64,000 bases of DNA from Radicibacter daui (lineage in GTDB: Bacteria; Pseudomonadota; Alphaproteobacteria; Radicibacterales; Radicibacteraceae), in assembly GCA_030657355.1 (NCBI GenBank), contig CP131056.1, positions 2,004,501 through 2,068,500 of the forward strand, given 5' to 3'. Made by a program: the position numbers and the translations under genes. Positions 1 through 64,000 of this stretch are shown piece by piece. Below the pieces are notes generated by a model. That model was not told the DNA's origin and did not search any database. It saw only the letters and a list, made by a program, of their open reading frames with translations. The first letter of the stretch is position 1. Each line of letters begins with the position of its first letter.

Positions 1-4
1 CACC

Positions 5-769
5 GTGCTCGAGGCTTTCCTGCTCAAGAATATCTTCGGCGTTGCCCTCGTTTTTGCGCGGGTGGGGTCGATCATGTTCATGATGCCGGGTATCGGCGAG
101 CGCTACGTGCCGGCCAATATCCGCCTCATCCTGGCCCTGGGTATCTCGGTGGCGCTGATGGCGGTGACGCGACCGCTGATGCCGCCGGCCCCGCCCAACT
201 TCCTTGGCCTTGCCGTGATGATGATCGGCGAGATCACCGTCGGTGTCTTTATCGGCACCATGGTGCGTTTCTTCTTCACCTCGCTCGATTTTGCCGGCCA
301 GATCATCGCGCAGGGCGCCGGCCTGTCGGCGGCAACTTCCTACAATCCGGCGGCCAGCACCGACGGCTCGCTGGTGTCGGCCTTTCTGGGCCTGCTTGGC
401 CTTGAGCTCTTTTTCCTCACCGACATGCATCATCTGGTGCTGATGGCTTTTGCCCACAGCTACGCCGTCTTTCCGGTTGGCGGCATGCTGCAGCTGGGCG
501 ATATGGCGCAGACACTGACGCGGGTGCTCAGCGAGACTTTCCAGCTCGGCATTCGCCTTGCGGCGCCCTTTCTGGCGATCGGTCTTGTCTTTGGCATGAC
601 GCTTGGCATTCTGGCCCGGCTGATGCCGCAGTTGCAGATCTTCTTCGTGGCGCTGCCGGTGCAGATTATCGTCGGTCTCATCATGCTGAGCCTAGTACTG
701 CCCATCCTCTTCACCGTCTGGCTCGGTTACATGCAGGACCGGCTGACCAACTTCTTTCCGGGTATCTGA
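5..769 (+). CDS. fliR: Flagellar export gate protein FliR
   Basis: This 254-residue protein is almost entirely hydrophobic, with about six membrane segments, as expected for FliR, a component of the flagellar type III export gate with FliP and FliQ. Family features visible are the N-terminal stretch with FARVGSIMFMMPG, the central QIIAQGAGLSAA segment and the C-terminal LPVQIIVGLIMLSLVLP. Length matches the family (about 250-265). The frame opens with a GTG at base 5; only four bases lie upstream, so the ribosome site cannot be seen and the true start could lie outside the window. flhB follows 87 bases downstream on the same strand, the usual order in flagellar clusters. Family assignment is strong. 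Confidence 0.93.
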   Translation: MLEAFLLKNIFGVALVFARVGSIMFMMPGIGERYVPANIRLILALGISVALMAVTRPLMPPAPPNFLGLAVMMIGEITVGVFIGTMVRFFFTSLDFAGQIIAQGAGLSAATSYNPAASTDGSLVSAFLGLLGLELFFLTDMHHLVLMAFAHSYAVFPVGGMLQLGDMAQTLTRVLSETFQLGIRLAAPFLAIGLVFGMTLGILARLMPQLQIFFVALPVQIIVGLIMLSLVLPILFTVWLGYMQDRLTNFFPGI

Positions 770-856
770 GAATGATGGCCGGCTTCACCCCGATTGCAGC
801 AGCTACAATCGCCCCATGTCCGGGTGGTGCTGCATCGCGCTTTTGCGGAGGGGTGA

Positions 857-1933
857 ATGTCTGAAGAAGATGCCGACGATTCCTCCAAAACAGAGGACGC
901 CTCCAGTAAAAAGCTGGAGGAAGCACGAAAGAAGGGGCAGGTCCCGAAATCGACGGAACTGCCCCACTTCTTCGCTCTTTTGATGCTGACGGTTATCGTC
1001 GCCATCTTCATCCCGGTAACCGGCAAGCAACTGACGCGCGAGCTCACCCGTTTTCTGGCGCAGGCCGACCAGGTGCCGACCGATGCCGGCGGGCTTGGCA
1101 ATGTGCTGATGGGCACCACGCTGCATGTGCTGCTGTTCCTGTCGCTGCCGGCGCTGGCCATGGTGGTCATCGCGCTCGTCGGCGGCACGGTGCAGAACGG
1201 CATCGTCATCTCGGCAGAAAGCCTGATCCCCAAGCTCTCCAAGATCAGCCCGCTCACCGGCTTCAAGCGTATCTTCTCGGTCGACAGTCTGCTGAACCTG
1301 CTGCGCAGCATCGCCAAGCTGGCGGTGGTGGGCAGCATCTCCCTTCTCATGCTGATGCCGGCCTTCGATGCGGTGGACCACTATGTGCAGCTGTCGCTGG
1401 CGGCGCTGCTGACCGAAACCTGGCACCTTGCCATCCGCGTGCTGATCGCGGTGCTCGTCTCCGTCCTTATCATCGGCCTCGCCGACATGCTCTACCAGCG
1501 CTTCAAGTTTGCGCAGGATATGCGCATGACCAAGCAGGAGGTGAAGGACGAGTACAAGCAGCAGGAAGGCGACCCGATGGTCAAGGGCCGCATCCGCCAG
1601 ATCCGTATGGAGCGCGCGCGCCAGCGCATGATGGCCAACGTGCCCAAGTCGGACGTGGTGGTTACCAACCCGACCCATTATGCGGTCGCACTGAAATATG
1701 ACCCCGAGAAGATGGACGCCCCGATGGTGGTGGCCAAGGGGGTGGACGAGGTGGCGGCCCGCATCCGCGATCTTGCCAAGGAGCACAAGGTGCCGATCAT
1801 GCGCAACCCGCCGCTGGCGCGTGCGCTGTATGCCACCTGCGATATCGAGGAGATGGTGCCGGCCGAGCATTTCCGCGCCGTGGCGGAGATCATCTCCTAT
1901 GTCTTCCGCATGAAGGGACGCAAGCTGGGATGA
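857..1933 (+). CDS. flhB: Flagellar export switch protein FlhB
   Basis: FlhB is the membrane protein that switches flagellar export from rod/hook to filament substrates. The 358-residue product starts with a charged, acidic, lysine-rich tail (SEEDADDSSKTEDASSKKLE), then four hydrophobic segments and a cytoplasmic domain. The autocleavage motif NPTH is present, with the N-P bond at residues 271-272. The start is an ATG preceded by GCGGAGGGG. The stop is 10 bases before the TTG start of the cckA-like kinase, so flagellar and cell-cycle genes are probably co-transcribed. Length and motif make this assignment secure. Confidence 0.95.
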   Translation: MSEEDADDSSKTEDASSKKLEEARKKGQVPKSTELPHFFALLMLTVIVAIFIPVTGKQLTRELTRFLAQADQVPTDAGGLGNVLMGTTLHVLLFLSLPALAMVVIALVGGTVQNGIVISAESLIPKLSKISPLTGFKRIFSVDSLLNLLRSIAKLAVVGSISLLMLMPAFDAVDHYVQLSLAALLTETWHLAIRVLIAVLVSVLIIGLADMLYQRFKFAQDMRMTKQEVKDEYKQQEGDPMVKGRIRQIRMERARQRMMANVPKSDVVVTNPTHYAVALKYDPEKMDAPMVVAKGVDEVAARIRDLAKEHKVPIMRNPPLARALYATCDIEEMVPAEHFRAVAEIISYVFRMKGRKLG

Positions 1934-1943
1934 GGAACCGTTC

Positions 1944-4391
1944 TTGAAGCTGCGCCTGGCGTTGGTGGGAAGCGGCTGCGCGGTGCTTGCCGGCGTGGCC
2001 GTTGCCATTCCGGTGGGGCTGGGGTCTGCCGGGCTTGGATGGGCTGCGGCGGCCGGCGTGGCCGCGGTTGCCGGCATTGCCATCGGTTTCGGTTTCGGAC
2101 GCGGCAGCAGTCTGCAGCAGCAGGCTTTTCTACTCTCCTCCTCTGCGATGCTGATTTCCGAGGATGATCTGACGCCAGTGCGCGGCAATTCGGCGTTCGA
2201 CACGCTGATGCGGTTTCCCGAACCCGCACCGGGGGAAGAAACGACGGGCTCATCGCCGAGCCCGTCTTCCCTTGCCGCCGATCCTGAATCCGGCGCCCGC
2301 CTCGGGCTGATGGCGGTGAGTGCCGCCGCCGGCAAGGGGGCGATCGAGGAAATGCCGCTCTCCTTCCCCGGTGTCGGCCGACGCTGGTGGAGGGTGCAGG
2401 TCTCTCCGCTGTCGGGCGAAGGGCGCTATCTGCTGTGGCGTTTCGAGGCGGCGGACGAGCGGCGCGGTGTGGAAGAGATCATGCGCACCGAGCAGGAGCG
2501 TGTGGCCGAACTGGTGGAGAATGCGCCGGTCGGGCTCTACTCGGTCGATGCGGAAGGTTACTTCCTCTATGTGAACCCTACCCTTGCCGCCTGGGTCGGC
2601 ATGCCGGCGGCAGAAATGCTCGACAGCGGCATGCGCCTGCACGACCTGTTGCCGCTTGCCCGCAACCTGCCGCCCTGGTCCGCATTCGATCCCGAGTTGC
2701 CGGCGGGGGAGGTGGTCATGCGCACGCCCGACGGCCGGCCGCTGCGCCTTGCCGTGCTGCAGAGCGCCACCGACGGCAGGGGTATCGATCTGCGTGCCGT
2801 GGCGGCGCTGCGCGATGTGGGCAACACCCAGCCCTGGCCGATCTTGCCGGGCCGCTCTCCCATTGCCTTCCGCCAGTTTTTTGAGGATGCCCCGGTGGGG
2901 GTGGCGCTACTGCGCGAGGATGGCTGCCTTGCCGAAGCCAACCCGGCCCTGCTTGCCCTGCTGGGGCTGGGCGCGCGGCAGGTGGAGGGCATCGATGCCC
3001 TGATGCTGTTCGATGCCGGCGATCGGGCCGGCGTGCGCATCATGCTGGAGCGCGTGCGGGCCGGCGAGCGCGAGAGCGAGGCACGCATCGAGGTGCGGCT
3101 GGAAGCCGGCGGCGGTCTGCCCGTGGCGCTTTATGCGCGCCGGGTGCGCGGCGACAACGGCGAGGTGAGCGGCGACGGGGCGCTTGTGCTGCATTTCATC
3201 GATGCGTCCGAGCGCCGGGCGCTGGAGCAGCAATTCGTCCAGTCGCAAAAGATGCAGGCGGTGGGACAGCTGGCCGGCGGCGTGGCGCACGACTTCAACA
3301 ATCTGCTGACCGCCATTTCCGGTTTCTGTGACCTGCTTTTGCAGCGCCATCTGCCCGGCGACCGCTCCTTCGCGGACATCATGCAGATCAAGCAGAACTC
3401 CAACCGCGCCGCCAATCTGGTGCGCCAGCTGCTGGCCTTCTCGCGCCAGCAGACGCTGAAGCCGCGCGTGCTGGACCTGACCGAGGTGGTGGCGGAGATC
3501 GCCAATCTGATCCGCCGCCTCATCGGCGAGAACATCACGCTGGAGATCCATCACGGGCGCGACCTTGGCCTGGTGCGGGCCGATCAGGGCCAGCTGGAGC
3601 AGGTGATCATCAACCTGGCTGTCAATGCACGCGACGCGATGACCGGCGGCGGCACGTTGTCGCTGGCCACCGCCTCGCTGAGCCTGCTGACGCCCCGGCG
3701 TGCCGGCAGTGAAACCGTACCGCGCGGGGATTATGTCGTGCTTTCGGTGCGCGACACCGGCAGCGGCATCCTGCCGGAACATCTGGGGCGCATCTTCGAC
3801 CCCTTCTTCACCACCAAACCGGCCGGCGCCGGTACCGGGCTCGGCCTGTCCACGGTCTATGGCATCCTGCGCCAGACGGGGGGGTATATTACCGCCAGCT
3901 CTGTGCCGGGCGAGGGGGCGGAGTTCACCATCTACCTGCCGCGCCATGAGGGCGGCGCGCTGGAAGAGGCGGGTGTAGCGGCGGCAGCGGAAGAGGCGCG
4001 CTCGGTCGATCTTACCGGTACCGGCACCATCCTGCTGGCCGAGGATGAGGATGCCGTGCGCACCTTCGGCGCCCGTGCCCTGCGCAACAAGGGCTACACC
4101 GTACTGGTGGCCCGCGACGGGGAAGAGGCGCTGGAGCTCCTGCGCTCGCCGGAGGGGGAAGCCGTGGAGCTGCTGATCTCCGACGTGGTGATGCCGGGCA
4201 TCGACGGGCCGTCGCTGGTAAGGGCCATCCTGCCGCAGCGCCCGGAGCTCAAGGTCATTTTCATTTCCGGTTATGCCGAGGACAGGCTGCGCGCCAGCGA
4301 AGCCGGCGACGTGGCGGCGGAGGCCACTTTCCTGCCCAAGCCCTTCAGTCTCAAGCAGTTGACGGTGGCAGTGAAAAAACTGCTCACCTGA
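1944..4391 (+). CDS. cckA: CckA-type hybrid sensor histidine kinase
   Basis: This 815-residue hybrid kinase resembles CckA, the bifunctional kinase/phosphatase that feeds phosphate through ChpT to CtrA and CpdR. Two hydrophobic segments lie at about residues 3-24 and 31-53. Two PAS-like regions follow (around 190-300 and 315-435). The H-box GGVAHDFNNLLTAISG has its histidine at residue 449, and the ATPase boxes NLAVNARDAM, FDPFFTTK and GTGLGLSTVYGIL follow. A C-terminal receiver has its phospho-acceptor aspartate at residue 747 (LISDVVMPG). The start is TTG with GAGGAA seven bases upstream. It follows flhB by 10 bases. The CckA assignment rests on architecture and the H-box; another receiver-carrying PAS kinase is possible but less likely. 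Confidence 0.8.
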   Translation: MKLRLALVGSGCAVLAGVAVAIPVGLGSAGLGWAAAAGVAAVAGIAIGFGFGRGSSLQQQAFLLSSSAMLISEDDLTPVRGNSAFDTLMRFPEPAPGEETTGSSPSPSSLAADPESGARLGLMAVSAAAGKGAIEEMPLSFPGVGRRWWRVQVSPLSGEGRYLLWRFEAADERRGVEEIMRTEQERVAELVENAPVGLYSVDAEGYFLYVNPTLAAWVGMPAAEMLDSGMRLHDLLPLARNLPPWSAFDPELPAGEVVMRTPDGRPLRLAVLQSATDGRGIDLRAVAALRDVGNTQPWPILPGRSPIAFRQFFEDAPVGVALLREDGCLAEANPALLALLGLGARQVEGIDALMLFDAGDRAGVRIMLERVRAGERESEARIEVRLEAGGGLPVALYARRVRGDNGEVSGDGALVLHFIDASERRALEQQFVQSQKMQAVGQLAGGVAHDFNNLLTAISGFCDLLLQRHLPGDRSFADIMQIKQNSNRAANLVRQLLAFSRQQTLKPRVLDLTEVVAEIANLIRRLIGENITLEIHHGRDLGLVRADQGQLEQVIINLAVNARDAMTGGGTLSLATASLSLLTPRRAGSETVPRGDYVVLSVRDTGSGILPEHLGRIFDPFFTTKPAGAGTGLGLSTVYGILRQTGGYITASSVPGEGAEFTIYLPRHEGGALEEAGVAAAAEEARSVDLTGTGTILLAEDEDAVRTFGARALRNKGYTVLVARDGEEALELLRSPEGEAVELLISDVVMPGIDGPSLVRAILPQRPELKVIFISGYAEDRLRASEAGDVAAEATFLPKPFSLKQLTVAVKKLLT

Positions 4392-4438
4392 TTTCGGATG
4401 GAATGGAGAACATCCGATACGGGAGGAGATCAAAAAAG

Positions 4439-4453
4439 GAACAAATAGGGAAA
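4439..4453 (+). promoter_or_regulatory. Possible LexA (SOS) box upstream of recA
   Basis: The motif is GAAC, seven bases, then GAAA, one mismatch from the alphaproteobacterial LexA direct repeat GAAC-N7-GAAC. A second GAACAAAT half-site begins at 4472, inside a weak promoter-like stretch (TTGCGC at 4462, CACAAT at 4484). The position, about 85-100 bases before recA, is reasonable for SOS control, but neither site is perfect. Confidence 0.35.
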
Positions 4454-4537
4454 ATATGCCCTTGCGCATGAGAACAAATCATGCACAATCACGACACGTT
4501 GAAGCCCAACCGCCGTCGTGCTTAAAGGGGGTAAGCC

Positions 4538-5605
4538 ATGTCCTCGCCGCAACTCCGATTGATCGAAAAAGACTCCATGGATAAGCAAAAAGCACTCGAC
4601 GCCGCCCTTTCCCAGATTGAGCGCGCCTTCGGCAAGGGTTCGATCATGAAGCTGGGGCAGCGGGAGGGGTCGGTCGAAACCGACATCATCTCCACCGGCT
4701 CCCTCGGTCTCGATATCGCGCTGGGCATCGGCGGCCTGCCGCGCGGCCGCATCATCGAAATCTACGGCCCGGAAAGCTCGGGCAAGACTACGCTGGCGCT
4801 GCATGTGATTGCGCAGGCACAGAAGAATGGCGGCACCTGCGCCTTCGTCGATGCCGAACACGCGCTCGATCCGAGCTATGCCGGCAAGCTGGGCGTGGAT
4901 GTGGAAGAGCTGCTGATCTCCCAGCCGGATGCCGGTGAGCAGGCGCTGGAAATTGCCGACACGCTGGTGCGCTCCGGCGCTATCGACGTGCTGGTGGTAG
5001 ACAGCGTGGCCGCGCTGGTGCCGCGCGCCGAACTGGAAGGCGAGATGGGCGACAGCCATGTCGGCCTGCATGCGCGCCTCATGAGTCAGGCGCTGCGCAA
5101 GCTGACCTCCTCGATCTCCAAGTCCAACTGCATCGTCATCTTCATCAACCAGATCCGTCTCAAGATCGGTGTGATGTTTGGCAACCCGGAAACGACGACG
5201 GGCGGTAATGCGCTCAAGTTCTACGCCTCCGTGCGCCTCGACATCCGCCGCATCGGCTCCATCAAGGACCGTGAGGTGGTGGTCGGCAACCAGACCCGCG
5301 TGAAGGTGGTGAAGAACAAGATGGCGCCGCCGTTCCGCGTCGTCGAATTCGACATCATGTATGGCGAGGGTGTCTCCAAGCTCGGCGAGCTGCTGGATCT
5401 CGGCGTGCAGGCCAATGTGATCGAGAAGTCGGGTGCCTGGTTCTCCTTCGGCACCCAGCGCATCGGCCAGGGCCGTGAGAATGCCAAGAACTTCCTGCGG
5501 GAAAATCCCGAGATCGCCAACGAGGTGGAAGTGCGCATTCGCCAGAATGCCGGCCTCGTGGCCGACGCCATGCTCTCCGGCCCGGATGGCGATAGCGGCG
5601 AATAA
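4538..5605 (+). CDS. recA: Recombinase RecA
   Basis: RecA forms ATP-dependent filaments on single-stranded DNA, drives strand exchange and triggers LexA self-cleavage. The 355-residue product has Walker [10 protein letters not shown] at residues 77-85, the LLISQPD and [12 protein letters not shown] segments, and the [20 protein letters not shown] region. Length is typical. The start is an ATG preceded by AAAGGGGG; an internal methionine (MDKQKAL, base 4577) is an alternative. It is a single-gene unit: a strong terminator follows 50 bases after the stop, and possible LexA half-sites precede it. Confidence 0.97.
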
Positions 5606-5655
5606 AATCCGGAGGCGGATGCCTTGAAGGCATCTGTAATCGCCGGAAAACATTG

Positions 5656-5694
5656 AAAGCCGGCCCGGGTCAAAAACCCCGGGCCGGCTTTTTT
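5656..5694 (+). terminator. Rho-independent terminator of recA
   Basis: A perfect 14-base-pair GC-rich stem (5656-5669 with 5678-5691) with an eight-base loop runs straight into a T tract. It ends the recA transcript and rules out a long N-terminal extension of alaS across this region. Confidence 0.93.
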
Positions 5695-5715
5695 ATCGCC
5701 CTTTTCCTGCCGCCA

Positions 5716-5744
5716 TGGACAGGGCGCGAGCCGGGCTGTAAAAC
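5716..5744 (+). promoter_or_regulatory. Sigma-70-type promoter of alaS
   Basis: TGGACA (5716-5721, five of six consensus bases) and TAAAAC (5739-5744, four of six) are separated by 17 bases, just after the recA terminator and 31 bases before the alaS start codon. The position gives a short leader of about 25 bases. Confidence 0.55.
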
Positions 5745-5775
5745 ACCGGGTCCCTTATGTCAGGCAGAAGTGGCC

Positions 5776-8424
5776 ATGCAAACCGCCAACGACATCCGCA
5801 ATACCTTTCTCGACTACTTCGCCAGGAACGGCCACACAGTGGTGGATTCAAGCCCGCTGGTGCCGCGCAACGATCCGACGTTGATGTTCACCAACGCCGG
5901 CATGGTGCAGTTCAAGAATGTGTTCACCGGGCAGGAAGAGCGCGCCTACAAGCGGGCGACCACCTCCCAGAAGGTCGTGCGTGCGGGCGGCAAGCATAAC
6001 GATCTTGAGAATGTCGGTTATACGGCGCGGCATCACACCTTCTTCGAGATGCTCGGCAACTTCTCCTTCGGCGACTATTTCAAGCCTGACGCCATCGAGT
6101 TCGCCTGGAAGCTGGTGACCGGCGAGTATGGCCTGCCCAAGGACAAGCTGCTGGTCACCGTGCACACCTCCGACGAGGAGGCCGCCGGCCTGTGGCGCAA
6201 GATCGCCGGGCTTCCGGATGACCGCATCATCCGCATCCCGACCTCCGACAATTTCTGGACCATGGGCGATGTCGGCCCGTGCGGCCCCTGCACCGAGATC
6301 TTCTATGATCACGGCCCCTCCATCCCCGGCGGCCCTCCCGGCAGCCCGGACGAGGATGGCGACCGTTTCATCGAGATCTGGAACCTCGTGTTCATGCAGT
6401 TCGAGCAGCTGCCGAACGGCGAGCGCATCAACCTGCCGCGTCCGTCGATCGATACCGGCATGGGCCTCGAGCGCATTACCGCCGTGCTGCAGGGCACGCA
6501 TGACAACTACAATATCGACCTGATGCGCCAGCTGATCGAGGCGTCTGCCGCGGCCAGCAACACCGACCCCTATGGTCCGGTGAACGTGTCCCATCGTGTC
6601 ATTGCCGACCATCTGCGCTGCTCCGGCTTCCTGATCGCCGACGGCGTGCTGCCGTCGAATGAAGGCCGTGGGTATGTGCTGCGCCGGATCATGCGCCGCG
6701 CCATGCGCCATGCGCACATGATCGGCTGCACCGAGCCGCTGCTCTATCGCCTGGTGCCGGCGCTGGTGCGGGCCATGGGTGGCCACTACCGCGAGCTTGT
6801 GCGTGCCGAAGCTCTCATCACCGAGACGCTGAAGCTGGAAGAAACCCGCTTCAAGCAGACGCTCGACCGCGGCCTGCGCCTCTTGGATGACGAGACGGCC
6901 AGGCTGGCTTCCGGCGGCGTGCTGCCGGGCGAAGTGGCCTTCAAGCTCTATGATACCTATGGCTTCCCGCTCGACCTGACGCAGGACGTGCTGCGTGGCC
7001 GTGGCGGCGCTGTCGATGTTGCCGGCTTCGAGGCGGCAATGGAGCGCCAGCGTGCCGAAGCCCGCCGCAACTGGGCCGGTTCCGGCGAGGCTGCCACCGA
7101 GACCGTGTGGTTCGACATTCGCCAGCAGCTGGGCGCCACCGAGTTCCTCGGTTACGAGGCCGAGCATGTCGAGGGCCAGGTGACCGCGCTCGTCGTGGAC
7201 GGCAAGCGGGTGGAAAAGGCCGAAGCTGGGCAGAATGTCGCCGTCATCGTCAATCAGACTGCCTTCTATGGTGAGTCCGGTGGCCAGGTGGGCGACAGCG
7301 GCGCCATCACCACCGAAAAGGGTGGCAAGGTTGCCGTCACCGGCACGGTCAAGAAGCTGGGTGATGTGTTCGTGCATCTGGGCACGGTGGAAGCCGGCAG
7401 CATTGCCGTTGGCGATGCGGTTGACCTTGCGGTCGATGGCGAGCGCCGCTCGGCCATCCGCGCCAACCACTCCGCCACCCACCTGCTGCACGCAGCCCTG
7501 CGCGAGAAGCTGGGCGAGCATGTGACGCAGAAGGGCTCGCTGGTGGATAACGAGCGCCTGCGCTTCGATATCAGCCACCCCAAGCCCATCGAGGCCGCCG
7601 AGATGGCCGTCATCGAGGCACAGGTGAATGCTCGCGTGCGCGGCAACAGCGAGGTTGTGACCCGCCTGATGGCCGTGGACGAGGCCATCGAGACGGGCGC
7701 CATGGCGCTCTTCGGCGAGAAGTATGGCGAGGAAGTGCGCGTCGTCACCATGGGAGGCCCGGGCGCGACCGCTAACCGTGACTTCTCGGTCGAGCTGTGC
7801 GGCGGCATTCATGTGAAGCGCACCGGCGATATCGGCCTGTTCAAGGTTGTCTCCGAGAGCGCGGTGGCAGCCGGCGTGCGCCGTATCGAGGCGGTGACGG
7901 GTGCTGCGGCCTTTGCCTGGTTCGCGGATCGCGAGGCGATGCTCTCCACCGTTGCCGGCGAGCTCAAGGTGCGGCCGGAAGATGTGCCGTCCCGGGTGGG
8001 CGCGCTGGTTGAGGAAAAGCGCAGGCTGGAGCGTGATCTCTCCGACCTGCGCCGCAAGATGGCGACCGACAATGCGGGCGGCGATGGCGACGTGCGCGAG
8101 ATCGCCGGCGTCAAGCTGATCTCCCGCGTGCTGGAAGATGTGCCGCCCAAGGAGCTGAAGCCGATGGCGGATGAGCTCAAGGCGCGCATCGGCTCCGGTG
8201 TTGCCGTGCTCATCGCCGCCAATGACGGCAAGGCGTCCATCGTGGTTGCCGTGACCGACGATGTGGCCGGCCGTTTCAGCGCGGTTGATCTAGTGCGACT
8301 CGGTGCCGAGAAGCTGGGCGGCAAGGGCGGCGGCGGCCGTCCTGACATGGCGCAGGCTGGCGGTACCGATCCGTCGCAGGCCGGCGAGGCTGTCGAGGCC
8401 ATTGCCGCGGCGCTCGGTGCATGA
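5776..8424 (+). CDS. alaS: Alanine-tRNA ligase
   Basis: AlaRS charges tRNA-Ala and edits mischarged Ser and Gly. The 882-residue product has the N-terminal catalytic core ([44 protein letters not shown]), the tRNA-recognition segment [20 protein letters not shown], the editing-domain zinc motif [12 protein letters not shown] with the partner CGGIH, and a C-terminal DHHA1-like domain ending in [13 protein letters not shown]. The frame is open back to 5653, but that would translate the recA terminator and the promoter; ATG 5776 ([11 protein letters not shown]) gives the normal family start and length. The ribosome site is weak (AGGCAGAAG). Confidence 0.96.
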
Positions 8425-8457
8425 GCTTTGCGTACAGACGCTTGAGTTAGGTTGCTG

Positions 8458-8492
8458 CCATGGCGTATGAGGCCCGTTCTCATACGCCATGG
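8458..8492. other. Perfect 14-bp inverted repeat between alaS and gcrA
   Basis: CCATGGCGTATGAG (8458-8471) is matched exactly by its reverse complement at 8479-8492 with a seven-base loop. No T tract follows, so it is not a classic terminator. It lies 33 bases after alaS and about 200 bases before gcrA; a GANTC (GATTC) methylation site sits two bases beyond it. It may end alaS transcription, stabilise the mRNA or bind a protein. Confidence 0.6.
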
Positions 8493-8692
8493 TGATTCGT
8501 TGCATGGCCGGCGAAGGCTGGGTATCGTCACTGCCCCGCCGGCCAGCCCGGTCTCCGCAAGACTGCGGGCACCGGGCAGGATGATCAGAAGCGGTACCAG
8601 GGATTTCTCACCTGTGCGCCCTGCAGGAACGGATTGAAGGCCAGGCTGGTGGCCTGATCCGGGGCAGGCGTCCGGGGTATGAAGGGGGCAAG

Positions 8693-9073
8693 ATGGAACA
8701 GGAAACCAACAGCTGGACTGACGAGCGCGTCGAGCGGCTGAAATATCTGTGGTCTCAGGGCATGAGCGCCAGCGAGATCGCACAGGAGCTGGGTGATGTC
8801 ACCCGCAACGCGGTTATCGGCAAGGCGCACCGTCTCGGCCTTTCCGGTCGGCCGTCGCCCATCCGCAAGAAGACCAAGGGTGTGACCATCCTCGATCTGA
8901 CCGAGCGTATGTGCAAGTGGCCGATCGGCGACCCCAAGCATCCGGATTTCCGCTTCTGCGGCCATCAGGCGGTGCAGGGCATGCCCTATTGCGCCGAGCA
9001 TTGCGCCATGGCCTACCAGAGCCCGAACAAAAAGAAGGCCGAGGACGAGGAAAAGCGCGCAGCCAATACCTGA
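8693..9073 (+). CDS. gcrA: Cell-cycle regulator GcrA
   Basis: GcrA is an alphaproteobacterial transcription factor that binds sigma-70 RNA polymerase and GANTC sites methylated by CcrM, timing S-phase genes. The 126-residue product has the N-terminal helix-turn-helix (WTDERVERLKYLWSQGMSAS, then TRNAVIGKAHRLGLSGRPSP) and the C-terminal polymerase-binding part with CKWPIGDP, FCGH and YCAEH. It is somewhat short compared with Caulobacter GcrA, the linker being reduced, but both ends are present. The start is an ATG preceded by GAAGGGGGC. It is monocistronic and ends at a strong terminator. Confidence 0.93.
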   Translation: MEQETNSWTDERVERLKYLWSQGMSASEIAQELGDVTRNAVIGKAHRLGLSGRPSPIRKKTKGVTILDLTERMCKWPIGDPKHPDFRFCGHQAVQGMPYCAEHCAMAYQSPNKKKAEDEEKRAANT

Positions 9074-9100
9074 CGCGCCGTTCTCCGGCAGGTAGTTATC

Positions 9101-9134
9101 AAAAAGGCCCGGCTGTCAGCAGCCGGGCCTTTTT
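9101..9134. terminator. Bidirectional terminator after gcrA
   Basis: AAAAAGGCCCGGCT (9101-9114) and its exact complement (9121-9134) form a 14-bp stem with a six-base loop and T tracts on both strands. It closes gcrA on the plus strand and the small gene at 9168-9572 on the minus strand. Confidence 0.93.
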
Positions 9135-9167
9135 GATTTCGGGAAGGGGAGAGGCCGGGAGCCCCCG

Positions 9168-9572
9168 TCAGCTCTTCATCGCCAGATAGCTGCGGCGGGA
9201 GCGGCGGATCCACTCCCGCGCCTCCTCCATCGTGCCGAAGGCGCCGATATAGCGATGAGAGTAGTGGTCGCGGTAATACTCTGCCGCCTCGGCCCTGACG
9301 GCTGGATCGTTGATGATAAGGGCGGTGAGCTGAAAGGCGTCGCGATCCTGGAGAAACTGGCTCCAGAATTCTGCGCTGTCCCTGATCGCCTCGAGCCGGG
9401 GAGCATTGGTCATGCCACGGAAATCATTGATGAAATCATAGGTCTCAAGGTCGCGGATATCCGTCCACAACTGCTGGAGATTGGCCTTGATCTCATTGAT
9501 GTCGGGCAGGGGGGCGAAATAGAGCGTGATCAGTCTGAGATCCGCTTCGATCTCGATATCAAACGAGGCCAT
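9168..9572 (-). CDS. Small SpoIIAA/STAS-like protein, function unknown
   Basis: This 134-residue protein is soluble with no signal or membrane segment. The pattern is an N-terminal beta pair (FDIEIEADLRLITLYFAPL), alternating strands and helices, a VDLRG-like strand (NDFRGMTNA), a hydrophobic strand LTALIINDPAVRAEA and a closing helix (TMEEAREWIRRSR). This recalls small STAS/SpoIIAA-like proteins that are common and uncharacterised in alphaproteobacteria; the fold assignment is inference. The ribosome site is weak. The gene faces gcrA across a shared terminator and is separated from icd by icd's own terminator, so it looks monocistronic. Confidence 0.65.
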   Translation of the reverse strand: MASFDIEIEADLRLITLYFAPLPDINEIKANLQQLWTDIRDLETYDFINDFRGMTNAPRLEAIRDSAEFWSQFLQDRDAFQLTALIINDPAVRAEAAEYYRDHYSHRYIGAFGTMEEAREWIRRSRRSYLAMKS

Positions 9573-9640
9573 CTTACAAGGGAGTCCTGAGCTTTTGACC
9601 GCTCATCACTAGGCCCAGCCGATGGTTAGCGGCAACAGCG

Positions 9641-9678
9641 CAAAAGGATAAGGCCCCGCCGGTTTCCCGGCAGGGCCT
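9641..9678 (-). terminator. Terminator of icd
   Basis: A 12-bp stem with one mismatch (9651-9662 with 9667-9678) is followed on the minus strand by a T-rich stretch (TATCCTTTT). It sits about 55 bases beyond the icd stop codon. Confidence 0.75.
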
Positions 9679-9733
9679 CTGTCCATTCAGGAAGCCGGCC
9701 CCGGAGGGCCCACTCCCGGTCTTTAGGTGCCGA

Positions 9734-10951
9734 TCAGGCGGCCATGCGCGTCTCAAGGTTGGCGGCCAGCTTGTCGAGGAAGGCGTTGGTCGTCATCCAG
9801 GGCTGGTCCGGACCGATGAGGATCGCGAGGTCCTTGGTCATAAAGCCGGCTTCCACCGTCTCGACGCAGATCTTCTCTAGCGTCTTGGCGAACTTGGCGA
9901 GCGCTTCGTTGTTATCGAACTTGGCGCGGTAGGCGAGGCCCTGCGTCCAGGCGAAGATCGAGGCGATCGGGTTCGTGGAGGTCTCACGGCCCTGCTGGTG
10001 CAGGCGGTAGTGACGGGTAACGGTGCCGTGGGCGGCTTCTGCTTCCACGCAGCTGCCATCGGGGGTCAGCAGCACGGAGGTCATGAGGCCGAGCGAACCG
10101 AAGCCCTGGGCCACGGTGTCGGACTGCACGTCGCCGTCATAGTTCTTGCAGGCCCAGACGTAACCACCATCCCACTTCATGGCGCAGGCGACCATGTCGT
10201 CGATCAGGCGGTGTTCGTAGGTAAGGCCGGCCTTCTTGAAGGCGTCGGCGAATTCGGCGTCGAAGATCTCCTGGAAGATATCCTTGAAGCGGCCGTCATA
10301 GGCCTTGAGGATCGTGTTCTTCGTGGAGAGATAGACCGGGTAGTTGCGCTGCAGGCCGTAGTTGAAGCAGGCCCGCGCGAAACCGGCGATGGATTCGTCG
10401 AGATTGTACATGCTCATCGCGACGCCGGCGCCCGGGAACTTGAAGACTTCCAGGTCGATTGCCGGGCCGCCGTCTTCCGGCACGAACTTCATGGTGAGGG
10501 TGCCCTTGCCCGGCACCTTCAGGTCGGTGGCGCGGTACTGGTCACCATAGGCATGACGGCCGATGACGACCGGCTTGGTCCAGCCCGGAACGTAACGCGG
10601 CACGTTGGAGCAGATGATCGGCTCACGGAAGACGGTGCCGTTGAGGATGTTGCGGATGGTGCCGTTGGGCGACTTCCACATCTTCTTGAGGCCGAATTCG
10701 GTGACGCGGGCTTCATCGGGGGTGATGGTCGCGCACTTCACGCCCACGCGGTACTTCTTGATCGCCTCGGCAGCGTCGATGGTGATCTGGTCGTCGGTGG
10801 CGTCTCGGCTCTCGATGCCGAGGTCGAAATACTTCAGGTCGATATCGAGGTACGGCAGGATCAGCTTGTCCTTGATGAACTGCCAGATGATCCGGGTCAT
10901 CTCGTCGCCGTCGATTTCGACGACCGGGTTGTCGACTTTGATCTTGGCCAT
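9734..10951 (-). CDS. icd: Isocitrate dehydrogenase, NADP-dependent
   Basis: The enzyme oxidises isocitrate to 2-oxoglutarate in the TCA cycle. The 405-residue product belongs to the homodimeric, eukaryote-like NADP-IDH type common in alphaproteobacteria. Visible signatures are the start [20 protein letters not shown], the substrate loop [20 protein letters not shown], the [20 protein letters not shown] metal region and the NADP loop [12 protein letters not shown]. Length is typical (about 400-410). The start ATG is preceded on the minus strand by AGGAGCC. It is expressed alone: a terminator lies downstream and the LOG gene ends 99 bases upstream. Confidence 0.97.
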
Positions 10952-11050
10952 GAGTTCTGGCTCCTGCGGTACGTAATGGATTGGGGATAAAGGACGAAAG
11001 ATGGCCGGGTTATAGCACCTGCCCGGAAAAGGGCAAATGCGACGCTGCCA

Positions 11051-11647
11051 TCATACTGTGGCGCTATTCATCTTGGCCCGCGGATGTTCGATTTCACCCT
11101 GCGGACGCTCCAGAACGGCGACCAGATCCTCGGCGCTGGTGATGACATCGAACAGCGCTCGATGGCTCGGGCGGGCAAAATGCTGCTCGATGGTGTGGTC
11201 GATCATGGTGAGCAGCGGCTGGAAGAAGCCGTCGAGGTCCACGATGATCACCGGCTTGGGCAACTGGCCGAGCTGTTTCCAGGTCAGCACCTCGAACAGC
11301 TCGTCCATGGTGCCGAAACCGCCGGGCAGGATGATGAAGGCATCCGAGCGCTCCAGCATCTGCTTCTTGCGCACCATGAGGTCCGGCACGATCACCAGTT
11401 CCTCAAGGTCGGGATGGCCGACCTCGAGCGCCTGGAGATGTTCGGGAATGATGCCGATGACGCTGCCTTTGGCGCGCAGCGCGGCATTGGCAACCGTGCC
11501 CATCAGCCCGACATTGCCCCCGCCATAGACCAGCTGCAGCCCGGCCTCGGCAATCCGTGTGCCGATATCGGCTGCCAGATCGTGGTACCCGGCAGCAACG
11601 GTGCCCGAGGCGCCACAGAAAACGCATACCGACCTGATTATGCTCAT
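11051..11647 (-). CDS. LOG-family nucleoside 5'-monophosphate phosphoribohydrolase
   Basis: LOG proteins release the base from (cytokinin) nucleoside monophosphates. This 198-residue protein has the Rossmann-like opening VCVFCGASGTVA, GGGNVGLMG, the RKKQML segment and the family signature PGGFGTMDE. It probably acts in purine/cytokinin-type base salvage; cytokinin formation by a free-living bacterium cannot be inferred from the sequence alone. The start ATG has GGGAG upstream on the minus strand. It lies upstream of icd on the same strand with a 99-base gap and is divergent from the LysM gene. Confidence 0.9.
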   Translation of the reverse strand: MSIIRSVCVFCGASGTVAAGYHDLAADIGTRIAEAGLQLVYGGGNVGLMGTVANAALRAKGSVIGIIPEHLQALEVGHPDLEELVIVPDLMVRKKQMLERSDAFIILPGGFGTMDELFEVLTWKQLGQLPKPVIIVDLDGFFQPLLTMIDHTIEQHFARPSHRALFDVITSAEDLVAVLERPQGEIEHPRAKMNSATV

Positions 11648-11860
11648 TGGGGGCTCCCGGTTTGGTGCAACGCGGCATGGATGCCTCCGCCTTAAAGCAA
11701 AAAGCCGGGGAAAAAAAGTGGGAGCGGCAAAGGGGCCTCAACAGTGCCGGCTGGCGGTCAATCAGCGGATTTTGTCACCAATCGGAAGGAATGTTGGGCG
11801 ATCTGACGGCATCCCTCTGGTGTGGCGAATTTTTTCCAGTTTATAGTTGCCGCCTGAAAG

Positions 11861-13144
11861 ATGACGGGCCGCCACAGGGCCCGTCCACAAATAAGGGTGG
11901 CGCGGACCGTGAACCGACGTGTAGTGGGAGGCGTGCTCGCCGCCCTTTTGATTGCCATTTTGATTGGCCTTCTATTTTACCTGACGCGCCAGCCCGCCAC
12001 CGAAACGGCAACGGCGCCGGCTCCGACAGGAACTGGCGAGACGAGCGCCGCTGGCACTGCCGCGCCGCCGACCGCTCCCAGCCCGTCGACCACCGGCGAG
12101 GTGCCGAAGGCCGCCGAGCCCGCGGCCCCTGCTGCACCGGCTCCCGCCGTCACGGCGGGCTCGGCCGCGCCGGCTGCACAGCCGGCCAGTCCGCCTGCCG
12201 CCGCTCCGGCCGAAACCCCGGCCAAGGCCGCCGAGACGGCGCAGCCGGCAGCCCCCAGCTTCGATGTTGTCCGCATCGATCCGCAGGGTAATGCCGTGAT
12301 TGCCGGCAAGGCCGCACCCGGCGCCGAGGTTACGGTGATGCTCGGCGACAAGCCGCTCGGCAAGGTGACCGCTGACAACCATGGCGAATGGGTATTTGTG
12401 CCGACCGAGCCGCTGAAACCCGGCGAGCAGGTTGTCGGGCTCCAGGCCAAGGGCGCCGACGGGCAGGATGTGCGCTCCAAGGATGTCGTGGTGCTGGCCG
12501 TGCCGGAGCCGGGCAAGAACCTCGCTGGCACCGAAGGTGGCGACACCAAGCCGCTCGCCCTGCTGGTGCCGCGCGAGGGCGGTGCCTCCGTGCCGTTGCA
12601 GACGCCGGATGTTGCGCCGGTTGCCCCGGCCGCTCAAACGCCGGCCGCCCCCGCTGCGCCTGCGGCGGCAGAGCCGGCGGCACCGGCCGGCAAGGGTAAT
12701 GTCTCCGTCGATGTCGTCGACTATGACAACAAGGGCGATGTGATCATCGGCGGCAGCGGCGCGCCGGGTGCCTCGGTCAATGTCTATCTGCAAAACCAGT
12801 TTGCCGGACAGGCGCCGGTGGATGACAAGGGCCGCTGGAGCCTGACGCCGGACCAGCCGGTCAAGCCCGGCCGCTACCAGCTGCGCGTGGACGAACTGGG
12901 CGCTGACGGCAAGGTGACCCAGCGCGTAGAGATTCCCTTCACCCGCGCCGCGCCGGAAGAGCTGGCCGCTGCCGGTCCGGACCATGTAACGGTCCAGCCG
13001 GGCAACAGCCTGTGGCGCATCTCGCGCCGCATCTACGGCAAGGGCATCCAGTATACGGATATCTACGAAGCCAACCGCGGCCAGATCCGCGATCCGGACC
13101 TTATCTATCCGGGTCAGGTCTTTGCCGTGCCGCAGAAACCCTGA
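11861..13144 (+). CDS. Membrane-anchored Ig-like/LysM cell-wall protein
   Basis: The 427-residue protein has a short basic N-terminus, one membrane segment (about residues 24-42) and an Ala/Pro-rich linker to about residue 125. Two related Ig-like modules follow (about 128-210 and 280-365, each with GNAVIAG/GDVIIGG and PG-type strands), separated by a second Ala/Pro linker. A C-terminal LysM domain follows (VTVQPGNSLWRISRRIYG to IYPGQVFAVPQ). LysM binds peptidoglycan, so the protein probably spans from inner membrane to cell wall. The linkers inflate the GC content. ATG 11861 is taken; GTG 11909 just before the membrane segment is an alternative. Its precise role is unknown. Confidence 0.85.
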   Translation: MTGRHRARPQIRVARTVNRRVVGGVLAALLIAILIGLLFYLTRQPATETATAPAPTGTGETSAAGTAAPPTAPSPSTTGEVPKAAEPAAPAAPAPAVTAGSAAPAAQPASPPAAAPAETPAKAAETAQPAAPSFDVVRIDPQGNAVIAGKAAPGAEVTVMLGDKPLGKVTADNHGEWVFVPTEPLKPGEQVVGLQAKGADGQDVRSKDVVVLAVPEPGKNLAGTEGGDTKPLALLVPREGGASVPLQTPDVAPVAPAAQTPAAPAAPAAAEPAAPAGKGNVSVDVVDYDNKGDVIIGGSGAPGASVNVYLQNQFAGQAPVDDKGRWSLTPDQPVKPGRYQLRVDELGADGKVTQRVEIPFTRAAPEELAAAGPDHVTVQPGNSLWRISRRIYGKGIQYTDIYEANRGQIRDPDLIYPGQVFAVPQKP

Positions 13145-13167
13145 GGTTTTTAATGCTGCAGGGCATT

Positions 13168-13210
13168 GCCGCCCCCTGATCATGGCGCTCAAGCCTTAAC
13201 AGGGGGCGGC
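13168..13210 (+). other. Hairpin between LysM gene and psd
   Basis: An exact 11-bp inverted repeat (13168-13178 with 13200-13210, GCCGCCCCCTG and complement) with a 21-base loop begins 24 bases after the LysM gene stop. No T tract follows, so termination is possible but unproven. Confidence 0.45.
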
Positions 13211-13326
13211 CGCCTCGGTTATAGTCGCCGGCTCCGGCCGGGGCCCGTCTTTTTCCAAGGGGGAGGGAGCGGGGTGGCTGTGAGGGTGGGGTGCCGGCTG
13301 TCCGCAGCAGGATACCGACCATATTA

Positions 13327-14073
13327 ATGCCTGATGGACCGCGGTTATTGATGCCAATCCGCGTGCCGTCCTTGTTGGGAGCAAAGGTCATAGACCGTAT
13401 TCTCGTGCCCATTCATCGTGCGGGCTGGCCCTTCATCGCCATCTTTGCGGTGATAACCCTGTTCTTCTTCACGCTGGCCACGCCGCTTGGCTGGCTGGGC
13501 GTGTTGCTCACTGTCTGGTGTGTCTATTTCTTCCGCGATCCCGCCCGTGTCACGCCGCAGCGCAAGGGGCTGATCATCAGCCCGGCCGACGGTGTGGTGC
13601 AGCGTATCCAGAAGGTGCCACCGCCGCCGGAACTGGGGATCGGCGATGCGCCGATGACACGCGTCAGCGTTTTCATGAATGTCTTCAACGTGCATGTGAA
13701 CCGCGCGCCGGTGGAAGGCGAGTTGGTGCGCACGGCTTATCATGAAGGCAAGTTCTTCAATGCCTCGCTCGACAAGGCCAGCATCCATAACGAGCGCCTG
13801 TCGCTCCTGATGCGCACCGATGACGGTGTGGAAATCGCCTTCGTGCAGATTGCCGGCCTCGTTGCCCGCCGCATCGTGCGGCTGGCGCAGGATGGCGTGC
13901 GTCTCAAGGCTGGCGAGCGCTTCGGCCTCATCCGCTTCGGCAGCCGTGTCGACGTCTATCTGCCCGAAGGGGTGGAGCCGCTGGTGTGCGAAGGCCAGGT
14001 GACGCTGGCGGGCGAAACCGTGCTGGCCGATCTTGCCGGCACCGAGCCGGCGCGTCTGGGCGAGGTGCGCTGA
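13327..14073 (+). CDS. psd: Phosphatidylserine decarboxylase proenzyme
   Basis: Psd converts phosphatidylserine to phosphatidylethanolamine after self-cleavage to a pyruvoyl enzyme. The product has a hydrophobic N-terminal anchor ([19 protein letters not shown]), [10 protein letters not shown], the metal/active segment [25 protein letters not shown] and the cleavage site RFGSR, whose serine should become the pyruvoyl group. This is the short bacterial type with an FGS rather than LGST site. Start is uncertain: ATG 13327 is used here (248 residues), with ATG 13351 and GTG 13291 possible; none has a strong ribosome site. The stop overlaps the pssA start (TGATG), so the two consecutive steps of PE synthesis are translationally coupled. 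Confidence 0.93.
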
Positions 14074-14945
14074 TGGTTGGCGAGCGCGCCGGGCGGCGCG
14101 GGCGGCGGCGGGGAGTTCCCCGGCGCCGGCTCGAGCGGCTCAAGGGCATCTCGGTCGCCAATCTCATCCCTAACATGCTGACGGTGATGGCCTTGTGCGC
14201 GGGCCTGACCGCCATCCGTTTTTCGCTGGTGGACCGGTATCACGAAGCTGTGTTGTTCGTGCTGCTGGCCGCATTGTTCGACGGGCTGGACGGGCGGCTT
14301 GCCCGGCTGCTCAAGAGCACGAGCAAGCTGGGCGCCGAACTCGACAGTCTTGCCGATCTCGTGAGCTTCGGCGTGGCGCCGGCACTTATCCTCTACCACT
14401 GGGCCATGCAGGATGCCGGGCAAATAGGTTGGCTCGTCATGCTGCTGGTGCCGGTCTGCGCGGCGCTGCGCCTTGCGCGTTTCAATGTGATGATGGGAGC
14501 GAGCGACCTGCCGCCCTACGCCTACAATTATTTCGTCGGCGTCCCGGCTCCGGCGGCGGCGGGCATCGTGCTTTTGCCGCTGATGGCCAGCTTCGATCTC
14601 GACGGGGAGTGGATTTCCTCTCCCTGGCTGATCGGGTTCTGGGCGCTGATGGTGAGCGGTCTCATGGTCTCCACCGTGCCGACCTTCTCGCTGAAGCGTA
14701 TGCGCGTGCCGCAGAAATCCGTGTTCTTCGTGCTCATCGGCATGGCGATCCTGGTGACGCTTTTGCTGACGCGGACCTGGAGCACGCTGACGGCGGTGGG
14801 CCTGCTGTACCTCTGCTCCATCCCGGTCAGCGTGTGGCGTTACAACCTCCTGAAGGCTGAAGCCGAGCGGCTGCAGGCCGAGCAGCCGGCCGCAGACGCG
14901 GCATCAGGCGAGGCTGCCGGCGGCGAGGCCCAGGGCACCCCTTGA
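14073..14945 (+). CDS. pssA: CDP-diacylglycerol-serine O-phosphatidyltransferase
   Basis: PssA makes phosphatidylserine from CDP-diacylglycerol and serine, the substrate of the Psd encoded just upstream. The 290-residue product has about eight hydrophobic segments and the CDP-alcohol phosphotransferase motif DGRLARLLKSTSKLGAELDS with the final aspartate in SLAD. The N-terminus is very arginine-rich (RAGRRGRRRGVPRRRLERLK) and the C-terminus is an Ala/Glu tail. The frame is open upstream into psd, but the ATG overlapping the psd stop by one base is the natural coupled start. A terminator lies 54 bases downstream. Confidence 0.94.
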   Translation: MVGERAGRRGRRRGVPRRRLERLKGISVANLIPNMLTVMALCAGLTAIRFSLVDRYHEAVLFVLLAALFDGLDGRLARLLKSTSKLGAELDSLADLVSFGVAPALILYHWAMQDAGQIGWLVMLLVPVCAALRLARFNVMMGASDLPPYAYNYFVGVPAPAAAGIVLLPLMASFDLDGEWISSPWLIGFWALMVSGLMVSTVPTFSLKRMRVPQKSVFFVLIGMAILVTLLLTRTWSTLTAVGLLYLCSIPVSVWRYNLLKAEAERLQAEQPAADAASGEAAGGEAQGTP

Positions 14946-14998
14946 CGGACGCTGTCACCGCTGAAGCCCACAAGGCGACGGCGGATAAAAAGCTGTAG

Positions 14999-15030
14999 AT
15001 GCCGGGCCCTGGTGCCCGGCATTTGCTTTT
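14999..15030 (+). terminator. Terminator after psd-pssA
   Basis: A perfect 9-bp stem (ATGCCGGGC, 14999-15007, with 15014-15022), six-base loop and the T-rich tail TTGCTTTT close the phospholipid operon. Confidence 0.8.
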
Positions 15031-15185
15031 GCGGATGGTTTGGCGCCGATGCGGCTGGAAACATACCGCGAATCAAGCTATTGATAGCGATCTCTCACGC
15101 ATTTTCTCAGGGGGGCGTCCATTAGAGGCGCCAAGCCTGGGGTTCAATTCCGGACGCTGGCCGGGGACGGGCCAAAGGGGGCGGC

Positions 15186-18100
15186 ATGGCGGTGCAGGGG
15201 ACGGACCGGGCGGCAACGCCGACGGTAGGCGGTGGCTCTGACGATACACGGGGCACGGTGGTGGATATCACCAGCTCCTCCCAGCCGGTACCGCCGGCCT
15301 CGGGCGGGCTCTGGCGCCGCGTTGTCCTTTTTGTTGCCCTGGCGCTGACGGCGATCTGGATCGGCTTTATGGGCCGCTATCTCGACCAGTCGATCGGCTG
15401 GCGTAACCTTGGCGGTCTGCTGCCTCACGAAATCGGGCTCTTCCTCGCCGGCGTGCTGTCCCCGGTCGCGCTGCTATGGGCGGCCATGGCCTACATCCAG
15501 CGCGGGCTCGATGTGCGGGCCTATACCAGTGAGCTCAAGAGCCAACTGGCGCTGCTGACACTGCCGAGCGAAGCCGGCGCCGCGCGTACCGATCGTATCG
15601 TGCGCACTCTCAAGGTGCAGGCCGAGCAGATGAGCGCGGCGGCCGAAGGGGTGACGAGCCGTGTGGAAGCGGCGCGCAGCGCCATCCGCGATGAAACCGA
15701 CCAGCTTGACCGTATCGCCTCCAGCGCTGCTGAGCGGGGCAAGCAGGTTGCCGATACGCTCGCCGACCGCGTGCAGGCGCTCGAAAAGATGCTGGCCGCG
15801 CTTGAAGGCCGCTCCCGCGCCATGGAAACAGCAGCCGAAGCCCAGCTTGCCGCGCTGCGCACCGTCAGTGAAACCGCCGAAGCGCGGGTGCGCTCTATCG
15901 CAACCAGCCTTGGCGACGGGGTGAGCGGGCTGGAGCAGGTTGTCTCCGGGGCCGGCAGCCGGCTTGATAGTGCCGCCGGCGGCCTTTCCGACCGCATGGA
16001 GCGTTTCAGCAATGCGGCGGAGCGTTCCGGCGGGCGGCTTGCCGACCTTGCCGACGAGTTCGACAGCCGTATTGAGAGTTTTGCCGGGACCTCCGACAAG
16101 GCGATGTCTCGCGCCTCCGTTATCTCCGACAATCTGCTCGGCCATATCGAGCGCCTTGGCGGCATCAGCCAGGATGTGCTCGACCAGCTGGGCGAGATGG
16201 GCACCAGCGTGGAAAGCCGCATCGACGGGCTGCGCACGCTGACCGATGAGGTTGAGCGCCGCACCCGGGCCATTTCCGGCTCGCTCGACCGCCAGATCGG
16301 CGATCTGGGCGACCGTGCCGATGCGGTGGAAGCGGCAGGCCGAGAGGCCGGCGAGATGCTGGATGCGCGCACCCGCGCCCTGCTGACCGTTGCCGACCAG
16401 CTTGACCAGCGTGGCAAGATTGCCGAAGGCGCCATGGGTCGGGCCAGCGAACTGGTCCGCGCCGCTGTCGAGAAATCCGGCGGTGTAGTTGACGGTGCCG
16501 GCCAGCGGCTTGAAGAAGCTGCCCGCCGCATCGTGGAAGCGGGGCAGAGCGGAGCGGAGGCGGTTACCAGCGCTACGGCCGGGCTCAACGCTGCCAGCGG
16601 GCTTGCTTCCGAAAGTGCCGCTGCCGCTTCCGAGCGCTTGACGGTTGCCGGGGAGACGCTGTCGCGCGGCGTTACTGCCATGGTCACCGCCGCCGATCAG
16701 GCGGTGGAGCGGGCCCGCGGTGTCGGTGCCAGCCTTGAAGAGCAGGGCCACGGGCTCGGCACCTCGGCGGCGCAGGTGCTGGAGCAGATCGAGGGTGTTT
16801 CGGCCCTGCTGCAAAGTGTCGTCACCTCGCTTTCAGCTACCAGCGCCACGGCTGAAGAGCGGGCGCAGGCTCTCGAGCGTACGCTCTCGCAGCGCATGTC
16901 CGATCTCAACACTGCCGCCGAGCGTGTGAGCCAGCAGGCAGGTTCCATCCGCACTGACCTGCAGCAGGGGGCGCATTCCATCGCCCAGCTGGCTGGTGAA
17001 GTATCCACCCAGGCCGAGCGCATCAACGACACGCTGCGCGACCGGCGCGAGGGGCTGGACCTTTCCGTGCGCGGTGCAGTGTCTGCCCTTGGCGACGCGG
17101 AAAATGCCCTTACCCGGGCAACCGAGACCGTCAACACCACCTCCGGCCGCTCGCAGGGTGCCCTTGCCGAAGCCGAGCGGGCGATGCGGGCGCGTGGCGA
17201 GGCGCTGGAGCGCCTTTCGGTCTCGCTTGGCGAACATTTCAAGCAGCTGGACCGCGAGATCGTGCAGCGCACGGAAACGGTGGAAGAGGTTGGTACCCGC
17301 GTCCAGGGCGTCATCTCCGGCATCGGCAGCGAGATCGAGCGCCGGCAGGAAGCGGTGGTTGGCATTACCGAAACCGCGACCGGTCATCTCGTCAGCGCCA
17401 CCGAAGGGCTGGAGCAGGCCGGCGAGCGGCTTGACCATGTGGTGGATCGCGGCCGCGAGCGGCTGACGCTGATGATCGAGGAACTGACCGGCCATCTGGC
17501 CGCGCTGCAGGGCCAGACCGGCGAGACGGTCGAGGTGATGCGCGGGGCGGGCGGCCAGGTGCAGGACCAGACGACGAGCCTTGCCGAAGCGGTGCTGACC
17601 GCCTCCGGCCAGCTCAAGGACATTTCCAACAATCTCAGCCGCCAGTCCGCCGACATCGCCATTGCCTCCGACCAGGCCTTCATGCGGGTGGAGACGGTGC
17701 GGCAGGCGCTGGAGCAGCAGACGCAGGATCTGGCCGCTTCCACCGGCACTGCCGCCATGCAGGTGCGCCGGGCCGGCGATGCCTTCGAGGAACGTGCCAA
17801 GGCGCTTTCCGAAACCTCTGCCAACGTCACCCAGCTGCTGCTGGAGCAGGCAACGCAAACGCGCGAACAGACCGACATGCTGGCCAGCGGCGGCGAAGCC
17901 GCCCGCGACCGCCTGCTGGAAGCCGGAGAGGCGCTCATTGGCGGTACCCGTCAGCTGAGCGGCGCTGCCGACCAGACGGCGCTGCGCCTTGCCGATGCGC
18001 AGGCTGACCTTTCCAGCCATGTCGGCCGGCTTGCCGCCCGCGTGGACGATGTTGTTGCGCGGCTTGAAAGTGCCGCCGCCTCGCTGCGCGGCCAGATCGA

Positions 18101-18791
18101 GGCTGCGAGCCAGCGTGTCAATGATGGCACTGGCCGCCTTGGCGAAAGTGCCGAGGCGCTCTCCGCCCAGACGCGCCTGCTGGGCGATCGTGCCCGCTCG
18201 GTGGCCGAACTGCTCGACGAAACTGGCCAGCGCCTGCGCCTCAGCGGCGACGGGCTTTCTGCTGCCGCAGCCGATGCCGACGAGCGTGCCCGTCAGGCCG
18301 GCGCCGTCTTCGAGCGGCAATCGCAGACGCTGCTCACCGCCGCGGAAAAGGCGCTGGAGCAGGCAAGGGCGGTGCAGGCGGTGGAAACTCATTCCCGCCG
18401 CGATGCCTTCCTCAACTCCGCCAAGTTCGTGGTGGAGTCCCTGCATGCGCTGGCTGTCGATTTCAGCCGCATGCTCGACCACGACATTCCCGAAAAGGTG
18501 TGGAAGAGCTTCCACCGCGGCGACACCTCGGTCTTTACCCGCCGTGTGCTGACGCTGCGCGACCGCTTCCCGGCCGACCGCATCCGCGCCAAGTTCGAGC
18601 AGGATGCCGAGTTCCGCGCCTATGTGCTGCGTTATGTGCGCCAGTTCGAGGAACTGTTCGACCAGGCAACGGAGGCCGACAACAGCGACCTGCTGAGCTC
18701 GGTCTTCATGACCTCGGATGTCGGCAAGCTCTATATCCTACTGTGCGACAGCATCGGTCGTCGCCGCGAGCGGCAGGTGGATTTCAGCTAG
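15186..18791 (+). CDS. Giant membrane-anchored coiled-coil protein, growth-pole-ring (GPR/RgsE)-like architecture
   Basis: The 1201-residue protein has a polar N-terminus, two membrane segments (about residues 44-62 and 80-98) and then some 950 residues of continuous alpha-helical, Ala/Glu/Gln/Arg-rich repeats resembling apolipoprotein/methyl-accepting coiled coils. It ends in a distinct compact domain of about 130 residues (from DAFLNSAKFVVESLHALAVD to SVFMTSDVGKLYILLCDSIG). No enzyme motif is seen. Two N-terminal anchors, huge apolipoprotein-like repeats and a conserved C-terminal cap recall GPR/RgsE, the polar growth-ring protein of Rhizobiales; that link is inference from layout. The ATG follows AAAGGGGG. 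It stands alone behind a terminator, 241 bases from pssA. Confidence 0.75.
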   Translation: MAVQGTDRAATPTVGGGSDDTRGTVVDITSSSQPVPPASGGLWRRVVLFVALALTAIWIGFMGRYLDQSIGWRNLGGLLPHEIGLFLAGVLSPVALLWAAMAYIQRGLDVRAYTSELKSQLALLTLPSEAGAARTDRIVRTLKVQAEQMSAAAEGVTSRVEAARSAIRDETDQLDRIASSAAERGKQVADTLADRVQALEKMLAALEGRSRAMETAAEAQLAALRTVSETAEARVRSIATSLGDGVSGLEQVVSGAGSRLDSAAGGLSDRMERFSNAAERSGGRLADLADEFDSRIESFAGTSDKAMSRASVISDNLLGHIERLGGISQDVLDQLGEMGTSVESRIDGLRTLTDEVERRTRAISGSLDRQIGDLGDRADAVEAAGREAGEMLDARTRALLTVADQLDQRGKIAEGAMGRASELVRAAVEKSGGVVDGAGQRLEEAARRIVEAGQSGAEAVTSATAGLNAASGLASESAAAASERLTVAGETLSRGVTAMVTAADQAVERARGVGASLEEQGHGLGTSAAQVLEQIEGVSALLQSVVTSLSATSATAEERAQALERTLSQRMSDLNTAAERVSQQAGSIRTDLQQGAHSIAQLAGEVSTQAERINDTLRDRREGLDLSVRGAVSALGDAENALTRATETVNTTSGRSQGALAEAERAMRARGEALERLSVSLGEHFKQLDREIVQRTETVEEVGTRVQGVISGIGSEIERRQEAVVGITETATGHLVSATEGLEQAGERLDHVVDRGRERLTLMIEELTGHLAALQGQTGETVEVMRGAGGQVQDQTTSLAEAVLTASGQLKDISNNLSRQSADIAIASDQAFMRVETVRQALEQQTQDLAASTGTAAMQVRRAGDAFEERAKALSETSANVTQLLLEQATQTREQTDMLASGGEAARDRLLEAGEALIGGTRQLSGAADQTALRLADAQADLSSHVGRLAARVDDVVARLESAAASLRGQIEAASQRVNDGTGRLGESAEALSAQTRLLGDRARSVAELLDETGQRLRLSGDGLSAAAADADERARQAGAVFERQSQTLLTAAEKALEQARAVQAVETHSRRDAFLNSAKFVVESLHALAVDFSRMLDHDIPEKVWKSFHRGDTSVFTRRVLTLRDRFPADRIRAKFEQDAEFRAYVLRYVRQFEELFDQATEADNSDLLSSVFMTSDVGKLYILLCDSIGRRRERQVDFS

Positions 18792-18879
18792 TTGATATAG
18801 TGCCAGCCTCTGGGGGCGAACGAGAGTGAGATTGTGTTTTTGAAGGTGCGTGGACAGTAATAAAGAGGCACTGATCATT

Positions 18880-19221
18880 ATGAGGCTTGTTGTGCCAAAG
18901 GTGCTAATAGGCGCCATTTTGGCAATATCTGCGGCGGGTTTACTGAGTGGTTGTTACTGGATTTACGGCGGGCAAGCCGACAAGGTTGTTTTAATGTCCC
19001 GTGCTGACGGCGTAAAAACGTTCTGTGATTCAGGCGTTTATGCGTCTGGCGGCCTCTTTAGTGGTGAGGCGGACGCTATGCGAATATTAAATGCGTGCAT
19101 TCTGGCCTGTCGCAAGCACGGCTTTTCTGAGGACGGAGGTCCGAGACAGATCGACGAAGCCGAAAGCATTTTAGAGCCGGAAGAAGGGTGGGCCAACACT
19201 CCTTCGGCGTGCCAAGGTTGA
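18880..19221 (+). CDS. Small orphan lipoprotein, low GC
   Basis: The 113-residue product starts MRLVVPKVLIGAILAI and ends its signal peptide with the lipobox LSGC (Cys25), so it should be lipid-anchored. The mature part is short, with several further cysteines (FCDSG, NACILACRKHG) and an acidic C-terminal region. GC content by eye is near 50%, clearly below the 60-65% of neighbours, and codons such as TTA and ATA occur, which suggests recent acquisition. A GTG at 18850 would lengthen it by ten residues; ATG 18880 places the signal peptide correctly. Function is unknown. Confidence 0.7.
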   Translation: MRLVVPKVLIGAILAISAAGLLSGCYWIYGGQADKVVLMSRADGVKTFCDSGVYASGGLFSGEADAMRILNACILACRKHGFSEDGGPRQIDEAESILEPEEGWANTPSACQG

Positions 19222-19275
19222 GCCCGAATTTGTAACTGAGTTTGGGCAAGGACGGGAGGTCAGGCAAGCCTGGCC

Positions 19276-19304
19276 TTGCTTTCGCGGGACCCAGGCTTTA
19301 TACG
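19276..19304 (+). promoter_or_regulatory. Sigma-70-type promoter of rpoZ
   Basis: TTGCTT (19276-19281) and TATACG (19299-19304) are spaced by exactly 17 bases, 73 bases before the rpoZ start. Each hexamer matches four of six consensus positions. Confidence 0.45.
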
Positions 19305-19377
19305 GGGCGACCTGCATTGAAATTGGTGCCGCTCCGGCGCCCGTTTGTCCACGTGTGACGACTGCCAAGGAGGCCAC

Positions 19378-19761
19378 ATGGCCCGCGTAACCGTTGAAGA
19401 TTGCGTCGAGAAGGTGCCGAACCGCTTCGACCTCGTGATGATGGCGGCCCAGCGCGCCCGCGAGATCAACGCCGGCTCGCATCTGACCGTCGAGCGCGAC
19501 AACGACAAGAACCCGGTCATCGCCCTGCGCGAGATCGCTGACGAGACCGTCAGCCTCGAGAACCTGCGCGGCTCGCTGATGCGCGGCCAGCACAAGCACA
19601 TCTTCGCCGATGACGACGAGACGTATGAGCTCGGCGCCAGCGAAATGCGCGAGGCCCAGGCCAAGGTCGACCTCTCCGTGGCCGCCGGCGGCTTCGAGGA
19701 TGTCTCTGCCGAGGATCTGGCCATGGAAGAGAATCTGGAAGGCGGCGAAGACGCCGAGTAA
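19378..19761 (+). CDS. rpoZ: RNA polymerase omega subunit
   Basis: Omega helps assemble and stabilise RNA polymerase and forms part of a ppGpp site in many bacteria. The 127-residue product begins [20 protein letters not shown] and contains MAAQRAREI and [13 protein letters not shown], the conserved omega core, followed by an acidic tail. The start ATG has a near-perfect AAGGAGG eight bases upstream; the longer GTG-started frame from 19345 is not needed. Its pairing with the rel gene downstream is the classic rpoZ-spoT neighbourhood, but a terminator separates them here. Confidence 0.96.
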
Positions 19762-19792
19762 GGCGCGCTTCCAACCTTGCGGTCAGGCATTC

Positions 19793-19834
19793 AAGGGCAC
19801 CGTTGCGACAAGCAACGGTGCCCTTAATGTTTTG
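19793..19834 (+). terminator. Terminator of rpoZ
   Basis: A perfect 14-bp stem (19793-19806 with 19812-19825), five-base loop and T-rich tail (AATGTTTT) lie 31 bases after the rpoZ stop. Confidence 0.85.
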
Positions 19835-19974
19835 GCGTAGTGCTTTGTTGGTATTTTGTGGCCTTAACAACACTCTCGGGCAATGCCATATGAATGATGT
19901 GGCCCGAGTCCCCGTTCGCGGTATAGGCTCGGTCTCTTCCACCAACCTCCTTTGAGTCGGTGCGGCCGGACTGA

Positions 19975-22155
19975 ATGATTCGCCAATACGAGCTTGTCGA
20001 GCGGGTGAAGGCCTATGATCCGGGCGCCGATGGCGCTCTTCTGGACAAGGCCTATGTCTATGCCATGAAGATGCATGGCTCCCAGACCCGGGCCAATGGC
20101 GACCCCTATTTTTCGCATCCACTTGAAGTCGCAGGCATTCTGACCGAGCTGCGGCTCGATGCCGCTTCCATCGTCACCGCGCTGCTGCACGATACCGTCG
20201 AGGATACGCCGGCAACGCTGGAGGATATCGGCAAGCAGTTCGGCCCCGAGATCATGCGGCTCGTCGACGGCGTCACCAAGCTGACGCGTCTTGAGCTGCA
20301 GAGCGAGCAGAGCAAGCAGGCAGAAAACTTCCGCAAGCTGGTGGTGGCGATGTCGGAAGACATCCGCGTGCTGCTGGTGAAGCTCGCCGACCGCATGCAC
20401 AACATGCGCACGCTCCACTTCATTCCGAAGGAAGAGAAGCGCAAGCGCATCGCCCGCGAGACGCTGGATATCTACGCCCCGCTGGCCGACCGCATCGGCC
20501 TTGCACGGGTAAAGGACGAGTTGCAGGGGCTCGCTTTCGCGGAGCTTCAGCCTGAGGCTTATGAATCCATCAATCTGCGCCTTGCCCAGCTGCGTGAGCA
20601 GGGCGAGGGGACCGTCGACGGCATCATCGCCGGCCTTGGCCGCCACATGAAGGAGGCGGGCATCAATGCCCGCATCTCCGGTCGCGAAAAGTCGCCCTAT
20701 TCGATCTGGTCGAAGATGCAGAAGAAGGACATCGCCTTCGAGCAGCTCTCCGACATCATGGCCTTCCGCGTCCAGGTCGATACCGTCGAGCAGTGTTACC
20801 AGGCGCTCGGCGTGATCCACTCGCACTACCGGGTCGTTCCCGGCCGCTTCAAGGACTATATCTCCACCCCCAAGCCCAACGGCTACCGCTCCATCCATAC
20901 CGGGGTGCTGGGGCCAAGCGGCGGGCGCGTGGAAATCCAGATCCGCACCCCCGACATGCAGCAGGTCGCCGAAATGGGCGTTGCTGCCCATTGGGCCTAC
21001 AAGCAGGGCGGGGACGAGAGCGAGCGCATGCATGACGGCCGCCAGTATCGCTGGCTGCGCCAATTGCTGGAGATCGTGGAAAACGCGCAGCGGCCGGAAG
21101 AATTCCTCGAACACACCAAGCTTGAGCTGTTCCAGGACCAGGTCTTCTGCTTCACCCCCAAGGGCGATCTTATCAGCCTGCCGCACGGGGCAACGCCGCT
21201 CGATTTCGCCTATGCCGTGCACAGCCAGATCGGCGACACCTTCGTCGGCGCGCGGGTGAATGGTCGCCTCGTGCCGATGCGCACCGCGCTCAAGAATGGC
21301 GACCAGGTGGAAATCTCCACCTCCAAGAACTCGACGCCCAAGCCGGAATGGGAACGCATCGTCGTTACCGGCAAGGCGCGCGCCCGCATTCGCCGCTTTA
21401 TCCGCAACCAGCAGCGCACCGAATATATCCAGCTCGGCCGCAAGATGCTGGACGGGGTGTTCAAGGCCGAGGGCAACTACGAAGTCTCTGAAAAGATCCT
21501 CGAGCCGGTGGTACGCCACTTCAATATCGGCTCGGTGGAAGATCTGGTCGTCTCGGTCGGCTCGGGCAACATCTCGGCCAAGGAAGTGTTCCACACCGCC
21601 TTCCCGGCCCATATCAGTGCCGAGCAGCAGCAGGCGCTGGCCGACCAGAAAGTCATCGCCCTCAAGCAGAACCGCCCGGCACGCCCGGCCAACGGCAAGG
21701 GCAACCCGATCCCCATCAAGGGGCTCATCTCCGGCCTTGCCGTGCATTACGCCCGCTGTTGCCATCCCATTCCGGGTGACCGCATCGTCGGCCTCGTGAC
21801 CACCGGCAAGGGCGTCACTATCCACACCATCGATTGCGAGACGCTCAGCAACTATGCCGACGAACCGGAGCGGTGGCTGGACGTGGCGTGGGACAATGCA
21901 GATGCCGGCGAACCGGTGGCCGGCCGCGTCCATATCTTCCTTGTCAATTCGCCGGGCAGCCTCGGGGCGCTCTCGACCGTTGTCGGCAAGAATGGCGGCA
22001 ACATCTCCAATCTCAAGATCATCAGCCGGGGGGCTGACTTCTTCGAGATGCTGATTGATATCGACGTGCACGATATCCGCCACCTCAACAACATCATCGC
22101 CGCGCTGCGGGCAACGCCGGTGGTGAACATGGTGGAGCGGGCCCGCACTGGCTGA
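19975..22155 (+). CDS. rsh: Bifunctional (p)ppGpp synthetase/hydrolase
   Basis: This long RelA/SpoT homologue makes and degrades the alarmone (p)ppGpp. In the 726 residues, an N-terminal HD hydrolase domain keeps HDTVED (residues 72-77), so hydrolysis should be active. The synthetase domain has GREKSPYSIWSKM and RFKDYISTPKPNGYRS, the RxKD form typical of bifunctional enzymes rather than the ExDD form of RelA-only enzymes. TGS (VFCFTPKGDLISLPHGATPLD), the Cys-containing RCCHPIPGD region and a C-terminal ACT domain follow. The start is ATG 19975, without a clear ribosome site. It is the only long RSH in the window. Confidence 0.95.
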   Translation: MIRQYELVERVKAYDPGADGALLDKAYVYAMKMHGSQTRANGDPYFSHPLEVAGILTELRLDAASIVTALLHDTVEDTPATLEDIGKQFGPEIMRLVDGVTKLTRLELQSEQSKQAENFRKLVVAMSEDIRVLLVKLADRMHNMRTLHFIPKEEKRKRIARETLDIYAPLADRIGLARVKDELQGLAFAELQPEAYESINLRLAQLREQGEGTVDGIIAGLGRHMKEAGINARISGREKSPYSIWSKMQKKDIAFEQLSDIMAFRVQVDTVEQCYQALGVIHSHYRVVPGRFKDYISTPKPNGYRSIHTGVLGPSGGRVEIQIRTPDMQQVAEMGVAAHWAYKQGGDESERMHDGRQYRWLRQLLEIVENAQRPEEFLEHTKLELFQDQVFCFTPKGDLISLPHGATPLDFAYAVHSQIGDTFVGARVNGRLVPMRTALKNGDQVEISTSKNSTPKPEWERIVVTGKARARIRRFIRNQQRTEYIQLGRKMLDGVFKAEGNYEVSEKILEPVVRHFNIGSVEDLVVSVGSGNISAKEVFHTAFPAHISAEQQQALADQKVIALKQNRPARPANGKGNPIPIKGLISGLAVHYARCCHPIPGDRIVGLVTTGKGVTIHTIDCETLSNYADEPERWLDVAWDNADAGEPVAGRVHIFLVNSPGSLGALSTVVGKNGGNISNLKIISRGADFFEMLIDIDVHDIRHLNNIIAALRATPVVNMVERARTG

Positions 22156-22350
22156 GGCCGCTTTTTTCGGGAGGGACGCGACAGTCTGTTGCAACCGGCG
22201 GGCTTGCGCTCGCCGGTGCTATGGTCTTTATCGGTTAATCCGGCCGGCCTTGTTTTCTTGAGGGCCGGGCCGCCCGGTTTGAAAAAGATATCTGCCCCCT
22301 TTGAAGCCTTGGCAGAGGAGGAGGGCGGAGCGAAGGAGAGACGCCGCTTA

Positions 22351-22929
22351 ATGTTGTTTCGCCGCCGAACCCCCCTGACGCCGCGGCAGCGCCTCAGATC
22401 CTGGCTGTGGCCGTCGATGCCGCTCGGCCGGGTGGGGCAGTACTACAACTTCCGCGTCCGCCGTCTGCCGGGCAGCAGTTATAGCATTGCCGTTGGTTTT
22501 GCTTCCGGCGTTGCCGTGTCGCTCACGCCCTGTTTTGGCGGGCACATCATTCTGGCGCTCGCCTTCACCTGGCTTTTGCGCGGCAGCTATCTGGCGGCGA
22601 TGCTGGGCACGCTGGTGGGCAATCCCTGGGTCACGCCGCCCATCCTCTTCTTTGACTATTATCTCGGATGCCACCTGCTGGGCATACCGCTGTTGCAGGT
22701 GAAGCTGCATCACCTGAGCGTCGGCTACATCATGCATCACTTCTCGGAGATCCTTCTTCCGATGCTGGCGGGCGGGCTCGTCTTCGGTGTCCTCGGCGGG
22801 CTTGCGACCTTCGGGCTGGTCTATCTGATGGTCGGCACCTATCGGCGCAAGCGCATCGACCGGCTGGCCGCGCGCCGGCAGGAGACGGGCAACCAGCAAG
22901 GTGCCGACGGGCATCACGAAGTCGCCTGA
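22351..22929 (+). CDS. DUF2062 membrane protein
   Basis: The 192-residue protein has a basic N-terminus ([19 protein letters not shown]), the DUF2062 core with [20 protein letters not shown] and [13 protein letters not shown], and three or four hydrophobic segments, then a charged C-terminus. DUF2062 proteins are small integral membrane proteins of unknown role, often near glycosyltransferase or, as here, rel and pdxJ genes. The frame is open back to 22189, but AAGGAGAG upstream of ATG 22351 and the family start favour the short form. pdxJ follows 103 bases later. Confidence 0.85.
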
Positions 22930-23032
22930 ACCCGCATTTTCCAAAGAGATATCCCGTGCATTGACAAAGGCGGCGCAAGCCTGCCCTGATCGCACCTTCC
23001 CTCTTTTCCGACTGCAAGCGGACCCGTGCCAG

Positions 23033-23779
23033 ATGACTGCTCCCAAACTGCGCCTTGGCGTCAATATCGACCATGTGGCCACTATCCGGAACGCCCGGGG
23101 CGGTGCCCATCCCGATCCGGTGCGGGCGGCGCATATGGCCGAGAAGGCGGGGGCAGACGGCATCACGGCGCATCTGCGTGAGGACCGGCGCCATATTTCC
23201 GATGCCGATATCGAGCGGCTGTCGAAGGAAATCTCGCTGCCGCTCAATCTTGAGATGGCGGCGACCGACGAGATGCTGGCGATCGCCCTCAAGCACGAGC
23301 CGCATGCGGCCTGCATCGTGCCGGAGCGGCGCGAGGAGCGCACGACCGAGGGCGGGCTCGATGCTGCAGGGCAGATGAAGCTGCTGACGCCGCTGGTTGG
23401 CAAGCTGGGCGATGCCGGCATCCGCGTCTCGCTCTTCATCGCACCGGAACGCGCGCAGCTGGATGCCGCGCTGGCGCTGAAGGCGCCGGTGGTGGAACTG
23501 CACACGGGGGCCTATTGCGATGCCGAGGATGCCACGCACCGCCTGATGGAACTCAACCGGCTGACCGATGCCGCCAAATATGGCGCCTCGCTCGGGCTCG
23601 AGGTGCATGCCGGCCATGGCCTCAGCTACGACACCGTCGGCCCGGTGGCGGCGCTTGATGAAATCCGCGAGCTCAATATCGGCCATTTCCTCATCGGCGA
23701 AGCGATCTTCGTCGGGCTTGAGGAGAGCATCCGCCTGATGCGCGCCGCCATGGACAAGGCCCGGGCGATCGCCGCCTGA
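23033..23779 (+). CDS. pdxJ: Pyridoxine 5'-phosphate synthase
   Basis: PdxJ condenses 1-deoxyxylulose 5-phosphate with 3-amino-2-oxopropyl phosphate, the last ring-forming step of vitamin B6 synthesis. The 248-residue TIM barrel shows [63 protein letters not shown] and [12 protein letters not shown], all family hallmarks. The open frame extends upstream to 22901, but ATG 23033 gives the usual N-terminus. Its stop is 13 bases before acpS, the widespread pdxJ-acpS pair. Confidence 0.96.
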
Positions 23780-23792
23780 GGGGAGGGACGCG

Positions 23793-24191
23793 ATGATCCT
23801 TGGCATCGGTAACGACATTCTCGACATCCGCCGCATCGAGAAGACGATGGAGAAGTTCGGCGAGCGGTTCCTGTCGCGCACCTTTACCGAGGTGGAGCGC
23901 GCCAAGGCTGGCCGCCGGGTCAACCCGTCCTACACCTATGCCAAGCGTTTTTGCGCCAAGGAGGCCTGCTCCAAGGCGCTCGGTACCGGGTTTCGCCAGG
24001 GCGTCTTCATGCGGGATATGGGCGTCGTCAACCTGCCGAGCGGGCAGCCGACGATGAAGCTTACCGGCGGTGCGGCGAGGCGGCTTGCCGAGATGACACC
24101 GCCGGGCATGGTTGCCTTTGTCCATGTGACCCTGACGGACGATTATCCCTGGGCCGAGGCGCAGGTGATCATCGAAGCACGCCCGGCCTGA
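23793..24191 (+). CDS. acpS: Holo-[acyl-carrier-protein] synthase
   Basis: AcpS transfers phosphopantetheine from CoA to acyl carrier protein. The 132-residue product has the metal-binding start [16 protein letters not shown] and the second signature [14 protein letters not shown]. The ATG has GGGAGGGA upstream. It is co-transcribed with pdxJ (13-base gap); lepB follows 169 bases later. Confidence 0.96.
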
Positions 24192-24360
24192 AGCCGATTG
24201 CATCAAGGGGTAGTCAGGCCACAGCAGGCGGCAAAATAAGGCAGCGGGGCGGGCAGCGCGCTTATGCCTCTTTTGGCGGGTGGCGATGGCTGCTATAGAG
24301 CGCCATGGATCGCCCCGGGCGGGCGCTTCCAGGAGCAATAAGGACAGGAACGTGAGGGAC

Positions 24361-25113
24361 ATGTCCGTGGCAAGTGGCAAGCAGCAAAGCGGTATCGGTT
24401 CGTTCATCGACATGATCCGTACCGTCTTCATCGCGGTTCTGATCGCGTTGCTTTTCCGCTGGTTTGCTTTTGAGCCGTTCAACATTCCCTCGGGCTCGAT
24501 GATCCCCACGCTGCTGGTGGGCGACTACCTGTTCGTGTCGAAATTCTCCTACGGCTATTCCAAATACTCCGCCCCGCTCGGTTTCCTCGATGCCGAAGGG
24601 CGCCTGTTCGGCGACCTGCCGGAGCGTGGCGACGTGGTGGTGTTCAAGACGCCGGAAGATAACAGCACCGATTTCATCAAGCGTGTGATCGGCCTGCCGG
24701 GCGACCATATCCAGATGCGCGGCGGCCGCCTGTTCATCAATGGCGAGCGTGTCGAGCGCGAGCGGATCGAGGATTTCGCCTATCAGGAAGGCAACCGCAC
24801 CCGCTTCGTGCCGCAATATATCGAGACGCTGCCGAACGGACGCCGGCACACCATTATCGAAGTGGGCGGCGATACCGCGCCCTATGCTGACGATACGCAC
24901 GAATACACCGTGCCCGAAGGCCATCTCTTCATGATGGGTGACAACCGCGACAACTCGAACGACAGCCGTTTCAGCGTCGGTTATGTGCCGGTTGCCAACG
25001 TGCTGGGCCGGGCAGAGCGGCTGTTCTTCTCGCTCGACGGGGCAAGCTTCCTCGAATTCTGGAAGTGGCCGTTTGCCATCCGTTTCAGCCGCATCGGCGA
25101 CAAGATAGACTAA
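24361..25113 (+). CDS. lepB: Signal peptidase I
   Basis: LepB cleaves signal peptides on the outer face of the inner membrane. The 250-residue product has one N-terminal membrane segment (about residues 19-38), the serine motif NIPSGSMIPT (Ser46 predicted nucleophile), the lysine motif FIKRVIGLPGD and the C-terminal MGDNRDNSNDSR. The start ATG 24361 is preceded by GTGAGGGA; upstream in-frame codons (GTG 24352 and 24280) are less likely. It leads the conserved lepB-rnc-era-recO series. Confidence 0.96.
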   Translation: MSVASGKQQSGIGSFIDMIRTVFIAVLIALLFRWFAFEPFNIPSGSMIPTLLVGDYLFVSKFSYGYSKYSAPLGFLDAEGRLFGDLPERGDVVVFKTPEDNSTDFIKRVIGLPGDHIQMRGGRLFINGERVERERIEDFAYQEGNRTRFVPQYIETLPNGRRHTIIEVGGDTAPYADDTHEYTVPEGHLFMMGDNRDNSNDSRFSVGYVPVANVLGRAERLFFSLDGASFLEFWKWPFAIRFSRIGDKID

Positions 25114-25161
25114 GACCTCAAACGGTCATCTGCCGGCCTCCGTGCCGGATGGTGGCCGACC

Positions 25162-25185
25162 CCCGGCCCGGCTCATCGGGCCGGG
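25162..25185 (+). other. Leader hairpin just upstream of rnc
   Basis: A perfect 9-bp GC stem (CCCGGCCCG, 25162-25170, with 25177-25185) and six-base loop lie 19 bases before the rnc start. There is no T tract. RNase III is known to control its own mRNA in E. coli by cutting a leader stem, so this is a candidate for a similar element, though 9 bp is short for that enzyme. Confidence 0.5.
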
Positions 25186-25204
25186 CAGCGGGACAAGAGT
25201 GTTA

Positions 25205-25927
25205 ATGCCGGAGCACGATCTGAAGCGCCTGATGGCGCTTCTCGACCATGAATTCGCCGATCAGACGCTGATCCGGCGCGCCATCACCCATCCGAGCCTG
25301 GTAGGCGGGCGGCGCGATGCGGCGCGCCAGAGCTATCAGCGGCTGGAGTTTCTGGGCGACCGTGTGCTGGGGCTGGTCGTGGCCGACATGCTGCTCAGGA
25401 CCTATCCCGACGACAGCGAAGGCGATATCGCCAAGCGCCATGCCGGCCTCGTGCGGGCGGAGATGCTGGCCGAGGTGGCCGCCACGCTCGGTATCGGGGA
25501 TTATCTGCGCCTATCGACGGGTGAGATCGAGTCCGGCGGGCGGCGCAACCCGGCGATCCTGGCGGATGCCTGCGAAGCCATTATCGGCGCGCTTTATGTC
25601 GACGCCGGGCTGCCCAAGGCCCGGCTCTTTATCGAGAAATACTGGAAGGCGGCGGTTGCCGCGGTGACCGCGCCGCCGCGCGAGCCGAAGACCGCGCTGC
25701 AGGAATGGGCACAGGCCCGGGCGTTGCCGCTGCCGGAATACCGGATGGTGGACCGCACCGGCCCGGCGCATAATCCGCTTTTCGTCATCGAGGTGACGGT
25801 GCTGGGCCATGAGCCGGTGACGGCAAGCGCCTCCAGCAAGCGGGCGGCGGAAAAGGAAGCGGCGCTGGAACTTCTGCGCTGCGTGGAAGCCGGTGATGAT
25901 GCGGACAAGGGAGCCGCTGCAAAATGA
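25205..25927 (+). CDS. rnc: Ribonuclease III
   Basis: RNase III cuts double-stranded RNA in rRNA and mRNA processing. The 240-residue product has the catalytic signature RLEFLGDRVLG with the second acidic site in ILADACEAIIGALYVD, and a C-terminal dsRNA-binding domain (PKTALQEWAQARALPLPEY to ASSKRAAEKEAALELL). Start ATG 25205 is chosen; GTG 25199 two codons upstream is possible. Its stop overlaps the era start (ATGA), so the pair is translationally coupled. Confidence 0.96.
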   Translation: MPEHDLKRLMALLDHEFADQTLIRRAITHPSLVGGRRDAARQSYQRLEFLGDRVLGLVVADMLLRTYPDDSEGDIAKRHAGLVRAEMLAEVAATLGIGDYLRLSTGEIESGGRRNPAILADACEAIIGALYVDAGLPKARLFIEKYWKAAVAAVTAPPREPKTALQEWAQARALPLPEYRMVDRTGPAHNPLFVIEVTVLGHEPVTASASSKRAAEKEAALELLRCVEAGDDADKGAAAK

Positions 25928-26844
25928 CAGAGACTGAAAAGGCCGGTGAAGTGACACGCTGCGGCTTCGTTGCCCTGCTGGGCGCCCCTAATGCGGGCAA
26001 GTCGACGCTGCTCAACCGGCTGGTCGGCTCCAAGATCTCCATCGTGACCCCGAAGGTGCAGACGACGCGCAGCCGCGTGCTCGGCATCCTGATGCACGAT
26101 CACTCGCAGATCATCTTCGTGGATACGCCCGGCCTCTTCAAACCCAAGAAGCGGCTGGAGCGCGCCATGGTCGCCGCCGCCTGGGGCGGGGCGCAGGATG
26201 CCGACATGTCGGTGCTGGTGGTCGATGTCTCGCGCAAGGATCCGATGGACGACAATGCGGACATCATCGACGCGTTGAAGGCGCAGGGACGCCCGGTGAT
26301 CCTCGCGCTCAACAAGATCGACCTGATGGACCGCGAGAAGCTGCTGAAACTCTCCGAGAGTTTCTGGGCGACAGGTGTTTTCTCGGATGTGTTCATGATC
26401 TCGGCCCACAAGGGTCACGGCGTGCCGCATCTGGCGGAGTTCCTGGCCGGCAAGGTGCCGCAAGGCCCTTATCTTTACGACGAGGACCAGCTCTCCGACA
26501 TGCCGATGCGGCTCATCGCCGCCGAGGTGACGCGCGAGAAGCTGTTTCTCAACATGCATGACGAGCTGCCCTACAGCCTGACGGTCGAGACCGAGAGCTG
26601 GGAAGACAAGGGCGAGCGCGGCATCCGCATCGAGCAGACGATCTACGTGCAGCGCGAAGGCCAGCGCAAGATCGTGCTGGGCGAGGGCGGGCAGGCCATC
26701 CGCAAGATCGGCACCCAGGCGCGCGCCGAACTGACCAACATGATGGAGCGGCCGGTGCATCTCTTCCTGTTCGTCAAGGTCCGTGAGGACTGGCAGGACG
26801 ACAAGGAGCGTTACGCTCCCTGGGGCCTCGACTGGGGGGCATGA
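25924..26844 (+). CDS. era: GTPase Era
   Basis: Era is an essential GTPase that binds the 3' end of 16S rRNA and helps 30S assembly. The 306-residue product has G1 GAPNAGKST, G3 DTPG, G4 NKID and the SAHKG G5-like loop, then a C-terminal KH domain with GEGGQAIRKIGTQARAEL. The start overlaps the rnc stop by four bases (ATGA). recO follows 39 bases later. Confidence 0.97.
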   Translation: MTETEKAGEVTRCGFVALLGAPNAGKSTLLNRLVGSKISIVTPKVQTTRSRVLGILMHDHSQIIFVDTPGLFKPKKRLERAMVAAAWGGAQDADMSVLVVDVSRKDPMDDNADIIDALKAQGRPVILALNKIDLMDREKLLKLSESFWATGVFSDVFMISAHKGHGVPHLAEFLAGKVPQGPYLYDEDQLSDMPMRLIAAEVTREKLFLNMHDELPYSLTVETESWEDKGERGIRIEQTIYVQREGQRKIVLGEGGQAIRKIGTQARAELTNMMERPVHLFLFVKVREDWQDDKERYAPWGLDWGA

Positions 26845-26883
26845 CCGGCTTGACCGGCCCCGGCGGCAGATAGGCCCACCCCC

Positions 26884-27618
26884 ATGGAGTGGACGGATGA
26901 CGGCATCGTGCTGGCGACCCGCCCTTATGGCGAGGGCAAGGCTGTCGTCAGCCTGCTGACACAAAATGGCGGCCGCCATTCCGGGCTCATCCATGGCCGC
27001 TCCCGCCTTGGCGGCGCGGTGGAGCCCGGCACGCTGGTGAGGGCCACCTGGCGGGCCCGGCTTTCGGAACAGCTCGGCACTTTTGCGCTGGAAGCGCTGG
27101 CACCTTCGCCGGCGGTGCTGCTGCTCGACGATGCGCTGAGGCTTGGCCTGATCGCCAGCCTCTGTGCCGTTACCGATGCCGCCCTGCCGGAGCGCGAGCC
27201 GCACAAACCGCTCTTTGATGCCACGCAGGCCATGCTGGCGGTGCTGGACGCGCCACCGGAAGTCTGGGCGCCGGCCTATGTACGCTGGGAGGTTGGCCTG
27301 CTGGGAGAACTCGGCTTCGGCCTCGACCTCGACCGCTGCGCGGCAACCGGCGTCAATGACGGGCTGGCCTATGTTTCCCCGCGCACCGGCCGGGCGGTGT
27401 CCGCTTCTGCCGGCGAGCCTTACCGCGAGCGCATGCTGGTGCTGCCGCCTTTCCTGATCGGTCAGGGGCTCGGCAGCCTTGCCGAGGTGCTGGACGGGCT
27501 GACGCTCACCGGCCATTTCCTCGAACGCGTGGTGTTCCACGCCCTTCACAAGCCGGTGCCTGCAGCCCGCGAGCGTCTTATCACCCGGCTGGCAGCGGCG
27601 TTTACGCCTGCGGCCTGA
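26884..27618 (+). CDS. recO: DNA repair protein RecO
   Basis: RecO works with RecF and RecR to load RecA on SSB-coated gaps. The 244-residue product has the N-terminal OB-fold start MEWTDDGIVLATRPYGEGKA and GGRHSGLIHGRSR, followed by the helical domain with RWEVGLLGELGFGLDLDRCA. The four-cysteine zinc motif of some RecO proteins is not evident; only isolated cysteines are seen. Position after era is the usual order. The stop codon is immediately followed by palindromic repeat copy A. Confidence 0.92.
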   Translation: MEWTDDGIVLATRPYGEGKAVVSLLTQNGGRHSGLIHGRSRLGGAVEPGTLVRATWRARLSEQLGTFALEALAPSPAVLLLDDALRLGLIASLCAVTDAALPEREPHKPLFDATQAMLAVLDAPPEVWAPAYVRWEVGLLGELGFGLDLDRCAATGVNDGLAYVSPRTGRAVSASAGEPYRERMLVLPPFLIGQGLGSLAEVLDGLTLTGHFLERVVFHALHKPVPAARERLITRLAAAFTPAA

Positions 27619-27758
27619 ATCCTTCCCTACTTGTGGGGAAGGTGCTGCGAAGCAGCGGATGGGGGTAATGAGGAAAGGTTAGTCTGAGGCCTCAGCTTCG
27701 CGGCTCCCTCATTACCCCCTCCGGCCCTGCGGGCCACCTCCCCGAGTTGGGGAGGATT
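27619..27758. repeat. Palindromic repeat, copy A (140 bp)
   Basis: This imperfect palindrome has arms GGGGGTAATGAGG (27661-27673) and its exact complement (27707-27719). A central CTGAGGCCTCAG lies at 27684-27695. Small side stems at each end are CCTTCCC/GGGGAAGG and CCTCCCC/GGGGAGG, giving a cloverleaf-like layout. The outer ends ATCCTTCCC and GGGGAGGATT are near-complementary. About 90% of positions match copy B by eye. It begins one base after recO and could act as its transcription end. Confidence 0.88.
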
Positions 27759-27793
27759 GAAATGGGCGAGGATGTTGCCTTAATTTTCTCTCC

Positions 27794-28126
27794 ATGGTTT
27801 CGGAAATCACCCGGCGGTCGAGGTCGCTGCGCTCCGGTATGACGAATGCCGAGCAAGCGCTATGGCTGCGCTTGAAAGGGCGGCAATTGCTGGGGTTCAA
27901 GGTTCGTCGGCAGCTGCCTATTGGACCTTACATTGCTGATTTCTGCATCCCGGCTGCACATCTGATCATCGAATCTGACGGCGGTCAGCATACGGCCGAG
28001 GCGGATGCGCGCCGGACGATCTATCTCGAAAGCCAGGGCTGGCGGGTGCTGCGGTTCTGGAACAACGACACCCTCAGCAATATCGATGGTGTGCTGGCCG
28101 AGATAACGAGGGCGCTGAAGCCCTGA
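27794..28126 (+). CDS. DUF559 (Vsr/restriction endonuclease-like) protein
   Basis: The 110-residue protein is a DUF559 domain throughout: RLKGRQLLGFKVRRQLPIG, YIADFCIPAAHLIIESDGGQ with a following H, then RTIYLESQGWRVLRFWNND. The ADF, ESDGGQH and FWN motifs match the PD-(D/E)xK/Vsr-like nuclease fold assigned to this family, so metal-dependent nuclease activity is plausible but unproven. The N-terminus lacks a helix-turn-helix or other domain. No clear ribosome site precedes ATG 27794. The gene lies between two direct copies of a 140-bp palindromic repeat, with 35 and 7 bases between gene and repeats, which suggests that gene and repeats move together. Confidence 0.88.
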   Translation: MVSEITRRSRSLRSGMTNAEQALWLRLKGRQLLGFKVRRQLPIGPYIADFCIPAAHLIIESDGGQHTAEADARRTIYLESQGWRVLRFWNNDTLSNIDGVLAEITRALKP

Positions 28127-28133
28127 AACTTTC

Positions 28134-28272
28134 ATCCTTCCCTGCTTGCGGGGAAGGTACTGCGAAGCAGCGGATGGGGGTAATGAGGTGAGGTTGGTTT
28201 GAGGCCTCTGCTTTCTGGCTCACTCATTACCCCCTCCGGGCCTGCGGGCCACCTCCCCAAGAGGGGAGGATT
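28134..28272. repeat. Palindromic repeat, copy B (139 bp)
   Basis: This is a direct second copy of the 27619-27758 palindrome, in the same orientation, starting seven bases after the DUF559 stop. The GGGGGTAATGAG arm and CTCATTACCCCC arm, the GAGGCCTC centre and the terminal side stems are all kept, with about 15 differences from copy A, mostly in the loop around the centre. No other copy was seen in the window. Confidence 0.88.
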
Positions 28273-28377
28273 GTCTTGCGAGACCTGCCTGCATAACAGG
28301 TCAGGATTGCTGTCCATCTCCTTGTTGTGCCCGGGAACGGCTGCCACAGTGGCGGCTGTTTCGCCGGAGCCTTTTTC

Positions 28378-29301
28378 ATGTCTACGCTGCTGACCGTCAT
28401 CCTGCCCTTCTTCGCACTCATCCTGTGCGGCTGGATCGGGGCGCGGCGCAATCTGGTGTCGGCGGCGGGGATTACCGGGCTCAATGGCTTCGTCTACTGG
28501 TTTGCCCTGCCGGCGATGTTGTTTCTGGGGCTTTACAGCCAGCCCATCGATGCGCTGTTCCAGCCGCGTTATGTGCTGGCCTATGCGCTGGTGGGCGTGG
28601 TGCCGTTCCTCGCCATTCTCACGCTGGCGCGCGGCAGCCTGGCCGAGCTTTCCATGCAGGCGCTCGCCTCCGTTTATTCCAACACCGGCTATATGGGCAT
28701 TCCGCTGCTGGTGGCGCTCCTGGGGCGGGAGGCGACGGGACCGGCGGTGCTGATCGTGGTGGCGGACCTTGTGGTTTCGGTGCCAGCCACCATCGCGCTT
28801 ATGGAAGTGACACGCGGGGATGCCGGCAGCCCGCTCGCGGCTTTGCGGCAGGTGGCGCGCGGCTTCATCGGTAGCCCGCTGCTGTGGTCCATTGTGCTTG
28901 GTTTTGCCGCCTCTGCCGTCCAGTTGCGGCTGCCGGTGGCGGTGGACAGTTTCCTGCATCTGATCGGCAGCGGGGCGGGGCCGGTGGCCCTGTTTGCTAT
29001 TGGCGGCTCGCTCGCCGGCCGTTCGCTCAATGCCGGGTTGCCGCGGGCCGTTTCCATCACCATCATCAAGCTTGCCGTGCACCCGCTGATGATGGCGGCC
29101 TGTTTTATGGCACTTTTTCATTTCGGGCCGGTTGCCACCAAGGCGGCCATCCTGGCTGCGGCGCTGCCGACGGCCGGCACGGTGTTCGTTCTGGCGCAGC
29201 AATATGCTACGCCTACGCCTTGGATTTCTTCCGCGATCCTGCTCTCGACCCTGGCCGGGGTGGTAACCTTCTCGGCCTCGGTGTGGATGCTCGGCGTTTA
29301 A
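28378..29301 (+). CDS. AEC-family (auxin efflux carrier-like) permease
   Basis: The 307-residue product is a ten-segment membrane protein of the auxin efflux carrier family, whose bacterial members move organic acids such as malate or malonate. It opens STLLTVILPFFALILCGWIG and contains the family's SVYSNTGYMGIPLL crossover region and a C-terminal LPTAGTVFVLAQQY. Start ATG 28378 has GGAG upstream; the open frame begins at 28327. The substrate cannot be predicted from sequence. It stands alone between repeat copy B and the peroxiredoxin gene. Confidence 0.9.
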   Translation: MSTLLTVILPFFALILCGWIGARRNLVSAAGITGLNGFVYWFALPAMLFLGLYSQPIDALFQPRYVLAYALVGVVPFLAILTLARGSLAELSMQALASVYSNTGYMGIPLLVALLGREATGPAVLIVVADLVVSVPATIALMEVTRGDAGSPLAALRQVARGFIGSPLLWSIVLGFAASAVQLRLPVAVDSFLHLIGSGAGPVALFAIGGSLAGRSLNAGLPRAVSITIIKLAVHPLMMAACFMALFHFGPVATKAAILAAALPTAGTVFVLAQQYATPTPWISSAILLSTLAGVVTFSASVWMLGV

Positions 29302-29367
29302 GGCATAAAGAACTATTATTTAGTGTTAAAAATATCCTTTGACGCCGAAAAAATCTTGTTCGAGAGT

Positions 29368-29379
29368 GTGATTAATCAC
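29368..29379. promoter_or_regulatory. 12-bp palindrome in the peroxiredoxin promoter region
   Basis: GTGATTAATCAC is a perfect palindrome in an AT-rich 120-base gap, 41 bases before the peroxiredoxin start. It has the size and position of an operator, but matches no site I can name with confidence (Crp/Fnr half-site spacing is wrong). Confidence 0.35.
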
Positions 29380-29420
29380 CTCACAATCGTGCCACCACGC
29401 GTATAACAGGGAGAGTTTTT

Positions 29421-30056
29421 ATGTCTTTGCGTCTCGGCGATACCGCCCCGGATTTTGAAGTCGACACCACCGACGGCAAGCTCAAGTTCCATGACTGGCT
29501 GGGTTCCAGCTGGGGCATCCTGTTTTCCCATCCCAAGGATTTCACCCCGGTCTGCACCACCGAGCTCGGCCGCGTTGCCAAGCTGAAGCCGGAATTTGAC
29601 AAGCGCGGCGTCAAGGTGATCGGCCTTTCTGTCGATCCGATCGAGGACCACCATGCCTGGGTCGGCGACATCAAGGACACCCAGGGCGTGGCGCTCAACT
29701 TCCCGCTGATCGCCGACCCGGACCGTGCCGTGGCAACCGCCTATGACATGATCCACCCAAATGCCAGCGAGACGGTGACCGTGCGCTCGGTCTTCGTGAT
29801 CGGCCCGGACAAGAAGGTGAAGCTGACGCTGACCTACCCGGCCTCCACCGGCCGCAATTTCGACGAGCTGCTGCGCATCGTCGACAGCCTGCAGCTGACC
29901 GCCAAGCACAAGCTGGCGACCCCGGCTGACTGGAAGAAGGGTGACGAGGTCATCATCGTTCCGTCGGTGAAGGATGAAGAAGCCAAAACCCTGTTCCCGG
30001 AAGGCTGGCGCGCCGAGAAGCCCTATCTGCGCTATGTGAAAGCGCCGCAGGGCTGA
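29421..30056 (+). CDS. 1-Cys peroxiredoxin (Prx6 type)
   Basis: Peroxiredoxins reduce hydrogen peroxide and organic peroxides. The 211-residue product has the peroxidatic site DFTPVCTTE with Cys45, HPKDF, and the long C-terminal part of Prx6-type enzymes (TYPASTGRNFDELLRIVDSL, then PEGWRAEKPYLRYVKAPQG). It has no second conserved cysteine, so recycling must use an external thiol. The start ATG follows AACAGGGAGAG. The gene is monocistronic, with an AT-rich leader carrying a small palindrome and a terminator after it. Confidence 0.95.
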   Translation: MSLRLGDTAPDFEVDTTDGKLKFHDWLGSSWGILFSHPKDFTPVCTTELGRVAKLKPEFDKRGVKVIGLSVDPIEDHHAWVGDIKDTQGVALNFPLIADPDRAVATAYDMIHPNASETVTVRSVFVIGPDKKVKLTLTYPASTGRNFDELLRIVDSLQLTAKHKLATPADWKKGDEVIIVPSVKDEEAKTLFPEGWRAEKPYLRYVKAPQG

Positions 30057-30101
30057 TCAGAGGGTTCCAGCGGAGCCTTCCCGGTTCCCAAGGCCTTGAT
30101 A

Positions 30102-30137
30102 ACGCGCTGCCGGCCCGTCCGGCGGCGCGTTTTTATT
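30102..30137 (+). terminator. Terminator after peroxiredoxin
   Basis: A 12-bp stem with one G-T pair (30102-30113 with 30119-30130), five-base loop, then TTTTATTT. Confidence 0.88.
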
Positions 30138-30240
30138 TGCTGTTACGAGGGGGCTGCCGGCTGCTAAACCAGCCTTGAGCATACCCGTTGCCCCGACCAT
30201 CGCCCCGACTTTACCTCCCGAACGAGTGATAGTGGCCGAG

Positions 30241-31242
30241 ATGAGTGCTGAGTTTTCCACCCCCCGCGATGCGTTCCGCCAGCTGCCGCAGGCGCTGACG
30301 CTGCTTGGCATGTCCGGCGTCGGCAAGACGACGCTCGCCACCAAGCTGAGGCGCGAGGATAACTGGTTTCACTACTCGGCGGACTACCGCATCGGCACGC
30401 GTTACCTGGCCGAGCCGATCCTCGATAACATCAAGCGCAAGATCATCGAGAAGGACCATTTCACGGCGCGGCTCCTGAAGTCGGACAGCATCTATATCGG
30501 CACCAACATCACCGTCGACAATCTGGAGCCGGTCACCACCTTCCTTGGCATGTACGGCAATGGCGAGGATGAGCTGACCCTCAGCGAGTTCAAGCGCCGC
30601 CAGTTCCTCTACGGGCGCGGCGAATGCTGGTCGATGCGCGATGTGCCGGAGTTTCTCGACAAGGCGCGCTCGATCTATGGCTGCCGCCATTTCGTCAATG
30701 ATGCTTCCGGCTCGCTGTGCGAGATCGAGGATCTTTATGGCCGCGTGAACGAGCCGGGCGCCGTTCCGATGTTCGAGCTTTTGACGCGCGACACGCTGCT
30801 GGTCTATTTCGAGCTGTCGGACGATCTGCGCCGCACCATCATCCAGCGCGCCCGCGATTATCCCAAGCCGCTCTATTATTACCCGCCCTTCCTGGAAGGA
30901 AAGGTCAGGGGCCTGCCGGACGACGCCGACCGGCCGGCCGCCGAGATCGTGCGCGACTGGGTGGGCGACCTCATCGAAAGCCGGGCCGAGCGGTACCGGG
31001 ACATTGCCGACAAATGGGGCGTCGCCATTCCCGCCGACCGGTTGTGGCAGGCGATGGACGAGGTGGAAAGCGAACAGCTGCGCGAAGCTGCCAGCGGCCG
31101 CAAGTTCGGCCTGTTGACCCCGAAGCTGCTCGACCTCATCTATGATGCCGTTCGCAGTGAAGCCGAACGCCGGCCTTATAAGAAAGATCTGTTCGAGAAG
31201 TACCTGAAGTCGGCCGGTCAGGCCGCAGCCAGAATGGGTTGA
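30241..31242 (+). CDS. P-loop ATPase/kinase-like protein, function unknown
   Basis: The 333-residue soluble protein has a Walker A motif near its N-terminus (LLGMSGVGKTTLATKL, around residues 22-37), then DNWFHYSADYRIGTRY and a mid-section CRHFVNDASGSLCEIED that could hold the Walker B/base-binding part. The arrangement resembles small P-loop kinases, but no substrate motif is recognised. The C-terminal third is helical and charged. The frame is open to TTG 30175; ATG 30241 is preferred because the P-loop then lies at the usual distance. It precedes metA by 46 bases, so the two are probably co-transcribed. Confidence 0.7.
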   Translation: MSAEFSTPRDAFRQLPQALTLLGMSGVGKTTLATKLRREDNWFHYSADYRIGTRYLAEPILDNIKRKIIEKDHFTARLLKSDSIYIGTNITVDNLEPVTTFLGMYGNGEDELTLSEFKRRQFLYGRGECWSMRDVPEFLDKARSIYGCRHFVNDASGSLCEIEDLYGRVNEPGAVPMFELLTRDTLLVYFELSDDLRRTIIQRARDYPKPLYYYPPFLEGKVRGLPDDADRPAAEIVRDWVGDLIESRAERYRDIADKWGVAIPADRLWQAMDEVESEQLREAASGRKFGLLTPKLLDLIYDAVRSEAERRPYKKDLFEKYLKSAGQAAARMG

Positions 31243-31288
31243 GGCCGCTACCCTGACCGATGCCGGAAATTCCTGAGGTTTAGAGAAA

Positions 31289-32233
31289 ATGCCGATCAAG
31301 ATCCCTGACAATCTGCCTGCCCGTGCCGTTCTGGAGCGCGAGGGCATTGTCATGATGACGGAGGCGCAAGCCGTCCGGCAGGACATCCGCCCGATCCGGA
31401 TCGCCATCCTCAACCTCATGCCGCTCAAGATTGCCACGGAAACCCAACTGACGCGCCTCTTGGGCGCTTCGCCGCTGCAGGTGGAAGTGACGCTGCTGGC
31501 AACGGCCAGCTATACGCCGCGCAACACCTCGGCCGAGCACATGGCTGCCTTCTACCGGTCGTGGGAGGAGGTGCGCCAGCAGCGCTTCGACGGGCTGATC
31601 GTCACCGGCGCACCGGTGGAGACGCTGGAATATGAAGACGTCGCCTACTGGGCCGAGCTGAAGGATATCTTCAACTGGGCGCGGGAGAACGTCTACAGCC
31701 GCTTCTTCATTTGCTGGGGCGCGCAGGCGGCGCTTTACCATTATTTCGGCGTGCCCAAGCACCCGCTGCCGCAAAAGGCCTTCGGCATCTATCCGCATGA
31801 GGTGCTGGATGCGGCAAGCCCGCTGCTGCGCGGTTTTGACGATGTGGTGCCGGTCCCGGTAAGCCGTCACACCGAAGTCCGGCGCGCCGATATCGAGCGG
31901 GTTCCGGGGCTGCAGATCCTCGTTGAGTCCGAAGAAACCGGCGTGTGCGTGGTGCGTGACCTCAAGTCAGGCGACCATTTCAACTTCAACCATCTGGAAT
32001 ATGATTGCGACACGCTGGCGCTGGAATATCGGCGGGATGTTGCAGAGGGCAAGGCCATCGAGCTGCCGCATGATTATTTCCCCTCGGACGACCCGGCGAA
32101 AAACCCGCGTAACCGGTGGCGCAGCCATGCTTTCCTCATGTTCCAGAACTGGCTGAACGAGGTTTATCAGGGCACGCCCTATGACCTCTCCGATCTCGCC
32201 GATCCGGCGGGGGAGCGCTGGGAAGCCGGCTGA
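31289..32233 (+). CDS. metA: Homoserine O-acyltransferase MetA (predicted acetyltransferase)
   Basis: MetA activates homoserine for methionine synthesis. The 314-residue protein keeps the catalytic Cys142 (ICWGAQAALYHYFGV), His235 and Glu237 (NFNHLEYDC), numbered as in the family. Residue 111 is Glu (TGAPVETLEYED). In characterised MetA enzymes a Glu at 111 goes with acetyl-CoA use, while a Gly there goes with succinyl-CoA (E. coli), so this enzyme is predicted to be a homoserine O-acetyltransferase despite the usual succinyltransferase label. Start ATG 31289 follows GAGGTTTAGAG. It lies 46 bases after the P-loop gene. No SAM riboswitch was recognised upstream. Confidence 0.94.
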   Translation: MPIKIPDNLPARAVLEREGIVMMTEAQAVRQDIRPIRIAILNLMPLKIATETQLTRLLGASPLQVEVTLLATASYTPRNTSAEHMAAFYRSWEEVRQQRFDGLIVTGAPVETLEYEDVAYWAELKDIFNWARENVYSRFFICWGAQAALYHYFGVPKHPLPQKAFGIYPHEVLDAASPLLRGFDDVVPVPVSRHTEVRRADIERVPGLQILVESEETGVCVVRDLKSGDHFNFNHLEYDCDTLALEYRRDVAEGKAIELPHDYFPSDDPAKNPRNRWRSHAFLMFQNWLNEVYQGTPYDLSDLADPAGERWEAG

Positions 32234-32281
32234 GGGCGGCCTTTTGCCCTCGGATGCAATGACGGCAAGGGAGATTGTCTG

Positions 32282-33514
32282 GTGGGTGAGCTTGGTAACG
32301 TTGCCTGCGAGATAAACCGGGAACTCGCCCGCAGGGGCCTGACGGCCAAGGGCGTGCAGCCGATGGTCGACTTCCTTGCCGAGCGTCTGGTGAAGGCCGG
32401 AGTGCCGCTCCTGCGCCTGAACATCACGCATGAGCGCCTGCGCTCCGACATCATGGTCAGCGACTATGGCTGGTGGCGGGGCGGGGAGCGCAACATTAGT
32501 GTCGACTGGGCGCGGGTGATGCCGCAGGAGGACGAGCTCGCTTCCTATCCCTTCTACCATATGTATCTGGAAAAGCTGGAAGAGTGGCGCGTCGACCTGA
32601 CGGACCGGCGCATGCATAACCGCTTTCCGCTCTTCGGGGCGCTCAATGAGCTGGGCTGCACCGACTACATGGCCTTTACCGTGCTTTATGTGCCGAAGAT
32701 GTTCGGCAAGGACGATGATGAAGGCGGCATCAACAGCTTCCACATCTCCTATGTCGCCGACCGCGAAGGCGGGATGAGCGACAGCGATATCGAACTCTTG
32801 CGGGCGGTAACGCCGAGCTTTGGGCTCGCGGTAAAGGCAGTGATTCTGGCGGACAGTCTGGAGAGCGTGGCGCTGACCTATCTCGGGACCCATGCCGGCA
32901 GCCGCGTGCTCAAGGGCCAGATTGGTCATGGCGACAAGGTGGACCTTGAAGCCGTCATCTGGTTTTCAGACCTGCGCGCTTCCACGCGCTGGGCGCAGAG
33001 CCTTTCTCCGGACGGGTTCCTGGCGCTGCTCAACGATTATTTCGCCGCCACTTCCGGCGCCGTGATCGATGGCGGCGGACAGATCCTGCGTTACTACGGG
33101 GACGCCACGCTGGCGATCTTTCCCATCGGCGAAGGGGAGGATGCCCGCGGCGCTGTGGCCCGGGCGCTGGCCGCGGTACGCGAGGCGGATCGCCGTGTGG
33201 CTGCGCTCAACCGCAAGCGCCACGACAAGGGCGATGAGCCGGTGGGGTACGGCATCGGCCTGCATGTCGGCGAGATGATCTACGGCAATATCGGCGTGCC
33301 GCAGCGTCAGGATTTCACCATCATCGGCACTGCCGCCAATCTTGCCTCCCGCGTGGAAGGCCAGTGCAAGCGCCTGTCACGGCGAGTAGTGGTGACCGGC
33401 GCCGTGGCCGCACTCAATGACGGCCCGTGGGAAAATCTCGGCCCGCATCAGCTGGACGGGGTGGCGGAGCCGGTGCCGCTCTTTGCGCCCGGCTGGTCTC
33501 TCGCCACTCATTGA
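32282..33514 (+). CDS. Class III adenylate/guanylate cyclase
   Basis: The 410-residue protein has an N-terminal region of about 210 residues without membrane segments and with no domain I recognise (it contains LRLNITHERLRSDIMVSDYG). A C-terminal class III catalytic domain follows, with metal-binding Asp230 (WFSDLRAST) and Asp274 (YYGDATLAIFP) and the transition-state segment IIGTAANLASRVEGQCK. Both metal aspartates are present, so it should be active; the Leu-Asp-Gly-Val-Ala-Glu tail is also typical. The start is GTG with AAGGGA upstream. It follows metA by 48 bases and converges on the flavin reductase gene. Confidence 0.9.
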   Translation: MGELGNVACEINRELARRGLTAKGVQPMVDFLAERLVKAGVPLLRLNITHERLRSDIMVSDYGWWRGGERNISVDWARVMPQEDELASYPFYHMYLEKLEEWRVDLTDRRMHNRFPLFGALNELGCTDYMAFTVLYVPKMFGKDDDEGGINSFHISYVADREGGMSDSDIELLRAVTPSFGLAVKAVILADSLESVALTYLGTHAGSRVLKGQIGHGDKVDLEAVIWFSDLRASTRWAQSLSPDGFLALLNDYFAATSGAVIDGGGQILRYYGDATLAIFPIGEGEDARGAVARALAAVREADRRVAALNRKRHDKGDEPVGYGIGLHVGEMIYGNIGVPQRQDFTIIGTAANLASRVEGQCKRLSRRVVVTGAVAALNDGPWENLGPHQLDGVAEPVPLFAPGWSLATH

Positions 33515-33518
33515 AGCT

Positions 33519-34127
33519 TCAAAGTGTCGGCCGGATCATCTCGAAGAGAGAGCTGACCTCCGCATAGTCTCCCCGATAGCCGCAGCGGGCGATGGGGCGG
33601 GCGGCGGCGGTGTCGAACTGGCCGTCCTTGAGATAGGCGGGGTCGATATGCACGCCCACCACCTGGCCGAGCACCAGATGGTTGTGCAGCTCCTTGCCCG
33701 CCAGATCCTTGAGACGGATGACCTGAAGCACCTTGCATTCAAGCGCCGCAGGGGTCTCCCCGACGCGCGGCGCGCTGACGTTGCGGCACGGCGCCCTGGT
33801 CAGGCCGGCAAGCTCGAACTCATCCACCCCTTCGGGCACCGGCTTGGAGCTCATGTTCATCGCTTCCGCCAGCGGGGCGGTGGCGAGATTGGCCACGAAC
33901 TCGCCAGTCGCGATGGCGTTGGCAGCGCTGTGCTTGAAGCCCTCGCTGGAGAAGCCGACGATGGGCGGGTTGCCGGCAAAGGCACCGAAGAAGCTATAGG
34001 GGGCGAGGTTCGGCCGCCCCTCCGCATCGATTGTCGATATCCAGCCAATGGGGCGCGGCGCGACGATGGCCTTGAAGGGGTCGTGCGGCAGGCCGTGACC
34101 TTCGGCGGGATTGTAGAAATAGCTCAT
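33519..34127 (-). CDS. Flavin reductase-like (FMN-binding split-barrel) protein
   Basis: The 202-residue product begins MSYFYNPAEGHGLPHDPFKA and has APRPIGWISTIDAEGRPNLA and APYSFFGAFAGNPPIVGFSS, the signature of the flavin reductase/DIM6-NTAB family that binds FMN in a split barrel. Substrate is unknown. The open frame starts at 34289, but GGAG eight bases before ATG 34127 fixes the start. It is divergent from parC, and its stop is four bases from the cyclase stop. Confidence 0.9.
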   Translation of the reverse strand: MSYFYNPAEGHGLPHDPFKAIVAPRPIGWISTIDAEGRPNLAPYSFFGAFAGNPPIVGFSSEGFKHSAANAIATGEFVANLATAPLAEAMNMSSKPVPEGVDEFELAGLTRAPCRNVSAPRVGETPAALECKVLQVIRLKDLAGKELHNHLVLGQVVGVHIDPAYLKDGQFDTAAARPIARCGYRGDYAEVSSLFEMIRPTL

Positions 34128-34241
34128 CTGGCAGGCTCCGGCGGGCGGCGAGAACGGGATATTAGGCTGGAAGGGATTTCCTTTCCACGACGTGTAGCGT
34201 AGCCACTGGACGGTCACCCCACATCTGGTATTTTGCCTTCC

Positions 34242-36476
34242 ATGAGTGACGCGACTGCACCCGGCCCCGCAAACGATATCATCGACCATCCGCTCTCCAC
34301 GGCGCTGAGCGAGCGATATCTCTCCTATGCCCTTTCAACCATCGTGGCACGTTCGCTGCCCGATGTGCGTGACGGGCTGAAGCCGGTGCACCGGCGCCTC
34401 CTGTTCGCCATGAGCCAGCTGCGTCTCAACCCCGACCAGATGCCGAAGAAATCGGCCCGTGTGGTCGGTGACGTCATCGGTAAGTATCACCCGCATGGTG
34501 ATGCCTCCGTCTATGACGCACTGGTGCGTCTGGCGCAGGACTTTGCCGTGCGTTACCCGCTGGTCGACGGCCAGGGCAATTTCGGCAATATCGACGGCGA
34601 TAGCGCCGCGGCGATGCGATACACCGAAGCGCGTCTTACGGCTGTTGCCATCGCGCTGCTCGACGGTATCGACGAAAACGCCGTCGATTTCCGCGAGACC
34701 TATGATGGCGAGCAGGAAGAGCCGATCGTTCTTCCCGCCGCGTTCCCCAATCTGCTCGCCAACGGTTCCTCCGGTATCGCCGTCGGCATGGCGACGAACA
34801 TCCCGCCGCATAATGTAGGCGAGCTGTGCGATGCCATGCAGCATCTCATCGACCATCCGGATGCCTCAGTCGATGAGATTATTGCCTATGTGCCGGGCCC
34901 GGATTTTCCGACCGGTGGCATTCTGGTGGAAGATGCAGAGACCGTCCTGCATGCCTACCGCACCGGCCGCGGTTCCATGCGCGTGCGCGCCCGCTGGGAG
35001 CAGGAGAAGCTGGGGCAGGGTACCTGGCAGATCGTTGTTACCGAGATCCCGTACCAGGTGCAGAAGTCGCGCCTGATCGAGCGCGTGGCCGAACTGCTAT
35101 CGCAGAAGAAGCTGCCGCTGCTTGACGACGTGATGGATGAATCGGCCGAGGACATTCGCGTCGTCTTCGTGCCCAAGAGCCGAAACGTCGATCCGCAAGT
35201 GCTGATGGAGCAGCTCTTCCGCCATACCGAGCTGGAAGTACGCTTCAGCCTCAACATGAACGTGCTGAATGGCGGGCAGATACCGCAGGTGATGGACCTC
35301 AAGGAGGTGCTGCGGGCCTTCCTTGATCATCGCCATGAGGTACTGGTTCGCCGGTCGCGCTTCCGCCTCGACAAGATCGAGCACCGGCTGGAAATCCTCG
35401 GCGGCCTGTTGATTGCCTATCTAAATCTCGACGAGGTGATCCGCATCATCCGCGAGGAGGATGAGCCCAAGGAAGAGCTCATCAAGGCCTTCACGCTGAC
35501 TGAAATCCAGGCCGACGCCATCCTCAACATGCGCCTGCGTAATTTGCGCAAGCTGGAAGAGATGGAGATCCGCCGCGAGAACGACGAGTTGAACCGCCAG
35601 CGCGCCGATCTCATCGACCTTCTGAGCGACGAAGCCCGCCGCTGGCGCAAGCTGAGTGACGAGGTGGACGAGACGCGGCGCCTGTTCGGCAAGGATACCG
35701 AACTTGGCCGCCGCCGCACCGAAGTTGCCTCCGCACCGGCCGCCATTGCGGTGCCGGTGGAAGCGCTCATCGAGCGTGAGCCAGTGACGATTGTGCTCTC
35801 CAGGAAAGGCTGGGTGCGCGCGCTCAAGGGCCATATCAGCGATGCGCAGGACGTGAAGTACAAGGATGGCGACGGCGAGGAGTTCGTGCTCCAGGCCGAG
35901 ACTACCGACAAGATCCTGCTCTTTGCCGACAATGGCCGCTTCTACACGCTGGGCGCGGACAAGCTGCCGGGCGGGCGTGGTTTCGGCGAGCCGATCCGTT
36001 TGCTGGTCGATCTGCCCAACGATGTCGAAATCATCGCCATGATGCCCTATCGCGAGGAGCAGGAACTGCTGCTGGTGAGCGATGGCGGGCGAGGCTTCCG
36101 CGTCAAGGCGGGTGAAGTGTTTGCGCAGACCCGGTCCGGCAAGCAGGTGCTTAACCTTGGCACCGGCAGCAAGGCGGTGCGCTGCATGGTGATCAGCGGC
36201 GACCATATCGCCCTTCTGGGCGGAGAGCGTAAGCTGCTGGTCTTCCCGGTCGACGAGGTGCCGGTGATGGCCAAGGGCCAGGGCGTCATCCTGCAGAAGT
36301 ATCGCGAAGGCGGCTTTATGGATGTCACCAGCTTCAATTTCGAGGGCGGGCTCAGCTGGAAGCTCGGCGAGCGTACCCGCACTGAAGCCGATATGCGGCC
36401 CTGGCTCGGCCGGCGCGGCCATGTGGGCCGTACGCCGCCCTTCGGCTTCCCGACGACGAACCGCTTTACCAAATAA
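34242..36476 (+). CDS. parC: DNA topoisomerase IV subunit A
   Basis: ParC is the DNA-cleaving subunit of topoisomerase IV, which separates linked daughter chromosomes. The 744-residue product has [31 protein letters not shown], the active-site tyrosine in [11 protein letters not shown], and [18 protein letters not shown]. The C-terminal beta-pinwheel is shorter than in GyrA and no GyrA box (QRRGGKG) is seen, so it is ParC rather than GyrA. Start ATG 34242 is used; TTG 34233 is three codons upstream. A terminator follows. Confidence 0.95.
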
Positions 36477-36497
36477 GCGATCCTCTCAGGCGATAAC

Positions 36498-36529
36498 AAA
36501 ACGGCCCTTCGCAAGAAGGGCCGTTTTTT
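36498..36529. terminator. Terminator after parC
   Basis: A perfect 12-bp stem (AAAACGGCCCTT, 36498-36509, with 36516-36527), six-base loop and T6 tail. A-richness on the left arm lets it also serve the minus-strand receiver gene. Confidence 0.92.
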
Positions 36530-36547
36530 ATTCCGGGAGCTGGTTGG

Positions 36548-37057
36548 TTACGGCTCCAGCGGAGCGCGGGGGCGCAGCAGCATGCCGCGCTCGACGGCCT
36601 CGGCCCGTGCCTTGGCGATGCGGCTGCGCAGGCAGGCTTCCACCCGCTCGGCCAGCTGGGACGGGGAAAAGGGTTTTACCAGAAGCGCGTTGAGATGATA
36701 TTCGCGCGCCAGCGCCACCTGCTGCGGGTCGGGTTTGGCGGTCATCATCAGCACGGGCGTGTCGGCCGGCAGCGGCGTCATGGCGATGCGCACGGCCTTC
36801 AGGAGCTCGATGCCCGTCGCGTCGGCAAGGGTAGTGTCCGTTACCACAAGATCGGGCTTCGGGTCGCTCCCCGCCACGGTGAGGCAGTTCGTCAGGCTAA
36901 GGGAGGTCAACACCCTGCCAAAACCCAGCTTTTGCAGCATGGATTGTTCGATCTTGAGCGTGCGGTCGTTGCCGTCGACAAGAATAACGGAGTAATCAGA
37001 GAGCAGGGGAAGCATTTCACTTTCCGCGTCAGACTGATTACTAAAATAAAAGGCCAT
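36548..37057 (-). CDS. Single-domain response regulator (receiver protein)
   Basis: The 169-residue protein is one receiver domain with a short charged tail. VILVDGNDRT supplies the acidic pocket, DLVVTDTTLAD the phospho-acceptor aspartate, VLMMTAK the switch threonine and LLVKPFSP the conserved lysine. There is no output domain, so it probably acts by protein contact or as a phosphate relay. The start is uncertain: ATG 37057 is used; ATG 37015 (MLPLLSDYS) has a better-spaced GGAAAG. It is last in a minus-strand series after bpt, with an AT-rich 89-base gap. Confidence 0.85.
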   Translation of the reverse strand: MAFYFSNQSDAESEMLPLLSDYSVILVDGNDRTLKIEQSMLQKLGFGRVLTSLSLTNCLTVAGSDPKPDLVVTDTTLADATGIELLKAVRIAMTPLPADTPVLMMTAKPDPQQVALAREYHLNALLVKPFSPSQLAERVEACLRSRIAKARAEAVERGMLLRPRAPLEP

Positions 37058-37146
37058 ACTCCATTGGTCAACGAGACCAAGGATGTATCAAAGATCCGTA
37101 ATTGATGCGACTTCAGGTGTATTTATAAAACTTTTGCGACAGGGAA

Positions 37147-37896
37147 TTACTCGTCCTGCATTTTAGTCCAGCCTTCGGGCCCGAGAACTTCGAGTGGCTG
37201 GAAACGGGCCTTGTAGTCCATCTTGCGCGAGCCGCCGATGTAATAACCAAGATAGATATAACGCGGCTCGTTATTGAAGCTGGCCTGGGCGGCCGCCATG
37301 CTGGTGAGCGTCAGCACCAGCTGGGTGCCGAGGCTGCGGTCTGCCCCGGAGCTGGCGCGGAAATAGCTGTAGACGGCGGAAAAGCCGTCCTTCAGCCGGT
37401 CGACCAGCATCGCCCCCCAGAGATCGCCTTCAGCGTCCCGCAGGGTGAGCAGGAAAGCGCTGGATGCGCCTTCCTCGATCATGTCGGCATAGTCGGAGAA
37501 GGACATGCGAGCCATGTCGCTGTCGGCATGGCGCACCAGCTCATAACGATGAAAGAGCTGGTAATGCTCTGCCGTGGCGATGGCGTTCTCGACGCCGGGC
37601 GTAAGGTCGGCGTTGCGCTTCATGGTGCGCTTCATGGTGCGCGTGGGAGCGAACTCATGCGCCGGAATGCGCACCGGCAGGCAGGCCGTGCAGCCTTCAC
37701 ACACCGGCCGGTAGAGAATGTCGTGGCTGCGGCGGAAGCCGGCCCGCGAGAGCTGGCTGTTGGTCTCCGCGGTATCCCGCCCGCTCAGCCGGGTAAAGAG
37801 CTTGCGCTCGACCCGGCCGGGCAGGTAGGGGCAGGGCAGCGGGCCTGACCGGAAAAATTGCAGCAGGCTCCCATGAGCAGGTTTGATAACTGACAT
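37147..37896 (-). CDS. bpt: Aspartate/glutamate leucyltransferase (N-degron pathway)
   Basis: Bpt attaches leucine from Leu-tRNA to proteins starting with Asp or Glu, marking them for ClpS/ClpAP. The 249-residue product has the ATE-type cysteine motifs PCPYLPGR and PVCEGCTACLPVR, and C-terminal VYSYFRASSGADRSLGTQL and YIYLGYYIGGSRKMDYKARF typical of this family. A 12-bp tandem duplication encodes TMKR twice (about 37616-37639). It lies 32 bases downstream of the alpha-E gene on the same strand. Confidence 0.94.
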   Translation of the reverse strand: MSVIKPAHGSLLQFFRSGPLPCPYLPGRVERKLFTRLSGRDTAETNSQLSRAGFRRSHDILYRPVCEGCTACLPVRIPAHEFAPTRTMKRTMKRNADLTPGVENAIATAEHYQLFHRYELVRHADSDMARMSFSDYADMIEEGASSAFLLTLRDAEGDLWGAMLVDRLKDGFSAVYSYFRASSGADRSLGTQLVLTLTSMAAAQASFNNEPRYIYLGYYIGGSRKMDYKARFQPLEVLGPEGWTKMQDE

Positions 37897-37928
37897 GTTC
37901 GGGAACCGGCTGCCTTCTTCTGCTCTCC

Positions 37929-38888
37929 TTACGCGGTCTCCGCGCCGAAAAAGTCAGCGCCGAGGGCGTTTGTGAGGTCGATCAAACGACATTGCACCCA
38001 ATCTAGATATTCGTGAAGACCCCCGGCGACAACCCGGTCAATGGTATGGGCTTCGACGGCAGCATTGATCTCGTCCGTCGTTTCACTGGCATGGATGCCG
38101 CCGCGCAGGTTGAAACTGGTGCGCAGGCCCGCGAGCAAACTCTGGATCTCGTGCAGGCACACCGAGACCGAGCGCGGGAAGCGGCTGGAGAACAGCATGA
38201 AGCCGGCCACCGCCTTGGGGTTCATGCCGCGCGGATGCACGCGGCGGAAGGCGTGATACCCGGCAGCCGAGCGTAGCAGGGCACTCCACTGGCTGGTATC
38301 GAGCGCGGAGCCGACATCATCCACGCTGGGCAGCAGCAGGTGATATTTGATGTCGATGAGGCGGGTCATCTGGTCCGCCCGCTCGATCTGCTTGCCCATC
38401 TGGTAGAAGTACCAGCCCTGGTCGCGGTAGAAAGTGCCCTCGGTAATGCCGGCATGGGTCTGGCAGGCCTGCTTGACCTTGTCGCAGAAGCGGGAGAGCC
38501 GGTGCTGGCTCACATCTTCCGGCCTGAGGTCCTTGAGCCAGTTATAGACGACATTGATCTGCGACCACATCTCGGTGGAGATGAGCGGGCGCAGGGTGCG
38601 GGCGTTCTCGCGTGCGTATTTCACGCAGTTGAAGATGGAGCCCGAATTGTCGCGGTCGAGCGCGTAGAAGAAGATCACCTTGTCGCCGGTGACCTCGCCG
38701 TAACGCGCCTGGAACCGCTCGCCGTCATTGCACAGATGCACGATGGAGTGCCAGTTGCGCATGCCGCGGCTGTCACGCGAGAAGGTCTCGTTGACATCGA
38801 GGATACGGGCGAGATTTTCGGCACGCTCCATGTAGCGGGCGAGCCAGAAGATATATTCGGCGTATCGCGCCAGCAGAAGATTGCTCAT
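37929..38888 (-). CDS. Alpha-E domain protein (DUF403)
   Basis: The 319-residue, all-helical protein begins MSNLLLARYAEYIFWLARYM and contains ERAENLARILDVNE and ERADQMTRLIDIKYHLLL, typical of alpha-E proteins. These are nearly always encoded with a circularly permuted ATP-grasp protein, as here. The pair is part of the Anbu peptidase/transglutaminase type neighbourhoods in other bacteria and is thought to modify or ligate peptides; no substrate is known. The start overlaps the ATP-grasp stop by four bases (ATGA), fixing ATG 38888 over the longer open frame. Confidence 0.93.
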   Translation of the reverse strand: MSNLLLARYAEYIFWLARYMERAENLARILDVNETFSRDSRGMRNWHSIVHLCNDGERFQARYGEVTGDKVIFFYALDRDNSGSIFNCVKYARENARTLRPLISTEMWSQINVVYNWLKDLRPEDVSQHRLSRFCDKVKQACQTHAGITEGTFYRDQGWYFYQMGKQIERADQMTRLIDIKYHLLLPSVDDVGSALDTSQWSALLRSAAGYHAFRRVHPRGMNPKAVAGFMLFSSRFPRSVSVCLHEIQSLLAGLRTSFNLRGGIHASETTDEINAAVEAHTIDRVVAGGLHEYLDWVQCRLIDLTNALGADFFGAETA

Positions 38889-40345
38889 TCCAGCACCCAC
38901 GTATCCTTGGAGCCACCCCCTTGCGAGGAGTTGACGATCAGGGTTCCGCGCCGTAGCGCCACGCGCGTCAGGCCGCCCGGCAGCACCCAGGTGCTGTCGC
39001 CGGTGATCGCAAAGGGACGCAGATCGACATGCCTGGGCTCGACGCCGCTTTCGGTCAGCGTCGGGCAGACGGACAGGCCGATCATCGGCTGGCTGATATA
39101 GTTGGCGGGATCGGCGAGCAGTTTTTCGCGCGCCTGCTGGAGCTCTTCCTTGCTGGCCCGGGGGCCGATGGTGATGCCATAACCGCCGGCTTCGCCCACC
39201 GGCTTCACCACCAGCTCATGCAGATGGTCGAGCGTATATTGCAGCCCATCCTTTTCGCGGCAGATGCGGGTGTCGACATTGGGGATGATGGCATCCTGGT
39301 CGAGGTAATATTTGATGACCCGCGGCATGTAGGCATAGATCGCCTTGTCATCTGCCACGCCGGTGCCGATGGCGTTGGCGAGGGTGACATTGCCCTTGCG
39401 GTAGGCATCCATGATGCCGGGCACGCCCAGCATGGAGTTGGGGTTGAAAGCCAGCGGATCGAGGAAGGCATCGTCGATGCGGCGATAGATGGAATGCACC
39501 GGGGCAAGCCCGTCCGTCGTCTTCATGTAGACGCGGTCATTCTCCACCACGAGGTCGCTGCCTTCGACCAGCGGCACACCCATCTCGCGGGCAAGGAAGA
39601 TGTGCTCAAAATAGGCCGAATTGTAGGAGCCGGGCGACAGCAGCACCACCTGCGGATCATCCACCCCGGCCGGTGCCACCTTCATCATGGCGTCCAGCAG
39701 GCGCACGCCGTAATCCTCGACCGGACGGATGCCGATATCGTTCATCATGTCCGGGAAGGCGCGCATCATCATGTGGCGATTTTCCACCACATAGGAGACG
39801 CCGGAGGGGATACGGGCATTGTCTTCCAGCACACGGAAGGTGCCGTGCTCATCGCGCACAAGGTCGATGCCGCAGATATGCACATAGGTGCCGAAGGGCA
39901 CGTCCACGCCGCGCATCTGCTCGCGGTAATTGACGTTGCCCAGCACGAGATCGGCAGGGACGATACCGTCCTTCAGGATCTTCTGGTCGTGATAGATGTC
40001 GTGCAGGAACAGATTGAGCGCGGCAACGCGCTGCTGCACCCCGGCCTCCAGCTGCGCCCATTCGGGCTTGGAGATGACGCGGGGGATCACGTCAAAGGGA
40101 AGGATACGGTCTACTGCCTCGGCTTCCGAGTAGACGATGAAGGTGATGCCGAGATTGTAGAGCTCGCGTTCGGCGTCCGAGGCGCGTCCGCGCAGTTCGT
40201 CGAAGCCGATGGCATTGAAACGTTGCCTGATCGCTTCGGCGTGCGGCGCCAACTGGCCCTGGCTTCCAAACAATTCATCGAAGAAGGGGCCTTGATCATA
40301 CCCCTCCAGCAATCTCCCGAAGGAGGCGGCCAGCGTGTCTTTCAC
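38885..40345 (-). CDS. Circularly permuted type 2 ATP-grasp protein
   Basis: The 486-residue protein has GFDELRGRASDAERELYNLG, ILPFDVIPRVISKPEW, FLHDIYHDQ, the core VLEDNARIPSGVSYVVENR and the C-terminal VVKPVGEAGGYGITIGP nucleotide segment, all typical of circularly permuted ATP-grasp enzymes (DUF404/DUF407) predicted to form peptide-like bonds. It is encoded with the alpha-E protein in an overlapping pair. No transglutaminase or Anbu gene is nearby. It ends a minus-strand unit starting 207 bases after motB. Confidence 0.93.
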   Translation of the reverse strand: MKDTLAASFGRLLEGYDQGPFFDELFGSQGQLAPHAEAIRQRFNAIGFDELRGRASDAERELYNLGITFIVYSEAEAVDRILPFDVIPRVISKPEWAQLEAGVQQRVAALNLFLHDIYHDQKILKDGIVPADLVLGNVNYREQMRGVDVPFGTYVHICGIDLVRDEHGTFRVLEDNARIPSGVSYVVENRHMMMRAFPDMMNDIGIRPVEDYGVRLLDAMMKVAPAGVDDPQVVLLSPGSYNSAYFEHIFLAREMGVPLVEGSDLVVENDRVYMKTTDGLAPVHSIYRRIDDAFLDPLAFNPNSMLGVPGIMDAYRKGNVTLANAIGTGVADDKAIYAYMPRVIKYYLDQDAIIPNVDTRICREKDGLQYTLDHLHELVVKPVGEAGGYGITIGPRASKEELQQAREKLLADPANYISQPMIGLSVCPTLTESGVEPRHVDLRPFAITGDSTWVLPGGLTRVALRRGTLIVNSSQGGGSKDTWVLE

Positions 40346-40552
40346 GTGTGAAGGGTCCCTGCAAGAGCGCCGGTATTCCGGCTACTGATTATTTACGGAA
40401 TTCACTATGGACGAGCCGCCGTGTGGCTGTCACGGCGATACTGGCCCCAATGCAAGGAATTCTGCCGCAGCTGCGAGAAAGAAACATAACGCTGTCTTCA
40501 TGCCGGTGCACAGGTCGCACTGAGCCCGGTTTCAGCGGATTTTACCCGCCCG

Positions 40553-41551
40553 TCAGGGCGCGGTTGCGGGCGCTGGAGCGGCTTCGGGAGTCGCCGCGGG
40601 CGCCATATCGCCGGCCGGGGCTGTGCCCTGGTCGGCGGTAGTCGGCGCATTCGGGTTCTGCGTCCGCAGGATGAGCGAGACGCGCCGGTTGATGGGCGAG
40701 AGCAGGTTGTCCTTGTCCAGCGGGTCGGTGTCGGCCATGCCGGCAACCTCGGCGATGCGGGCCTCGGCAAGGCCGCTCTGCATCATCACCCGGCGCACCG
40801 CATTGGCGCGGCGGGCCGAAAGCTCCCAGTTGCCGCTGCCATCGGGCGCGACATAGGGCTCGCTATCGGTATGCCCGCGGATCTCGATGGGATTGGGCAG
40901 GTCTTTGACGATACCGGTGATCAGCCGCAGCATCTCCACCGTCTGGTCATAGGGGGCATCGCCGCCGGACGGGAACATCGAGCGGCCGTCGCGGTCCAGA
41001 ATCTGGATGCGCAGCCCCTCCGGCGTCTCGTCGATCAGCAGATTGTCAGTAAAGCCGGCAAGGGCAGGATCGGCAGCGATCACGGCCTGCAGGCGCTTCT
41101 TGGCTTCCTCGAACCGGGTCTTTTCCTTGATCGCCAGCGCCTTGGCCAGCGTCTCGTCATTGATCGGCGCCTTGCCGGGCAGGCCCTTGCCGGTCGACCC
41201 TTCAAAGTTTTCGGAGGTCGGCTCGGAGTTCGGATTGGGCAGCGGCACGCTGACGACGGTGGGGGAGCCGGTGCCGGTCAGGCTGCCGGGGGAGGTGATG
41301 TCGAGGCCCGATGCCGGGGCGCCGGCGCCGGAGCGCTCCAGCGAGGCCGAGGCCGGGGAGAAATAGGAGGCAATGCCGGCGCGCTGCTCGTTGGTGGTGG
41401 CATTCAGCAGCCACAACAGCAGGAAGAACGCCATCATGGCCGTCACGAAGTCCGCATAGGCCACTTTCCACGCACCACCATGCGCGCCGCCGACGACGCG
41501 CTTCTTGGTGATGATGATCGGTGTGACCTCTTCGTGCAGATCGGATGCCAT
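40553..41551 (-). CDS. motB: Flagellar motor stator protein MotB
   Basis: MotB anchors the proton-driven stator to peptidoglycan. The 332-residue product has a short cytoplasmic N-terminus, one membrane segment with the proton-carrying Asp34 (AYADFVTAMMAFFLLLWLL), a long Ser/Gly/Pro-rich plug/linker to about residue 140, and a C-terminal OmpA-like domain (IEIRGHTDSEPY, NWELSARRANAVRRVM, NRRVSLILR). It carries an Ala/Pro-rich tail after the OmpA domain. It is 18 bases downstream of motA. Confidence 0.95.
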   Translation of the reverse strand: MASDLHEEVTPIIITKKRVVGGAHGGAWKVAYADFVTAMMAFFLLLWLLNATTNEQRAGIASYFSPASASLERSGAGAPASGLDITSPGSLTGTGSPTVVSVPLPNPNSEPTSENFEGSTGKGLPGKAPINDETLAKALAIKEKTRFEEAKKRLQAVIAADPALAGFTDNLLIDETPEGLRIQILDRDGRSMFPSGGDAPYDQTVEMLRLITGIVKDLPNPIEIRGHTDSEPYVAPDGSGNWELSARRANAVRRVMMQSGLAEARIAEVAGMADTDPLDKDNLLSPINRRVSLILRTQNPNAPTTADQGTAPAGDMAPAATPEAAPAPATAP

Positions 41552-41569
41552 GATGCCGGTCCGTTCCTC

Positions 41570-42433
41570 TTAGCTTGCTGCCGGCAGGTTCTGCGTGGCT
41601 TCTTCCAGTTCCTGGAAGCTCGGACGGTTGTGGCCTTCCAGCGTCTTGCGGGCAAATTCGACCGAAATGGCCGGGGCGTAACCCGACACATGGGCGATAA
41701 GGCCGGCCTTCATGCACTGGAAGTACTTGCCGTCTGAATCGTAGATCTGGCCCAGATTGTTGGCGATGGGGCCGAGGAAACCGTAACCGGCGAACACGCC
41801 GGAGAAGGTACCCACAAGCGCACCGCCGATGAGTTCGCCGAGCACTTCCGGCGGTTCGGTAATCGAGCCCATGGTCTTGATAACGCCCATAACGGCAACG
41901 ACGATACCGATGGCGGGAAGACTGTCTGCCGTGTGCTGAAGAGCGTGGGAGAGGGCGTGGTGTTCCTTGTGCTCCGTCTCCAGCTCCTGATCCATGATCG
42001 CCTCGAGCTCATGCGGCGTTTCCGTGCCGAGCGACATGAGGCGAAGATAGTCGCAGAAGAAAGCGACGGCGTGGTGGTTCTTGTGGAAGTTCGGAAAGGC
42101 CTGGAAAATCGAGCTTTCCTCAGGCTTTTCGATATGGGCTTCCAGCGCCAGCAGACCCTTGGTCTTCGCCACCTTGAAGACCTGGTACATCATCGTCAGC
42201 AGCTCAAGGTACTGCGCCTTGTGATAACTCGCGCCCTTGAACACCTTGCCGATAGCCTTCATCGCCCCCATCGCGACGGATTTGGGGTTTGAGAAGAAGA
42301 AGACGCCGGCACCCATGCCAAAGATGCTGAAATATTCGGGGGGCACCCAGAGCATGCCCATGCGGCCATGACCCCAGACAAATCCACCGAACACGGTGAC
42401 GATGGTGGTGACTACGCCGATGATGGCGAACAT
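41570..42433 (-). CDS. motA: Flagellar motor stator protein MotA
   Basis: MotA forms the proton channel with MotB and generates torque on FliG. The 287-residue product starts MFAIIGVVTTIVTVFGGFVW and has four membrane segments, the cytoplasmic loop with GLLALEAHIEKPEESSIF, and the conserved DSLPAIGIVVAVMGVIKTMG and GTFSGVFAGYGFLGPIANNL segments. The frame is open to 42601, but the family start is ATG 42433. The upstream methionines (MALHQFLQ, 42496) lack a ribosome site. Confidence 0.94.
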   Translation of the reverse strand: MFAIIGVVTTIVTVFGGFVWGHGRMGMLWVPPEYFSIFGMGAGVFFFSNPKSVAMGAMKAIGKVFKGASYHKAQYLELLTMMYQVFKVAKTKGLLALEAHIEKPEESSIFQAFPNFHKNHHAVAFFCDYLRLMSLGTETPHELEAIMDQELETEHKEHHALSHALQHTADSLPAIGIVVAVMGVIKTMGSITEPPEVLGELIGGALVGTFSGVFAGYGFLGPIANNLGQIYDSDGKYFQCMKAGLIAHVSGYAPAISVEFARKTLEGHNRPSFQELEEATQNLPAAS

Positions 42434-42742
42434 GCCGCTGCGATCCCCGCTGTGCCAGTCACGCCAGCCCCCCTGGAGGAACTGGTGCAGTGCCATAGTG
42501 TTCATGATGTATGAAAAGAAGTAAAGCCAAGCGCTTGCACGATATTTGGCCATCGGGATAGGACGGTGCGTCGGCAACGCATCCGGAGCCGGTGCTCGCA
42601 TCGCCGGGCATGCATCGCTGCCCTGCCCGCAAGTGTGGCGCTTTCCCTTGCCCTGACCGGCAAGGTGCGGTAGCGCTCACGGGGCCGGCGGAGAATGGTT
42701 CGCACGAGGGCGCGGCACCGGTAACTGTGGCACAAGGCAAAG
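42434..42742. other. Divergent intergenic region motA / flavin reductase gene
   Basis: This 309-base gap separates the minus-strand motA from the plus-strand gene at 42743 and should hold both promoters. It includes an AT-rich patch (about 42495-42560), but no convincing sigma-28 or sigma-54 flagellar promoter and no RNA gene were recognised. Confidence 0.5.
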
Positions 42743-43222
42743 ATGAAGATCGATCCGATGGAATTTCGCGCGACGATGGGGTGCTATGCCACCGGTATCG
42801 CCGTGATTACCACGCTTGGTGACCAGGGTGAGCCGGTCGGGGTCACCGTCAATTCCTTCACCTCGGTGTCGCTCGATCCGCCGCTGGTGCTGTTCTGTCT
42901 CGACCGCAATGCCACCAGCCTTGCTGCCTTCGACGCCGCTGGCAGGTTTGCCATCAATGTGCTGGCGGAAGACCAGCAGAGTGTCTCTGCCCGCTTTGCC
43001 GCGCCGGTGGATGATCGCTGGCAGGGGTTCGACTGGTATCCGGGTCCGGTGACCGGCATGCCGCTTTTCGACGGCTGTCTTGCCTCGATGGAGTGCGAGC
43101 TGCATGCGGTGCATGAGGGCGGCGATCACCAGATCATCGTGGGTGAGGTCAGGGAAGTGCGACCGACCCGGCAGGGCAAGCCGCTGCTTTATTTCCGCGG
43201 CCGTTACGACCGCTGCGCCTGA
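42743..43222 (+). CDS. Flavin reductase domain protein (HpaC/RutF-like)
   Basis: The 159-residue product is a single flavin reductase domain: FRATMGCYATGIAVITT, VGVTVNSFTSVSLDPPLVLF and RFAINVLAEDQQSVSARFA are the FMN-binding split-barrel signatures of NAD(P)H:flavin oxidoreductases that feed FADH2/FMNH2 to monooxygenases. No partner oxygenase is encoded nearby. ATG 42743 follows AAGGCAAAG; Met6 (MEFRATMG) is an alternative. A terminator shared with the MFS gene follows. Confidence 0.9.
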   Translation: MKIDPMEFRATMGCYATGIAVITTLGDQGEPVGVTVNSFTSVSLDPPLVLFCLDRNATSLAAFDAAGRFAINVLAEDQQSVSARFAAPVDDRWQGFDWYPGPVTGMPLFDGCLASMECELHAVHEGGDHQIIVGEVREVRPTRQGKPLLYFRGRYDRCA

Positions 43223-43244
43223 AGAGAGCGGAGCAGGGGAAATG

Positions 43245-43275
43245 AAAAAGAGCGCCTTGCCGGGCGCTCTTTTTG
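43245..43275. terminator. Bidirectional terminator between flavin reductase and MFS genes
   Basis: A perfect 12-bp stem (AAAAAGAGCGCC, 43245-43256, with 43263-43274) and six-base loop have T tracts on both strands, serving two convergent genes. Confidence 0.9.
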
Positions 43276-43298
43276 TTTGTCCGTTTTGCTGTCGGCAC

Positions 43299-44471
43299 TC
43301 AGGCGCCGGCAGCGGCTTCCGGCAGGGCCTCGCGGCGGTCGAGAGCCCAGGAATAGACGGTGAAGGCAAGAGCCACGAGTGCCAGTGCCGCGCCGATCCA
43401 GGGGATGCCGCCATAGGAAAGCCCGCCATCGATGGCGAGGCCGCCGATCCAGGCGCCGCTGGCATTGCCGAGATTGAAGGCACCCTGATTGAGGGTAGAG
43501 GCAATGTTGGGAGCGCCGACCGCCTCGTTCACCACGCGAATTTGCAGCGGGGAGACGAGGGCGAAGGCCAGGATGCCCCAGATGAAGATGGCGATGACGG
43601 CCGGCACCACATTGTGGGCGGCTTCGGTAAAGGCCGCCAGCACCAGTGCCAGCAGGATGAAGATGCCGATCAGTGTCGGCATCAGGCGCTTGTCGGCCAG
43701 CCAGCCGCCGGCAAAGTTGCCGAAGGTAAGGCCAAGGCCGAACACCAGCAGGATGTAGGTGACGCCATGCGGGCTGACGCCGGTGACCTGCTGCAGGATC
43801 GGCGCGATATAGGTGAAGACGGCAAACAGGCTGGCGGAGGCAAGCACGCTGATCAGCATGGCCAGCAGCACCTGCGGCCGCCGCAGCACGCGCACTTCGC
43901 TGAGCAGGCCGCCGCCTGAGCCTTGCATGCCGCGCGGCAGGAACTTGACCAGCGCGAGCGCCGCGGCAACGCCGATGCCGGTCACCACCCAGAAGGTGGA
44001 GCGCCAGCCGAGCGCCTGACCGAGCGCGGTGCCGAAGGGCACGCCCAGTACATTGGCGAGGGTAAGGCCGGCGAACATCATGGCGATGGCCTGGGCACGC
44101 TGGTTCGGCGGCACGATCTCCGCAGCCACCACCGAGCCGATGCCGAAGAAGGCGCCGTGGCAGAAGGCCGTCACGATGCGGGCGGCCATCAGTGACCAGT
44201 AGGTGGGCGCAATGGCGCAGAGCAGGTTACCGAGAATGAAGATGCCGATGAGCATCAAAAGAGCGGTGCGCCGGTGCAGGCGAGCGGTCGCCATCGCCAG
44301 GATCGGCGCGCCGATGGTGACGCCAAGGGCATAACCGGAAACCAGCAGGCCAGCGCGCGGGATGCTGACACCCAGATCCTGCGCCACATCCGGCAGCAGC
44401 CCCATGATGACGAATTCCGTCGTTCCAATCCCGAAGGAGGCGACGGCAAGGGCGAGAAGGGGCAAGCGCAT
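43299..44471 (-). CDS. MFS transporter, AraJ/YdhP-type (DHA1) efflux family
   Basis: The 390-residue product has twelve predicted membrane segments and opens RLPLLALAVASFGIGTTEFV, a signature of the AraJ/arabinose-efflux DHA1 group. The motif between segments 2 and 3 is present in degenerate form (GAPILAMATARLHRRTALL). Substrates of these proteins are mostly unknown; drugs or sugars are possible. Start ATG 44471 matches the family; the open frame begins at 44528. It converges on the flavin reductase gene across a shared terminator. Confidence 0.88.
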   Translation of the reverse strand: MRLPLLALAVASFGIGTTEFVIMGLLPDVAQDLGVSIPRAGLLVSGYALGVTIGAPILAMATARLHRRTALLMLIGIFILGNLLCAIAPTYWSLMAARIVTAFCHGAFFGIGSVVAAEIVPPNQRAQAIAMMFAGLTLANVLGVPFGTALGQALGWRSTFWVVTGIGVAAALALVKFLPRGMQGSGGGLLSEVRVLRRPQVLLAMLISVLASASLFAVFTYIAPILQQVTGVSPHGVTYILLVFGLGLTFGNFAGGWLADKRLMPTLIGIFILLALVLAAFTEAAHNVVPAVIAIFIWGILAFALVSPLQIRVVNEAVGAPNIASTLNQGAFNLGNASGAWIGGLAIDGGLSYGGIPWIGAALALVALAFTVYSWALDRREALPEAAAGA

Positions 44472-44779
44472 GGGTCCGGTAGGCTCCGCAACTGGAAAAC
44501 CGGCCGCCGTTCCACGAACAGCAGACAATGCTGCACATGCAAAGAAGGCCGGAAACCGATAGTAGCGCCGCTATCCCCTTGATCCTTCCATGCAAAAAAC
44601 AGGGGTGCGCTCTGCTGGCCGTGCAGGGCGGAAGCCTGTGAGCGCAGGTGCGGCATGGGTGCCGCAGGGGCATCTCACCGGAAGGCGAAAGAAAAAAGCC
44701 TGCCCGTTTTGGCGGGCAGGCTTTCAGGTGGTTGCAGTCAGGGTGAACTTGCCCCCGCTGGCGGCGGAGGCAAGGCCGC
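44472..44779. other. Intergenic region with MHS-transporter terminator and MFS promoter
   Basis: This 308-base gap lies between two minus-strand transporter genes. It contains the terminator at 44691-44724 and, nearer 44472, the expected promoter of the AraJ-type gene. No coding or RNA gene was recognised in it. Confidence 0.5.
44691..44724 (-). terminator. Terminator of the MHS-family transporter gene
   Basis: A perfect 12-bp stem (44695-44706 with 44713-44724) is followed on the minus strand by a T6 tract. It lies about 56 bases beyond the transporter stop codon. Confidence 0.88.
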
Positions 44780-46450
44780 TTACTTGGTGATGTCGGTGTC
44801 CTTGGTTTCCCGCAGGAACAGGATGCCGATCACCAGGCTCATCGCTGCAATCGCGACCGGGTACCACAGGCCGGAATAGATATTGCCGGTGGTCGCCACG
44901 ATGGCGAAGGAGGTGGTGGGCAGCAGGCCGCCGAACCAGCCGTTGCCGATATGGTACGGCAGCGACATGGAGCTGTAGCGGATGCGGGTCGGGAACATTT
45001 CGACCAGCATGGCTGCAATCGGGCCGTACACCATCGTCACATAGAGAACGAGGATGGTGAGCAGCACGGTGACCATGAAGTAGTTGACCTGGGCCGGGTC
45101 GGCCTTGGCCGGATACCCCGCCGTCTTCAGCGCTTCAGCAACACCGGTGCCGAAAGCCCCCTTCTTGGCGGCAGCGTCAGCATCCGAGCCGTTGTAGGCA
45201 TCGATAACCGTGGAGCCGACCTTGATCTGCGCCACGGTGCCGGCCGGAGCCGCCTCGTTGCTGTAGGGCACGCCGCGGCCGGCAAGAGCCGCCTTGGCAA
45301 TGTCGCACGAGCTGGTGAAGGAAGCGGTTGCTGTCGGGTTGAACTGGAACGAGCACTCACCCGGATCGGCGACAACGACGACCGGCGAGCTTTCGGCAGC
45401 GGCCTCAAGGGCCGGGTTGCCGAAATGGGTGATGCCCTTGAAGATCGGGAAGTAGGTGAGCACGGCAAGCGCAAGGCCCAGCATGATCACCGGCTTGCGG
45501 CCGATACGGTCGGAGAGGGTGCCGAAGACGACGAAGAACGGTGTCGCGATCGCCAGGGCTATGGCGATCATGATGTTGGCCGTTGTTCCGTCGATCGACA
45601 CGATCTTGGTCAGGAAGAACAGGGCGTAGAACTGGCCTGTGTACCAGACCACGGCCTGGCCGGCGACGGCGCCGAGCAGGGCGAGGATAACGATCTTGAG
45701 GTTGGACCAGTTGGCGAAGCTGTCCTTCAGCGGCGACTTCGAGTGCGTGCCTTCTTCCTTCATCTTCTGGAACATCGGGGATTCGTTCAGCTTGAGGCGG
45801 ATCCACACGGAGATCAGCAGCAGCAGGAACGAGATCAGGAACGGCACGCGCCAGCCCCAGGCGTCGAAGGTTTCCGTCGACATGAGGCTGCGGCACAGCA
45901 GGATGACGATCAGCGACATGAAGAGGCCGAAGGTCGCCGTAATCTGGATGTAGGAGGTGAAGTTGCCGCGCTTGCCGTGCGGGGCGTGCTCGGCGACGTA
46001 GGTCGCCGCACCGCCATATTCACCACCCAGCGCCAGACCCTGCAGCAGGCGCAGGATGACGAGGATGACCGGCGCTGCGAAGCCGATGGCGGCATAGGTG
46101 GGCAGGATACCGACGAGGAACGTCGACAGGCCCATGATGAGGATGGTGACGAGGAAGGTGTATTTGCGACCGACAAGGTCACCCAGGCGGCCGAAGATCA
46201 GGGCGCCGAAGGGGCGCACGATGAAGCCGGCGGCAAAAGCCATGAGGGTGAAGATGAAGGCGGCGGTGGGGTTTACGCCGGAGAAGAACTGTTTGGCGAT
46301 CTGGCCAGCCAGCGATCCGTAGAGGTAGAAGTCGTACCATTCGAAAACGGTGCCAAGGGAAGAGGCAAGGATGACCTTGCGCTCACCCGCGGTCATTCCG
46401 GCGCTCCGCCGCCCGGAATAGTTGTCCGAGAGCCCAGCAGTCATAGACAT
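44780..46450 (-). CDS. MHS-family MFS metabolite:H+ symporter with periplasmic insert
   Basis: The 556-residue product belongs to the metabolite:H+ symporter (ProP/ShiA-like) group: SSLGTVFEWYDFYLYGSLAG, FIVRPFGALIFGRLGDLVGR, RLLQGLALGGEYGGAATYVA and GTLSDRIGRKPVIM. Such carriers import organic acids, osmolytes or aromatic acids. It is about 100 residues longer than ProP because of an insert between late membrane segments, running roughly from HFGNPALEAAAESS to KADPAQVN, that has two cysteines and no hydrophobic stretch. Start ATG 46450 has GGGAG seven bases upstream; the open frame reaches 46504. Substrate is unknown. Confidence 0.9.
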   Translation of the reverse strand: MSMTAGLSDNYSGRRSAGMTAGERKVILASSLGTVFEWYDFYLYGSLAGQIAKQFFSGVNPTAAFIFTLMAFAAGFIVRPFGALIFGRLGDLVGRKYTFLVTILIMGLSTFLVGILPTYAAIGFAAPVILVILRLLQGLALGGEYGGAATYVAEHAPHGKRGNFTSYIQITATFGLFMSLIVILLCRSLMSTETFDAWGWRVPFLISFLLLLISVWIRLKLNESPMFQKMKEEGTHSKSPLKDSFANWSNLKIVILALLGAVAGQAVVWYTGQFYALFFLTKIVSIDGTTANIMIAIALAIATPFFVVFGTLSDRIGRKPVIMLGLALAVLTYFPIFKGITHFGNPALEAAAESSPVVVVADPGECSFQFNPTATASFTSSCDIAKAALAGRGVPYSNEAAPAGTVAQIKVGSTVIDAYNGSDADAAAKKGAFGTGVAEALKTAGYPAKADPAQVNYFMVTVLLTILVLYVTMVYGPIAAMLVEMFPTRIRYSSMSLPYHIGNGWFGGLLPTTSFAIVATTGNIYSGLWYPVAIAAMSLVIGILFLRETKDTDITK

Positions 46451-46757
46451 TTTCTCCCAGTTCTTTGATGTGTGCGCTCCGGTTTTTCCAGAGTCTGGTA
46501 TCACGCTGGCACTATGGGGCGAATTGACGCAACCGGCAATCTATTTACCACAATCTCGCCTTTTTTGACGGTTTGAGGGGCTATATGTGCCCTTCGGAGG
46601 CCCCTATAACCACAAGACGGGGTGCTTAAGCCGCTGACAATGCGCGAAAGGCCGATGAGTCGGTTTGGAAGCTTCAGCCGGGCGATTTCCGGTCTCTGCT
46701 GCAGGCCTTCTGTTGCTCCTGTTGCCGTTGTAAGCCCGCGTCCTAATTTGCTGCCTG
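46451..46757. other. Divergent promoter region, MHS transporter / hydrolase
   Basis: The 307-base gap between divergent genes is AT-richer in its first half. It holds a T-rich run with TTGACG (46565-46570) and a weak inverted repeat AGGGGC/GCCCCT (46576-46605). No hexamer pair with correct spacing and no RNA gene was recognised. Confidence 0.45.
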
Positions 46758-47744
46758 ATGACGCTCCCGTTCGAATTCGCCCCCCTCAGTACCGGACTGC
46801 CCTGGATCGGCGGTGACCTGCAAACCTTGCGCAACTGGCTGACACGCGCCGAGGCATCGGTAGCGGACTGGTCGGGCGAGGCTTGGCAGCTGACCCTTGC
46901 CGATGGCGACCGGCTATCGGGGACGCTTTATGAGCGCGCCCGCACCGCAGCCCGTCCGCTGGTGGTGATCGTGCATGGACTGACGGGCAGCGAGACCGGC
47001 ATCAACAGCCGTTCGACCGCGCGGGCGATGCTGGCGGCGGGATATCCGGTGCTGACGCTCAACATGCGCGGGGCCGGCAGCACGGCGCCTTGGTGCCGTA
47101 GCATCTACCATGCCGGGCGCAGCGAGGATCTGGCTGAGGCGCTGTCGGCCATCGCCGCAGCAGGGCTCGCCCCGCGCGGCACCTTCTGGGTAGGCTATTC
47201 GCTGGGCGCCAACATCCTGCTCAACATGATGGGCGACCTTGGCGATGACAGCCGGGTGATCGGCGCCGTCAGCGTCTCCGCGCCCATCGATATGCTGGCG
47301 ACGAGCAAGACGTTCCTGAAGCGCCGCAACCGGATTTATCACAACTGGCTGCTGGCGGAGATGAAGCGCGGCGTGCGCATTCTGGCCGAGCCGGTGCCGG
47401 AGGCGCTGCTGTCAGATGTGCGCACAACGGTCGATTATGATGAAAAGGTGGTGGCGCCCATCGGCGGATATCGCGGGGCTGAAGACTATTATCGCCGGAC
47501 AAGTGCGCTGGGGCGGCTGAATGCCATCCGAAGGCCGACCCTTCTCATCCACGCGCAGGACGATCCCTGGATCCCGGCTGCGCCCTACCTTGCCTATGAC
47601 TGGAAGTCTGCCCCCGCTCTGGCAGCGCTGCTGCCGTGCTCGGGCGGCCATGTCGGCTTCCATGACCGGGGCAGGCGCAAAGCGGGCGGCGCGCCCTGGC
47701 ATGACCGCGCCGCAATCGCTTTTCTGGGCTTCCTCGGTTACTGA
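46758..47744 (+). CDS. YheT-like alpha/beta hydrolase
   Basis: The 328-residue product is an alpha/beta hydrolase of the YheT/UPF0017 group: PLVVIVHGLTGSETGINSRS (oxyanion region), LNMRGAGST, nucleophile elbow FWVGYSLGANILLNMMGD, acid LIHAQDDPWIP and the histidine in CSGGHVGFHD. The Ser-Asp-His triad is complete, so esterase activity is likely; the substrate is not known. There is no signal peptide. The start is ATG 46758 without a good ribosome site. It converges on hemB with a 10-base gap. Confidence 0.88.
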   Translation: MTLPFEFAPLSTGLPWIGGDLQTLRNWLTRAEASVADWSGEAWQLTLADGDRLSGTLYERARTAARPLVVIVHGLTGSETGINSRSTARAMLAAGYPVLTLNMRGAGSTAPWCRSIYHAGRSEDLAEALSAIAAAGLAPRGTFWVGYSLGANILLNMMGDLGDDSRVIGAVSVSAPIDMLATSKTFLKRRNRIYHNWLLAEMKRGVRILAEPVPEALLSDVRTTVDYDEKVVAPIGGYRGAEDYYRRTSALGRLNAIRRPTLLIHAQDDPWIPAAPYLAYDWKSAPALAALLPCSGGHVGFHDRGRRKAGGAPWHDRAAIAFLGFLGY

Positions 47745-47754
47745 GCCAAGCTTT

Positions 47755-48804
<1,050 letters not shown>

Positions 48805-48921
48805 TTACAGAATGTGTTCCCGGATAAGTCTTTACTATTGTTCGTCCGGAATAGTTAAATTACTAGAGTAAGGCAGCAATCGTTAACTTCCCCTGCAAAG
48901 GGTTCGGGTGGAAGGGTTGCG

Positions 48922-49419
48922 TTGCCTCGATCCAGGGCGGAGAGCGTCGTGCAGAACGCGTATTATGAAACCATCGTACTGATCGAACGCCTGCACCGGC
49001 ATTTCCTTGATGTTTTGAAGTCGGAGCTTGATCGCTTCAATATCCAGGACATCAACAACGTTCAGGCTCTCATCCTCTATAATATCGGTGAGGACGAGCT
49101 GACAGTGGGCGAATTGACCGCACGCGGCTACTACCTCGGCTCCAACGTCTCCTACAACGTGAAGAAGATGGTCGAGAACGGCTATATCACGCAGGAGCGC
49201 AGCGCCCATGACCGCCGCTCCGTGCGGGTGCGCCTGTCGGAAAAGGGGCTGGAACTGCGCGGCCGGGTGCGTGTGCTGTTCGAGCGCCATATCGGCCAGC
49301 TGGGCTCCTCCGCTCCGTCGGAAAAGGAACTGGACCAGTGCAACGAGCTGATGCGCCGTCTCGAGCGCTTCTGGTCGCTGGAGCTGGACTACGCCGGCTT
49401 CAAGCCGCAGCTTTCGTGA
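48922..49419 (+). CDS. ldtR: LdtR-like MarR-family regulator
   Basis: The 165-residue winged-helix protein resembles LdtR, the alphaproteobacterial MarR regulator of L,D-transpeptidase and stress genes. It has IVLIERLHRHFLDVLKSELD, INNVQALILYNIGEDELTVG, the recognition region RGYYLGSNVSYNVKKMVENG and the wing RSAHDRRSVRVRLSEKG. The closeness to LdtR is from memory of the family. The start is uncertain: TTG 48922 (after GGAAGGG) is used; GTG 48949 has GGAGA at good spacing. The AT-rich 177-base gap from hemB should hold its promoter. Confidence 0.85.
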   Translation: MPRSRAESVVQNAYYETIVLIERLHRHFLDVLKSELDRFNIQDINNVQALILYNIGEDELTVGELTARGYYLGSNVSYNVKKMVENGYITQERSAHDRRSVRVRLSEKGLELRGRVRVLFERHIGQLGSSAPSEKELDQCNELMRRLERFWSLELDYAGFKPQLS

Positions 49420-49690
49420 GCCGGGCGCCCGCGGGCGCCGGGACACATCTTTTTCCTTAAATTTGCTCGCATTTTGTTGCAGTGCGGGCGTGCGCGGCGT
49501 ATAAGGCCGCCGTTCCCGGCCGGTTGCCGGGCAGCAGACATTCCGTCTCCTGCCTGCATGGCCGGATTTTTGTCTCGCGAAGACCCCGCGCCCGGGCATC
49601 TGCCCTGATCCTTGCGTGGGAGAAGCCTCGCGGACGAAAGCCAGCGAATTCCCACCAGGCAGAGACATCTGCTCCAAGGAGCCCAAAGTA

Positions 49691-50113
49691 ATGGCCGTCG
49701 AACGTACCCTCTCGATCATCAAGCCGGATGCTACCCGTCGTAACCTGACCGGCAAGATCAACGCCCGTTTCGAAGATGCCGGCCTGCGCATCGTCGCCCA
49801 GAAGCGCGTGCAGCTGAGCAAGGCCGAGGCCGAGCAGTTCTACGCCGTGCACCGTGAGCGCCCCTTCTTCGGCGAGCTCGTGTCCTTCATGATCTCCGGC
49901 CCGGTGGTGCTGCAGGTTCTGGAAGGCGAGAATGCCGTGCTGCGCAACCGTGAGATCATGGGCGCCACCAACCCGGCCAACGCTGCTGACGGCACCATCC
50001 GCAAGGATTTCGCCGAATCCATCGAAGCCAACTCCGTGCATGGCTCCGACAGCCTCGAGAACGCCGCGATCGAAGTTTCCTACTTCTTCGCCGGCACCGA
50101 GATCGTCGGCTAA
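49691..50113 (+). CDS. ndk: Nucleoside diphosphate kinase
   Basis: Ndk balances nucleoside triphosphate pools using ATP. The 140-residue product has [57 protein letters not shown] and the phospho-histidine His117 in NSVHGSDS. The frame is open to 49616, but AAGGAG before ATG 49691 and the family length fix the start. It is monocistronic with a strong terminator; the upstream 271-base gap from ldtR holds its promoter and no gene. Confidence 0.97.
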
Positions 50114-50140
50114 GCTTCAACTGAAGCTTCCGCACAAAAG

Positions 50141-50172
50141 AAAACGGCCCCGGATTTCCGGGGCCGTTTTTT
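50141..50172. terminator. Terminator of ndk
   Basis: A perfect 13-bp stem (50141-50153 with 50158-50170), four-base loop and T tail. The A-rich left arm allows it to serve the minus-strand gene at 50197 too. Confidence 0.92.
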
Positions 50173-50196
50173 ATTTCAGCTCAAAGAGTCCGGCTT

Positions 50197-50343
50197 TCAG
50201 ACCAGGAAGGCCCACATGCCGAGCAGAGCGACGATGATGAGGCCGACCACCACCTTGGAAATGTTGGTGAAGCTATGCCAGCCCGCCAGGCGGTCGCGGG
50301 TCATCTGATCGAAATCGACGCTACGGTTACCGGAACTGGCCAT
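50197..50343 (-). CDS. aa3-type cytochrome c oxidase subunit IV-like small protein
   Basis: A 48-residue minus-strand frame encodes MASSGNRSVDFDQMTRDRLA then GWHSFTNISKVVVGLIIVAL and a short C-terminus. A short polar N-terminus, a WxxFT motif and one membrane helix match the bacterial aa3-type cytochrome c oxidase subunit IV family (about 45-65 residues). AGGGGAAG seven bases upstream of ATG 50343 is a good ribosome site, and ndk's terminator lies beyond the stop. Oxidase catalytic subunits are not in the window, but this subunit is often encoded apart from them. It is transcribed away from purN-purM's 3' end. Confidence 0.75.
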   Translation of the reverse strand: MASSGNRSVDFDQMTRDRLAGWHSFTNISKVVVGLIIVALLGMWAFLV

Positions 50344-50450
50344 CTTGCGCTTCCCCTGATGCGGAGCTCTTGCGGCTCCATAAATCTTGCGAGACCAAAA
50401 CCGTACGGTGTTACCGGGTAATTTTCAATAAGCGCCAGTGGCCAGGGCTC

Positions 50451-51122
50451 TCAGGGCGAGGGGCTCATCAAGAGCCCGGCCTCATCGCCCGGGCGCTGTT
50501 CGATATGCACCACCATGCCCTCCACCCGGGTACGCCCGTCGGCGATCAGGCGAACGGCAAGCGGATAGGCCTTGTGTTCGGCAGTCAGCACGCGGGCGGC
50601 GAGGCTGTCCGGCGTATCGCCCGACAGTACCGGCACGGCGGCCTGGACGATGATGGGGCCGGCATCCATTTCGGTGCGCACGTAATGCACCGTGCAGCCA
50701 TGCAGGCGCACGCCGTCTTCCAGTGCCCGCTCATGGGTGTGGAGGCCCTTGTAGCTCGGCAGCAGGGCCGGGTGAATGTTGATCATTCGGTCGTGCCAGC
50801 CATCCACCAGGAAGGGCGTCAGCAGGCGCATATAGCCGGCAAGGCAGATCAGCTCCGCCCCGGCTTCCCGCAGGCGTGCATCGATCAGTGCTTCGTGCGC
50901 CCGGCGTCCGGCCTCGCCGCCACCCATGCCCTTGTGGGGGATGGTGGCGGTGGGGATACCGGCCAGGCGCGCCCGCTCAAGCCCGTAGGCGCCCTCGACA
51001 TTGGAGAGCACCAGCGCGATCTCGGCCGGGAAGGCCGGATCGGCAGCGGCGTCGATGAGAGCCTGGAGGTTGCTGCCGCGCCCGGAGATGAGAACGGCAA
51101 GCTTCAGCTTGCTGCCGCTCAC
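50451..51122 (-). CDS. purN: Phosphoribosylglycinamide formyltransferase
   Basis: PurN formylates GAR with 10-formyl-tetrahydrofolate, step three of purine synthesis. The 223-residue product has [36 protein letters not shown], the [17 protein letters not shown] catalytic loop and [16 protein letters not shown]. The start codon is GTG, overlapping the purM stop (GTGA), so translation is coupled to purM. Confidence 0.96.
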
Positions 51123-52207
51123 GCCCAGGCCTTTTCCGTACCGGTCAGCTTCACGCCGCCTTCGGCCCGGCGCACGATGGTACCGATGCGGCGCACACGC
51201 TCGCCTTCGGCCGCCAGCAGGGCGGAGAGGGCCTCGGCGCGTTCCGGCGCCACGACGACGATCATGCCGATGCCGCAGTTGAAGGTGCGCGCCAGTTCTG
51301 CGTCGGCCACATTGCCCACGCCCTTCAGCCAGCGGAAGACCGGGTTCAGATCCCAGCTCGCGGCGTCGAGGTCGGCGCCGTGGCCTTCCGGCAGCACGCG
51401 CGGCAGGTTGTCGGGCAGGCCGCCGCCGGTGATGTGGGCCATGGCATGCACGCCGCCTGCCTTGATGGCGGCCAGAAGCGGCTTCACATAAATACGGGTC
51501 GGCGTCATCAGCGCTTCGCCAAGGCTCTTGCCCGGAGCGAAGGGGGCCGGATCGGCATAGGTGAGGCCGCTCTTCTTCACGAGGTGGCGCACCAGAGAAT
51601 AGCCGTTGGAGTGCACGCCATCACTCTCGAGGCCGAGCAGCACGTCGCCTTCCTTGACCAGCGAGCCGTCGATGATCTCATCGCGCTCGACAGCACCGAC
51701 GGAGAAGCCGGCGAGGTCGTAATGGCCATCTTCATACATGCCCGGCATCTCGGCCGTCTCACCGCCGACGAGGGCGGAGCCGGAGATGCGGCAACCTTCG
51801 GCGATGCCGGCGATGACCTGACGGGCGGTTTCGACCGCCAGCTTGCCGGTAGCGAAATAGTCGAGGAAGAACAGCGGCTCGGCGCCCTGCACGACAAGAT
51901 CATTCACGCACATGGCGACGAGGTCGATGCCGACCGTGTCATGCTTGTCGGCCTCGATGGCGACCTTGAGCTTGGTGCCGACGCCATCGGTGGAGGAGAC
52001 CAGCAGCGGATCCTTGTAGCCGGCGGCCTTGGGATCGAACACGGCGCCGAAGCCGCCAAGCCCGCCAAACATGCCGGGGCGGCGCGTGGAAGCGGCCAGC
52101 GGCTTGATCGCCTCGACCAGCGCGTCGCCCGCGTCAATGTCGACGCCGGCGTCGCGGTAGGTGGTGCCGGCGGGGGCGGAGGAGGGCTTATCGGTCAAGA
52201 CGCGCAT
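51119..52207 (-). CDS. purM: Phosphoribosylformylglycinamidine cyclo-ligase
   Basis: PurM closes the imidazole ring to give AIR, step five of purine synthesis. The 362-residue product has [36 protein letters not shown], the [20 protein letters not shown] segment, [11 protein letters not shown] and [15 protein letters not shown]. It is first in the purM-purN operon on the minus strand, divergent from the DUF2066 gene by 197 bases; no purine riboswitch was recognised in that gap. Confidence 0.97.
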
Positions 52208-52404
52208 CCTTATGTGAAGGTGAGGCGTAGTGTCACAAAGGGTCGATCATCGCCGGGTACTGGACCCGGCGGGTGAAAAACGAAAGCCGCCGTCAAACAA
52301 GCGGCTGCCGGAACGGATCGGGGCCGTTATAGTCGGGGCGCGATCCGGAAACAACAAGGCGAGCAGCCTTCCGGGCAGCGTCGGAACAAGAAAGGCAAGT
52401 AGCT

Positions 52405-53670
52405 GTGGCAAGCATGACAAGCATCGCCGGGATTGTCCCTGCTTTTGCGCCCGTCCGGAGTGCCGGAAAGCGCGCGCGCGCCGGCCTTCTGGCCGGGCTG
52501 GCGCTGGCGGCTATGGTTGCCTTGCCCGGTCTTGCCACCGAGGCCCGTGCCCAGGGGCTGGGCCCGGCAGCGACGCGCGAGGTGCAGCGGCCGGGGGCCG
52601 AGCTGTTTGCCGTGCATGATGTTGCCGTCGACGCCACCTCAGACAACGCCGCCAAGGCGCGCGACATTGCCCGCGCGCAGGGCGAGCGCGACGCCTTCCA
52701 GCGCCTGATCGAGCGGCTTGTGCTGCCGGAAGACCGTGTGCGCGTGCCGCCGGTGAGTGATGACGAGCTCACCAACCTCATCCGTAATTTCGAGGTACAG
52801 AACGAGCGCACTTCCACCGTGCGTTATCTCGGTACCTATACGTTCCGATTCGATCCGGCCGGTGTCGGCGCGCTGCTGACGCGGGCGGGCGTGCCCTATA
52901 TCGACAAGCAGGCGCCGGGCCTTCTGGTGCTGCCGGTTTACAATGACGGCAGCCGCCCCATCCTGTGGGAAGGCGCAAATCCCTGGTTCGACAGCTGGCA
53001 GGCAACGCCGCCCAAGAGCCCGCTCGTCACGCTTTCCGTACCCTACGGCGACCTTAGCGACGTGACGACCATCAGCGGCCAGCAGGCGGCCGAAGGCGAC
53101 CAGCAGGCGATCGGCCAGATGCTGGACCGTTATCATGTGCAGGAGGCCGTGGTGGCCGAACTGGTGGCCGGCTCTCCCGATCCGGTCACCGCCACCAGCG
53201 CGCTGACGCTGCGCCTGCACCGGCTCTCCGGCTTCAATGACAGCGGCATCGATATCGTGAGCGTGCCGCCGGGCGTGGAGGGTGCGACCGCTGCTGACCG
53301 GTTTGCGCTTGCCGAGGGCGTGGTCGTCAATGCCGTGGCAGACAGCTGGAAACGCCTCGCTTTCTCCGGCGGCGCGCATGCCGACACGCTTGATCTCACG
53401 CTGCCGGTCGGCTCGCTGCAGGACTGGATTTCCGCGCGCAAGCTGCTGACGGGCCTGCCCTTCGTGCAAGGGATCGATGTGACATCGCTGACCGTGCATG
53501 AGGTGCAGTTCCGCGTGCGCTACACCGGCGGCGTCCCGCAACTGCAGCAGGCGCTGGCGCAGAACGGCTACAGCATTACCGATGACAGCGGGACGCCGGC
53601 TGCGGGCGGTATCGCTCCCGTCATCGGCCCGCTGACCCCCGGCCTGCATCTGGTCCGCACCGGCGCCTGA
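52405..53670 (+). CDS. DUF2066 exported protein
   Basis: The 421-residue product has a signal peptide with a hydrophobic core (GLLAGLALAAMVALPG) and cleavage near ATEARAQ, so it should be exported. The mature part has LFAVHDVAVDATSDNAAKA, ARAQGERDAFQRLIERLVLP and the C-terminal VTSLTVHEVQFRVRYTGG, typical of DUF2066, a family of unknown function usually found between purM and a PerM-type permease. The GTG start at 52405 and ATG 52414 are both possible. perM follows 48 bases later. Confidence 0.88.
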   Translation: MASMTSIAGIVPAFAPVRSAGKRARAGLLAGLALAAMVALPGLATEARAQGLGPAATREVQRPGAELFAVHDVAVDATSDNAAKARDIARAQGERDAFQRLIERLVLPEDRVRVPPVSDDELTNLIRNFEVQNERTSTVRYLGTYTFRFDPAGVGALLTRAGVPYIDKQAPGLLVLPVYNDGSRPILWEGANPWFDSWQATPPKSPLVTLSVPYGDLSDVTTISGQQAAEGDQQAIGQMLDRYHVQEAVVAELVAGSPDPVTATSALTLRLHRLSGFNDSGIDIVSVPPGVEGATAADRFALAEGVVVNAVADSWKRLAFSGGAHADTLDLTLPVGSLQDWISARKLLTGLPFVQGIDVTSLTVHEVQFRVRYTGGVPQLQQALAQNGYSITDDSGTPAAGGIAPVIGPLTPGLHLVRTGA

Positions 53671-53718
53671 GGCGCCAGTACCGCAGCCCCCGTACGACAC
53701 TCGTAGCAAAGGAACGCA

Positions 53719-54840
53719 ATGACGCAGCCAAGAGCGATGCCCCTCGACCGACATGTCCTGTTCTGGATCGTCGTGGTCGTTCTTATGGTGCTGTTCCTGT
53801 GGCTGTTCAACGGCGTGCTGGGCCCGTTCCTGGCCGGCATGGCAATCGCCTATTTTCTCGATCCGGTAACGGACAAGATCGAGACGCGCGGCGTGCCGCG
53901 CGGGCTTGCGGCCTTTGGCATCGTGCTTCTGTTCTTCGCCCTGTGCGTCGGGCTGCTCTTCTTGCTGCTGCCGATGCTGGAAGAGCAGATTGCCGGGCTG
54001 GTATCGGCCTTGCCGGGCTATATTGAGCGGCTGCGCGATCTGGCCGCTCCCTATATCTACCAGATCAGGATGCTGGCTCCGTCCGACAGCGCCCATCCGC
54101 TGGCGGACGCGGTGGGCAAGGCCGGCAGCACCGTGGCCGGAATTGGCGCAGACCTTGCCGGCAAACTTCTTGGCGGCGGCGCGGCCCTTATCAACCTTGT
54201 CTCGCTGGCGGTGCTGACGCCGGTGGTCGCCTTTTACCTGCTGCGTGACTGGGACCGGCTGATTGCTGCGGTCGACGGTCTGCTGCCGGTGCGGTTTGCG
54301 CCGACACTGCGCGAAGAATGCCGCAAGATCGACACCACGCTTGCCGGCTTCGTGCGTGGCCAGGCGATGGTGTGCCTCATTCAGGCCGCCTATTACGGCA
54401 TCGGCCTCAGCCTCGCCGGGCTCAGTTACGGACTGGTGATCGGCCTGCTGGCGGGCTTTCTTTCCTTCATCCCCTATGTCGGGGCCTTTATCGGCTTCGG
54501 CCTCAGCATGGCGGTGGCGTTCGGCCAGTTCGACGATCTGATGCGGGTGGCGATCGTCGCCGGCGTCTTCTTCCTCGGGCAGGCCATCGAGGGCAACTTC
54601 CTGACGCCCAAACTGGTGGGGGACAGGGTAGGTCTGCACCCCGTGTGGGTGATGTTTGCTTTGCTGGCGGGCGGCAGCCTGCTCGGCTTCGCCGGCGTGC
54701 TCGTAGCCGTCCCGATTGCCGCCGTCATCGGTGTGGTGACGCGCTTCCTGCTACGCAACTACCGCGACAGCGACTTTTATACGGCGCCGGCAGACCCTGC
54801 GGACAATCCGGCAGAGAAGACCGGCGACATCATTCCCTGA
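53719..54840 (+). CDS. PerM/AI-2E family permease
   Basis: The 373-residue product has about eight membrane segments with a central helical domain, and the family segments PFLAGMAIAYFLDPVTDKIE, VVAFYLLRDWDRLIAAVD, GLSYGLVIGLLAGFLSFIPY and GVLVAVPIAAVIGVVTRFL. The family was named for autoinducer-2 export; many members are instead sodium/proton-linked or unknown, so no substrate is claimed. AAAGGAACG precedes ATG 53719. It is co-directional with DUF2066; it converges on lysR with a 10-base gap. Confidence 0.9.
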   Translation: MTQPRAMPLDRHVLFWIVVVVLMVLFLWLFNGVLGPFLAGMAIAYFLDPVTDKIETRGVPRGLAAFGIVLLFFALCVGLLFLLLPMLEEQIAGLVSALPGYIERLRDLAAPYIYQIRMLAPSDSAHPLADAVGKAGSTVAGIGADLAGKLLGGGAALINLVSLAVLTPVVAFYLLRDWDRLIAAVDGLLPVRFAPTLREECRKIDTTLAGFVRGQAMVCLIQAAYYGIGLSLAGLSYGLVIGLLAGFLSFIPYVGAFIGFGLSMAVAFGQFDDLMRVAIVAGVFFLGQAIEGNFLTPKLVGDRVGLHPVWVMFALLAGGSLLGFAGVLVAVPIAAVIGVVTRFLLRNYRDSDFYTAPADPADNPAEKTGDIIP

Positions 54841-54862
54841 AAAGCGGGCCTCAGGCCGGCTT
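54841..54862. terminator. Weak hairpin between perM and lysR
   Basis: An imperfect 9-bp stem (54842-54850 with 54854-54862, one mismatch) with a three-base loop straddles the lysR stop and follows perM directly. Only a short pyrimidine-rich tail follows, so termination is doubtful. Confidence 0.35.
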
Positions 54863-55753
54863 CTTCCGGTCGGCGTCCATTTCCGCAAAAAGCCAGTCGC
54901 GAAAGGCCCTGACCTTCTTCTGGCGAAGGGCGCTTGCCAGATAGACAACATAATATTTCGAGCGGGATTTCATCCTGATATCGAAGGGGCAGATCAGCCG
55001 ACCGGCTGCCATCTCTGCCGATACAAGAGCGCTCCGGCCGAGCAGTACGCCTTCGCCGTGGACAGCGGCTTCAACGGCGTAGGTGGCTGAATCGAAGCTC
55101 AGGCCGCTGCGGGCGTCGATGCCTTCCAGCCCGACATGGCTTAGCCATGCAGTCCAGTCGATGCGGAAATTGTCGTGGATCAGCGTGTGGTACCTGAGGT
55201 CGCCCGGCGCCAGCAAAGGATGCTCTCCGTGCAGCAGTCGGGGGCTGCAGACCGGGAACACCTCTTCTTCAGAAAGAAGCTCTGCCTCCACCCCGTCATA
55301 GTTGCCGGTGCCGTAGCGGATAGCGATGTCGATGCCATCCCGGACGAAGTCGGCCAGCGCGCCTGAGGTGGAGAGCCGCACATCGATATCGCGATTGGCC
55401 CGATGGAAGCGATGCAGGCGGGGGACCAGCCAGCGGCCTGCGAACCCGTCCGACGTACTGACATTGAGCACCCCGGCGGCTCGCGGCGCGGTTGCAATCA
55501 TGGTCGCTGCGCTGATCCGGTCCAACGCCGCTGCTACCTCGGTGGCATAGGCGGCGCCGGCGGGCGTCAGCGTCATGGACCGCGTTCCCCGCTCGAAGAG
55601 CTGCAGCCCGAGCCTGTCCTCAAGATTGCGGATGGCGCGGCTGATCGCGCCATGCGTCAGGTTCAGCTCGGTGGCGGCCCTCGTGAAGCTCAGATGGCGC
55701 GCCGCAGCGTCAAATGCCGGCAAAGCGGTTAGCGGGGGAAGTTTTCGGCTCAT
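54851..55753 (-). CDS. LysR-family regulator (GcvA-like)
   Basis: The 300-residue product begins with a winged helix-turn-helix (LPPLTALPAFDAAARHLSFT, RAATELNLTHGAISRAIRNL, LFERGTRSMTLTPAG) and a LysR effector domain ending in ALRQKKVRAFRDWLFAEM. The GcvA-like N-terminus (PLTALPAFDAAARH) is typical of activators of divergent genes. The frame is open to 55903, but ATG 55753 is the family start. A T-N11-A dyad lies eight bases upstream, and VOC and SDR genes are divergent, so they are the probable targets. Confidence 0.92.
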   Translation of the reverse strand: MSRKLPPLTALPAFDAAARHLSFTRAATELNLTHGAISRAIRNLEDRLGLQLFERGTRSMTLTPAGAAYATEVAAALDRISAATMIATAPRAAGVLNVSTSDGFAGRWLVPRLHRFHRANRDIDVRLSTSGALADFVRDGIDIAIRYGTGNYDGVEAELLSEEEVFPVCSPRLLHGEHPLLAPGDLRYHTLIHDNFRIDWTAWLSHVGLEGIDARSGLSFDSATYAVEAAVHGEGVLLGRSALVSAEMAAGRLICPFDIRMKSRSKYYVVYLASALRQKKVRAFRDWLFAEMDADRKKPA

Positions 55754-55760
55754 GGCAATC

Positions 55761-55777
55761 TGTGAGTAAAGCTCACA
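55761..55777. promoter_or_regulatory. LysR-type operator (T-N11-A dyad)
   Basis: TGTGAG and CTCACA are separated by five bases; inside them TGAG-N5-CTCA gives the T-N11-A LysR box (55763-55775). It ends eight bases from the lysR start and about 215 bases before the VOC gene, a fit for autoregulation and perhaps control of the divergent genes. Confidence 0.65.
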
Positions 55778-55990
55778 AATCCTGCAGCAAAGGTAGTTTG
55801 TCGTCCATAGGCAATGTGGGCAATCTTTCGGCTGTGTTTGAGGAAAACTGGAAGAAAAAATGCAGGGACTGTCGGCGTGGAATGCAAAATTTTTTGTGAG
55901 CATTCGTCGCCAGACAGTCCTGCGAGCTTTCGCAGAATTCCGCTCCTCGCTCTCTCTCTTTCACACAGCAGCAAAACCGAGGGCAGCATC

Positions 55991-56446
55991 ATGCCGAAAA
56001 TCCAGCCCCATCTCTGGTTTGAAAACCAGGCCGAAGAGGCGGCCGCGTTCTATGTCTCGATTTTCAAGGATTCCAGAATCCTGCGCCGTATTGATCTGCC
56101 AGACCCCGAACTGTCGCGTGTCGAGTTCGAGTTGGCCGGCCAGCCGATTGTCGCGCTGAACGCCCATTCGCATCCGCCATACAACGAGGCGTTCTCCTTG
56201 CTGGTCGAAACGGCCGATCAGGAGGAAACCGACCGGTACTGGGACGCGCTGGTTGCCGATGGCGGCAAGGAGCAGCCCTGCGGATGGCTGACCGACAAGT
56301 TCGGCATCTACTGGCAGATCACGCCGACCATCCTGCTTGAAATAATTGCGGATCCCGACCGGGGGAAGGCCGGCCGTGCCATGCAGGCCATGTTCCGGAT
56401 GAAGAAGATCATCATCGCCGATCTTGAGCGTGCCTATCGGGGCTGA
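55991..56446 (+). CDS. PhnB-like VOC-family protein
   Basis: The 151-residue product begins PKIQPHLWFENQAEEAAAFY and has FSLLVETADQEETDRYWDAL and FGIYWQITPTILLEIIADPD, the PhnB/3-demethylubiquinone methyltransferase-like branch of the vicinal oxygen chelate superfamily. Function of this branch is unclear; it is not itself a ubiquinone methyltransferase. GAGGG precedes ATG 55991. It is followed by the SDR gene after 56 bases and is divergent from lysR. Confidence 0.9.
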   Translation: MPKIQPHLWFENQAEEAAAFYVSIFKDSRILRRIDLPDPELSRVEFELAGQPIVALNAHSHPPYNEAFSLLVETADQEETDRYWDALVADGGKEQPCGWLTDKFGIYWQITPTILLEIIADPDRGKAGRAMQAMFRMKKIIIADLERAYRG

Positions 56447-56502
56447 CCGCCCTTCGGCGCCTCGGCACTCAACCCAATTCAAACAATTTAACGGAGGAAG
56501 CC

Positions 56503-57234
56503 ATGTCTTCGCTTGCCGGCAAGACAGTCGTAATCGTGGGGGGAAGCTCCGGGGTGGGGCTCGGCGTTGCAGCGGCAGCCCTGAGCAAGGGAGCCCGGAC
56601 CTATATCATCGGGCGCTCCGCAGAAAAGCTGAAGGTGGCGGAACAATCGCTGGGAGGGCAAGGCAGTGTCATCCCCCTCTCCGCTGACATGACACGGGAA
56701 GATGAGGTCGTACGGCTCTTCGCGCAAATCGGCAGCTTTGATCATCTGGTCGCGACTGCGGGAACGCCACCGACAAATTATCCAATCGGCGAGACCGATG
56801 TGGCGGCGGTGAAGGCTTTCGTGGAGAACAAGTTGATGGGGGCCGTTATCCTCGCCAAACATGCGGCCGGGGCCCTTGTGCCTGATGGCTCGATGACCTT
56901 CACCTCCGGCATCAACAAGGACCGGCCTCCCGTACCTGGCGGTTCTGTCGTGGCGGCAATTGCCGGCTCTTTCGGGTATTTTGCCAGGGCTCTGGCGCTG
57001 GAACTGGCGCCGGCCCGCGTTAATGTCGTATCTCCGGGGTGGGTTGATACCCCGATGTGGGACGAGCTGGTTGGTGATGCCAAGGCGGGCTTTTTTGCAC
57101 AGATGGCGCCGAGACTGCCCGCAGGACGTATTGCAACGCCGCGGGACGTGGCGGCAGCCTATCTGTTTTTGATGGAAAGCGACTTTACGACCGGCGAGAC
57201 CATTCGCATCGATGGCGGGCAAAACCTGATCTAG
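56503..57234 (+). CDS. Atypical short-chain dehydrogenase/reductase
   Basis: The 243-residue product has the Rossmann start GKTVVIVGGSSGVGLGVAAA with the TGxxxGxG-type glycine pattern, and VNVVSPGWVDTPMWDEL. The catalytic YxxxK is missing: the segment that should carry it reads GGSVVAAIAGSFGYFARALA, with no Tyr-x3-Lys, and TFTSGINKDRP precedes it. Some SDR-like proteins with this RP-x-GG-x-V pattern are known that lack the tyrosine, so it may bind NAD(P)H without standard catalysis. GGAGGAAG precedes the ATG. It is in the VOC-SDR unit opposite lysR. Confidence 0.88.
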   Translation: MSSLAGKTVVIVGGSSGVGLGVAAAALSKGARTYIIGRSAEKLKVAEQSLGGQGSVIPLSADMTREDEVVRLFAQIGSFDHLVATAGTPPTNYPIGETDVAAVKAFVENKLMGAVILAKHAAGALVPDGSMTFTSGINKDRPPVPGGSVVAAIAGSFGYFARALALELAPARVNVVSPGWVDTPMWDELVGDAKAGFFAQMAPRLPAGRIATPRDVAAAYLFLMESDFTTGETIRIDGGQNLI

Positions 57235-57238
57235 CAGG

Positions 57239-58855
57239 TCACTCTTCGGGCGCCAGAGGTTTGTCAGTTGTTGTCTGCGTCGGCTGGAGTTTCGGCTCCT
57301 TGCCACTGAAGCGGCGCCACGCTTCCGGCAGGGACTGCTGTGTTTCGCCGATACGGGCATCGATCATCGCGAGCGCGGCGGGAATACCGCCGGCCCGCTT
57401 CAGTCCCGAAAGGTGCTCCCGGGCGACGGCGAGATCGTTGAGGGTGCCGAAAACTTCCTGAACCTGCTTGTTACGACTGACGGAAGCAGTCGTGCTTTTT
57501 TCATACTGTTCATAAAATTCATGCGAATATCTGAATTTCTTGAACTTTTTTCTAAGCTCGTGGCAGGCCTCCAGATCCGCCCAGTCCATTGCCGAGGCAA
57601 AGGCCTTGAGATCGCCTTTCTGCCGCTTCAGGCGCTTGCTGGCGAATTTGGCGAGCGGCTGTCGCAGATGGGCAGCCCGCTTTTCGGAAAGCTCCTTTTT
57701 CCATCCTCCAGCCTCGATCCACAGCGCAAGTTCCAGCAGCAACCGGGTGACCCGCGGGGTGGAAAGCAGCTTGCTGAAGGCTGTGAAAGCAGCGGCGCGG
57801 CGCTTGCCAGCTTCCCGCCGTAGCGTGTCGCGGACAAGGAGGCCGCCTGCTTCCAGCACCGGCAGAGTATTGCCGCTCAGCACATCCCAGTCGCGCAGAG
57901 CCCCGGCGGCACCGGCAAGCTCCTTGATGCCGGTGAGGAAATCTTTTGTGCGCTCCTTCGGCAGCACCGGAGAAAAGAAACTGAAAGCTGCGCGCAGCCG
58001 GCGGATGGCAACGCGGAACTGGTGCACGCCTTCGGGATCGCCCGAAAGGGCGCGCGGCATGTTGGCGGAAAGGTGGGCCAGGCAGCGGCGCAGGCTGGCG
58101 CGTGCGGCATCTCCAACGGTCGGCTCGCCATGGCGGCCCTGTTTAGGAGCCCCCTTGTCGGCCTTGGTTGCGCCGGCCTCCAGCGCGCCTTCGATCCGTG
58201 GCTCGAAACCGTCGAGGCGGGCAAGGCGCCAGCCCCGCGCAGCCTTGCTGTCGCTCGAGGGCAGCAGCGGCGTGGCCTTGTGCAGGTTGAGAGCGACCTC
58301 GAACAGGTCGGCAAGGCTGCCGCGCACCAGTTCAAGCTCCAGTTCACTGACGGGGGTGCTGTGGTCTCCGGCCCTTATTTCGCCTTCGTCGATGGCGATC
58401 TCGACGACCGACAGCGGGCGCGGATGCACCAGGATGGTGCGGCGGCGGATGTCGGTGCTGAAGGCGATGGTCAGGATGGCATCGGCCGGCAGCAGCGTTT
58501 CGATACCGGCATCGGCAAGGCCGCCGCGGTCCGGTGCCGGAGTGGTGAGGGGCCGCTCCCACTCTCCGCGCAGGGAGAGGCCCGGCGCCAGCGCGTCGCG
58601 GATGCCGGCGCTTTTGATGGTCTGTATCCAGCCATCGGCAACATGGCGCACGCGCAGCGCATAACCGGCGGAGGCGAGCAGGGCCTCGGGGGTGTCGTAA
58701 TAACTATCCTGCTGCCGCCGGTCCTTGATGCCCGCTGGATCGGCCATTCCCCCGGCCACCAGCGCAGCAATCACCTGATCGCCGCTGGCGCCGGCCAGGG
58801 CAAATTTCATTTCGATCTCGGCGGGCTGGGCGGCCGGTGCGGATTTTTTCTTCAT
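57239..58855 (-). CDS. CYTH-CHAD domain protein (polyphosphate-binding)
   Basis: The 538-residue protein has an N-terminal CYTH domain with the ExExK signature EIEMK (residues 13-17), SYYDTPEALLASAGYALRVR and SELELELVRGS, then a C-terminal CHAD domain (about residue 240 onward) rich in Lys/Arg and His, with GVHQFRVAIRRLRAAFSFF and CHELRKKFKKFRYSHEFYEQ. CYTH-CHAD proteins act as inorganic triphosphatases (YgiF) or bind polyphosphate granules. Position beside sixA, ppk and ppx supports a polyphosphate role. Start ATG 58855 lies 13 bases after sixA; the open frame runs upstream into sixA. Confidence 0.9.
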   Translation of the reverse strand: MKKKSAPAAQPAEIEMKFALAGASGDQVIAALVAGGMADPAGIKDRRQQDSYYDTPEALLASAGYALRVRHVADGWIQTIKSAGIRDALAPGLSLRGEWERPLTTPAPDRGGLADAGIETLLPADAILTIAFSTDIRRRTILVHPRPLSVVEIAIDEGEIRAGDHSTPVSELELELVRGSLADLFEVALNLHKATPLLPSSDSKAARGWRLARLDGFEPRIEGALEAGATKADKGAPKQGRHGEPTVGDAARASLRRCLAHLSANMPRALSGDPEGVHQFRVAIRRLRAAFSFFSPVLPKERTKDFLTGIKELAGAAGALRDWDVLSGNTLPVLEAGGLLVRDTLRREAGKRRAAAFTAFSKLLSTPRVTRLLLELALWIEAGGWKKELSEKRAAHLRQPLAKFASKRLKRQKGDLKAFASAMDWADLEACHELRKKFKKFRYSHEFYEQYEKSTTASVSRNKQVQEVFGTLNDLAVAREHLSGLKRAGGIPAALAMIDARIGETQQSLPEAWRRFSGKEPKLQPTQTTTDKPLAPEE

Positions 58856-58868
58856 CAGGGCCGGAGCT

Positions 58869-59465
58869 TCACTCGAGGTCGCGCGGGCGGGTGAAGGCGA
58901 GAAGGGCGCCGCCCGATTGAAGGTCACGCCAGCTTGCCGCGCCAACATCCAGCCGGGCAAGGGTGCCGGTGGCAAAGTTGTCGCGCAGGGCATCGAGTGC
59001 CGCGGCCGTGCCGGTGCTGGCAACACCACAGGCGAACTCATGCAGGTCCGGATTGTGGCCGACGATCAGCAGGGACTGCACACCGTCCGGCACGGCGTGC
59101 ACACGCCGCATCACACCGTCGCCGCCACACAGGTAAAGTGACTTGAGAAAACGCGTGCGCACGCGCTCGCCCCAGGCCGCCAGCATGATGGCGAGTGTGT
59201 CGCGGGCGCGGCGGGCGGTCGAACACAGGATAAGATCGGGAGCAGCGATACGATTGGAACGCAGGTAATATCCCATCTGCCCGGCGGAAAGCAGGCCGCG
59301 CGTGGCGAGCGGACGGTCATGATCGTCCAGCCTTGAGTCCTGCCAGTCTGACTTGGCATGGCGCAGCAGCATGAGGGTACGGGTACGTCTGGCAGGGTTT
59401 TTTGCAGCGGCTCTGGGCGTTGCGGGGCTGGATGCAGGACGCCCTTCGTCAGAAAACACGGTCAT
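58869..59465 (-). CDS. sixA: SixA-type histidine phosphatase
   Basis: SixA phosphatases of the histidine phosphatase superfamily remove phosphate from phospho-histidine proteins. The product has the catalytic RHG-type motif [45 protein letters not shown] and [13 protein letters not shown]. The frame is open far upstream, antisense to ppk; ATG 59465 (MTVFSDEG) is used, but 59492 and 59372 are also possible and none has a strong ribosome site. It is divergent from ppk and 13 bases upstream of the CHAD gene, so the pair is likely co-transcribed. Confidence 0.85.
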
Positions 59466-59657
59466 TTCTTGGTTGTTTCGCCCCTTTGTCATGTAATTGA
59501 AACGTTCTTGGTGCGATACCGGAGAGCATGGGCATGGTGGGCGCACATTGTGCGCCATTTGGTCGGGAGGGTCCAGAGGACAATCCGCCTGATCCTCCAT
59601 GCTGCCCGGAAAAGCGTCATCGTGATGGCCACAAAGACGGCCAGGGAGAGGATTGAG

Positions 59658-61760
59658 ATGAACATGATTGCGGCTGATTCTCCGGAGCGCTTCATCAACC
59701 GGGAGATTTCCTGGCTGGGGTTCAATGAGCGCGTGCTGGAAGAGGCCTTCAACCGCAATCACCCGCTGCTGGAGCGGGTCCGTTTTCTCTCCATCTCCTC
59801 CAGCAACCTCGACGAATTCTACATGGTGCGCGTGGCCGGCCTTAAGGCCCAGGTGGCTGCCGGCGTGCCGGGGGACAGCGGCGACGGGCTGACGCCGGCC
59901 CAGCAGTTGCAGCGTATCCAGGAGCGCGTGGCGATCCTGATGGCCGAGCAGCAGCGCTGCTGGCGCGAACTGAGCCCCGAGCTTAATGCCGCCGGCGTGG
60001 AAGTGGTGGATACCACCGATCTCGACCGCACCGAGCGCAAGTGGCTGGAAGAGAAGTTCCATGCCGACATCTTCCCGATCCTGACCCCCATCGCGGTCGA
60101 TCCGGCGCACCCGTTCCCTTTCATCCCCAACCGCGGCTTCAGCCTTGCGGTGCAGCTCTATAACCCGGTGCGCAGCCTCAACATGGAAGCGCTGGTCTTC
60201 ATCCCCGGCCAACTCGCGCGCTTTGTGCGCCTGCCGGGCAAGGGCGCGCGGTTCGTGCGGCTTGAGCAGGTGATGCTCATGTTCCTCGACCATCTGTTCC
60301 CGGGTTTCGAACTCAAGGCCTCGGGCACCTTCCGTATCATCCGCGACAGCGAGATGGAGATCGACGAAGAGGCGGAAGACCTGGTCGTGACCTTCGAGAC
60401 GGCGCTGAAGCGCCGCCGGCACGGCAACGTGGTGCGGCTGACGGTCGACAACATGATGCCGGAGGCGCTGCGCGAATTCGTGCGCGAGCAGCTGGACGTC
60501 AACCCGGCCGATGTCTTCGTCTTCGATGGCATGATCGGCGTGGTGGACGTCAAGGAACTCATCATCGACGAGCGGCCCGACCTGCAGTTCGCGCCCTATC
60601 GCGCCCGTTTCCCCGAGCGCATCCGCGATTTCGGCGGCGACTGCTTTGCTGCCATCCGTCAGAAGGACATTCTCGTCCACCATCCGTACGAGAGCTTCGA
60701 CGTAGTGGTGCGCTTCATTCAGCAGGCGGCACGCGACCCGGATGTGGTGGCGATCAAGCAGACGCTCTATCGCACCTCCAAGGGCTCGCCGATCGTGCAG
60801 GCGCTCATCGAGGCGGCCGATGCCGGCAAGTCGGTGACGGCGATGGTGGAGCTGAAGGCCCGCTTTGACGAGGAAGCCAATATCGGCTTCGCGCGCCTGA
60901 TGGAGCGGGCTGGCGTGCAGGTGGTCTATGGCTTCATGGAGCTCAAGACCCACGCCAAGATGTCGTTGGTGGTGCGGCGCGAGGCGGAAGGCCTCAGGTC
61001 CTATGCGCACTTCGGAACCGGCAACTACCACCCGATCACGGCCAAGATTTATACCGACCTGTCGCTCTTCACCTGCGATAGCGACCTGTGCGACGACGCG
61101 GCCAAGGTCTTCAACTATATGACCGGTTACGCGACGCCGGCGGACCTGAAGAAACTCGCCATCGCCCCGCTGACCCTGCGCGACCGGCTGATCGAGGATA
61201 TCGAGGCCGAGATTGCCCATGCCGAAGCCGGGCGGCCGGCGGCGGTGTGGGTGAAGCTCAACAGCCTGGTCGATGAAAGCCTGATCGATGCCCTCTACCG
61301 CGCCAGCCAGGCCGGCGTGAAGGTGGAACTGGTCGTGCGCGGCATCTGCTGCCTGCGTCCCGGCGTGCCGGGCCTCTCGGAGAATATCCGCGTCAAGAGC
61401 ATCGTCGGCCGTTTCCTCGAGCACAGCCGCATCGCCTGCTTCGGAGCTGGCCATGGTTTGCCGTCGCCCAAGGCCCGCATCTACATCTCCTCGGCCGACT
61501 GGATGCCGCGCAACCTCTACCGCCGCATCGAGACGCTGGTGCCGATCGAGAATCCGACTGTGCACCAGCAGGTGCTGGAGCAGGTGATGATGACCAACCT
61601 CTGGGATCAGGCGCAAAGCTGGACACTGGGCAGCGACGGCAACTGGACCCGTGCGCATTCGGAGCCGGACTCGGTCAATGCCCATGTCTACTTCATGACC
61701 AATCCCAGCCTGTCTGGCCGCGGCAGCGCCATCCATGGCGAGAAGACGGCGGCGCAGTAA
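59658..61760 (+). CDS. ppk: Polyphosphate kinase
   Basis: Ppk1 makes polyphosphate from ATP through a phospho-histidine. The 700-residue product has the N-terminal [20 protein letters not shown], the phosphate-binding [31 protein letters not shown] and the histidine motif [17 protein letters not shown] (His458), and a C-terminal PLD-like domain. Start ATG 59658 has GGAGAGG upstream; the frame is open to 59358. It is divergent from sixA; ppx follows after a bipartite terminator. Confidence 0.96.
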
Positions 61761-61801
61761 AGCTTCCCTTCGGGGGCCGGCAATCCGCACAGCCTCACAG
61801 C

Positions 61802-61851
61802 AAAGCCCCGGCGCGACGGTTATTTTCAACCTTCGGGCCGGGGCTTTTGTC
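61802..61851 (+). terminator. Terminator between ppk and ppx
   Basis: An outer perfect 10-bp stem AAAGCCCCGG (61802-61811, with 61838-61847) encloses a second stem (CGACGGTT with AACCTTCG, one mismatch), followed by TTTTGTCTTT. It should separate ppk from ppx at least in part. Confidence 0.75.
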
Positions 61852-61942
61852 TTTGCCGCTTGGCGGATGCCGACAAGCCACTATGCTCGTCAGGACAAGG
61901 CCCGACCGGGGCCCGGATGGCGTGACGTTTCAGGAAGGACCA

Positions 61943-63484
61943 ATGGTCGATCGTTTCGGGAGAGGGGCTTACGTGCCGGTGGCATCCGTGGCCGGAGCCG
62001 GTTCGGGCATCAGCGCTTCTCCGCAAGGGTGGGTCGGTGTCGTCGATATCGGGTCGAATTCGATCCGTATCGTGGTCTACAGCCGGCTCGGCCGTGCGCC
62101 CGTGGTCATCCACAACGAAAAGGTGCTGTGCGGGCTCGGCAAGACGCTGGAGCAGAGCGGCAAGCTGAACCCGGAAGGCGTTGAACTCGCCATCGTCAAT
62201 CTTGCGCGCTTCCGGCACCTTGCCGAAGCGATGCGGCTGGTGCGGCTCGATGTCATTGCCACCGCCGCCGTGCGCGATGCGGTGGACGGGCCGGAGTTCG
62301 TGGCGCGGGTGCGCCGGGAATGCGGGCTCGATATCACCGTCATCTCCGGCGAGGAGGAAGCCCGGCTTTCGGCTGTCGGCGTCATCTCCGGCACCCCCTG
62401 GGCCGATGGCGTGATGGGCGATCTGGGTGGCGGCAGCCTTGAGCTGGTCGGCATCGACGACCATGCGCTCGGCAGCATGGTGACAACGCCGCTCGGTCCG
62501 CTGCGCCTCATGGGGATTTCCGGCGGCAAGGACGCACTGGTGGCGGAGATCGACAAGCGGCTGGACGCCGTGCGCTGGCTCTCCAGCTATGCGGGCCGCA
62601 ATTTTTATCCCGTGGGCGGTGCCTGGCGTTCGCTTGCCAAGGCGCATATGGAACAGACCGGCCACCCTATCCACATCGTGCATGATTACGAGGTGTCAGG
62701 GCCGGAAATCACTGAACTTGCAAGCCGTGTCGCTGCCATGGGCAAGCCGGAGATCGAGAAGCTGCCGGGTGCCTCGCGCCGTCGGCGTGATGTACTGCCG
62801 GTCGCCTGTCTGGTGCTGGAGCGGCTTTTGATGCGGCTGGAGCCGCGCTCGGTTATCTTCTCCGCCTTTGGTCTGCGTGAAGGCGTGCTGTTCGACCAGT
62901 TACCGGACAGTGAGCGCATCAAGGACCCGCTGCTCGATGCCTGTGAGGCGCTGGAACATACGCTTGGCCGTTTTGGCCATGGCGAGATTCTGACCGCCTG
63001 GACCTCGCCGCTGTTTCCGGAGGAAACGCCGGGCGAGCGGCGCCTGCGGGTAGCCACCTGCACGCTTTCCGATGTCGGCTGGTTCGAACATCCGGATTAC
63101 CGTGCCGAACATGCCTATCTGCGTGTCCTGCGCATGCCTTTTGCCGCGCTCAGCCATCCGGAGCGTGCTTTTCTCGCGCTCGCCATCCACGCGCGTTATA
63201 GCGGCGATGCCGGGGGCGGTTTTACCGCCGATGCGCGGCGCCTGCTGGATGAGCGCCAGGTAGAGCAGGCGGTGCGGCTCGGCCTTGCGCTGCGGCTCGC
63301 ACATAACCTCTCCGGCGGTGCGCCGGCGCTGCTGGCGCCGACGGATCTGACGCTGACCGACAGCAGCCTGCTGCTCAGCCTGCCGCGTGAGGAGGATGTG
63401 ATGATCGGCGATGCCGTCATGCGCCGGTTCGAAGCGCTGGCCTCGGCGCTGGGCGTCACCGCTTCGGTCCAGATGATCGACTGA
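61943..63484 (+). CDS. ppx: Exopolyphosphatase / Ppx-GppA phosphatase
   Basis: Ppx trims polyphosphate from its ends; the related GppA acts on pppGpp. The 513-residue product has the sugar-kinase/hsp70-like fold: GVVDIGSNSIRIVVYSRLG, CGLGKTLEQSGKL, IATAAVRDAVDGPEF, GEEEARLSAVGVIS and GDLGGGSLELVGIDD. A short poorly conserved N-terminal extension precedes it. Start ATG 61943 has AGGAAGGA upstream. The neighbourhood with ppk makes Ppx the likely function; both activities are possible. Confidence 0.94.
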   Translation: MVDRFGRGAYVPVASVAGAGSGISASPQGWVGVVDIGSNSIRIVVYSRLGRAPVVIHNEKVLCGLGKTLEQSGKLNPEGVELAIVNLARFRHLAEAMRLVRLDVIATAAVRDAVDGPEFVARVRRECGLDITVISGEEEARLSAVGVISGTPWADGVMGDLGGGSLELVGIDDHALGSMVTTPLGPLRLMGISGGKDALVAEIDKRLDAVRWLSSYAGRNFYPVGGAWRSLAKAHMEQTGHPIHIVHDYEVSGPEITELASRVAAMGKPEIEKLPGASRRRRDVLPVACLVLERLLMRLEPRSVIFSAFGLREGVLFDQLPDSERIKDPLLDACEALEHTLGRFGHGEILTAWTSPLFPEETPGERRLRVATCTLSDVGWFEHPDYRAEHAYLRVLRMPFAALSHPERAFLALAIHARYSGDAGGGFTADARRLLDERQVEQAVRLGLALRLAHNLSGGAPALLAPTDLTLTDSSLLLSLPREEDVMIGDAVMRRFEALASALGVTASVQMID

Positions 63485-63506
63485 CGGCTGCCGCATCGGG
63501 AAATGA

Positions 63507-63538
63507 AAAAAGGGCTACCCGTCGGGATAGCCCTTTTT
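63507..63538. terminator. Bidirectional terminator between ppx and EF-hand gene
   Basis: A stem of 14-15 bases with one bulged A (63507-63520 with 63524-63538) has T tracts on both strands, serving ppx and the convergent EF-hand gene. Confidence 0.88.
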
Positions 63539-63565
63539 GCTGGAACTCTGGTCTGTCGGTAACCG

Positions 63566-64000
63566 TCAGGCCGCGCTGCCGAACATGGAGGCGGCAGAGG
63601 TCAGGCTGTCGGTGCTGGAGTAGGCGCTGGTCGCCTGCTTCATCATCAGGTTCATCAGCCCCTGCATCGGGTCGTTGCTCTGGCTTGCAGCGCTGCTGGC
63701 GTCCGTGCTGGTGCCGTCGCTGCCGTTCATGTAGGCCATGCGCTCGGCAAAGGAGACCACGCCGTCGCCATTGGTGTCAGCCGGATCGGTCGACTTGCTG
63801 GAGCCACCGGAACCGCCGGAGCTGCTGCTGTCGCTCGATGCGGTGGTGGCGTCGGTGCTGCTGTCCGGCGCTGCGCTGGCATCATCTGCGGGCGGCGGAG
63901 GTGGAGGAGCACTGCCATCGGCCGCGGCGACATTCTGGTCGTCCGGCGGCGGCCCCTTCTTGTCCTCGCTCGCCAGCTTGTCGAGATACTGGGAGAATTC
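63566..64000 (-). CDS. EF-hand protein, partial (5' end outside window)
   Basis: A minus-strand frame runs without stop from the window edge to 63566, giving 144 C-terminal residues. A polar region (FSQYLDKLASEDKKG) leads to six consecutive prolines, then a Ser/Asp/Thr-rich low-complexity stretch. A canonical EF-hand loop follows, DTNGDGVVSFAE, with Asp, Asn, Asp, Ser and Glu at the Ca2+-coordinating positions. The C-terminal tail is Met/Ser-rich. Only one calcium loop is visible here; a partner could lie upstream. No in-frame start lies within the window before the calcium loop, so the gene begins outside it. Confidence 0.8.
   Translation of the reverse strand, partial: EFSQYLDKLASEDKKGPPPDDQNVAAADGSAPPPPPPADDASAAPDSSTDATTASSDSSSSGGSGGSSKSTDPADTNGDGVVSFAERMAYMNGSDGTSTDASSAASQSNDPMQGLMNLMMKQATSAYSSTDSLTSAASMFGSAA

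Follow-up and report, generated by a model that had tools for sequence, protein, structure and literature searches.

The closest described repeats are the G/C-rich intrastrand triplex motifs (TM, TMECO or PIT) of Holder et al. 2015, which were reported from more than 260 genomes, with 23 copies in Escherichia coli K-12 and with unusual variability around the copies (PMC4666352). No transposase or integrase remnants were found near these motifs, their origin was left unanswered and they were linked to genome instability, and triplex formation was shown in vitro only, for the E. coli motif (PMC4666352). The repeats studied here resemble them in that a hairpin is followed by a mirror purine tract, the position is intergenic, the copies are many and the loci are variable; the E. 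coli-type pattern itself adjoins ycjD and many DUF559 genes. The commonest form of the unit beside DUF559 genes, CCCTCTCCC-loop-GGGAGAGGG-spacer-GGGTGAGGG, is by its sequence the motif of Holder et al. (PMC4666352). The first-pass annotation of our locus had proposed an uncharacterised system made of a repeat and a DUF559 protein. This does not hold for the repeat, which is a variant of the described class, but it stands for the pairing: no paper joining DUF559 to repeats was found, in a search made mostly by title and abstract and with most subscription papers outside its reach. The repeat class is already known, and the DUF559 partner is the new element.

The REP/REPIN-RAYT systems also have a nuclease gene placed between inverted palindromes with a short tag and many gene-less copies in the genome. 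However, RAYT is an HUH tyrosine enzyme, like the Y1 transposases of IS200/IS605, whereas the DUF559 enzyme is of the PD-(D/E)XK type, and the REP tag is GTAG/CGTC beside a palindrome of 20-40 bp, whereas the tag of the DUF559 repeat is a mirror of the GGATGGGG or GGTGGGG type. The parallel with REP/RAYT drawn from the first inspection is therefore one of function (a flanked nuclease gene and a dispersed palindrome) without homology of enzyme or repeat, and the DUF559 system is not a member of REP/RAYT because the tests of enzyme and tag both fail. RIME1 of Rhizobium presumably shares the layout of the repeat of our locus (two successive hairpins and a GGATGAGGGG-like arm, followed by their inverse), a resemblance of plan and not of compared sequence. 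A RIME1-like form was seen in several DUF559 flanks, e.g. CCTTCTCCCC...GGATGAGGGG at locus L173. No enzyme is assigned to RIME or to the Bru-RS elements of Brucella in the papers found.

The fold and catalytic residues of DUF559 are common to Vsr, the EDxHD homing endonucleases (I-Bth0305I) and the YcjD-like family; DUF559 genes differ from Vsr and homing endonuclease genes in being flanked by repeats, with no intron or intein context and no dcm partner seen beside them. YcjD has been placed in the PD-(D/E)XK superfamily and linked to Vsr (PMC1189080). The Caulobacter DUF559 protein VsrA is needed for the DNA-damage response of a cytosine methyltransferase mutant, which was read as mismatch repair (PMC12907096); this role is compatible with cutting in vivo.

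The DUF559 locus of Radicibacter daui and its repeat family

The window, i.e. the whole stretch of 64,000 nucleotides of the R. daui genome that was analysed, contains a DUF559 gene between two direct copies of a palindrome. The features of the locus are as follows.

27619..27760, + strand: upstream palindrome (copy 1), 142 bp, two hairpin-plus-tag units face to face across a GAGGCCTC centre (DNA fold)
27621..27642, + strand: hairpin 1 of copy 1, CCTTCCC...GGGGAAGG, with GGGGAAGG as purine arm (DNA fold)
27644..27656, + strand: hairpin 2 of copy 1, GCTGCGAAGCAGC (DNA fold)
27657..27673, + strand: tag and central arm of copy 1, GGATGGGGGTAATGAGG, in which GGATGGGG mirrors GGGGAAGG with one position changed from A to T
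27707..27722, - strand: second tag and central arm of copy 1, CCTCATTACCCCCTCC, pairing with 27657-27673
27723..27755, - strand: hairpins 2' and 1' of copy 1, GGCCCTGCGGGCC and CCTCCCCGAGTTGGGGAGG (DNA fold)
27794..28126, + strand: DUF559 PD-(D/E)XK endonuclease-like gene, 110 aa (PF04480)
28134..28273, + strand: downstream palindrome (copy 2), direct orientation, 89% identity to copy 1
28171..28187, + strand: tag and central arm of copy 2, GCGGATGGGGGTAATGAG region (DNA fold)

Copy 1 begins immediately after the stop codon, at 27618, of a 244-aa ORF (recO in the first-pass annotation), and the gaps between the palindromes and the DUF559 gene are about 34 bases for copy 1 and 7 bases for copy 2. 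Alignment of the two copies gave 88-89% identity, close to the 90% or so that had been judged by eye, and the sequence contains everything that was described earlier: the arms, the centre GAGGCCTC and outer ends that are nearly complementary. The side stems at the palindrome ends were recovered as well: as single-stranded DNA, each copy is predicted to fold into a five-stem cloverleaf, in which a long central stem stands between hairpins 1 and 2 on one side and 2' and 1' on the other. The energies are -40.7 and -41.7 kcal/mol, with z-scores of -4.9 and -7.2, and shuffled sequences were never as stable.

Comparison of the window protein with the PF04480 profile confirmed the assignment of the 110 residues to DUF559 (123.2 bits against a curated cut-off of 20.6, E 5.6e-36). 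Alignment of DUF559 proteins showed that E20, Q40, D49, E60, D62 and R87 are invariant and H66 nearly so; these conserved residues form what is, from sequence and without nuclease activity data, a PD-(D/E)XK-type site. The AlphaFold model (pLDDT 91) matched best the DUF559 protein NGO0050 of Neisseria gonorrhoeae (3HRL), second best the catalytic domain of the homing endonuclease I-Bth0305I, and Vsr more weakly. Only PD-(D/E)XK families matched the window protein well, Y1 HUH transposases not being among them, and the defence (PADLOC) and phage (PHROGs) libraries gave weak partial matches only. The reading as a phage gene is spoken against by the finding of just three phage records with a relative. 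NGO0050 is the only DUF559 crystal structure found, and the DUF559 gene of N. gonorrhoeae (L188) is flanked by hairpin-tag repeats of degenerate form.

The window repeat gave 87 BLAST matches in the 5.06-Mb genome; 18 of these cover 106-142 of the 142 query bases and count as long, the others being partial. A lack of further copies would have refuted the proposal of a dispersed palindrome, and this refutation failed. This genome has exactly one DUF559 gene, and it lies between two long copies; copy 1 is 89% identical to copy 2 and at most 84% identical to any other long copy. With about 20 long copies and about 4,700 genes, we estimate at about 2e-5 the probability that a given gene is flanked on both sides by chance, and the two copies around the DUF559 gene are not a chance pair, because the repeat is a dispersed family.

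The genome copies printed out showed that the palindrome consists of two facing half-units, each with a purine-arm hairpin, a second hairpin and a tag. The purine arms are GGGGAAGG or GGGGAGG and the tags GGATGGGG or GGTGGGG/GGAGGGG. Among 44 distinct half-units, all 27 GGGGAAGG stems were found with GGAT-type tags and all 17 GGGGAGG stems with GGT/GGA-type tags, an agreement that is descriptive and does not represent 44 independent events, because the copies are related by descent. These units fulfil the criterion of TM/PIT motifs, a hairpin followed by the mirror of its own purine arm. The window family differs from these motifs in being longer and in having a second hairpin, and the literal E. 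coli-type TM pattern had no match in this genome; the pattern undercounts since the second hairpin lies between stem and tag. Rfam has no family for the window repeat. Long copies at 3160026-3160240 and 3051579-3051787 of the genome contig are followed by additional tandem half-units, with which they build up small mosaic clusters.

Repeat units beside DUF559 genes in other bacteria

We then examined 100 DUF559 loci of other Alphaproteobacteria, 40 loci from classes of the phylum other than this one and a set of 80 named GTDB loci. The flanks were scored by locally aligning 350 bp on the upstream side to the reverse-complemented 350 bp on the downstream side, control genes being taken from the same loci at a distance of at least 1 kb. 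The cut-off for an inverted repeat was a score of at least 22 throughout, and four thresholds tabulated on every set gave the same picture. Inverted repeats were found, set by set, around 70/101, 24/41 and 61/79 DUF559 genes, compared with 15/497, 4/104 and 3/155 controls. In the final recount, 155 of 219 DUF559 genes had them against 23 of 783 controls (Fisher 1e-102) and against 6 of 308 controls matched for size, of at most 200 aa (Fisher 7e-72). The first-pass annotation would have been refuted had DUF559 genes been flanked no more often than other genes, and these counts speak for it; its restriction of the link to Alphaproteobacteria was too narrow. The link is present there, but the 219 genes span α-, β- and γ-proteobacteria and other phyla, and the scope extends to Deinococcus, Cyanobacteria and Chloroflexi.

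Under more stringent criteria, which asked for a stem of 7 bp or longer, a purine 3' arm and a mirror tag, a unit was detected on at least one side of 160/219 DUF559 genes vs 18/783 controls, and on both sides of 86 vs none. Within 110 nt, the tag pointed towards the DUF559 gene in 219 cases and away from it in 33. Flank sequences varied widely between DUF559 families, and across families the tag tracked its own hairpin: the mirror score was 0.579 with the own hairpin vs 0.458 when shuffled (sd 0.009), while the excess was smaller in the direct mode (0.480 vs 0.449) and almost nil in the complement mode. In the plasmid-collection loci, units were seen in Deinococcus, Picosynechococcus, Sinorhizobium pSymB and N. 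gonorrhoeae, and also downstream of E. coli ycjD; in enterobacteria they lie mainly downstream only of the DUF559 gene. No inverted pair was detectable for about 29% of the DUF559 genes, many of which are domains inside larger proteins. The presence of the gene is patchy and multi-copy, with up to eight per genome. Inside a genome, the pairing of gene subtype with repeat subtype was only moderate, the own partner being best in 39/62 cases (p 0.008; Mantel r 0.26, p 0.002).

The A/T-richer families may share the hairpin-tag design, because DUF559 genes of two small low-G+C genomes (L201 and L229) and of Picosynechococcus (L192) adjoin local repeats that are built in this way (CCCCTCTTTGCTAAAGAGGGG; CCCCCGATTCGGGGGCTAGGGGGC).

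DUF559 and the TM pattern were both searched in one set of 397 Pseudomonadota genomes. DUF559 was present in 69/84 genomes with at least five TMs vs 57/313 others (odds ratio 21, p 1e-27, without phylogenetic correction, the genomes not being phylogenetically independent). Genomes with DUF559 held 3,439 of the 3,879 TM copies, and the reversed control pattern was almost absent from the same genomes. The same split was seen again inside single genera and families. Within genus g316, TM numbers were 49, 73, 11 and 23 in genomes with DUF559 and 58, 88, 1 and seven zeros in those without; within family f172, they were 14, 189, 78, 5 and 92 with DUF559 and mostly zero without (exceptions 34 and 92); within family f166, they were 11, 32, 7 and 10 with DUF559 and mostly zero without (exceptions 8 and 1). 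Counterexamples were the 15 of 84 genomes with at least five TMs in which DUF559 was not found at E 1e-15 and the 57 DUF559-positive genomes with fewer than five copies of the pattern. One DUF559-negative genome with 92 TMs (G505) retains a broken DUF559 end beside a TM, disrupted by other sequence, at the site where its congeners carry the gene (locus L417); as read from this relic, it is a case of recent gene loss in which the repeats have stayed.

Presence and absence at orthologous junctions

Empty and occupied sites were read at two junctions of other genera; the order to which the window belongs offered no second genome for the recO-AEC junction. The first is the junction between 4-hydroxyphenylpyruvate dioxygenase and homogentisate dioxygenase (genes assigned from sequence) in a Xanthomonas-like genus (g419) of 35 species, 28 of them readable on both sides. 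Most species have a 440-bp element, AAGCCCCTCTCCC-loop-GGGAGAGGGG-TTGGGGTGAGGGTACGG...DUF559...CCGTACCCTCACCCCAA-CCCCTCTCCC-loop-GGGAGAGGGGCTT, and in seven species DUF559 is absent and exactly one fused hairpin, AAGCCCCTCTCCC-loop-GGGAGAGGGGCTT, is left. The empty state corresponds to six changes on the tree of the flanks, i.e. at least six independent precise changes, and losses are the likelier direction because Pseudoxanthomonas has a DUF559 gene at the same junction. A simple deletion between two near-identical hairpins could give the same product. Vertical descent of the gene at this junction had only moderate support (Mantel r 0.41, little below the 0.46 that permutations reached at most). 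In this genus, the association of TM number with the intact DUF559 gene was not significant when genomes with a pseudogene were counted as negative (p 0.09), but it was significant when the negatives were limited to genomes that lack the gene or keep just a tiny fragment of it (p 0.002).

The second junction was read in an alphaproteobacterial genus (g61) of 65 species, in full in 28. The outer branches mostly have a clean intergenic gap of 39-52 bp, with no hairpin in many of the empty alleles; two species have a DUF559 element and three have gene-less hairpin inserts, at least two of which share the TTTCATGTTCCTCTCCCC-type end of the DUF559 element. Here gain is the likelier direction. Terminal inverted repeats are common to DUF559-bearing and gene-less copies, as in a DNA transposon with its MITEs. 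Inspection by eye of L391, L398, L404 and the window, short of a systematic search, revealed no target-site duplication. At L404, a gene-less TM insert with the end of the DUF559 element splits another palindromic repeat, GAGCGCGGGCCTCCGGCCCGCTC, which is unsplit in the related L389. In L387, L388, L394, L396, L397, L399 and L400, a palindromic repeat of another, unrelated kind (CCTTCGAGACGCA...) is present at the junction, as if this intergenic site were an insertion hot spot.

The ycjD site of E. coli was rejected as a clean empty site, because presence and absence there are an alternation with the eef efflux operon: sapF-fabI (L198:5408-5761; L240-L242, L245) holds either ycjD, a DUF559 gene, with TM motifs or the eef operon (PMC12817139). 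The queried sapF-ycjD-fabI region was mostly present, including ycjD, in 3362/5426 E. coli genomes.

A proposed two-part system and its alternatives

What we observed is the flanking and its orientation, the match of stem and tag, the co-occurrence across genomes, a complete set of catalytic residues and, at two loci, precise presence and absence. These data suggest that DUF559 is the long-missing partner of one of the commonest bacterial repeat types. With some confidence, short of firm, we favour the reading that DUF559 and the hairpin-mirror-tag repeats (of TM/PIT type, with the long two-hairpin variant at our locus) form a two-part selfish or mobile system with a repeat-recognising nuclease. 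The DUF559 protein would recognise the repeat, most likely in an extruded state (hairpin, cruciform or intrastrand triplex), and would cut or nick at it; repair or strand transfer would then copy or remove the unit-gene-inverted unit array and, far more often, its gene-less versions. The solo palindromes would be non-autonomous derivatives and the DUF559-bearing copy autonomous. That recognition requires an extruded structure is an inference, and a probable one because the hairpin-mirror relation, and not the sequence, is conserved between families. Binding, cutting and moving of the repeat by DUF559 are likewise inferred, no such event having been seen, and the repeat-spreading or repeat-cutting activity proposed at first is not proven, although the insertion and precise-loss data fit it. 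DUF559 is probably the mover of these repeats: a cognate nuclease that moves or converts them is the simplest account of the oriented two-sided units, the gene-less copies with the same ends, the co-occurrence and the precise gain and loss.

The alternative that survives best, which we nevertheless consider unlikely, is that DUF559 is a homing-type parasite: the enzyme would cut the unoccupied solo hairpin, repair of the double-strand break would copy the gene into it, and the repeats would be targets that spread by other means. The second rank of I-Bth0305I among the fold matches agrees with this, as do the single near-perfect hairpin of the Xanthomonas-type empty allele, split by the element, and the position of the gene between two units with the tags inwards in most families. 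However, many empty alleles of the second junction are clean stretches of 39-52 bp without any hairpin, and repeat-rich genomes would not be expected to be rich in DUF559 unless the gene drives the repeats. Insertion into its own cleavage site in a conserved gene, an intron or an intein, which would mark a homing endonuclease gene, was not seen either, all inspected DUF559 sites being intergenic.

Less likely still is a domesticated host function, in which a Vsr-like repair or structure-specific nuclease resolves hairpins or triplexes and is retained where repeats abound. The tie of Caulobacter VsrA to DNA damage in cells without the cytosine methyltransferase (PMC12907096) would suit such a role, as would the fact that one junction holds the gene in most g419 species, as in Pseudoxanthomonas, but a host need explains neither the oriented units on both sides of the gene nor its patchy, multi-copy presence and repeated precise loss.

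We give little credence to the idea that DUF559 is a passive passenger, a small mobile gene landing or being insulated in hairpins that are terminators or insertion-tolerant intergenic DNA. The hairpins are indeed G/C-rich and intergenic, and IS elements insert in palindromic repeats. Against this, equally small genes from these loci lack such flanks, the unit carries a mirror tag that a terminator hairpin would not have, and DUF559 and TMs co-occur strongly across genomes. TM motifs also lacked terminator activity in earlier work, as far as its citation in PMC4666352 conveys. Chance and terminator-only readings are rejected because control genes in the same loci are rarely flanked (23/783 and 6/308 vs 155/219). 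An artefact of composition in high-G+C genomes, where G/C-rich units and more hairpins are to be expected, is refuted almost beyond doubt by controls drawn from the same loci, by the near absence of the reversed pattern from the same genomes and by the related units of low-G+C lineages.

The two-part system may go further and constitute a separate mobile or gene-drive class, in which a lone 110-residue PD-(D/E)XK nuclease would recognise hairpin or intrastrand-triplex ends, mobilise the unit that encodes it as well as thousands of copies without the gene, and be the source of TM/PIT and RIME-like repeats in proteobacteria, cyanobacteria, Deinococcus and Chloroflexi; we hold this only tentatively, at a little less than even confidence. 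We know of no transposition system to which either the DUF559 fold or the end structure belongs, and to our knowledge the PD-(D/E)XK fold is not known to move DNA on its own.

DUF559 is thus a candidate enzyme for the TM/PIT repeats, whose origin has been unexplained and becomes directly testable because the protein is very small and conserved, has a solved structure (3HRL) and is encoded in E. coli K-12 by ycjD. If our reading is true, a second, independent lifestyle of nuclease plus dispersed palindrome would exist besides REP/RAYT, and a large family that is still labelled as of unknown function would have a role.
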